Source of the DNA: a virus | Length of the DNA: 30,881 bases | Virus record (IMG/VR): IMGVR_UViG_3300030333_007226 | Location: 1 to 30,881 of that record | Direction: 5' to 3' (one strand) | In this document: piece after piece, positions 1-30,881 of the stretch | Numbering within the stretch: the first letter of the stretch is position 1 | Layout of the letters: each line of letters begins with the position of its first letter | Made by a program: the position numbers and the translations under genes | The notes under the pieces: generated by a model | The model's database searches: none | Seen by the model: only the letters and a program-made list of their open reading frames with translations | What the model was told of the DNA's origin: nothing

Positions 1-2166
1 TTTAAAATTGTTCTGAACCCACCTTACAACTTTAAGATTGTTTGCTCGTCGTTCGTCGCTCATTGCGTCTCGGGTTTGGAAGCTTGTAGCGGTCTCAGGG
101 TTTAATTCTTTTAGTGCTGTTTCAATGTAACCCTTGATTGCCCTTCCGCTTTGGATCTCTTCTCTCGCCTTACTTTTGTCTGCCTCTTTTTCACCAAGGA
201 TACCGGCATATGCTTTTTTGGCGATGTCTACAATTCTATCAAAGTTTCTATTCAGATAATCCATCTGTAAGAGAACCTTTTCTTGCTCGGCTGGAGGCAT
301 ATCCTCCGCAAACAAAGCCTCCATTTGTAGTCGGGCTGGATCGTTTCCACGGCGAGCAGATGATATAGCGTAAGTAAAAGCAAACGGATTAACGCCTTCT
401 TTTGGTGCCTTGTATTGTGCGCCAAGGGGAAGCTCCAACTGCTTCATCGCGGTTGCCAAGGCTTCTTTGTTAATCGCATCCAAGCCTGCTTCCATAGCCT
501 TGCTGAATCTTCTGGAGAAATAAGCTCCTTGTTCATCGCTCCAGTTAGCATTAAAGATATTATAAATGCCCTCGTCCTTCGGGAACTCTCCAATGGGTGG
601 GTTCTCGCCATATTGATCGCCTGTTTCTACAAGACGGAAAGCAATGTTCTTTCCTCTCTCAACAGGCATAAAGTGTGTTAGTTCTGCGACAGATCTTTTA
701 AGATCGTCCTTGGATGCGTCCCATTTATTTGGGGCGAGCACTTTTCTCGCAACAAGTTTCTGACGAAGTTCTTCGTATTCTTTAGGGTAGTCGTTACCAT
801 AAGCGTAGATAACGTTATCAATAAAGTCTCTGGTGTTAACAACTGCCTGCTCTCGGGCTTCTCGATTTGGACCTCCAAAGGTGTCCTCGCCATTTATTGT
901 AAGGTCAATAACTAAGACTTCTTCGTTACTCATATTCATCTCAAACCCTATGTCTGCTTCACTATAGTCTTGCTGAAGAGTGGAATCTATTTCCTCTTGA
1001 ACCTCTACCTCGTCGCCCGGATACATTTCTGCTGCTTCTGGGTTTCTGGGATTATAGCCTAAATCATAAATATATCGCACCGTTGCTTGTGCGTCATATC
1101 CAGTGTCCTCGTAATCAACATCAATATTAAAGTATATTGTATCTGGTGCGAATTCGCCAACGGTTCGCGCAACTTCAAGCCCTGCGTATTCCTGAAGTTT
1201 TTCCAACTCCTCATACATATCAATACCAACTTCGGGTGGGTTCTCGTCAAGGCTCTGCTGGATTGCGCCAAAGACAGCATTAATCTTGTCTTGATCCCAA
1301 GCCGCATAATAGTATTCTACAATGTCGTAACTCGACAATTGCTGATCGGCAGCGTCGTAAGCATCGTAGGGGCTATCAGAATCCACATTCTCCTCATCAT
1401 AAACAAGAGCAACTTTTTCCAAGTCTTGCTCTTTAAGCTCTGCGTTTTTGTCGAGAATAAAGAAGAATATTTTGCCCTGCTCGGTTGAATAGTCGTCCCA
1501 GTAGTTGCGGCTTCTAGTTGCTGAGATACACCAGTTGGTTCCTTGCCCATAATAACAAGAAGCGCCTTCGGTGTGTGGGCGAACAACAAGTGTTGTCTTG
1601 TCCTGATAAATCCTGTCGGCATCATCACGCATTTGCTGTTTATGAACCTTCTCTGCTTCCTTGGCTTGGAAGACTGCCTGAGCGTTTTCAATTGCTTGCT
1701 TTAAGTCGTCAAGGTTTTTGTATGCGTTTAGATCTCGTCCGCCTCCTTGGGTGGGCAAGAATTTGTTTAACTTGTGAAAATCAGTAACAAGATCGCGAAT
1801 TTGACGAAAGAACTGATTCTTTATACCTCTTATGTTTGCGGTATCCAGCACGCGAGCCTGAGCGTCTTCATATGTTTTTATATACCATTCAACTCGTTGT
1901 TTTAAAAGCTTAACTGACTTGGCAAGATATTTGTTATTGCCGGAGGGATCTTCTTTTGAGAACAGGTCTGCGTAGTTGGCGTAGTCTGGATATTTCTTTT
2001 GGACCTGTTCAAGCCTGCCCTCAAAAAGAACGCGCTCAAAGATCATTCGATTAACTTTCCAGTTGTCTTTGCGTTCCCAGAGCATATCCTTCATGCTCTT
2101 GCGCTGGTTAGAGGTTTGATGGCGATTAATAAACTTACGCCAGTCGTTTGTAAAATCTGATTTCAT
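1..2166 (-). CDS. Large phage protein of unknown function, C-terminal part missing
   Basis: An open frame runs without a stop from the ATG at 2166 to base 1, giving 722 codons, so the gene continues beyond the left edge. No enzyme family is recognised. The most distinctive part is residues 201-240: GASCYYGQGTNWCIS followed by an aromatic-rich NYW..Y stretch and a hydrophobic strand. A similar G-x-T-x-WC(I/T) pattern occurs in PcfJ-like and other large phage proteins of unknown role. Residues 1-190 are mostly charged and helical with possible coiled coil, and the middle (about 250-400) is strongly acidic. A T4-late-type promoter lies 21-36 bases before the start and a GGAG lies about 10 bases before the ATG. 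Late control suggests a virion or late-function protein; this is inference. Confidence 0.85.
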   Translation of the reverse strand, partial: MKSDFTNDWRKFINRHQTSNQRKSMKDMLWERKDNWKVNRMIFERVLFEGRLEQVQKKYPDYANYADLFSKEDPSGNNKYLAKSVKLLKQRVEWYIKTYEDAQARVLDTANIRGIKNQFFRQIRDLVTDFHKLNKFLPTQGGGRDLNAYKNLDDLKQAIENAQAVFQAKEAEKVHKQQMRDDADRIYQDKTTLVVRPHTEGASCYYGQGTNWCISATRSRNYWDDYSTEQGKIFFFILDKNAELKEQDLEKVALVYDEENVDSDSPYDAYDAADQQLSSYDIVEYYYAAWDQDKINAVFGAIQQSLDENPPEVGIDMYEELEKLQEYAGLEVARTVGEFAPDTIYFNIDVDYEDTGYDAQATVRYIYDLGYNPRNPEAAEMYPGDEVEVQEEIDSTLQQDYSEADIGFEMNMSNEEVLVIDLTINGEDTFGGPNREAREQAVVNTRDFIDNVIYAYGNDYPKEYEELRQKLVARKVLAPNKWDASKDDLKRSVAELTHFMPVERGKNIAFRLVETGDQYGENPPIGEFPKDEGIYNIFNANWSDEQGAYFSRRFSKAMEAGLDAINKEALATAMKQLELPLGAQYKAPKEGVNPFAFTYAISSARRGNDPARLQMEALFAEDMPPAEQEKVLLQMDYLNRNFDRIVDIAKKAYAGILGEKEADKSKAREEIQSGRAIKGYIETALKELNPETATSFQTRDAMSDERRANNLKVVRWVQNNFK

Positions 2167-2186
2167 TAAGGCGGACTCCGAACATT

Positions 2187-2202
2187 ATAAATAGTATTTA
2201 TT
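2187..2202 (-). promoter_or_regulatory. T4-late-type promoter before the 722+ codon gene
   Basis: On the minus strand this reads AATAAATACTATTTAT. The T4 late promoter consensus is TATAAATA, often followed by CTATT. The same CTATTTAT block follows a TAAA-containing octamer before three other genes in the window. It begins 36 bases before the ATG at 2166. No sigma-70 site is seen here. Confidence 0.6.
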
Positions 2203-2210
2203 CATACAAA

Positions 2211-2235
2211 AAGAGGCACCAATTTGGTGCCCCTT
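2211..2235 (-). terminator. Rho-independent terminator after hsp20
   Basis: On the minus strand, AAGGGGCACC, a loop of about five bases and GGTGCCTCTTTTT follow the hsp20 stop codon by about 28 bases. The core stem is six perfect pairs, extended past one mismatch, and ends in a T run. It separates hsp20 from the late gene that starts at 2166. Confidence 0.8.
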
Positions 2236-2262
2236 AAGTAATGCTCAACTTATTTTCTTAAC

Positions 2263-2700
2263 TCACTTAATTTTAACAGTGCGAGTATAAGTTGTAGCAT
2301 CAGCGGTAGGAACTGAAAGTGATAGAATACCGTTTTGATAAGTAGCAGTGATATTCTCTACGTCAGTGCCTTCTGGTAGACGCCAAGAGCGTCGGAATGA
2401 AGAGCAGGCGAAGGAGGCTTCTGTGTTCTCTTCTTGTGTGTATGAAATCGTAAGATTATTTTCTTCAATGTTAACATTGATATCGTCTTTGCTAACCCCT
2501 GGGGCGGCAACAGAAATAGTATAACCTGTTTCATTTTGTTGAACATTAAACCTCGGACTGATGCTGTGCTCCCTGCGATTACTTCGACTTACCCCATAGA
2601 TTGGAGCATCGCTGAAGAAAGAATCAAAGAAGCGATCCGAAAAGATAGAACCAAATGGATTGGTGATTGTGCCCCTAACGGGCGTAATTGAATTTGACAT
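2263..2700 (-). CDS. Hsp20 family small heat-shock protein
   Basis: This 145-residue protein has the layout of an alpha-crystallin small heat-shock protein, an ATP-independent holdase that keeps unfolding proteins soluble. A Phe-rich N-terminal arm (residues 16-30) precedes the alpha-crystallin domain (about 47-130), with the typical APGVSKDDI strand-turn (66-74), FRRSWRLPEG (102-111) and the NGILSLSVP strand (123-131). The short C-terminal tail (TVKIK) resembles but does not match the usual I-x-I anchor. Hsp20 genes are known in T4-like cyanophages. The start has a good AAGGAG. It is followed by a terminator and preceded by its own promoter-like region and a leader hairpin, so it is probably a single-gene unit. 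Together with GroEL and the GroES-like gene it makes a phage folding set. Confidence 0.95.
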   Translation of the reverse strand: MSNSITPVRGTITNPFGSIFSDRFFDSFFSDAPIYGVSRSNRREHSISPRFNVQQNETGYTISVAAPGVSKDDINVNIEENNLTISYTQEENTEASFACSSFRRSWRLPEGTDVENITATYQNGILSLSVPTADATTYTRTVKIK

Positions 2701-2715
2701 TTTATTTCTCCTTGT

Positions 2716-2736
2716 ATACCCCTGTCTTTGGGGTAT
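2716..2736 (-). promoter_or_regulatory. Leader hairpin just before the hsp20 ribosome-binding site
   Basis: A perfect inverted repeat, ATACCCC, loop of seven, GGGGTAT, sits in the transcribed leader and ends one or two bases before AAGGAG. The ribosome-binding site itself is not inside the stem. It could stabilise the 5' end or form a temperature-sensitive structure as in other small heat-shock leaders; only the repeat is seen. Confidence 0.5.
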
Positions 2737-2768
2737 TTATAATTTAATCACCCCAATACAAGCGTCAA
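2734..2768 (-). promoter_or_regulatory. Promoter region of hsp20 (sigma-70-like and/or late-like)
   Basis: On the minus strand TTGACG (2768-2763) is followed after 16 bases by TAAATT (2746-2741), a weaker relative of the sigma-70 sites elsewhere in the window. Overlapping it is an exact T4 late octamer, TATAAATA (2741-2734), but without the CTATT extension. Either or both could be used. No sigma-32 consensus was found. Confidence 0.5.
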
Positions 2769-2786
2769 GTGTTTTTTTAAAAAAAA

Positions 2787-3002
2787 TTAAAATTCACTTC
2801 GATATTTTGTTCTTGTAAGGCTCAAAGATAGATCGGGGATGTAGCTGCCACTAAGGTGATTGCCCTTAATGATTGCTAAAACAATTCCATTGTAATTTTT
2901 TATTGCCTTACCATACGCATGCTGGTAGTCAAACGGTGCCTCAAAAGATTCACACTTAATTTTTTCTTCTGAGACGTTATAAACAACTGCTGTCCAAATC
3001 AT
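2787..3002 (-). CDS. Small phage protein of unknown function (71 aa)
   Basis: I place the start at the ATG at 3002, which overlaps the stop of the upstream methylase gene by one base (TAATG) and has GGAG five or six bases before it. An earlier in-frame ATG at 3056 lies inside the methylase gene and has no comparable ribosome-binding site. The 71-residue product starts MIWTAVVYNV and has alternating hydrophobic strands and a IIKGNH segment near residue 43. No family is recognised. Tight coupling to the methylase suggests co-expression only. Confidence 0.7.
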   Translation of the reverse strand: MIWTAVVYNVSEEKIKCESFEAPFDYQHAYGKAIKNYNGIVLAIIKGNHLSGSYIPDLSLSLTRTKYRSEF

Positions 3003-3502
3003 TATCGCTCCATTGTATATGCTGTTGGTGATGCGGGGGGTGCTGTGGTGCTCCACTGGCTGCCAAAAATAACGACAGCAGATGGGAAAGGTGCGGCGTT
3101 ATCTGAGCCCCCAAATTTGAGACGACCCTTGACAAAATAAATTGCGTGTGCCTTCATAACATACTCATGCCAATACTTGGTGTCGGTGCGGGCTGGAATT
3201 AGCATAACTACTCGTGTTCTGTTTTTTAATGATTCCTCATAACCTTTCTTGATCCACCTATCAATGCCCCTGCCATATGGCGGGTTAACAAAAACATTGT
3301 GCCCATACCAGTCCTCAATCAATCCATCGTCTTCTGGTGTGAAGAATTTTTTGCATTTAGCATTGTGCATAGTAGCACATGCATCCAGCGTAAAAGGACC
3401 GAGTTCCAAATTTAACTTGTCATAAAATTCTTGTGGTGTTGCCCAGTCTTGCTGCTTGCTGGAAAACATTAAGTCTTTTCTCCATGGCGTTTGTTTGCTC
3501 AT
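3002..3502 (-). CDS. Phage-type DNA N6-adenine methyltransferase
   Basis: The 166-residue protein matches the compact phage N6-adenine methyltransferase family (Dam-type, Pfam DNA_N-6-adenine-Mtfase). It shows the family's WATPQEFYDKL start (residues 20-30), FTLDACA (37-43) and the catalytic NPPYGR motif (73-78), a form of the DPPY motif of amino-methyltransferases. It should transfer a methyl group from S-adenosylmethionine to adenine in DNA, protecting phage DNA or marking it. The start overlaps the upstream stop as ATGA. This is a different family from the Dam/D12 enzyme at 7383-8177. The target sequence cannot be read from the protein. Confidence 0.9.
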   Translation of the reverse strand: MSKQTPWRKDLMFSSKQQDWATPQEFYDKLNLELGPFTLDACATMHNAKCKKFFTPEDDGLIEDWYGHNVFVNPPYGRGIDRWIKKGYEESLKNRTRVVMLIPARTDTKYWHEYVMKAHAIYFVKGRLKFGGSDNAAPFPSAVVIFGSQWSTTAPPASPTAYTMER

Positions 3503-3951
3503 TGCTCATCCTTGCGTGGTCGTCCACGCTTTCTTTTAACAGTGCCTACTCCGCCAGCACCCCAGAACTTTTTGTTCTTTTTTTGATCGGTTACTAAAAG
3601 TGCTCCAATATATTTTCCGTTTGAATCTTCACCAACCCAATATTGTAAAGGTTCAGAGTCTAAATTTCCATATAGGGGTTGTGGTTTTTTCTTTTGATAT
3701 TTCTTGCGAGGAGGCGGTTGATTAAGATATTCGATACACCTTCTCACAACATCGTCCTCAGAAATGTAGTCATCCAAGTATGGCTGATAATCAATATCAA
3801 TATAGACGCCCACTACCCACTTCTTAATGCCGTAACCAGGCACGGTGCCATAGAAGTCAGAGCCGTGATATTTACCTTCTCTCTTCTTTTTATCGCGATC
3901 TGGAAGCAAACTTCCATACTCACTCATTTGTCTCAAAGAGCATTCAATCAT
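3499..3951 (-). CDS. Unknown protein with a C-terminal AT-hook-like tail
   Basis: The 150-residue protein has no recognised fold. Its C-terminus (residues 139-148, KRKRGRPRKD) contains GRPRK, the core of an AT-hook, which binds the minor groove of AT-rich DNA. A Lys/Pro-rich stretch (about 80-92) precedes it. The gene lies directly before a DNA adenine methylase and overlaps it by four bases (ATGA), which fits a DNA-associated role, but that is inference. AAGGAT lies before the ATG at 3951; an internal Met at residue 9 is a less likely start. Confidence 0.65.
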   Translation of the reverse strand: MIECSLRQMSEYGSLLPDRDKKKREGKYHGSDFYGTVPGYGIKKWVVGVYIDIDYQPYLDDYISEDDVVRRCIEYLNQPPPRKKYQKKKPQPLYGNLDSEPLQYWVGEDSNGKYIGALLVTDQKKNKKFWGAGGVGTVKRKRGRPRKDEQ

Positions 3952-3954
3952 TTT

Positions 3955-4260
3955 CTATCCTTTTAGTAAAGAATTGTTTTTTGCTGCGAGTTTCTCTTCT
4001 ACGATATCTGGCGACCCAACCACCGTGATATCAAAAGAACTATTGCCACTATTAATATGAAGTTTAGTAAATTCGTGACGAGGATCAAGTCCCTCGGGCA
4101 TAAGCTTCTTATCTTCTTTTAGAAGTTTTAAGGTTTGGATGTCTTCCCTCAAGCAAACAACAAAATCAGGATTGACATAGACAGGTCTAATCTTGAATTG
4201 ATTGTCGCTCGAAGTAAACCTATTTTGTTTAAAAAGTTCCGTTAGCTTTACTGTCGCCAT
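3955..4260 (-). CDS. Unknown protein (101 aa)
   Basis: The start is placed at the ATG at 4260 (MATVKLTELF) because AAGGAAG lies six bases before it. A longer frame from 4314 lies within the upstream gene and lacks a ribosome-binding site. The reading frame overlaps the end of the upstream gene by 32 bases and stops three bases before the next start. The product has mixed strands and helices and a VVGSPD turn near the C-terminus. No family recognised. Confidence 0.7.
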   Translation of the reverse strand: MATVKLTELFKQNRFTSSDNQFKIRPVYVNPDFVVCLREDIQTLKLLKEDKKLMPEGLDPRHEFTKLHINSGNSSFDITVVGSPDIVEEKLAAKNNSLLKG

Positions 4261-4483
4261 AGTTTTCTTCCTTGTGATCGTGTTTAAGTGGGTATACATG
4301 TCGTGCATCAACACACCAAGTTTGTCCGTTATACAACACTGAGTAAGTATTATAAGAGGAACCCACTACCACCGCCGATGATGGCTTTGTTAGTTTAATA
4401 TATTCTGACAGTGATCCTTGATTGTAATCATATTGATATAGCATCACTTCAGATGGAATATAGGCTAAATCACCCTTCTTCAT
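4229..4483 (-). CDS. Small unknown protein, possibly SH3-like (84 aa)
   Basis: The 84-residue product begins MKKGDLAYIPSEV, continues with a TKPSSAVVVGS strand and ends with YNGQTWCVDARHVYPL. The spacing of short beta strands with a GDL start and a W.VD...V.PL end resembles small SH3-like barrel proteins common in phages. This is a weak structural guess. GAGG lies before the ATG. It overlaps both neighbours, so it is part of the 4790-2787 transcription unit. Confidence 0.65.
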   Translation of the reverse strand: MKKGDLAYIPSEVMLYQYDYNQGSLSEYIKLTKPSSAVVVGSSYNTYSVLYNGQTWCVDARHVYPLKHDHKEENYGDSKANGTF

Positions 4484-4790
4484 TTTCTTCCTCTTGTGCG
4501 CCCCCCTCAGACTCCTCTTCGGGTGGTGGATTCTCTAAATAATGCTGATATCCGCTTAAGATTGACATGCACTCTTCCATGCGACTATCTGCTTTTGACA
4601 TCTGAATACGGATACTATGGAGTAGCTGAAGAGCCTCCACCGCATCGACTTCTGTTTGTGACAGCTTATCAGAAACGTTTGCCGTCCGCTTGGATGTAAA
4701 TGATAGTTCATTTTGTATATATTTTAACATGTGTGACACCTCGCTTGGTACATCCTCAAGCTCGGTTATTAAATTCAGTGTTACGTTCAT
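4470..4790 (-). CDS. Unknown coiled-coil protein with acidic tail (106 aa)
   Basis: First gene after a strong sigma-70-type promoter. Residues 10-75 are predicted helical with heptad-like hydrophobic spacing, and the last 20 residues are almost all Glu, Gly and Pro, giving a very acidic tail. No family recognised. The ribosome-binding site is GGAG before the ATG at 4790. An acidic tail of this kind can mimic DNA or recruit partners, but nothing in the sequence shows which. Confidence 0.7.
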   Translation of the reverse strand: MNVTLNLITELEDVPSEVSHMLKYIQNELSFTSKRTANVSDKLSQTEVDAVEALQLLHSIRIQMSKADSRMEECMSILSGYQHYLENPPPEEESEGGAQEEENEEG

Positions 4791-4812
4791 TATTTCTCCG
4801 ATTTATAATATT

Positions 4813-4841
4813 AATATAACAGATGTAGATTTGTCTGTCAA
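4813..4841 (-). promoter_or_regulatory. Sigma-70-type promoter for the 4790-2787 gene cluster
   Basis: Minus strand: TTGACA (4841-4836), 17 bases, TATATT (4818-4813). The spacer ends in CTGT, like other promoters of this window. It lies in the 60-base gap between the genes ending at 4851 and starting at 4790. Confidence 0.85.
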
Positions 4842-4850
4842 GTGTTTATT

Positions 4851-5495
4851 TTATTTTTTATTTGAATATTTCAACCATCGCTCTTCGACGATGTAAGTTT
4901 CATTATTGTCTAGCGGCAAGATTTTATACTTTTTGGTGTTCTTTGCCGCCGTTGTAATTGGCTCAGGTCCAACTTGAAGAATTGCAAACATATTTATCCC
5001 TTCGTTAATGTTACAGGGATTATTTTTTCTAAGAGATACATAATCATTAACTTTAAACTTTGGACTAGCATAGTGCGATTCTAAAACCTTGAGTGCATAT
5101 TTGTTTTGAGTAAGAGAGGTATACTGCTTCTCAGAAGGAATAAATTCTTCATCGTATAAAACTCGGTAAGCCAAATCTCCATAATAAGGGGGGTTTGCAC
5201 AATAATAAAGAGCGCATATCTTAGCAGTTTCACGATGAATGTCGTTATATTGTGCGCTCCACTTTGTTCTACCTACTTCAGTTTCTAAATAGCTTTTTTC
5301 AATATCACAAAAAGCATCATATTGTTTCTGCGTGACGCCGCCATATTTTTTAAACCCAACAGCCAAGGACGACAAAAATGAAAACACATTCGGACTAATA
5401 TTCTTTTCTTGCTTGAGCGCAATAATACGCTGCAATATATTTGGATTAGATATACGGGGTACGGCGACCTTCTTGTATGAAGAGTAGTAGTCCAT
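4851..5495 (-). CDS. Unknown phage protein (214 aa)
   Basis: The start is set at the ATG at 5495 (MDYYSSYKK), which has AGGAG five bases before it. A longer frame to 5609 would lie inside the upstream gene. The 214-residue product has a helical N-terminal third (residues 15-75) that resembles short helical modules of other phage proteins, a CALYYCANPPYYGDL segment in the middle and a strand-rich C-terminal part ending with a SNKK tail. The NPPYYG string looks like a methylase DPPY motif, but no SAM-binding motif accompanies it. The function is unknown. Confidence 0.7.
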   Translation of the reverse strand: MDYYSSYKKVAVPRISNPNILQRIIALKQEKNISPNVFSFLSSLAVGFKKYGGVTQKQYDAFCDIEKSYLETEVGRTKWSAQYNDIHRETAKICALYYCANPPYYGDLAYRVLYDEEFIPSEKQYTSLTQNKYALKVLESHYASPKFKVNDYVSLRKNNPCNINEGINMFAILQVGPEPITTAAKNTKKYKILPLDNNETYIVEERWLKYSNKK

Positions 5496-5503
5496 TTTGA
5501 CTC

Positions 5504-5785
5504 CTAACCAGCCCCTCCTGCTACCATGACATCCCAAAACATTTTGCCAATTAGCATTATCACGCCAGATGTGACGAGCCACTGAACTCTTGATGTGCTT
5601 TCTTTCCATAATTCTAACGCTCTTATTCTTGCATATAGCCCCGAATCTGGATTATAAACTGCCTCTTTGATCTTAGAAATGTCTTCACACATTCTTTCTT
5701 GATTCGCAGAAAGTGAATCAATGCCATTAAGCAAGCGCTCCAGTTTAGCATTTAACTCTATCAATGTATCAGTATGCTGGTCCAT
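5504..5785 (-). CDS. Coiled-coil, single-membrane-segment protein (holin-like?)
   Basis: The 93-residue protein has an N-terminal coiled coil (about 5-45), a conserved-looking VYNPDSGLYARIRALE segment (43-58) and one hydrophobic segment near the C-terminus (about 68-90, SGVIMLIGKMFW). This layout is like XhlA-type or other small phage membrane proteins, some of which act as holins or holin partners. A role in lysis is a guess. The ribosome-binding site is weak. It lies between groEL and the 214-residue gene, ending before the latter's ribosome-binding site. Confidence 0.65.
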   Translation of the reverse strand: MDQHTDTLIELNAKLERLLNGIDSLSANQERMCEDISKIKEAVYNPDSGLYARIRALELWKESTSRVQWLVTSGVIMLIGKMFWDVMVAGGAG

Positions 5786-5808
5786 CAGTAGTATATAGTT
5801 TGCTATCG

Positions 5809-7380
5809 CTATTGATCCTGAACAATTGCATAATTTGCGGTTAATAATGTACCTGCGGCGGAGGCAGCATTTTGTAGGGCACAGCGTGTTACTTTAGCAG
5901 GATCCAATATTCCCGATTCAAACAAATCCACAAATTCACCTGTTGAAAAATCCCAACCCTCACTATCCTTTGAGTTTAAAATACGATTAACGGTAAGATC
6001 AGGAGAGCTTCCCGCATTGATTGCCATTTGTTTTAATGGCTCCTGAATAGCACCTTTGATAATTTCGACACCTAACTCTTGCTCTTCGTTTGCAACCTTA
6101 ATATCCAGATCGCTACTTGCACGAACCAAGGCTGTTCCGCCACCCGCCACGATGCCCTCTTGTTGCGCTGATTTAACCGCCTCAAGAGCATCTTCAATGC
6201 GATGCTTTCTTTCGATCATCTCTACTTCAGTAGCGCCGCCAACACGAATGACAGCAACACCAGATGCTAACTTAGTAATGCGGTCCTGAAGTCGTTCGCA
6301 TTCATGAAGATTTTCTGTTTCTTCTAGTTGTGCTTTTAAGGTTTCAATACGATTCTCAATCTCATCAACATCGCCTTTACCGCCCATGATTGTAGTAAGA
6401 TATCGACTAATTTCAATTTTGTTTGCAGAACCTAGGTCAGAAAGTTTTGTATCACGAACTCTCATGCCACTGAGTCTGTTTACAAAGGTAGCGCCAATCG
6501 AAATAGCGAGATCTTGAAGAATACCTCTACGCTCCTCACCATACCGAGGTGCCTTAACTGCTGCCACCTTCATGGTGCCCCGAACCGTATTCATAATCAA
6601 GGCAGCTAATGCTTGCCCCTCAACCTCTTCCGCAAAAATAACGAGAGGTCTTCCCTCGCGTGCTACAACTTCTAATACCGGCAAAATTTGATCTACTGTT
6701 TCAATTTTTTCATCCGTAACGAGCAAAAGAGGATTATCGTATCGAGTTGTGGCAGTGCGCTCATCTGTGACAAACGCAGACGCAGCCCAGCCAGATGCGA
6801 GGCGAAAACCCTCAACAAGATCAAGAGAAGTTTCAACTGAGCGTGCCTCTTGGATTGTAATTGCCCCATCTTTTCCCGCTGCATCAACAGCGGTAGCCAC
6901 AAGATTACCAATCACTTCATCACCATTCGCAGAAATTGTGGCAATACGATTAATGTCTTCTATTGAAGAAATTGGGCGTGACTGTTCTTCAAGATTTGCT
7001 GCCACGACAGCGACAGCCTTGTCAATCCCCCTCTTTAACTCCACAGGAGACACACCTGCTGTAATGTACCTTTGGGCGTGTTGAAGTATAGCACGACAAA
7101 GAATCGTAGTTGTTGTAGTGCCATCGCCAGCATCAGAGTTCGTCTGCTCGGCTGCTTGCTTAATGACTTGAGCGCCAGCGTTCATAAAGTGATCATCAAA
7201 CTCAACAAACTTTGCAACAGTTACTCCATCTTTTGTAATGATGGGTCGCTTGCCCTTTTCTTGTAAAATTACATTACGACCTTTTGGACCTAATGTCGTG
7301 GCAACATTGTTAGTTAAGGTTTCAACACCTTGTAATATTTTTGACTGTAGTTCTTCATTAGAACAATATTTTCTGCTCAT
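5809..7380 (-). CDS. groEL: GroEL chaperonin (phage-encoded)
   Basis: The 523-residue protein is a complete GroEL, the ATP-driven double-ring folding chamber. ATP-site motifs are intact: ATTLGPKGRNV (27-37), DGVTVAK (51-57), DAGDGTTTT (83-91) and the VAGGG segment near the C-terminal equatorial part, preceded by the IEDAL aspartate that corresponds to catalytic D398 of E. coli. It is about 25 residues shorter than the bacterial protein because the flexible Gly-Gly-Met tail is absent; it ends NYAIVQDQ. No groES lies next to it, unlike bacterial operons; a divergent GroES-like gene lies 16 kb away at 22982-23269. AAGG lies before the ATG, two bases after the Dam stop. Phage GroELs are known in several large phages and are thought to fold virion or replication proteins. 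Confidence 0.97.
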   Translation of the reverse strand: MSRKYCSNEELQSKILQGVETLTNNVATTLGPKGRNVILQEKGKRPIITKDGVTVAKFVEFDDHFMNAGAQVIKQAAEQTNSDAGDGTTTTTILCRAILQHAQRYITAGVSPVELKRGIDKAVAVVAANLEEQSRPISSIEDINRIATISANGDEVIGNLVATAVDAAGKDGAITIQEARSVETSLDLVEGFRLASGWAASAFVTDERTATTRYDNPLLLVTDEKIETVDQILPVLEVVAREGRPLVIFAEEVEGQALAALIMNTVRGTMKVAAVKAPRYGEERRGILQDLAISIGATFVNRLSGMRVRDTKLSDLGSANKIEISRYLTTIMGGKGDVDEIENRIETLKAQLEETENLHECERLQDRITKLASGVAVIRVGGATEVEMIERKHRIEDALEAVKSAQQEGIVAGGGTALVRASSDLDIKVANEEQELGVEIIKGAIQEPLKQMAINAGSSPDLTVNRILNSKDSEGWDFSTGEFVDLFESGILDPAKVTRCALQNAASAAGTLLTANYAIVQDQ

Positions 7381-7382
7381 CG

Positions 7383-8177
7383 TTATCCCTTGTTAATTAT
7401 TAATACTTCTTTGGAGTCCTTGTTTGAGGACATGCCATACTTCCAATCTGGATATATAATATCATAGTCCTCATAGAGTTTCAATATCTCTGGACAATTA
7501 TTATAAGATAAAATCCAATTATCTCGTTCTTTTAATATATTCACCAAAGCCGCATGGTCAAATCCTTTGTGTTTATTTCCAGCGTTTCCGTAAAGGTTCT
7601 CCCTATCTTTGCCCAAAAGATAAGGAGGATCAAGATACAAAAAGGTTTTTGGATGTGCTGGGATTGAATGCTTAAAATGCTGTGCTGAGACATGCAGCTT
7701 GGGCTGATTAAATTCTTTTACCCTTGTGATTGAAGAGTCGGTAAACCTTTCGTATGATGCTCGCTTGGACCAACCGCCGCTAAGAGTCGCGCCTGAGAAA
7801 GACGAGCGGTTGAGAGCATAAAACTTCGCTGCGTTTTGAAGAGAGTATTCTTTTTCGTTCCTTAGTTCTTCTTTAATTAAATTAAAGTCTTCTTTAGGCA
7901 ACCCTCTGTATCCATAGTAATAATCTTTATGTTTCCTGAGTGAGTCTGCTTCTTGTGCCAAGGCTTGTGGGTTTTCAAGTAGCGCACGCCAGAACCACAC
8001 CAGGGGTTCGAAGGTGTCATATCCATAAACTTGGACGCCTCTTTCAGCCAATGCTAACTCGATTGAGCCGCCGCCTAAGAATGGAGAGCACACCTCTCGG
8101 ATATCTTCTGGGAAGTGCGGAAGTATATGCTTAACAGCACGGCTTTTGCCGCCTGGATAGCGTAGTGGTGATTTCAT
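7383..8177 (-). CDS. Dam/D12-class DNA adenine methyltransferase
   Basis: The 264-residue protein has the full order of the D12 class: RYPGGKSR (residues 6-13), the SAM-binding PFLGGGS (32-38), a central target-recognition region and DPPY (183-186). It methylates adenine N6 in double-stranded DNA. GATC is the usual target of the class, but the specificity is not shown by sequence. The gene ends two bases before groEL and starts 26 bases after the preceding stop. It is the second of three DNA methyltransferases in the window and is unrelated in sequence to the other two. Likely roles are protection from host restriction or timing of replication and packaging. Confidence 0.93.
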   Translation of the reverse strand: MKSPLRYPGGKSRAVKHILPHFPEDIREVCSPFLGGGSIELALAERGVQVYGYDTFEPLVWFWRALLENPQALAQEADSLRKHKDYYYGYRGLPKEDFNLIKEELRNEKEYSLQNAAKFYALNRSSFSGATLSGGWSKRASYERFTDSSITRVKEFNQPKLHVSAQHFKHSIPAHPKTFLYLDPPYLLGKDRENLYGNAGNKHKGFDHAALVNILKERDNWILSYNNCPEILKLYEDYDIIYPDWKYGMSSNKDSKEVLIINKG

Positions 8178-8203
8178 TTTTTATCTCGTGACAGAGGTTA
8201 TTT

Positions 8204-9466
8204 CTATTTAGCCAGTGTTGGTTTAACAGAACCAGCGAATGGTCGGCTAGAAAATTTCATTCTAATGCTTACTATCTTTTCTTTTGTGCCGCCTGAACGA
8301 AGAGTTATAATATTGTTTCCTGATTCTTCAACCGAAAATCCGTTTGCTGCTACGTCCGTGAGCCAAGCTGGGTTCGAGGGATTTTCTGATATGTCCGCTG
8401 TAAACGGCGGAGAGTCGCCACGACCAGTTGCCACAATAGTCAAGGGCAGCGGACTCGTTCGCAACAAGCCTACCAACACATGTTCTTGTAGTTCAGTTGG
8501 TGTCAGGTTTTTAAGAATCTTAAAAACCTCATCTCTATAAAACTTGGTATGTATTTTTCCAGTTCTTTCGTAGAAGTATTTCTCTATCCATGATGCATGT
8601 GCGCGAGGTATTGGAAGCGGTTCTTCTTTTGCCCAGTCGGCTACTTTGTTCTTTTCGCCATTCTTTACGCTCTCCAATTCGGCAGCCAACCCATCTTCTC
8701 CCATCCAGGTTCTTCTAATTTGCTTAAGAAATTTCTTCCTAGCTTTTATGGTGGTAGGCATCTTGATGCCCTTGTCCTCAAACCATCTCTCGGCAAATTT
8801 ATTTGCTCTAGCGAACTGCTCATCATAGTTTTCTTTAATTTTTTTCCATGCTTCTTCTCCGCCTTTATCTGATAGTCCAAGCGGAAATTTCCTTTTTCCT
8901 TTTTTGTCATAGACATAGTTGCCACCGAAATTTCCAAAAGAAACCACGCCTTTGGGCATTTTTGTAGATTTAAGCGAAACACCCAAAAAGGAATCAACTT
9001 CTGGATTTTCAAATTTTATCAAAATATCTGCGGGATTATTTTTACTAACCTTTTTGCGCTCAGTTGGGTCGTAAGCTCTCTGTAAATCGCCAGGTCTTGC
9101 TGTCCATGTCACCTTTTCTATTATCGGAGGAAATTCCTTGCCTGCCGCCCAATTCTTAATCGCTTCAGCAGCGGCGACTGCGCGTCCTTTCTGAATTTCA
9201 ATGACGGCTTCTCCATTCTCATAAGCCTTCTTTATTTCTTCTTCGCGACTCAGGAGTTTTTGTTCAGCGTCGTCAGGAGCTACTTTATTCCAATCTCCAG
9301 CAAGAATGAAAGCTGTCCATATCTCATTAATGTCAATCGCGGAAGTATCTCCTTCTAAAATAATTTCTGGCTGCTCATTCATAACCTGCTCAACCAGCCG
9401 TAAAAGATCGGAGGTCTCAAAAGATTCGGTGAAGTAATTTTCAATTAATAAGTCAAGCTGGTTCAT
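8204..9466 (-). CDS. Late protein with a possible PD-(D/E)xK-like nuclease core
   Basis: The 420-residue protein is not assigned to a family. It opens with a short helical leader (MNQLDLLIENYF, then LLRLVEQVMNEQ), like other late phage proteins. Residues 145-168 read PADILIKF, then a short loop, then LGVSLKST. A D followed after 15-20 residues by a strand ending in S-x-K resembles the active site of PD-(D/E)xK nucleases with a changed second acid, and the same pattern occurs in the nuclease-like protein at 15849-16595. The C-terminal half is charged and then strand-rich. A T4-late-type promoter lies 6-21 bases before the ATG and no Shine-Dalgarno is visible. A DNA-cutting or virion role is inference. 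Confidence 0.75.
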   Translation of the reverse strand: MNQLDLLIENYFTESFETSDLLRLVEQVMNEQPEIILEGDTSAIDINEIWTAFILAGDWNKVAPDDAEQKLLSREEEIKKAYENGEAVIEIQKGRAVAAAEAIKNWAAGKEFPPIIEKVTWTARPGDLQRAYDPTERKKVSKNNPADILIKFENPEVDSFLGVSLKSTKMPKGVVSFGNFGGNYVYDKKGKRKFPLGLSDKGGEEAWKKIKENYDEQFARANKFAERWFEDKGIKMPTTIKARKKFLKQIRRTWMGEDGLAAELESVKNGEKNKVADWAKEEPLPIPRAHASWIEKYFYERTGKIHTKFYRDEVFKILKNLTPTELQEHVLVGLLRTSPLPLTIVATGRGDSPPFTADISENPSNPAWLTDVAANGFSVEESGNNIITLRSGGTKEKIVSIRMKFSSRPFAGSVKPTLAK

Positions 9467-9471
9467 AATAT

Positions 9472-9487
9472 ATAAATAGTTTTTAAA
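9472..9487 (-). promoter_or_regulatory. T4-late-type promoter before the 420 aa gene
   Basis: Minus strand TTTAAAAACTATTTAT, matching the sites at 2187, 12417 and 27999 in the CTATTTAT block. It lies so close to the ATG at 9466 that the leader would be only a few bases long, and no ribosome-binding site is visible. Confidence 0.5.
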
Positions 9488-10121
9488 ACCCTAATAGGTC
9501 GCCCTCTGTGATGAGGGTATATGTAAAAGCGTTTCCGAACCTATCGGCACTTTTTTGAATCAATTTCATGAAATCGTTAAAATCATCAGTATTTTTAAAT
9601 ACTTGGCAACCTGCGGAATACTGATCTACCTCATCTGCCTCACCATACTTTCGGCTACGATGTATATTGATCCCGTAATTTCCCTCGGTTATGGTCCCTG
9701 CATCACGGTCGTGTACATGGTCCTTGTTTGCATCACGGAACACTTTTACCTTCCCCAGTCGTTGACACAATGCTGTATAGCGCGTAACGCCGTGACCATC
9801 AATTTTATAGACGCCTCGGTACTGATCTGGCACAAGAATAGCACAACCTTTGCTGTTCATTGGCTTTTCCATCCAAATTTTACCTGGGTCTGTTGTAATT
9901 GAATATGATCGTACCTCCCAATTTTTCTTTTTGTCGCGATAAATTACGACAAGAGCATCATCAAACTTGTTGAACATGTCCTGATCGCTACGCACGCCAA
10001 TAATGTTAACATTATATGGTGATTTATTCTCAAGTCCAAAAAACGCATAATCTTTTGCTTGTAGCGATTTTCTAAACTGCTCTTTGATTATGAAGGCGTG
10101 AAGCCCTTTAATAACTGCCAT
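9483..10121 (-). CDS. L,D-transpeptidase-like cell-wall enzyme or hydrolase
   Basis: The 212-residue protein carries the signature of the YkuD/L,D-transpeptidase fold in its C-terminal half: GNYGINIHRS (148-156) with the histidine at 154, then YSAGCQVF (168-175) with the cysteine at 172. This gives the H...S-x-GC arrangement used to cut or form peptide bonds in peptidoglycan. The usual Arg after GC is replaced by Gln. A preceding DANKDHVHDRDAG stretch (130-142) looks like a calcium-binding loop. In phages such proteins may act in lysis or in entry; no signal peptide is seen, so export would need a holin or virion packaging. It starts after the ClpP-like gene with an 11-base gap. Confidence 0.6.
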   Translation of the reverse strand: MAVIKGLHAFIIKEQFRKSLQAKDYAFFGLENKSPYNVNIIGVRSDQDMFNKFDDALVVIYRDKKKNWEVRSYSITTDPGKIWMEKPMNSKGCAILVPDQYRGVYKIDGHGVTRYTALCQRLGKVKVFRDANKDHVHDRDAGTITEGNYGINIHRSRKYGEADEVDQYSAGCQVFKNTDDFNDFMKLIQKSADRFGNAFTYTLITEGDLLGF

Positions 10122-10132
10122 AGTTTGTTTCC

Positions 10133-10822
10133 TTAAAAGATAATGTCCGCAATACCAAGCTCAACTGCTTCCTCTGCGGTAAAGTAAGCATTAACCTTTC
10201 GGTTAAGAATCTTTTTTAAATGTGCTTTGCTCATGTTGGTTTCCTCAACCATCGCCTCAATATAGCGATCTTGTGTCCATCGGATTTCATCCATTTCGTT
10301 TTCGAGATTATGAATTGATCCGTGATTGCCTCCAAGAACTGCGTGAATCATAACACGACAATTCTTGCCGATTCTGCGTTTACCCTTGGTGCCCGAAGCG
10401 AGCAAAAGAGTGCCTGCTGAAAACACTTTTCCCAACCCAACTGTATGTATATCACATTTGTCTCGAATAACGCGCATCAGATCGTGAAGACCAAACATTT
10501 CTTGTGCGTTTCCACCCAGAGTGGAAATAATAAACTCAAATGGAGAGTAACTGACTAGAATATCTGAATTCTCATCTGTAGGATCTGACAGTTTATAAGT
10601 TGCTCCATTTTCATAAAGCGCGATCATGCCATACATTAATTCGCCTGCTTTCTCCTCATCCAAATCTCCGCATATGCCCATCAAACGGGGTGCTTCGTCT
10701 TTTTTCTGGGCGTAGTAGTGAGACTCGTCATCGGTTTCCGTCTCCTCTGCCACAGCCTCGGGCGCACTTTCTTCTAATTCTTCTTCTTTTTTCTTTTTAG
10801 CCATTTTAGGTACAAAAATCAT
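10133..10822 (-). CDS. ClpP-like serine protease
   Basis: The 229-residue protein has the ClpP fold signature: FIISTLGGNAQEMF (97-110, the oxyanion strand), GKVFSAGTLLLASG (131-144) with the nucleophile Ser135, MIHAVLGG (158-165) with the base His160, and FTAEEAVELGIAD near the C-terminus. The position of the third catalytic residue, Asp in ClpP, is occupied by Asn211. The first 45 residues are a charged, low-complexity extension. ClpP-like proteins act in phages as capsid maturation proteases or as stand-alone proteases; no ClpX/ClpA partner is in the window. The ATG overlaps the upstream stop (ATGA); a second ATG at residue 7 is possible. Confidence 0.88.
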   Translation of the reverse strand: MIFVPKMAKKKKEEELEESAPEAVAEETETDDESHYYAQKKDEAPRLMGICGDLDEEKAGELMYGMIALYENGATYKLSDPTDENSDILVSYSPFEFIISTLGGNAQEMFGLHDLMRVIRDKCDIHTVGLGKVFSAGTLLLASGTKGKRRIGKNCRVMIHAVLGGNHGSIHNLENEMDEIRWTQDRYIEAMVEETNMSKAHLKKILNRKVNAYFTAEEAVELGIADIIF

Positions 10823-11127
10823 AATACTGCCCCCGCTTTTACAAGCTTTTTGTTTCGTAGTTTTTCGTTTCCATGTGATGTTAGTTCAACCAAATAAATG
10901 GGAAACTCTTCAGCCCAAACCTGCCATTTATGCGGATTGTCAAAATCCGTTGAAAAAATCATTGTATATTCCTCAGTCTTGGCATTATATCCGTCACCGA
11001 TTATTTCCCAATCTCCAAGTATTTTGCAGACTTTGTTCAATGCTCTTTTACCTTTAATATTTTCAACCTGAAGACAATAATTCGCCTTATTGTCATCTGT
11101 CTCACGTCTCCAAGCAAAAGCTTTCAT
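10819..11127 (-). CDS. Unknown protein (102 aa)
   Basis: The start is the ATG at 11127 with AGGAG five bases before it; a longer frame to 11214 would extend through the promoter. The 102-residue product begins MKAFAWRRETDD and has a strand-rich middle with a WQVWAEEFPIYLVELTSH segment. No family recognised. It is the first gene after a strong promoter and is translationally coupled to the ClpP-like gene by a four-base overlap. Confidence 0.72.
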   Translation of the reverse strand: MKAFAWRRETDDNKANYCLQVENIKGKRALNKVCKILGDWEIIGDGYNAKTEEYTMIFSTDFDNPHKWQVWAEEFPIYLVELTSHGNEKLRNKKLVKAGAVL

Positions 11128-11154
11128 TCTTACTCCTTCTGTTTTACAATTATA

Positions 11155-11183
11155 AATATAACCTATAGTGGGCGATGTGTCAA
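11155..11183 (-). promoter_or_regulatory. Sigma-70-type promoter for the 11127-9483 unit
   Basis: Minus strand: TTGACA (11183-11178), 17 bases, TATATT (11160-11155). The TGA inside the -35 box is also the stop codon of the upstream 404-residue gene. Drives the 102 aa, ClpP-like and transpeptidase-like genes. Confidence 0.85.
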
Positions 11184-12394
11184 GTATTATTTTTTTTAAT
11201 AAACTGGTTAACAAGATTTCTTAACTCTCTCAGAGTCAAGGGCTTATCTTTATAAAGTATGTCAGCAGGGCTTTTAATTGGTGTCGCTGGATCGGCATAG
11301 GTTGGTAGCAGAGAAGCAGGGACGGGACCATCGGCTCCTTTTACGGTTTTGGCTGCAACATCCTTTCCAGGCTTCTTTGGGGATGGAGTTGTTTTTCTCA
11401 GTTTTGCCTCAAGATCAAAAAGTACTTTCGATGCTTCATTAACGACAGGAGGAATTGGCTTATCATTTTCAGTTGCCCATACTATGTACTTGGCAATGTC
11501 TGTCATCTGATTTCCCAAATCGGCAACACCCTGAGATTGAATATATGACAGTGCATTTAACACTACTCTTCCAATGGGGTTTTTGGGATTCCTATCCGAA
11601 ATCCATTCTTGTGCGACTTGTTTAGCATCGTCAAGGATTTTAGCATTTTGCTTTTCTGATGCTCCATAAAACGGGTTGTCAATGTATGTTGGCTCTGCTT
11701 TCCCCTCTGGATCATTTAACTTTAATTTTCCTTGCCAAAGAATATCTTTTGGAACCCCTGGTCGCAGGGCTCCTGGGTTTTCAAAATCAAAAATATTAGG
11801 ATAAATGTAGTTCGATAAAAGCGTGACACCTCTTCTGCCAATTTGGCTAAGATAGGCGGCACCCTTAGCCACATCCCTCTGATAATCATTAGAAATAGTT
11901 TGTATGATGTCCGAACCCAAGGTGCGATCCCTGCCCAAATCTGCTGCAATAGATACATCCGGTGGCACGTTTATTTGAAAAACCGCAATATCATATCCAA
12001 CTCTTTCCAGAGCATCCATGATTTTAATAAGTTTTGAAACATTTTCTCCCGTGGTGTCAAAAAAGAGAGGAAGCATCTGGTTTACTTTTCTTATTGTCTT
12101 TTCGGCAGTGCGTTGCTGGAGTATTTTTCTAAGTTCTGTTTTTTTAGGATACTCCTCTCGAAAATCTAGCGAGATGCCAAATTTGGGAAACACTTTCTCA
12201 ATGGCATCGTCAGCAGTGAGAGGGACAAATTCATCTGGCAATCCAAGAAACTCTTTGGTAGTAGTCTTGCCTGCGCCTGCGGGTCCAAAGATAAAAACTG
12301 CTTTGAACGGGTGTTTTACTTCTTTAATCCCACTCTCTAAAGCCTCTTGTAATTTAATTTCTTGGATCAGTTTGCGTAAATCTTTTATATTCAT
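11180..12394 (-). CDS. P-loop ATPase/kinase (zeta-toxin-like), possible virion protein
   Basis: The 404-residue protein has a strong Walker A motif, FGPAGAGKTTT (36-46), on a strand-loop-helix, followed by LTADDAIEKVF and an FFDTTGEN segment (about 111-118) typical of the zeta-toxin/AAA_33 kinase group. The target is unknown. The N-terminal 15 residues (MNIKDLRKLIQEI) and the C-terminal end (LTLRELRNLVNQFI) share an LR-x-L(I/V) pattern found at the ends of many proteins of marine T4-like phages and suspected to be a virion or capsid-core tag. The middle is Pro/Lys-rich linker (about 330-370). A late-type promoter lies upstream and a terminator precedes that. Packaging with the capsid is inference. 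Confidence 0.82.
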   Translation of the reverse strand: MNIKDLRKLIQEIKLQEALESGIKEVKHPFKAVFIFGPAGAGKTTTKEFLGLPDEFVPLTADDAIEKVFPKFGISLDFREEYPKKTELRKILQQRTAEKTIRKVNQMLPLFFDTTGENVSKLIKIMDALERVGYDIAVFQINVPPDVSIAADLGRDRTLGSDIIQTISNDYQRDVAKGAAYLSQIGRRGVTLLSNYIYPNIFDFENPGALRPGVPKDILWQGKLKLNDPEGKAEPTYIDNPFYGASEKQNAKILDDAKQVAQEWISDRNPKNPIGRVVLNALSYIQSQGVADLGNQMTDIAKYIVWATENDKPIPPVVNEASKVLFDLEAKLRKTTPSPKKPGKDVAAKTVKGADGPVPASLLPTYADPATPIKSPADILYKDKPLTLRELRNLVNQFIKKNNT

Positions 12395-12416
12395 GATTAA
12401 ATTCCAATGATTTACT

Positions 12417-12432
12417 ATAAATAGTTTTTATA
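12417..12432 (-). promoter_or_regulatory. T4-late-type promoter before the P-loop gene
   Basis: Minus strand TATAAAAACTATTTAT, the closest of the four sites to the T4 late consensus. It starts 38 bases before the ATG at 12394 and directly follows the terminator of the acidic-protein gene. Confidence 0.65.
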
Positions 12433-12450
12433 ATATCATTATAACAAAAA

Positions 12451-12470
12451 ACCGTGGGAACTTCCACGGT
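12451..12470 (-). terminator. Rho-independent terminator after the acidic protein gene
   Basis: Minus strand ACCGTGG, loop of six, CCACGGT followed by a T run; the plus strand also has a T run, so it could work both ways. It begins 30 bases after the stop at 12500. Confidence 0.85.
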
Positions 12471-12499
12471 TTTTGTTTTTTTAGGAGATTTGTTTATTG

Positions 12500-13165
12500 T
12501 TATTCCTTTTTTGAAAGACGTGCAACGACACGGCGAAGAACTTCGTTAACGAGATCTTCATTGTTGGATTCCTCAAGCTCTTCTTCTTCGCGGTCTCCAC
12601 AATGAGCCTCCTCAAGCTCTTCTTCCTCTTCCATATAGCGCTTTCCAGGGGCGTCGTCGGCTGGGGGCGCTGGCTCTTCAAGATCGCCTGCGGGCTCATC
12701 ACCAAGCTCAAGGTCCATAGCGTCGTCGCCACCCATGTCCAGATCCATATCCATTTCCAAGTCATCGCCGCCATCGGTTTCAACTTCAATTGGCTCATCA
12801 AGGTCAAGGGCTGCGGAAAGCTCTTGTGCGACTGCGCGAACAATATCTGCTGCGAGGTCTTCCTTTTGGTCTGGACTAAGATCTAAATCACCTCCCTCAT
12901 CGGAAGGCTCCATTTCTACGTCCATCTCTAAATCTGCGTCTTCTGGTCCCTCATCACCAGGAAGCTCTGGCTCCTCTTCGTGACGAGCACCATCGTGGTC
13001 CATGCCTAATTCTTCAAGTTCTTCTTCATCTTCGTGGCGACCACCATCATACATACCCTCTTCAACTTCCTCTGCGGGGGTTTCAAATTCATTAACGACA
13101 GGAAGTCCGGCGAGTCCTTGGAAACGTCGAATTTCTGCTTCAGTTAAAATCTTCTTTTTACTCAT
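12500..13165 (-). CDS. Very acidic protein, possible prohead-core or virion protein
   Basis: The 221-residue protein consists largely of Asp and Glu with Gly, Met and Pro (for example residues 35-100 and 125-200). Its first 20 residues, starting MSKKKILTEAEIRRFQGLAG, resemble the LTEAEIRRF-type leader found on virion and prohead proteins of marine T4-like phages. The last part returns to a basic, helical end (VNEVLRRVVARLSKKE), again with an LRR-type motif. Between lie two near-repeats of E-E-L-E-E. An acidic scaffold or internal core protein cut by the prohead protease fits this layout, but no enzyme activity is predicted. AGGAG precedes the ATG. A weak TATAAG-type site lies about 50 bases upstream. 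It is followed by a strong terminator. Confidence 0.8.
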   Translation of the reverse strand: MSKKKILTEAEIRRFQGLAGLPVVNEFETPAEEVEEGMYDGGRHEDEEELEELGMDHDGARHEEEPELPGDEGPEDADLEMDVEMEPSDEGGDLDLSPDQKEDLAADIVRAVAQELSAALDLDEPIEVETDGGDDLEMDMDLDMGGDDAMDLELGDEPAGDLEEPAPPADDAPGKRYMEEEEELEEAHCGDREEEELEESNNEDLVNEVLRRVVARLSKKE

Positions 13166-13244
13166 ATTAATATCTCCTAAATGCGCTAATTGAGTGCAAA
13201 ATAATCACTTATAATTAGAACCCAGATGGACAAAAAGAATAAAA

Positions 13245-13469
13245 TTACATAAGTTTCTTTAACTTGGCTAAGGCAGCCTTCTCGATCTGCTGTGCTCTTG
13301 CCGTTGTAATGCCAAGCCGCGCGGCGATTTGTCGCAATTTCATTGGTCCATTTTTATCAACTGCAACATTGACACAATTTAAATCTTCCTCATAATCTAT
13401 CCATTGACGGCATTCCTTTATAGGACAAGAAACATTTAGTTCAGAACATTTTTTAGCACACTCAATCAT
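13245..13469 (-). CDS. Small Cys-rich protein with sigma region 4-like helix-turn-helix
   Basis: The 74-residue protein has five cysteines in its first half (4, 8, 15, 20, 32), probably a small metal-binding unit, and then a C-terminal helix-turn-helix (43-74): PMKLRQIAARLGIT, then AQQIEKAALAKLKKL. The latter closely follows region 4.2 of sigma-70, which binds the -35 box (typical form: TLREVA..LGV...R.RQIE..AL.KLR). No sigma region 2 is present. Related short proteins occur in many phages. It may redirect host RNA polymerase or regulate phage promoters; T4 uses separate small proteins (gp55, gp33) for late genes. It is coupled to the preceding gene by ATGA. Confidence 0.8.
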   Translation of the reverse strand: MIECAKKCSELNVSCPIKECRQWIDYEEDLNCVNVAVDKNGPMKLRQIAARLGITTARAQQIEKAALAKLKKLM

Positions 13470-13804
13470 AAGTCTGGGTGCTCCTTTGCAATAACATCAA
13501 ATATATCCTCTATCTCGCCTTCGTTAATCCCAAACATAGACGAAAGTTGTTTTCCCTGTTCATTAAGTTTTTTTGATTTAGCGTGTCTTTTTGAAGATTT
13601 AACACGACTATTTCTGAGCTTCCATTCATCAAACCACACCATAAATGTTGTATCTTCTTCTAAAAATGCCTTAATTACCCCTCGAAGAAACCCTGCTTGG
13701 GTCAAGCCGTGGTAATGCAGTTGGACTTTTAATTCCACTTTGTGCGATTCAGGTATATAGGTTTGTATTTTTTCACCTTTTTCGTCCCACTGTTTTTTTG
13801 GCAT
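13466..13804 (-). CDS. Small protein, possibly ribbon-helix-helix DNA binder (112 aa)
   Basis: The start is the ATG at 13804, which overlaps the guaB stop by one base (TGATG) and has GGAG six bases before it. Residues 10-60 can be read as a strand (KIQTYIPESHKVEL), a helix and a second helix (QAGFLRGVIKAFLEE), like the ribbon-helix-helix DNA-binding fold. The C-terminal half is basic and helical (SKRHAKSKKLNEQGKQL) and ends acidic. The assignment is tentative. Position between a nucleotide enzyme and a sigma-like protein fits a regulator. Confidence 0.65.
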   Translation of the reverse strand: MPKKQWDEKGEKIQTYIPESHKVELKVQLHYHGLTQAGFLRGVIKAFLEEDTTFMVWFDEWKLRNSRVKSSKRHAKSKKLNEQGKQLSSMFGINEGEIEDIFDVIAKEHPDL

Positions 13805-14838
13805 CAATATCTCCACATAATGTGAGTATTGCTCTCCGACAAGCCTGAAGAGGTTTGGCGAATAAACCGTGCATTTTCTCGGAGTTCCTTCAATGTGCGA
13901 GCACCTGAATATGAAAGCCCGCTGCGGATCCCATTTTCAAGTCCCTCTAAAACTTGAATAACTGAACCTTTATACGGTACGACTGTGGCAACACCCTCAA
14001 GAGAGGATGTTTTTCCTCGCCAATCCATTTGAGCATCTTTACTTGCCATTCCGCGATAAGATTTAAATTTCTCACCACCTTTATGTATAACGTCGCCAGG
14101 TGTTTCACTGGTGCCCGCCAATAGAGAGCCGACCATTGCAAGGTCAGCACCAGCAGCAAGAGCCTTTACAATATCGCCAGAGTTTCTAATACCACCATCA
14201 GCAATAATTTTAAAATTAGGAAACTGTGTCTTTACTCTTGCACAATCAACAACAGATGAAAGAGTCGGCATACCATGTCCAGTTTGAATCCGAGTAGAGC
14301 AAATTGATCCCCCACCGATGCCGACACGGACGCTATTGACACCAATATGCGCCAATGCAAGAGCGCCTGTATATGTAGCGACATTGCCTGCCATAATATG
14401 AGCTTTATGGCGGAATCTGTCAACAATATTGTGAGCAGCAACGTGCATTGAAACGTGATCTCCGTGTGCAACATCTAAACACAAAACTTTTGCCCCAGCA
14501 TCAATTAAGGCGTTGGCTCGTTCAATATAATCACCAGTAATCCCAATAGCACCACCAACTAATCTCAAACCAGAGGCAGAAGCTTGTTCGATAAGTGCAG
14601 ATTGTTTTTCAACTGTATTGTATCGATGAATAATGCCTAATGCACCAAACTCGGACATTCTTTCTGCCATCAGTGATTCACACACAGTGTCCATTGGGGA
14701 GGCAACAATAGGTACACGAAGTTTAATTTTATCCGATAATTTTGATGCCAACGACACTTCGCTGCGAGATTTAATATCACTATATTGTGGAACAAGAAGT
14801 ATGTCGTCAAAGGTGATATAGGTTTCAAGATTCATCAT
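13804..14838 (-). CDS. IMP dehydrogenase / GMP reductase family enzyme without CBS domains
   Basis: The 344-residue protein is a TIM-barrel enzyme of the GuaB/GuaC family, which interconverts IMP with XMP or GMP using NAD(P). Visible are [14 protein letters not shown] near the N-terminus, the catalytic GGGSICSTR loop (Cys180), [22 protein letters not shown], the YRGMAS phosphate-binding strand and the VPYKG end of the flap. The two CBS domains of bacterial IMP dehydrogenase are absent, and the flap lacks the Arg-Tyr dyad of IMP dehydrogenase; its spacing (S-S-L-E-G..., then VPYKG) looks more like GMP reductase. So GMP reductase or a CBS-less IMP dehydrogenase. The ATG at 14838 has GGAG before it and overlaps the upstream gene by 14 bases. 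It may rebalance purine pools for phage DNA. Confidence 0.9.
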
Positions 14839-15112
14839 TGTCTTTCTCCATTGCATCTAAAAAGTTTTGTATAACCTCTTGTGCCGTATCCCAACAAGTG
14901 GGGCAATATAAACGAACTGGATTTTCCTCGTCTTCTTTGCGGACTACAACATTCCAGCTTGTTGCCATCTCTTTGTCTTTTTTATCAAATGCAGTTTCAC
15001 ACGCAGTGCATTTTTCAGGTAACTTGCCAAACATAGCAACCTTGGCTGCTAATTCTTCATTGCTATCCTTCCGTAGCTGTGCCTCTCTAGCACGTCGTTG
15101 TTTTCTATTCAT
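14825..15112 (-). CDS. Zinc-ribbon-like small protein (95 aa)
   Basis: The 95-residue protein opens with MNRKQRRAREAQ, a basic start frequent in small phage proteins, and has two cysteine pairs, CTAC (about 35-38) and CPTC (about 70-73), that could form one zinc ribbon. The C-terminus is acidic. The function is unknown; a nucleic-acid or protein adaptor is plausible. It overlaps the methyltransferase gene before it by four bases and the next gene by 14. Confidence 0.75.
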   Translation of the reverse strand: MNRKQRRAREAQLRKDSNEELAAKVAMFGKLPEKCTACETAFDKKDKEMATSWNVVVRKEDEENPVRLYCPTCWDTAQEVIQNFLDAMEKDNDES

Positions 15113-15840
15113 TCTTCTTCTTGCCTTTTTTCGAATCGTTCATCAGTTTTTTTAATAATTTCATTTATTTTGTCAATATCATATGGTACATTGCAAGCTT
15201 TTTTTTCAAAAACCCAAAAATATGAGTGATACTTTCTCGCATGGCTTTGATTTTTTTTATGGTTGTGTCCAGTAATACGATGTTTAGCTAATAAAACAAA
15301 CATGTCTCTTGGATAGAAGCCATGGACAATGGCTCGCTCCATGATGTAACAATGGGAAAACCAATTTTTGGCAGAAGAAACAGTGTCTTGGCACTTAAAA
15401 ACTAAAACACCTTTTTTCTTAAGAATTCTGTTAAATTCTGCTAAACACTGATCGTACCAGCCCCACAGGTCTGTAACATACCTAAATCCATGAAATCTTT
15501 TACCTATAATGCCAGTAGGTGCGGTTTTAGTGTGTCCTGCAACAAAAGGAGGGTCAAACATGATGCTAGAAATGCTGTTATCTTCAAATGGTAAATCTTC
15601 AGCAGATGCTTTTTGAACTTCGTCGCTCTTAGGAAACAAGTCGTACTTTAAAGGCGGATCGATGATCCCCGTGATAGAGCAGGCTTTACCTTTCTTGTAT
15701 TTCTTATAAAACACTCCCTTACTGTATGTGGGGTCCAACTCAAAACCTTCGGGCACATATAATGTCTGAATATTTCGAATGATTTCATGTTGATCATCAG
15801 ACACCGTGCGAATGATGGGTGTGTCTTCAGTTACTTCCAC
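15109..15840 (-). CDS. DNA methyltransferase (DPPF type) beside a nuclease-like gene
   Basis: I place the start at GTG 15840, which has AGGAG five bases before it, rather than at the ATG at 15864, which overlaps the upstream gene. The 243-residue product carries SISSIMFDPPFV (90-100), a form of the DPPY/NPPY catalytic motif of N6-adenine or N4-cytosine methyltransferases, preceded by an ASAEDLPF strand and followed by a WYDQCLAEFNRILKKKGVLVFK stretch typical of the amino-methyltransferase fold. Target base and sequence are unknown. It starts eight bases after the stop of a restriction-endonuclease-like gene, so the two may form a restriction-modification pair. It could also be a stand-alone phage methylase. 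Confidence 0.85.
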   Translation of the reverse strand: MEVTEDTPIIRTVSDDQHEIIRNIQTLYVPEGFELDPTYSKGVFYKKYKKGKACSITGIIDPPLKYDLFPKSDEVQKASAEDLPFEDNSISSIMFDPPFVAGHTKTAPTGIIGKRFHGFRYVTDLWGWYDQCLAEFNRILKKKGVLVFKCQDTVSSAKNWFSHCYIMERAIVHGFYPRDMFVLLAKHRITGHNHKKNQSHARKYHSYFWVFEKKACNVPYDIDKINEIIKKTDERFEKRQEEE

Positions 15841-15848
15841 TTGTTCTC

Positions 15849-16595
15849 CTATAGCACTGGGCATTTAAATTGAATCTTTTTGCCCCTTGTTCCTGATGCG
15901 TGTGTCCAAGAAAGTCCTGTGCCATAACCGCTGGTGCGGGTTGTAATCTTTTTAATTTGTTCCTCGATTGTATACGTTGAAAAATCCTTCATATCTCTAG
16001 TGGAATGGTCCACTTTGAACATAATGGTGTGATTGGCAATTCTAAGATCCTCGTTATATTCGTCAGGGGATCCTGATAGCGTCCAACGCACAAGTTGTTC
16101 TTTTACAGGTGCAACTCTATTTCTTAAGCTTTCTCGCTCATCATCATCAAAATTTTTACCTGATGCATCAGTCTGAAACTTTCTCATCAAGTCCAACAAT
16201 ACTTTATCTGTAATCCCTATTTCCTTTCTGATCGTGTCAACATCAAATTCTGCAACAGCGATACTGGACATTGATGATTGTTTAACTGAAATTTTGATAA
16301 CATGGTCATTAATCTTAACACAAACATCAGTTTTTGGTGGACCACCAGTGTCTCTTAGTGGAACTTCAACGATCTCAATTGACTTAATAACATCGATGTT
16401 GTATTGAGCACAAGTTTGGTAGAATATTTGCTCTTCAATGCCATGAGGGGCTATACATTTGTTAAAATTGTCAACAATACCTTGATTTGAAAAAATTGAC
16501 TTGACAAATTCTTCATATGCATGCCCTGCACGGGCAGATTTACTACCCATCCCCTCTTCCACGCTGAAGTATTTATTTAAAATAGCATTTAGCAT
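15849..16595 (-). CDS. Restriction-endonuclease-like protein (PD-(D/E)xK type, MspI-like?)
   Basis: The 248-residue protein shows PPKTDVCVKINDHVIKISVKQSS at residues 86-108: an acid (D90) on one strand and a K (K105) at the end of the next, in S-x-K form. Type II restriction enzymes of the MspI group use a similarly altered D...N-x-K site. The C-terminal part, YGTGLSWTHASG and then KKIQFK, resembles my recollection of the end of MspI-type enzymes, but no comparison could be run. It lies directly before a DNA methyltransferase gene with an eight-base gap, and starts at the dUTPase stop. This neighbourhood supports a restriction role; a phage replication nuclease is the alternative. Confidence 0.6.
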   Translation of the reverse strand: MLNAILNKYFSVEEGMGSKSARAGHAYEEFVKSIFSNQGIVDNFNKCIAPHGIEEQIFYQTCAQYNIDVIKSIEIVEVPLRDTGGPPKTDVCVKINDHVIKISVKQSSMSSIAVAEFDVDTIRKEIGITDKVLLDLMRKFQTDASGKNFDDDERESLRNRVAPVKEQLVRWTLSGSPDEYNEDLRIANHTIMFKVDHSTRDMKDFSTYTIEEQIKKITTRTSGYGTGLSWTHASGTRGKKIQFKCPVL

Positions 16596-17050
16596 TAATC
16601 TGTACTCCCCAAGGCTCCGTCGCCTCTGTCGCTAATTGTAATGGGATACCAATCGTAAAGATTGGGATTTGTTGTTTCCATCGCTCGAAATGATACAACT
16701 GGTGTCATGACGACCTGTGCGATCTTTGTGTGGGGCTCAATAACCTGTGGCTCATTGCCAATATTGTGGAGGTTGACAAAAACTTCGCCGTCATAACCTG
16801 AATCCACAACACAGGCACCAACAATAAGTGAACGCTTCGAAGCAACGCTGGAGCGGTTTTTTACCTCCAACATATACCCATGCGGAACACCAAATTTAAG
16901 CCCAGTGGGCAGAATAACGCTCTGCCCTGGTTCAATAGTGACTGCTTCTCGTGTTTTTGGTGAGAAGTAAACATCCAGCCCCGCATCGCTTGGATTACCT
17001 CGTGTTGGGGGGTGCGAATTAAAGTGAGTTCTGTGATACTCAATAATCAC
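16595..17050 (-). CDS. dut: dUTPase (trimeric type)
   Basis: The 151-residue enzyme splits dUTP into dUMP and diphosphate, keeping uracil out of DNA and feeding thymidylate synthesis. All five motifs of the trimeric family are visible: PSDAGLDVY (20-28), NRSS (65-68), VVDSGYDGEVFV (81-92, with the uracil-stacking Tyr86), KIAQVV (109-114) and the C-terminal RGDGALGST (142-150), where the usual Phe is Leu. The start is GTG, overlapping the upstream TGA stop (GTGA). It is the second gene of a unit headed by a strong promoter. Confidence 0.96.
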   Translation of the reverse strand: MIIEYHRTHFNSHPPTRGNPSDAGLDVYFSPKTREAVTIEPGQSVILPTGLKFGVPHGYMLEVKNRSSVASKRSLIVGACVVDSGYDGEVFVNLHNIGNEPQVIEPHTKIAQVVMTPVVSFRAMETTNPNLYDWYPITISDRGDGALGSTD

Positions 17051-17337
17051 TTATCACCTCGCAAAAAGTTGAACATCTCGACAAGCTCATCGATATCTTG
17101 ATCTGCCTTGAGCATACGATAGGCTTTGACTGCGAGAGAGATCTCATCACCTGTAAGCCAGCCCTGCTCTTTGAACTCTGCCTTGAGTTCGCGCTTTTGC
17201 TCTGCGTATGGCTCGATAGCCTCTTCAATAGCTTTAAGCGAGCGAATGTATTCAAGCACCTTTTGGCGCTTGGCTTCTTCTTCTTGGTTAAGCTGTGCTT
17301 CCACAACAACATCATTACTAACAATTGATAGGTCCAT
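17047..17337 (-). CDS. Conserved-looking small phage protein (96 aa), unknown
   Basis: The 96-residue protein is helical: a Glu/Lys coiled coil at 18-60 (NQEEEAKRQKVLEYIRSLK) and a second part, EQGWLTGDEISLAVKAYRML (58-77), then KADQDIDELVEMFNFLR. The GWLT-E-S-A-YR order recurs in small proteins of many tailed phages, usually near replication genes, but no role is known to me. It directly follows a promoter and is coupled to dut. AGGAG precedes the ATG. Confidence 0.75.
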   Translation of the reverse strand: MDLSIVSNDVVVEAQLNQEEEAKRQKVLEYIRSLKAIEEAIEPYAEQKRELKAEFKEQGWLTGDEISLAVKAYRMLKADQDIDELVEMFNFLRGDK

Positions 17338-17363
17338 TTTTTCTCCTTAATGTTTTTCTTTTT

Positions 17364-17392
17364 ATTATAACTGAGGTATTTTTAATTGTCAA
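17364..17392 (-). promoter_or_regulatory. Sigma-70-type promoter for the dut unit
   Basis: Minus strand: TTGACA (17392-17387), 17 bases, TATAAT (17369-17364). The TGA in the -35 box is the stop codon of dnaE. A 6-bp inverted repeat (ATTGTC, two bases, GACAAT; 17385-17398) overlaps the -35. Confidence 0.9.
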
Positions 17393-20300
17393 GACAATAA
17401 TCTAAAATTATGTCGTAAAGATCTCGTGCTAAAGCCCCACGTTGGGTGATAGTCGAGTTTCGCCATGTATGGGCGGTTAAGATACAGGATATCAAGCTTC
17501 GAGTTGACACCCCAGCACTTAATATTGGCAGTCGTGCCGGTGTCGTCAATAACCTCAACAACCCAGTATTCTTTATTGTTCTTTGTTTTTCTCGGGACAA
17601 TCTTACGAGGAATAAACCAAGTGACACGAAGGTCAGGGTCGAACTCACCAATGGGCGGAATCATATTTTGATATAGTTTGTCCAAAATATCATTGTTCAT
17701 CACCTCGGACATTGGAAAGACGCCTGTAAGCTCAACAGTGTATTGGATAATGTCTTCTTCCTCGAAGTCACCCTCTGGGCGATATAGCTCGATATTCTCT
17801 TCAAACTTTTTTAGTTTTCGTGGTCGGTCAACAGCAACAGCAGACCAAAAGTGCTTTAGACCGCTAAATCGATCATCTACAAGTCCGTTCATTGCTCCTG
17901 AGCGAACGAGCACATCTAAAGCCTTCTTATTAAGCTTGGAGTATACCATATTCTCATTAAAGATAAAGTCTTCAACCTTTTCAAAGGGTCGGTTGCTAAT
18001 AATCTGTGCAATCGCAGCCTCCCCAAGACCCTTAATAGAAGTCAGCGGCTGGATGAGAGTTTCGCCATCTTCGGAGATCTCCCAAACACGACCAGAGGTG
18101 TTAACATCCAGTTTGCGGATACTAAATCCAAATCCCTTGGCAATGTTGATGGCTTTTTCTTTTCGGCTCTCGGGCTCTTTATCCAAGAACGCAGCCATCC
18201 ATTCTGCGGGATGGTTATGTGCCAACCAAGCGCATTGATATGATAGCATAGAATATGATACAGCGTGCGACTTATTAAAACCATATCCTGAGAAGTATTC
18301 AAACTTATCCCAGATGCCCTCGGCTACATCACGACGAATACCCTTTTCAACACAGCCTGTGACAAACTTGGAGTGAATCTTCATCTTGGCTTCGTGACCT
18401 TTGCCAGTTCCCTTCTTGGTGAGCAACTTACGAAGTTTATTGCCCTCGTCAAGAGTCAGATCTTTTCCCAGTTTATGTGCCAAAATCGCAATCTGCTCTT
18501 GGAAGATAAGGAAGCCGTAGGTCTCCTCAGTCACTTCTTGGATGAGCGGGTGGTCATACTTAATATACTGCGGGTGCTCCTTTGCTTCCACATACTGGTC
18601 ATCAACTTTTGCTGACAGCGGACCTGGGCGAAAGATAGATGTAATAGCTGAGATATCAACAATGCTGGTTGGTTTGGCTCGTTGACAAAATGCTTGTGCT
18701 CCTTTTTCCGTAAACTGGAATATTCCTGCCCACTTACCTTGATGAAAGATGTTTTCGTATACGTCTTGATTTTCAAGATTAATAACATCTGGGTGTAGAT
18801 GTCTATCGTAGTAATCTTTCACGTCATTAAATGTCGGATCCTCGATATCATGCTCCCGCTTCAAAATATGGCGGATTGCGCCATCAATCATCGCAAGCGT
18901 GGAAAGCCCGAGAATATCAAACTTAATAAAACCCATTGGCTCAAGGTGGCGAACGTTCTGCCCCTCTGCCCAAGGTGTTTGACGAACTCCCTTAGAGTTA
19001 ATAAGGGGCATCCATTTATCAAGGTTTTCGCCAACCACAACCCCACCAGCATGACGAGAGCAAGAGCGCACCTGTCCATAGAGCCTGTCGATATGGCTTG
19101 CAATATGCGGGTATTTGCCTAAAAATGCTTGCAGAGTTGGAGAATATTCTTTTGTCTCCTCAAACGTGGGTGCGTAAACACCCGCCTTAATACCGTGCGC
19201 TTTCTTGGCGGCTGGAGTTGCCTCCAAAAGCATCTTGCCTGTGACCTCGTTGACTTCCTTAAATGGAATTCCATAAAATTTAGAAATATCTTTAATTAGA
19301 GAGCGCAACTGAAGAGTGTTCCAGTTGGAGATAGGGACAACAGTGGTGTCGCCCCATTCCTCAATCAACTGCTCTTTTAGTTCCATCGGTGATGCTACAT
19401 CATAGTCAATATCTGGATAGTCAGTAGCATCAGAGCGAAGGAAGCGCGAAAACAGCAGTCCATACTTAATAGGGTCAATCTGAGTGATCCCAAGGGCATA
19501 TGCAGCAAGTGAGCCAGCGGCAGAACCTCGACCTGGACCTGTAAGCATGCAATTGTTTGCCCTGTCGGCAATTGCCTTCATGGTTAAAAAATATTTTGAA
19601 AAACCCCTATCGTCAATAACTCTAAGTTCGTGACGAAGACGTTCGGTATATTCTTTGTTTTTGTGAAGTCCTCGCTCTCGCAAACCCTCCAATGACATGT
19701 TAACAAGCGCCTGTGTCGCTGTATATCCCGCTGGTACGACGAAATCGGGCAACCGAACAGTGTTGTCTGGAAGGAAATCTTCAATTAACTGATGGGCGAT
19801 TTCGTGAGTGTGTTTAATAGATTTGAGCACTAAGTCGTCGTCATAATCTACACCAACAAGTTTAGAATACTTTTTATAGCTCTCCCACATCTGATCGCCG
19901 TTCTTGGGATACAATTCATACCCAATCTCTTCAACATCAATTGGAAGCTCAGTGCTCTCGTAAGATGGAGCGGCTTTGCCAAGCCACCCAAGTCGCTTGT
20001 AAAGTTCACGATCTTTCCATGCTTCTCGGCTTGGATAGTGACTATCTGCGGTTGAAATAAGTCCGATGCCGAACTCTTCATGCATCTTAATAATATATTG
20101 ATTTAACTGGTGTTGTTCGGGCACATTGTTCCATTGAAGTTCGCCATACCAGCGATCACCAAAGATACTAATCATCTTTCGAGTTGTTTCTCGCATTGCA
20201 TCAAGCACAGCCTCTTCGCCGTTGTCTCTATTTTCCCAATAATTACCAGCGTATACACCCCCAAGACATGCAGAGGCGGCGATGACTCCTTCACTGTATT

Positions 20301-20820
20301 TTGATAGAAGTTCATAGTCCATACGAGGGTATCGATAGAAGTTCTCACTTTTATAACTTTCAGAAATTAATTTAAATATATTCTGAAGACCCTCCTGGCT
20401 CTGTGCGAGGAGGATAAGGTGGCGACGGCGACGTAATACATCTTGGACTTTTTTACTGGAGTTTTCGTCCTCAACAGTAGCGCCACTCAAGGTTGAACCA
20501 AGAGTTTTGGCACGCTTTTTGTCCTCCATGGCTTTCTCATACTCTTCACGCCACTCTTTGATGGACGGAATAAAATAGGCTTCCGTACCGAAGATGGGCT
20601 TAAAATTTCTGCCCTCCTCTTTCATCTTTTTGGCGTGCAGCACTTGATGAGAAAGCCCATTTGCGTTTCCGTGATCGGTTAACGCCAATGCATCACATCC
20701 ATTACTATACGCAAAGTCCATATGCTCGTTGGGGTATCCAAGTGCATCAAATAATGAACCAGCTACACTATGTGCGTGTAGTCCCACAAACGGGATCTTA
20801 GACTTTACTCTGTCGCTCAT
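17389..20820 (-). CDS. dnaE: DNA polymerase III alpha subunit (C-family replicative polymerase)
   Basis: The 1143-residue protein is full length for DnaE (E. coli 1160). The N-terminal PHP domain (1-270) keeps the metal ligands of active PHP domains: H15 and H17 (HAH), D25, H50 (TDHGN), E80, H134, C185, D259 and H261. The polymerase core has GPGRGSAAGSL (428-438) and the catalytic PDIDYD (469-474, D470 and D472), then the YFSGYGFNKSHAVSY segment of the fingers. The C-terminal part carries an OB-fold-like region (KKNNKEYWVVEVIDDTG). A typical beta-clamp-binding peptide and the tau-binding tail of E. coli were not evident. Phages more often use A- or B-family polymerases. GGAGG lies before the ATG. 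With helicase, 5' nuclease and RecA in the same window it probably replicates the phage genome. Confidence 0.97.
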   Translation of the reverse strand: MSDRVKSKIPFVGLHAHSVAGSLFDALGYPNEHMDFAYSNGCDALALTDHGNANGLSHQVLHAKKMKEEGRNFKPIFGTEAYFIPSIKEWREEYEKAMEDKKRAKTLGSTLSGATVEDENSSKKVQDVLRRRRHLILLAQSQEGLQNIFKLISESYKSENFYRYPRMDYELLSKYSEGVIAASACLGGVYAGNYWENRDNGEEAVLDAMRETTRKMISIFGDRWYGELQWNNVPEQHQLNQYIIKMHEEFGIGLISTADSHYPSREAWKDRELYKRLGWLGKAAPSYESTELPIDVEEIGYELYPKNGDQMWESYKKYSKLVGVDYDDDLVLKSIKHTHEIAHQLIEDFLPDNTVRLPDFVVPAGYTATQALVNMSLEGLRERGLHKNKEYTERLRHELRVIDDRGFSKYFLTMKAIADRANNCMLTGPGRGSAAGSLAAYALGITQIDPIKYGLLFSRFLRSDATDYPDIDYDVASPMELKEQLIEEWGDTTVVPISNWNTLQLRSLIKDISKFYGIPFKEVNEVTGKMLLEATPAAKKAHGIKAGVYAPTFEETKEYSPTLQAFLGKYPHIASHIDRLYGQVRSCSRHAGGVVVGENLDKWMPLINSKGVRQTPWAEGQNVRHLEPMGFIKFDILGLSTLAMIDGAIRHILKREHDIEDPTFNDVKDYYDRHLHPDVINLENQDVYENIFHQGKWAGIFQFTEKGAQAFCQRAKPTSIVDISAITSIFRPGPLSAKVDDQYVEAKEHPQYIKYDHPLIQEVTEETYGFLIFQEQIAILAHKLGKDLTLDEGNKLRKLLTKKGTGKGHEAKMKIHSKFVTGCVEKGIRRDVAEGIWDKFEYFSGYGFNKSHAVSYSMLSYQCAWLAHNHPAEWMAAFLDKEPESRKEKAINIAKGFGFSIRKLDVNTSGRVWEISEDGETLIQPLTSIKGLGEAAIAQIISNRPFEKVEDFIFNENMVYSKLNKKALDVLVRSGAMNGLVDDRFSGLKHFWSAVAVDRPRKLKKFEENIELYRPEGDFEEEDIIQYTVELTGVFPMSEVMNNDILDKLYQNMIPPIGEFDPDLRVTWFIPRKIVPRKTKNNKEYWVVEVIDDTGTTANIKCWGVNSKLDILYLNRPYMAKLDYHPTWGFSTRSLRHNFRLLS

Positions 20821-20839
20821 CCTTACCCTCCTCTAACTC

Positions 20840-21046
20840 TTACAGTGCGCGTCGATACACAGTATCAATTTCATCAAGAAACTGTGTGCGAGTCTCAGTA
20901 TCAAGTTCCAGCACCTCTGCGACTCGATATCGCAATTGCCCCAATACAGCTCCAAATTGAGTTGTCTTGGCTCGCTCTGCATTAAGTTGGCGCGTCAGTG
21001 CTTCGACTTGTTGTTGCAAGTCAGTCGTTGTTGTCTTTGTTGTCAT
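20840..21046 (-). CDS. Small coiled-coil protein (68 aa), unknown
   Basis: The 68-residue product begins MTTKTTTTDLQQQVEALTRQL: a Thr-rich start, then a coiled coil (8-30) and a second helix (about 40-66). AGGAG lies six bases before the ATG. It overlaps the end of the preceding gene by 26 bases and ends 19 bases before dnaE, so it is co-expressed with the polymerase, possibly from the internal promoter at 21202-21229. No family recognised. Confidence 0.7.
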   Translation of the reverse strand: MTTKTTTTDLQQQVEALTRQLNAERAKTTQFGAVLGQLRYRVAEVLELDTETRTQFLDEIDTVYRRAL

Positions 21047-21938
21047 GTTCTACTCCTAAACCACTCCATTCGTGGTATTTATTTAGACCCTTGTAGGGGC
21101 GTTGTATAGTCTTTGATTCCTCAGATGCAAAATAGCTGGTGTAGCCTTCCCAACTGGATAAGTCATGATACCACTCCAACTCTTTTACATTTGACTCTAT
21201 TATTATAACAGGTTTAAATACTTTGTCAAGGGAAAAATGTCGTGCTGACCATCTTTTTTCTATTGGAAGTTTTTCGGTTGGCATTTCATCGCCACTGTGC
21301 TTCCATTGTTTTGTTCCCTCTTTTCTAATCACACGCCTGCTCTCAATAAAATCTTGGGGTCCAAAGGAAAATCCCAGATACTCTCCATCCTTAACTGTCT
21401 TCCCATTATAACAGAAAAAGAAATTGTTGTCACTAGAAATTTTTGGTCTATATTGTCTTGGGGCGTCTTCTGGATAAACACTTAATGGAAACGAGACATA
21501 ATATTTATCTGGTGTTACCCATACGCTCATTTGCTTGCTAATCCAATATGCGGTATTAGCGCCATGGAGAATGCTCCAAGCATAGCAGTCAACTCTATCG
21601 CGGTCTTTTGGATGTATGGCGACATAATAAATTGGTATTGGCTTCCTGTGCTGATCTGGATTTGCAGATAAAGTACGCCCGTACCAAATGGGATCTTGAA
21701 CCATTTCTCCAATTCTATGCCTTATTAATGGTTGGATATCTTTGTTGCACACAATCCATATCGTTTCACAACCAGCATAGGCACATTCCATCACGGAGCG
21801 CTCGATGGCGGTGTAATTTTCAGCTATTGGCATCAAAACATTATCCCATTGAAAGCCAAAGTCTTTTTTATGACCTGAGACGGGGATAATTCCTGCCAAA
21901 TGAAAGGCATTTTTATTTATATCTGGTTTTTCTTCCAT
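21021..21938 (-). CDS. Protein with nucleotidyltransferase-like N-terminal domain (305 aa)
   Basis: Residues 15-80 read AGIIPVSGHKKDFGF, then NVLMPI...YTAIERSVMECAYAGCETIWIV, the strand-loop-helix order of GlmU/RmlA-type sugar-nucleotidyltransferases (usual form: AAGxGxRM...KPL...A...AG...I.IV). The signature Gly-rich loop is altered (VSGHKKD), so activity is uncertain. The C-terminal half (about 150-305) has repeated aromatic strands and no known fold. The start overlaps the stop of the preceding gene by one base (TAATG), so the two proteins are probably made together. Possible roles are sugar-nucleotide or nucleotide transfer; nothing identifies the substrate. An internal sigma-70-type promoter lies within its 3' third. 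Confidence 0.7.
   Translation of the reverse strand: MEEKPDINKNAFHLAGIIPVSGHKKDFGFQWDNVLMPIAENYTAIERSVMECAYAGCETIWIVCNKDIQPLIRHRIGEMVQDPIWYGRTLSANPDQHRKPIPIYYVAIHPKDRDRVDCYAWSILHGANTAYWISKQMSVWVTPDKYYVSFPLSVYPEDAPRQYRPKISSDNNFFFCYNGKTVKDGEYLGFSFGPQDFIESRRVIRKEGTKQWKHSGDEMPTEKLPIEKRWSARHFSLDKVFKPVIIIESNVKELEWYHDLSSWEGYTSYFASEESKTIQRPYKGLNKYHEWSGLGVEHDNKDNND
21202..21229 (-). promoter_or_regulatory. Internal sigma-70-type promoter upstream of dnaE
   Basis: Minus strand: TTGACA (21229-21224), 16 bases, TATAAT (21207-21202), with ACCTGT just before the -10 as at 27109. It lies inside the coding region of the 305-residue gene, about 160 bases before the coiled-coil gene and 380 before dnaE. Confidence 0.65.
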
Positions 21939-22846
21939 TATAGGTTATTAAGTAATTTTGAGGTATAAGTATTTATTTTTATTGTATTTTCAGAAATAAT
22001 CTTTTCTGGAGGGTCATAACAAAATTTAATTTTCTTTGTGTTACGGTATTTAAGCATTGGAAAGGGCACGATCTCTCTTTTAGCAAAAGTTATCTTTGGA
22101 GAAAGCCATTTAAACGGCTCTGCGGAGCGCTGTGGATAATTTGGATTTTTTCCATTTTTAGCCCCTCTTATACCAGCTTTCTTTAGGCACTTTAAGATTT
22201 TAAAACGAGCGTATGTATCAGAATACTGATATTCATATTTAGCTTCTTGTGGTGTCAGATGTGAAATTGCTACAAGGTCTTTAATTCCAGAATAAACATG
22301 TGGTCTTTTTGATTCGTAAAAAAATATATCTTTTATAAATTCATCATCGAGACGCATATAATCAATGTCATGTGATGAGCCCAGATTTACGTCGAACCAG
22401 TCAAGAACTTGTGTTTTTATATTTTGTTTTCTCTCAGAAACAGGAGATAACCCAGATATGCCCGTATCATCAAAAATTAATAAACTATTATACTTGACAT
22501 TAAAAACTTTATTACGCTCTGTGGTGACTCTAATTTCTTTTTTATCGATATAAACAGATTTTGCAATGTTCGAAAATGGAACAAGCCCTGCAAGTGAAAG
22601 TATAACAAGTATTTTCTCATATACTTGATACATAGAAGTGCCAAAGACAGCAACATTATCCGAGGGCATTTTTAAATCATAACGAAAAGGTTCAATATTT
22701 AATAAACTTAGATCTGTATCTGTCGGAAAGAACTCAAACGGATGCACATCACGACGCTCTACATAAATCATTGGTATTTGATTATAAAAACAATAAAGTG
22801 CTGAACTTAAGGTGCATCCAATGGCTATTTTTTCGTATCGGAACAT
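21938..22846 (-). CDS. Unknown protein with Rossmann-like N-terminus (302 aa)
   Basis: The first 33 residues, MFRYEKIAIGCTLSSALYCF...PMIYVERR, have the strand, small-residue loop, helix, strand and terminal acid of a dinucleotide-binding fold, though without the classic G-x-G-x-x-G. A later KVFNVKYNSLLIFDD segment (about 113-127) resembles the region before the second nucleotide contact in flavoproteins. The identification is weak. No catalytic residues stand out. It overlaps the next gene by one base, so the pair is likely functionally linked. The codon use looks AT-richer than nearby enzymes. It starts within the last 22 bases of the small gene before it. Confidence 0.65.
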   Translation of the reverse strand: MFRYEKIAIGCTLSSALYCFYNQIPMIYVERRDVHPFEFFPTDTDLSLLNIEPFRYDLKMPSDNVAVFGTSMYQVYEKILVILSLAGLVPFSNIAKSVYIDKKEIRVTTERNKVFNVKYNSLLIFDDTGISGLSPVSERKQNIKTQVLDWFDVNLGSSHDIDYMRLDDEFIKDIFFYESKRPHVYSGIKDLVAISHLTPQEAKYEYQYSDTYARFKILKCLKKAGIRGAKNGKNPNYPQRSAEPFKWLSPKITFAKREIVPFPMLKYRNTKKIKFCYDPPEKIISENTIKINTYTSKLLNNL

Positions 22847-22980
22847 TTAGCTTCTTTTATCTCGTCCTTTTGTTCTGATCGCCGTTGTTCACAAGACCCC
22901 GATTTGTGTTGCTCGATAGCCTTTTCTGAAGGGGTGGACCATTCATTATGAATAAAAAAATCTCCATAATGGTGCGCCAA
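22825..22980 (-). CDS. Small protein with TTG start (51 aa), unknown
   Basis: This frame fills the gap between the GroES-like gene and the 302-residue gene. It starts with TTG at 22980, one base after the GroES stop, with GGAG six bases before it, and ends at TAG 22827-22825. The 51-residue product begins MAHHYGDFFIHNEW and continues with a hydrophilic Lys/Glu-rich helix. Support is the close fit between ribosome-binding site, upstream stop and downstream gene; TTG starts are also used by two neighbouring genes. No family recognised. Confidence 0.55.
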   Translation of the reverse strand: MAHHYGDFFIHNEWSTPSEKAIEQHKSGSCEQRRSEQKDEIKEAKCSDTKK

Positions 22981-22981
22981 T

Positions 22982-23269
22982 TTAATCTCCCACAACTTCG
23001 GCTATTACATAGTTGTCTAATATTAAATAATAGTGCTGTCCGGCGTGTTCAATTTTCTCAATCATTGATCGATTAACTAAAATACGAGCCCCTGTTTCCA
23101 AATTCTCAAACCTACAGTCTTTCGCACTAGCATGCACGATTGCTGAACAGTATTTGCCTTCGAGTTTTGTATAATCGTCTGGCAGTAAAATAGTAGACTG
23201 TTGCTTTTTCTTTTCTCTCTCAATATATTCTGGCGTGATTAGAATATGCCTATTAAATGGCTGTAACAT
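22982..23269 (-). CDS. Divergent GroES/gp31-like co-chaperonin
   Basis: I place the start at the ATG at 23269 (MLQPFNRHILITPE), which has AAGGA before it; a longer GTG frame reaches into the reductase stop region. The 95-residue length equals GroES (97). The order matches: an N-terminal QPFNRHILI strand (GroES: RPLHDRVIV), a flexible loop with QQSTILLPDD (about 22-31) in the place of the GroES mobile loop with its hydrophobic GIVL tripeptide, a SAIVHAS strand, a GARILVNR strand (GroES: GDIVIFN) and a final YYLILDNYVIAEV (GroES: VLIMSESDILAIV). Overall identity is low, so this is a fold-level match. It would cap the phage GroEL encoded 16 kb away. Confidence 0.75.
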   Translation of the reverse strand: MLQPFNRHILITPEYIEREKKKQQSTILLPDDYTKLEGKYCSAIVHASAKDCRFENLETGARILVNRSMIEKIEHAGQHYYLILDNYVIAEVVGD

Positions 23270-23312
23270 AGTTTTTCCTTTTTTATCATACATATCGCGA
23301 TGAATTGTCATT

Positions 23313-25712
23313 TTACCCACACTTAGCGTAGCCGCAAGATTTGCACGTTAGACAACCTTCAATATAAATTAACCCATCGGCATTACACTCTGGGCAGGTC
23401 TTGTCACTTGCTCTTGAGCCATCAGTAATATAACTCTTGAGTACTCTTGCAACACATTTGGCAAAAGAGAACATATCACTGTCCCTATCCTTTTGCATTT
23501 GTTCCACGACATATTGAATATTTGCTCCGTGGCGCAGTGATAGCGAGATAAGACGAGTAAATGCTGAGTTATTTGGATTATCAAAAACTTTAACAATATC
23601 TTTGACAACAATGGTGTCGCCATTTTTGCCAACACGAAGGTCATAAACAGAATTCATTGTTTTTCGCGGGTGCTTAACAAGAATGCCTTCAGTGTGCTTT
23701 GCGGGAATCTCGATTAAGTTGGATAATCCACCCATAACTTCGTAAGGTTTGCCGTCAAGCATGCCCACTAAAATAATCCACTTTTCACCCTGAATAGTTG
23801 TGTGATGGATGTTACAGGACAGGTCAGTGGGGCGTTTTACAGCCTCATTTTCAGGGAAAGCTTCTTCGGGTTCATCAGTTTTCGTAACAAGCACCCCTGT
23901 TCGTGAGCCATCGACATAAACTGTAATTCCTTTTAGCCCAAGTTTCCATCCCAATTGATAAAGTCGTGAAACGACCGCTGGATCGGTTCCTTTTGGTAAA
24001 TTAATGGTAGAACTGATTGAGTGGTCGATGTGTTTCTGAATTGCCGCTTGAATACGAACTCGGTTTTCCCAGTCAATCGCGTCTGACTCAGTAAAAAAGT
24101 CAGGAACCTCTTTGGTGTCATGCGCTTCGAGATATTCACGAATGTTGTGGTGGAAAACCTCGTATTCAACCCAGCGGTCGCCTAAATCATCAACAAAATC
24201 TGCCTTGATATCGGCGTCATTGTGAGATAGTTTGCGGCGGCGTGTATAAGAGTTGCGGAAAACTGGCTCGATGCCCGAAGATGTCTGTGACATAATGGAG
24301 ACTGAACCCGTGGGCGCATTTGTTAAAATAGAAATATTTCTTCTACCAAACTCAGCAATAAGATCACGTAACTTCTTGGGGAGCGATTTGATATATGCGT
24401 TGTCTTTTTCTTTTTCCCAGTTAAAGACAGCAAAAGCACCGCGTTCTTGGGCGAGGTTTACAGATTCGGTATAAGCAGAAACTTTCAGTGTTTTATAAAT
24501 TTTATCAATGACCTCGATACCCTCTTCGGAGTCATATGCAAGCGAAAGACAAGCGAGGGCGTCTGCCAAGCCATGAGTCCCAAGTCCAGTGCGACGACCA
24601 TTAACGCAAGCAGTCTTCAAATTCTCCCAGAGTTCCTTTTCATCATCTGTATCACATGCCTTAATGATACTGTCGAGTTTTTCAATTTCAAGTTCTACAA
24701 GATCATCAGAAAGACGCATAGCATATGCTGCAACCTTAGAAAAATGCTTGTAATCAAAAGACGCACTTTCTGTAAACGGGTTTTTAACAAAGTTTTTAAG
24801 ATTGACAGAAATAAGGCGACAAGAGTCGTAAGCAGAGAGCGGAATCTCTCCACATGGATTAGTGCAAATGGTTTTAAATCCATCATCAGCGTAGGATTCG
24901 GCAGGAAGATATTTTTCAATGTTACCCCACATCAGCAATCCTGGCTCTGCCGTCTTGGTAGCCGATTCTACGATTTGCTGCCAGAGAGCGGCGGCGTCAA
25001 CTTCTCTCGTGTATTTTGGGTTTTCTGCGTCAACAGGAAACCGAAGAGTAAATGTTCCATTGCTTTCTACTGCCTCCATAAAATCATCACTTATTTTCAC
25101 AGACACATTTGCGCCCGTGACTTTCGTGAGATCATGTTTCATTGTGACAAATTTTTCGATATCAGGATGACGCACATCCATTGAGATCATCAGTGCCCCT
25201 CGGCGTCCGTTTTGCCCAATCATACGACAAACGTATGAATATAAATCAGCAAAAGACCAAGCACCTGTGGTGGTGCCTGCGGAGTTATTAACGGGAGTGC
25301 CTTCGGGGCGTAATTGGCTAATATCAAGTCCTACGCCACAACGTCTTTTAAATAGATTAGCGAGAGATTTACTTGAATCTATAATTGAAGAAATATTATC
25401 CTCTGGTGAGGCAACAACAACGCAGTTAGAAAGGGATACGTTGACATGATTATTTCCAATACCCATCATGGGCGAACCCTGGGGCACAATATAATTAAAA
25501 TTCTTAATTAAGTCATAAATCTGCTCTTGTGACAGCGCATTCTCACCACCAAATTTGCGTTCCATGCGAGCGAACTCAGATGCAATGCGATTATGCATAT
25601 CATCTGGTGTTTCTTCTAAAATTTTACCGCTTTTATCTTTTAAAGCGTATTTTGTTAACCACACGTTGGCGGCTAATTCATCCCCCTCAAAATACTCTTC
25701 TAATTTTCCCAA
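23313..25712 (-). CDS. nrdJ: Adenosylcobalamin-dependent (class II) ribonucleotide reductase
   Basis: The 799-residue enzyme reduces ribonucleotides to deoxyribonucleotides without oxygen, using coenzyme B12. Motifs: SLSNCVVV (the first active-site Cys), RRCGVGLDIS, NPCGEIPLSAYDSC (radical-site loop with the second Cys region) and NAPTGSVSIM. The C-terminal end has CPECNADG and CLTCKSCGYAKC, a zinc-ribbon-like tail with redox cysteines typical of this class. The start is TTG at 25712 with GGGAG six bases before it, just after the helicase stop. B12-type reductases are common in marine phages. With dUTPase it supplies building blocks for phage DNA; no thioredoxin gene is in the window. Confidence 0.96.
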   Translation of the reverse strand: MGKLEEYFEGDELAANVWLTKYALKDKSGKILEETPDDMHNRIASEFARMERKFGGENALSQEQIYDLIKNFNYIVPQGSPMMGIGNNHVNVSLSNCVVVASPEDNISSIIDSSKSLANLFKRRCGVGLDISQLRPEGTPVNNSAGTTTGAWSFADLYSYVCRMIGQNGRRGALMISMDVRHPDIEKFVTMKHDLTKVTGANVSVKISDDFMEAVESNGTFTLRFPVDAENPKYTREVDAAALWQQIVESATKTAEPGLLMWGNIEKYLPAESYADDGFKTICTNPCGEIPLSAYDSCRLISVNLKNFVKNPFTESASFDYKHFSKVAAYAMRLSDDLVELEIEKLDSIIKACDTDDEKELWENLKTACVNGRRTGLGTHGLADALACLSLAYDSEEGIEVIDKIYKTLKVSAYTESVNLAQERGAFAVFNWEKEKDNAYIKSLPKKLRDLIAEFGRRNISILTNAPTGSVSIMSQTSSGIEPVFRNSYTRRRKLSHNDADIKADFVDDLGDRWVEYEVFHHNIREYLEAHDTKEVPDFFTESDAIDWENRVRIQAAIQKHIDHSISSTINLPKGTDPAVVSRLYQLGWKLGLKGITVYVDGSRTGVLVTKTDEPEEAFPENEAVKRPTDLSCNIHHTTIQGEKWIILVGMLDGKPYEVMGGLSNLIEIPAKHTEGILVKHPRKTMNSVYDLRVGKNGDTIVVKDIVKVFDNPNNSAFTRLISLSLRHGANIQYVVEQMQKDRDSDMFSFAKCVARVLKSYITDGSRASDKTCPECNADGLIYIEGCLTCKSCGYAKCG

Positions 25713-25714
25713 CT

Positions 25715-27079
25715 TTAACTCCCGTCTTTAAATCTTTTATATTTTTCTTTTAGTTTTTCAGATTGCTGCTTGGCAGCGTTAACCTGAATTTCACCAATCG
25801 TTTCACCTGTTGATGGCAATATATCAATTTTTACCCTGCTTAGATCCATTTTGGCTGGATATACAAGCCCATCAGGACCAAATCGATTTTTAGCAACAAA
25901 CATTCGACCTGTGTTGTTGTTCTTGTCATCAATTGTTCTGGATACCGAACAAATAAAATCAGCAACAAAACATTTGCTATATGCCTCTGAAATTGCCTCT
26001 AAGGTTACAACCTCGGCATTCAAACCTGAGCGGTTTGTTTGAGAAGCGGTCCAGACTGGACATTTTGTTTCTTGAGCGATTGCTCGTAATTCTTCATAAA
26101 TAGATTCCAAGTCGTGCCTCTTCTCTCTCGTAACAGTAACAGGTTTTAATAAGTCTCCATAGTCTACCAGAATCATGTCAACTTTTATATCTCTTTGTTT
26201 AAGTTTTTCGAGATGGTTTTTGATTGTTTGGGTCGAAGCAGACTTTGTGGGATATTCCTTAATAATTAGACGACCAGTTACTTCCTGCACCTTTTCATAA
26301 ATCATTTCTTTAAAAGAGTGCATTTCAGACAAAGAAACTCCAGTAATACAGCTATCATATCTTATGCCGATACTAGTATCTTGGAGTTCCAATGTGTAGT
26401 GTACAACCGTCTTGCCTTGTAAAAGCGCCTGGGCTCCAAGGTGAACAAGAACCATTGACTTTCCCGCTCCAGTTGGTGCAATGACGACTCCAAGCTCTCC
26501 ATTTCCAATCCCGCCTCGGCACAGTTTATCAACTTCATCCCAACCCGTGGTGATCGGATCTCTTGCTTTTATTTCAAATCTTTTCTCAAAGTCTGCAACA
26601 TAATCATAACCAAAGTCTGAATTATTGCCAAGTTTTAAGGCGTCATTAATAACTTTTGAGATCTCATCATAAGAAGAGTTTTTCAATAACCCAACAGATT
26701 TGATCATTGCCGATTTCAGGACTTGTTTTCGACAAAAGTCGAGAGAGGTGTTTTTTATAAACTCTTCATCTTTAACTTCAGCGTTATAAATGCGAGAAAA
26801 GTAGTCTCGTGTCTGTTTCTTAATCGCATCCGTTTCATCATCTAACTCAGTTCGAAGAATTGTTAATAAAATCTTCGTGGATGGATGAACACTATATTTT
26901 TCTTTATAAGCAAATATCCGATCTACAAAAACTTGTAAATACTTAAGTTCAAAGTATTCAGTTTCTAACACTTCTTGGATTTGATCCGAAAAAGCACGAT
27001 CTTGTAAGATAAGAGCGGCAAGCCCTTCTTGGAACGACTTGCCATATTTGCTAAAGCTGACTTGCTCTTGCGACTTCAA
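25715..27079 (-). CDS. DnaB/gp41-type replicative helicase
   Basis: The 454-residue protein has an N-terminal helical domain (about 15-150) and a RecA-like motor: VVIAPTGAGKS (Walker A, 198-208), YTLELQDTSIGIRYDS (H1a-like), MILVDYGDLLKP (Walker B, about 304-315), TASQTNRSGL (sensor) and VAKNRFGPDGL with the arginine finger region. It unwinds DNA 5' to 3' ahead of the polymerase. It starts with TTG (27079) and AGGTG; no ATG is near. A near-perfect promoter stands directly upstream. No separate primase is seen in the window. Length and layout fit T4 gp41 and other phage DnaB relatives. Confidence 0.94.
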   Translation of the reverse strand: MKSQEQVSFSKYGKSFQEGLAALILQDRAFSDQIQEVLETEYFELKYLQVFVDRIFAYKEKYSVHPSTKILLTILRTELDDETDAIKKQTRDYFSRIYNAEVKDEEFIKNTSLDFCRKQVLKSAMIKSVGLLKNSSYDEISKVINDALKLGNNSDFGYDYVADFEKRFEIKARDPITTGWDEVDKLCRGGIGNGELGVVIAPTGAGKSMVLVHLGAQALLQGKTVVHYTLELQDTSIGIRYDSCITGVSLSEMHSFKEMIYEKVQEVTGRLIIKEYPTKSASTQTIKNHLEKLKQRDIKVDMILVDYGDLLKPVTVTREKRHDLESIYEELRAIAQETKCPVWTASQTNRSGLNAEVVTLEAISEAYSKCFVADFICSVSRTIDDKNNNTGRMFVAKNRFGPDGLVYPAKMDLSRVKIDILPSTGETIGEIQVNAAKQQSEKLKEKYKRFKDGS

Positions 27080-27108
27080 ATTTCACCTAACTATTAATTT
27101 ACATATGT

Positions 27109-27137
27109 ATTATAACAGGTTTTTGAAGTCCTGTCAA
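27109..27137 (-). promoter_or_regulatory. Sigma-70-type promoter for the helicase-nrdJ-groES unit
   Basis: Minus strand: TTGACA (27137-27132), 17 bases, TATAAT (27114-27109), a perfect consensus in both boxes and spacing. It lies between the nucleotidyltransferase stop at 27147 and the helicase start. Confidence 0.92.
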
Positions 27138-27146
27138 AAAAATTTA

Positions 27147-27995
27147 TTAACCAAGTCGTCTTTCTTTCAGAGAGAGCATTTTATCATATGCTGCTCGTTT
27201 CGCATCTGAGAGTTTTCCGAGATAATCATTTCGTCTCAAAACCTTAAAAGCAAGGTTTTCCACAGAATAGGCACCAATCGTCTCCAATCCTGTTTTTCTC
27301 ATTTTGCGAATTTTGGCTTTTAATTTATCTGCGTATTTTTCTGCCTCTTGGTATTTTCCATCATCGATAAGAGGTTGGAGGCGGTCAATTTGATCCATAA
27401 GTCCGGCTGCTTTCTTTTTTACATTGTCTTTGTCGTAATCTTGCTTGTCGAGGACTGGCTTTTTAATCCACTCGTTGTTAAGTACTGAATAAAGCCCTTG
27501 TGCTTCATGGGGATCATTAACATCTTGAACATATATTTCTACTTCATATCCCTTAATAGTAATGTCGTGAAGACGGTTCCAAATTGATTTCATTGCATTA
27601 AAATATTCTCTAACCAAGTCCGTCTTATCATCAACATCAGAAAAATCCACAAGAATATGAAGATCCACGTCGGAAAATTTAGAATAATTGTGCGCTGCCA
27701 GGGATCCCGTAAAAGTAATATCTTCATATTCAGCGTCTCCGACCTCCAACGAATTCCAAAAATCATTTGCGATAACGAGCAGTTTTTCGCGGATTTCGGG
27801 ATCTAATTTATCATCTGTTTGGTTCCAAAAATCTTGATCTAATTTATCGTGAAACTCAAAACTTGACAAATCTATCGAATCTGGATCGTTTTGTTCTGAT
27901 AAGAATTTTTTAAAGTTTATAACAAGTGTCTCGGAGTTGGGATTGAATGCTTCATGTTCTCCGAATGTTCTCGCCCAATGTTTAAATATTCGCAT
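27147..27995 (-). CDS. Nucleotidyltransferase-fold protein (Pol beta superfamily)
   Basis: The start is the ATG at 27995 (MRIFKHWART), because a longer frame to 28049 reads into the exonuclease gene. The 282-residue protein has ITFTGSLAAHN and then FSDVDLHI (93-113), the G-S and D-x-D of the polymerase beta nucleotidyltransferase superfamily (D109, D111), with YEVEIYVQD (about 152-160) as the likely third acid. Such proteins transfer a nucleotide to RNA, protein or a small molecule; the substrate is unknown. The C-terminal part is helical and basic. A late-type promoter lies four bases before the ATG and no Shine-Dalgarno is visible. Confidence 0.8.
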   Translation of the reverse strand: MRIFKHWARTFGEHEAFNPNSETLVINFKKFLSEQNDPDSIDLSSFEFHDKLDQDFWNQTDDKLDPEIREKLLVIANDFWNSLEVGDAEYEDITFTGSLAAHNYSKFSDVDLHILVDFSDVDDKTDLVREYFNAMKSIWNRLHDITIKGYEVEIYVQDVNDPHEAQGLYSVLNNEWIKKPVLDKQDYDKDNVKKKAAGLMDQIDRLQPLIDDGKYQEAEKYADKLKAKIRKMRKTGLETIGAYSVENLAFKVLRRNDYLGKLSDAKRAAYDKMLSLKERRLG

Positions 27996-27998
27996 ACA

Positions 27999-28014
27999 AT
28001 AAATAGTTTTATTT
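27999..28014 (-). promoter_or_regulatory. T4-late-type promoter before the nucleotidyltransferase gene
   Basis: Minus strand AAATAAAACTATTTAT; shares CTATTTAT with the other three late-type sites. It overlaps the end of the exonuclease gene and ends four bases before the ATG, so transcripts from it would be almost leaderless. Confidence 0.5.
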
Positions 28015-28971
28015 TTTCCAATCTGCGACAATCTTGTGCATAGAGGCATACAAATCTACAAAATTGACAACACCAAAGCCATCTTCTATCATCATTGCTT
28101 TGGCATTGGTTTTAGCAAACTCTGGCTCGAAATTATCAAGGGCATAATTTATTTTCTGTCTGCCCTGAATACTGATTGATGGCGTGTAAAGTTGCATCAG
28201 GCGATAGTTTTGTGTCACTATCTCTTTGCCTTCCAAAACACTCGTATACGCCTTGACTTTGCCTTGATTTTCTGCACAGTGTTCCATCAGAGTGTCGATA
28301 TCGTGAAAAACATCTTCTGCTAAAAAGGGAAAGCGCTTAGAGATTGTCGGAAGCCCCACCCCACCAACACCAGGCAAATTATCTGACTTATCACCAGCAA
28401 TAGCGCGAGCGAGGGCAAAATTCTTTGGATGAATGCCAAACTGCTCTACTAAGTTTTTTTGATTTATAATCTGTTTTTGAATTGGACGGAAAACAATAGT
28501 TTCACCATCACACAACTGGAAAAAGTCCTTATCCGAAGATACGATAACTTTTTGCCACCCTGAATAGTTGGAGTGCTGAACTACTACACTAATGATATCG
28601 TCGGCTTCAACAGCAGGAAGCATCAATTGAATAATCGGCAGTTCGTTAAGATATTCTACAAGGCGCGTCTGCTGCCAAATCTTGTTGGCAACTTCTTCAT
28701 TTTCTGAAAGATTGCGGATATCGCGGTTGAGGCGAATTGGTTTTCTACCCTCTTTATATCCCTTGTTTTTTGTCTTGCGTCTTTGAGAGCCACCTTCCCC
28801 GTCCCAACAAATTACAACCTGATCAGGTTTTGTTTCTCGAATGAGTTTTTGAAGCGATTGGAGAAAACCCTTAAGTCCTCCGATGGGTTGCCCATTGGTA
28901 GATAGACTTGGATTAACAATATAGTTTCTGAACAAAAGATTCAGAGCATCAACAACTAATAGTCTTTTCAT
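28009..28971 (-). CDS. 5'-3' exonuclease / flap endonuclease
   Basis: The 320-residue protein belongs to the 5' nuclease family (T4 RNase H, T5 exonuclease, Pol I N-terminal domain), which removes RNA primers and flaps. Metal-binding acids are visible in VVDALNLLFRNY (6-17), CWDGEGGSQRRK (55-66), PAVEADDII, VIVSSDKDFFQL and the AGDKSDNLPGVGGVG helix-hairpin-helix. No polymerase domain follows, so it would process lagging-strand ends made by the phage DnaE. It is the first gene after a promoter that overlaps the previous terminator. Confidence 0.94.
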   Translation of the reverse strand: MKRLLVVDALNLLFRNYIVNPSLSTNGQPIGGLKGFLQSLQKLIRETKPDQVVICWDGEGGSQRRKTKNKGYKEGRKPIRLNRDIRNLSENEEVANKIWQQTRLVEYLNELPIIQLMLPAVEADDIISVVVQHSNYSGWQKVIVSSDKDFFQLCDGETIVFRPIQKQIINQKNLVEQFGIHPKNFALARAIAGDKSDNLPGVGGVGLPTISKRFPFLAEDVFHDIDTLMEHCAENQGKVKAYTSVLEGKEIVTQNYRLMQLYTPSISIQGRQKINYALDNFEPEFAKTNAKAMMIEDGFGVVNFVDLYASMHKIVADWKK

Positions 28972-29001
28972 TATTTCACCGTACTGTGGTGTCCATAAAA
29001 A

Positions 29002-29043
29002 ACACCTCTACATTAGAAATATAGCATATCCAAGTAGAGGTGT
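29002..29043 (-). terminator. Terminator-like hairpin after the lipoprotein gene
   Basis: On the minus strand a perfect 10-bp inverted repeat, ACACCTCTAC and GTAGAGGTGT, is separated by 22 bases and followed by a T run. It follows the stop at 29054 by about ten bases. The loop contains the -10 box of the exonuclease promoter. Confidence 0.7.
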
Positions 29044-29046
29044 CAA
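29018..29046 (-). promoter_or_regulatory. Sigma-70-type promoter for the exonuclease unit
   Basis: Minus strand: TTGACA (29046-29041), 17 bases, TATATT (29023-29018). The -35 overlaps the first arm of the terminator hairpin and the -10 lies in its loop. Confidence 0.85.
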
Positions 29047-29053
29047 GTATTTT

Positions 29054-29395
29054 TTAATGGCGGTGTCTATGCGGGTGTCGGTGTCGGTGGTGATGTCTGT
29101 TCCCGCGATGATAGCGGTAGGCACGATCTGGCCTGACAGGTCTTCTTCGACCCTCTACCCACCGAATGTGAGTGCGAGGATATCGATTCAATTTATATCG
29201 CTGAACACGATCAACATACCAATGTCCTCGAACCCAAACTCCATTGGCACGATAATATCCCGGGGACCAAACCCAAGCCTTTACAAGATATGGCTTTTGA
29301 GCGTGGCTATGAGAATGTGGGGCTGGTGTGTGAGCATGTGCTACGCAACCCGACAAGAAAACACCAAATAGTGCTGTTGTAATAAGCTTTTTCAT
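29054..29395 (-). CDS. His-rich lipoprotein with WxxGxW-type repeats
   Basis: The 113-residue protein has a lipoprotein signal, MKKLITTALFGVFLSGC, with Cys17 as the lipid-attachment residue. The mature part has a VWSPGYYRANGVWVRGHWYV segment (about 42-61) like the WxxGxW repeat proteins of proteobacteria, an Arg-rich middle and a C-terminus of alternating His and Arg (about 98-113) plus an earlier HSHSHA run. It should sit in a membrane facing the periplasm, where the histidines could bind metal. Phage lipoproteins often block superinfection or entry; this is inference. It sits between recA and the exonuclease and may be a gained host-type gene. AGGAG precedes the ATG. Confidence 0.85.
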   Translation of the reverse strand: MKKLITTALFGVFLSGCVAHAHTPAPHSHSHAQKPYLVKAWVWSPGYYRANGVWVRGHWYVDRVQRYKLNRYPRTHIRWVEGRRRPVRPDRAYRYHRGNRHHHRHRHPHRHRH

Positions 29396-29411
29396 TTTAA
29401 CTCCTATCGCT

Positions 29412-29438
29412 TAATTATACTTTTTAGACGTATAATTA
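29412..29438 (-). other. AT-rich inverted repeat between recA and the lipoprotein gene
   Basis: A perfect 9-bp inverted repeat (TAATTATAC and GTATAATTA) with a nine-base loop, in the 50-base gap. One arm contains TATAAT but no -35 box is found at the right distance. It may be a weak terminator, a processing hairpin or a regulator site. Confidence 0.4.
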
Positions 29439-29445
29439 GTTTGTA

Positions 29446-30567
29446 TTATTCATCTTCCTCATAAAAATCTGAAGCGTTTCCTTCTCGATTGTCAAACTTA
29501 TAAATAACCTCTTCGTCCATAATTTCATACACTCGCTTACGAAAGTCATCTTCCTGCAAGCGCTCAGTCCATTTGGTAGCTTGAAACTTTGGACCCAAGG
29601 CTTCTCCAGAGGAATCAAGAAGCGTGTACCAAGCACCAGTGCGAACTAGATTAGGAGAGCCTGCGATGGCATCAAACAAACTTTCGTCATCCTGAATGCC
29701 GATTTCATCTCCCCATAGAATACGGAAATTACACTGTCGCCCTTGGGTTCCAAAGCGAGATTTCTCCAACTTTACCTTAACCTCCGATCCGATACGAAAG
29801 CCCTTGTCATCAGTGACAAAGGATGCCTTGGCTTTTCGCCCTGTCAACCAGATGCGAAGTGAGTATGCATAAATCATAGCCTTTCCGCCTGGTGTCACAT
29901 AAGGAGTTGTCATAGCCTCAGAGGGTGAGCGGGTAATGTTTGATTTTAACTGGTTTAGAACCAAGAATGTTGATTGAGAATTTGCAATTGGAACTGTCAA
30001 CTTAGACATACCCTTTGCAAGAATACGAGCCTTTACAGCCATGGAGGACTGAGGGTTGAAATCGCCCTCGATGTCCGAAATGGCAGGGGTGAGTGCAAGT
30101 GAGTCCCAAATAAACAACATGCGATTGTCATTGTTCGCGAGAAGATCTTCAATAGTCTCCAACACAAACTCAACAGAGGCTGCCTGGACATAAAGAAGGC
30201 TGCTTAGGTCACATCCTGCTTTCTCAAGAAAGCCAGGATCGATTGCCGACTCTGAATCAAAATAAATAACGTCAATTCCCATCTTTTGGGCATTTGCAGC
30301 AACCTGTGCTGCCATGTAAGATTTACCAGTCGCTTCCAGACCTGCAATTTCCACAATTTTACCAACAGGGATGCCAGAAAGTTTACCACGGCATATAATT
30401 GAGTCCAGCCAGCGTGAGCCAGTTGGAATCCAGTCTTTAACCTGTGTTGGGTTTTCGCTGGTTAAGTCATGAGCAACATCCAAACCTGCGCGTTTATTAA
30501 TAAGGGCACGCATATCGGACAAACTAAGTTTACCAGCCTTTGTGCCTTTTGTTTTAGCCATTCGCAT
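29446..30567 (-). CDS. RecA/UvsX-type recombinase
   Basis: The 373-residue protein is a RecA-family strand-exchange ATPase. It has an N-terminal helical region, the Walker A EIAGLEATGKS (73-83), YFDSESAID (catalytic Glu on the second strand), MLFIWDSLALTP (Walker B) and LVLNQLKSNI (the sensor strand), followed by the VTPGGKAMIYAYSLRIWL loop-strand. Size and the acidic C-terminus (last 14 residues) fit phage UvsX/RecA proteins. It would load on single-stranded DNA for recombination-driven replication and repair. The first ATG (30567) has GGAG five bases before it; a second ATG lies two codons on. Confidence 0.95.
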   Translation of the reverse strand: MRMAKTKGTKAGKLSLSDMRALINKRAGLDVAHDLTSENPTQVKDWIPTGSRWLDSIICRGKLSGIPVGKIVEIAGLEATGKSYMAAQVAANAQKMGIDVIYFDSESAIDPGFLEKAGCDLSSLLYVQAASVEFVLETIEDLLANNDNRMLFIWDSLALTPAISDIEGDFNPQSSMAVKARILAKGMSKLTVPIANSQSTFLVLNQLKSNITRSPSEAMTTPYVTPGGKAMIYAYSLRIWLTGRKAKASFVTDDKGFRIGSEVKVKLEKSRFGTQGRQCNFRILWGDEIGIQDDESLFDAIAGSPNLVRTGAWYTLLDSSGEALGPKFQATKWTERLQEDDFRKRVYEIMDEEVIYKFDNREGNASDFYEEDE

Positions 30568-30589
30568 TTATTCTCCAAAATAAGGGTGT

Positions 30590-30614
30590 GAGGCACCTGA
30601 TTACCCTGTGCCTC
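30590..30614 (-). other. Intercistronic hairpin between the right-edge gene and recA
   Basis: Perfect 7-bp inverted repeat GAGGCAC and GTGCCTC with an 11-base loop. There is no T run after it on the minus strand, so it is probably not a terminator; it may stabilise or process the message. Confidence 0.45.
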
Positions 30615-30629
30615 CCTGTGGGTGCGGGA

Positions 30630-30881
30630 TTACGCTCCCATAAGTTCGTTAAAGGCAGCATCAACAGAGGAAACTGTGTCAGTAGAAGGAGGAGGGGTTG
30701 TAGTCTTAGTCTCCTCGCTGGTGCCTTCTTCGCCAAGCAGGTAAGCATCCAAAAGTGCGCCTACTTCTGCTGGCGTTTTACGCTCAAAGAGCGTATCAAA
30801 CTCGGGAATGCTTTCAAGCAATTCCGCACAGCGATCATCGCCACCGACAGCCTCATCACAGAGGGGTGAAGAGCGACGACG
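30630..30881 (-). CDS. C-terminal end of an unknown protein, possibly ssDNA-binding (gp32-like)
   Basis: An open frame enters from the right edge and stops at TAA 30632-30630, giving 83 residues. It shows LLESIPEFDTLFERKTPAEV, then a Glu/Thr/Ser/Pro-rich linker and the end SSVDAAFNELMGA. A flexible linker ending in a short acidic-hydrophobic tail is typical of single-stranded DNA-binding proteins, and T4-like phages often place gp32 near replication and recombination genes. The fragment has no fold signature, so the identification rests on the tail and the neighbouring recombinase. Confidence 0.5.
   Translation of the reverse strand, partial: RRRSSPLCDEAVGGDDRCAELLESIPEFDTLFERKTPAEVGALLDAYLLGEEGTSEETKTTTPPPSTDTVSSVDAAFNELMGA

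Follow-up and report, generated by a model that had tools for sequence, protein, structure and literature searches.

A complete PHP metal site in the DnaE-type polymerase of uncultivated marine phages and its likely part in proofreading

A group of uncultivated phages encodes a DnaE-type DNA polymerase whose PHP domain, in the explanation that we find best, is probably a 3′-5′ exonuclease acting in cis and the only recognisable replicative proofreader of the group. The window analysed here, 30,881 bp in length, is the whole of the IMG/VR virus record IMGVR_UViG_3300030333_007226 and a fragment of a larger genome. Its polymerase would be the replicative enzyme of marine myovirus-like phages, one complete relative of which measures ~195 kb. 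Nine conserved ligands of the PHP domain would hold a trinuclear metal cluster, and a mispaired primer end would move to the PHP site for trimming, a route demonstrated in Mycobacterium DnaE1. The PHP domain is singled out as the proofreader because no DnaQ-type exonuclease is detectable and the short family-A polymerase found in relatives has no exonuclease domain.

The polymerase and its PHP metal site

The ORF encodes a full DnaE-type C-family polymerase (Table 1), with the domains in the order PHP, palm/thumb, fingers, (HhH)2 and C-terminal OB fold. Pfam matches cover PHP (PF02811, residues 14–229), DNA_pol3_alpha (PF07733, 372–638), the finger domain (PF17657, 664–824) and HHH_6 (PF14579, 898–984), and the protein also matches phrog_405 (E 1e-228) and TIGR00594 (592 bits, over the cut-off). 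An AlphaFold (AF2) model, metal-free, built from 36 sequences and with a mean pLDDT of 83.6, matches Taq, M. tuberculosis (Mtb) and E. coli Pol III alpha across its full length. The best structural match is Taq Pol III alpha (4iqj, Z 41.5, 967 residues), to which model residues 9–1141 align over Taq residues 5–1120 with the C-terminal OB fold included. The PHP part alone gives Z 26 against an E. coli PHP chimera and Z 11–17 against metal-dependent PHP phosphoesterases. The likeness to the Taq enzyme (2hpi, 3e0d, 4iqj), whose PHP domain is metal-binding, comes with 30% identity over aligned residues, and the Taq chain runs past residue 1120 whereas the phage protein stops.

By structure alignment, the polymerase ends opposite residue 1120 of the 1220 in Taq and residue 1077 of the 1160 in E. 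coli, at the start of the C-terminal domains of those enzymes, and the phage protein lacks the small tau-binding domain that DnaE1 typically carries at its C terminus. We therefore file the enzyme as DnaE type and not as DnaE1; about 9% of bacterial DnaE1 likewise depart from the typical architecture. In PolC-type polymerases a DnaQ exonuclease interrupts the PHP domain and the OB fold is N-terminal. This type was ruled out, as neither the protein nor the window has a PF00929 match and the OB fold is C-terminal.

The initial annotation listed nine residues matching the metal ligands of active PHP domains (H15, H17, D25, H50, E80, H134, C185, D259 and H261), and all are present as numbered. In pairwise alignment the nine fall on the PHP ligand positions of Mtb DnaE1 (5lew/7pu7), where three zinc ions are held by nine conserved residues and the mutations D23N and D226N abolish exonuclease activity (PMC5636811). 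The ligand string reads HHDHEHCDH and thus agrees with HHDHEH[C/H]DH, the signature by which bacterial PHP domains are called active (PMC12926913). In the AF2 model the ligands are predicted to lie at or just after the ends of strands 13–16, 44–47, 74–83, 133–139, 179–183 and 253–256, a placement as expected of a PHP barrel and one that gives no sign of misalignment. A conserved basic run (R131–R133) stands just before H134, where a long loop of variable sequence ends.

The phage polymerase shares with Mtb DnaE1 the DnaE fold and the nine trinuclear-zinc ligands in the same order, and the proofreading that the Mtb enzyme carries out via its PHP domain may, by analogy, have a counterpart in the phage. 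The two differ in that identity is ~28% over structurally aligned residues, that the phage enzyme has a longer E80–H134 loop and neither the tau-binding domain nor a recognisable canonical clamp motif, and that no DnaQ was found in complete relatives of the phage.

Table 1. Features of the polymerase and of neighbouring replication genes in the window
Feature	Position	Strand	Basis
DnaE-type C-family DNA polymerase, 1143 aa	17389–20820	−	single ORF, ATG start
PHP domain, residues 10–270, nine metal ligands	20011–20793	−	PF02811 E 2e-27; own-genome search E 1.2e-30; alignment to 5lew
Ligands H15 and H17 (HxH)	20770–20778	−	alignment
Ligand D25 (= Mtb D23)	20746–20748	−	alignment
Ligand H50 (TDHGN)	20671–20673	−	alignment
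Ligand E80 (GTEAY)	20581–20583	−	alignment
Ligand H134	20419–20421	−	alignment
Ligand C185	20266–20268	−	alignment
Ligands D259 and H261 (DxH; D259 = Mtb D226)	20038–20046	−	alignment
Catalytic aspartates D470, D472, D635 (with D474)	18916–19413	−	invariant in 80/80 relatives
C-terminal OB fold, residues 1049–1143	17392–17676	−	VIA-align matches to RPA/Teb1 OB folds, Z ~8
DnaB-like replicative helicase, same gene cluster	25715–27079	−	PF03796, phrog_19
5′-3′ exonuclease (FEN/RNase H-like), not a 3′-5′ proofreader	28009–28971	−	PF02739, phrog_107
RecA/UvsX-like recombinase	29446–30567	−	PF00154, phrog_97
gp32-like SSB, C-terminal end cut	30630–30881	−	by eye against L100:1201-1971 (phrog_1192/PF08804)

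We compared 80 related loci whose polymerases are 69–96% identical to that of the window. The ligands are unchanged in every relative covering them (76–80 of the 80 loci) and in 137 of 137 complete relatives. Given that 90 of the 261 columns of the PHP domain are invariant among the 80 loci, nine columns taken at random would all be invariant with a probability of 5e-5. When only the His, Asp, Glu and Cys columns of residues 10–270 are considered, only 12 of 50 stay unchanged across 156 relatives, and these 12 include all nine ligands, an outcome that a random draw would give with a probability of 220/2.5e9, or ~9e-8. The conservation of the ligands is beyond chance, and from the aligned sequences the metal site appears to be complete and under strong constraint.

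Other exonucleases, replisome parts and the second polymerase

The statement in the initial annotation that no DnaQ-type exonuclease is visible in the window was borne out by the profile search, in which no DnaQ/RNase_T (PF00929) match occurred at E ≤ 10. Beyond the window, the search covered 26 related records (16 and 10 more), including G002 (195,459 bp, circular), which is taken as complete because of its 127-bp direct terminal repeat, G001 (190,629 bp) and one record of 184,913 bp; no PF00929 match over the cut-off was found in G002 or the 25 others. A weak match in G017 (E 0.013, below the cut-off) spans a stop codon, lies in no ORF of at least 80 aa and was rejected. The PolA-type 3′-5′ exonuclease (PF01612) was absent from 16 related records and no other nuclease was seen among ten further mid-size G002 proteins scanned, while positive controls among well-known genomes match in each exonuclease search. 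The absence of alternatives is established at profile level, where a phage exonuclease that has diverged far could go undetected. As all ligands are kept and a complete relative has neither a detectable dnaQ nor another detectable 3′-5′ exonuclease, the PHP domain probably edits phage DNA copying. The earlier proposal that the polymerase may proofread with its own PHP domain is the best-supported reading on these grounds, although a host DnaQ could still contribute.

Searches for a clamp and clamp loader, likewise suggested at the outset, recovered nothing recognisable in 16 related records with the profiles of the beta clamp (PF02767) and clamp-loader delta′ (PF13177). The T4 clamp (PF02916) was not found in these records either, a less informative negative because the control for this profile matches weakly and in one of 14 genomes. 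A simple clamp-binding consensus after (HhH)2 is absent in 154 of the 156 relatives. Most of the phage C-family polymerases to which the pattern was applied lack it too, and the motif may be present in a diverged form.

Half of the related records (8 of 16) contain a short family-A polymerase of ~400 aa (DNA_pol_A, PF00476), without an exonuclease domain. In G001 and G002 its gene stands beside ssb and recA/uvsX, just past the position that corresponds to the end of the window; if placed in the same way, the window copy would lie beyond the SSB gene, outside the record. Judged by sequence, this second polymerase of the large relatives fits the divPolA1 enzymes described in 2024, in which the exonuclease is inactivated and the thumb reportedly truncated (PMC11348598). 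According to the same paper, which does not deal with PHP or DnaQ, the phages with divPolA1 (Flavobacterium phage immuto together with uncultured relatives) have genomes of 155–190 kb, and in addition to divPolA1 they carry a regular polymerase, of family A, B or C, close to GroEL/GroES genes. By gene content the large relatives fit this description, with GroEL/GroES near dnaE in both G002 and G001. Likewise, GroEL (5809–7380) and a GroES-like protein recognised by eye (22982–23320), both on the minus strand, flank the polymerase region of the window.

The short family-A enzyme might itself be the replicase, with DnaE as an accessory or repair polymerase. Its gene adjoins ssb and recA/uvsX in G002 and G001, DnaE shows no canonical clamp-binding motif and lacks the tau-binding domain, and PMC11348598 places divPolA1 in a conserved replication context and argues that what the "regular" polymerase does is less clear. 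We nevertheless regard this as unlikely. DnaE is full length and strongly conserved, it retains all catalytic aspartates and its gene sits with those for the helicase, ribonucleotide reductase and dUTPase, whereas a polymerase without an exonuclease domain and with a reportedly truncated thumb would be an odd sole replicase for a 195-kb genome. We infer that DnaE, rather than divPolA1, would carry out bulk replication.

Several other genes of the region were recorded. The ribonucleotide reductase next to the helicase (23313–25712, minus strand; PF02867 large subunit, phrog_84) belongs to a different family from the B12-dependent enzyme found at the same place in G002 (L099:12292-14259; phrog_367), which represents a gene swap in place. 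An IMP dehydrogenase/GMP reductase family protein of 350 aa (13804–14856, minus strand; PF00478, E 6e-105) has a 55% identical counterpart in G002. An MspI-like restriction endonuclease (PF09208, E 5e-25; 15849–16595) lies directly beside an N6/N4 DNA methylase (PF01555; 15109–15864), both on the minus strand, and the two possibly form a phage-carried restriction-modification pair. Hsp20 is encoded at 2263–2700 and a ClpP-like protease at 10133–10822. A scan of species genomes for a host returned only two metagenome-assembled contigs with unrelated labels, probably phage contamination. A metagenome-assembled genome labelled candidate division WOR-3 (L233; CP070664.1, 341-9664) has a 91% identical copy of the polymerase right where its "chromosome" begins, and this probably reflects a phage contig that was misjoined or misbinned.

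PHP and DnaQ among phage C-family polymerases

The initial remark that few phages have a C-family replicase is only partly right: 1,337 of 50,697 phage records carry one, and a published count gives 947 PolC against 6,560 PolA in 18,382 genomes (PMC11348598). The best match among these records is ~31% identical to the window polymerase. Known phage C-family polymerases (phrog_405; Streptomyces phage Hydra, Mycobacterium Bxz1-like ErnieJ and Rossellomorea phiT1) resemble it in architecture, whereas identity reaches at most ~31% and the window group forms a separate, well-supported branch. The suggestion that the enzyme is unusual finds no support in its PHP site: among 29 sampled GenBank phage C-family polymerases, 21 have the same intact HHDHEHCDH set and eight a degenerate one, so that for a phage enzyme of the C family an intact PHP seems to be usual.

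Whole-genome searches of the sampled phages found a phage DnaQ-type exonuclease in all eight with a degenerate PHP domain and in 2 of the 21 with an intact one, both Bacillus phages (Fisher p 1e-5); Mammaliicoccus phi116 was left out of this table because its record starts inside the polymerase gene. By eye, the ten DnaQ matches show DEDDh-type motifs, one of them being cut short. In Nemo, Mansfield and Pluto the DnaQ-type gene lies immediately before that of the polymerase. The Pbunavirus/Wifcevirus polymerases (Pseudomonas phage Nemo, Escherichia phage Mansfield) are C-family phage enzymes like that of the window but present the opposite arrangement: their PHP site is destroyed, and a gene for a DEDDh exonuclease lies immediately upstream. 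In a tree of the polymerase core the phages with a degenerate PHP fall into about three lineages, and a test corrected for phylogeny retains 2–3 independent pairs, nearly all in the expected direction; the link is suggestive but not significant after this correction because there are only about three independent losses. The pattern parallels that in most DnaE1-only bacteria, which are reported to have a single candidate proofreader, either PHP or DnaQ (PMC12926913).

Mycobacterium phage Weiss13 (L109:1501-2436) and Microbacterium phage DannyDe (L112:1516-2553) encode the PHP domain, with none of its nine ligands lost, in a gene of its own ahead of a gene for the polymerase body, and the Weiss13 gene is annotated "sliding clamp", which looks like a misannotation. 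A Nemo gene annotated "hypothetical protein" (L115:1317-1871), just upstream of the PB1-type phage polymerase, encodes a DEDDh DnaQ-type exonuclease.

A competent PHP site could also stand beside a main proofreader supplied by the host, namely DnaQ (epsilon), recruited as it is to the host alpha subunit. Host exonucleases are available in the cell, and the Lys-Pro of E. coli alpha that contacts epsilon (K63; PMC3919608) resembles K74-P75 of the phage, of which K74 is invariant. The KPIxG motif, however, is a common feature of PHP domains and also occurs in those of actinophages that have no DnaQ; the lineages with a decayed PHP carry a DnaQ of their own, and an idle site would leave the conservation of all nine ligands unexplained. 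We consider dependence on host DnaQ quite unlikely.

Probable proofreading in cis and its meaning for these phages

Proofreading in cis by the PHP domain would account for that conservation. Very unlikely, in our view, is a PHP site active in another role, as a pyrophosphatase (an activity reported for the E. coli DnaE PHP domain; PMC4822814), in PolX-like end-cleaning as an AP-endonuclease/3′-phosphatase (several activities are reported for the PolX PHP domain; PMC6616362) or as a structural metal site (D23N and D226N also destabilise Mtb DnaE1; PMC5636811), since exonuclease activity has been measured where the nine ligands are intact, in Mtb DnaE1, and since the E. coli PHP domain is reported to be structural though several metal ligands are lost (PMC3666897), so that stability alone need not preserve all nine.

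A wider picture, which we put forward as rather unlikely, is a two-polymerase replisome that has no clamp, clamp loader or DnaQ of phage origin. Its only editing site would be the DnaE PHP domain, which would also correct ends made by divPolA1, and phage C-family replicases in general would keep either an intact PHP domain or a phage-encoded DnaQ.

Proofreading by PHP has been established for few bacteria, and the literature searched yielded no phage test of it. Phages with an intact PHP domain and no recognisable exonuclease, together with phages with a decayed PHP domain and a DnaQ, provide a clean set of enzymes with which one can ask whether PHP or DnaQ alone suffices and why phages switch. 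Of interest in the window group is the combination of an exonuclease-less second polymerase with no detectable clamp, clamp loader or DnaQ; a further point of interest is that PHP and phage DnaQ may be alternatives to each other. For the divPolA1 phages, in which the second polymerase has reportedly lost its exonuclease, the DnaE PHP domain offers a candidate proofreader.
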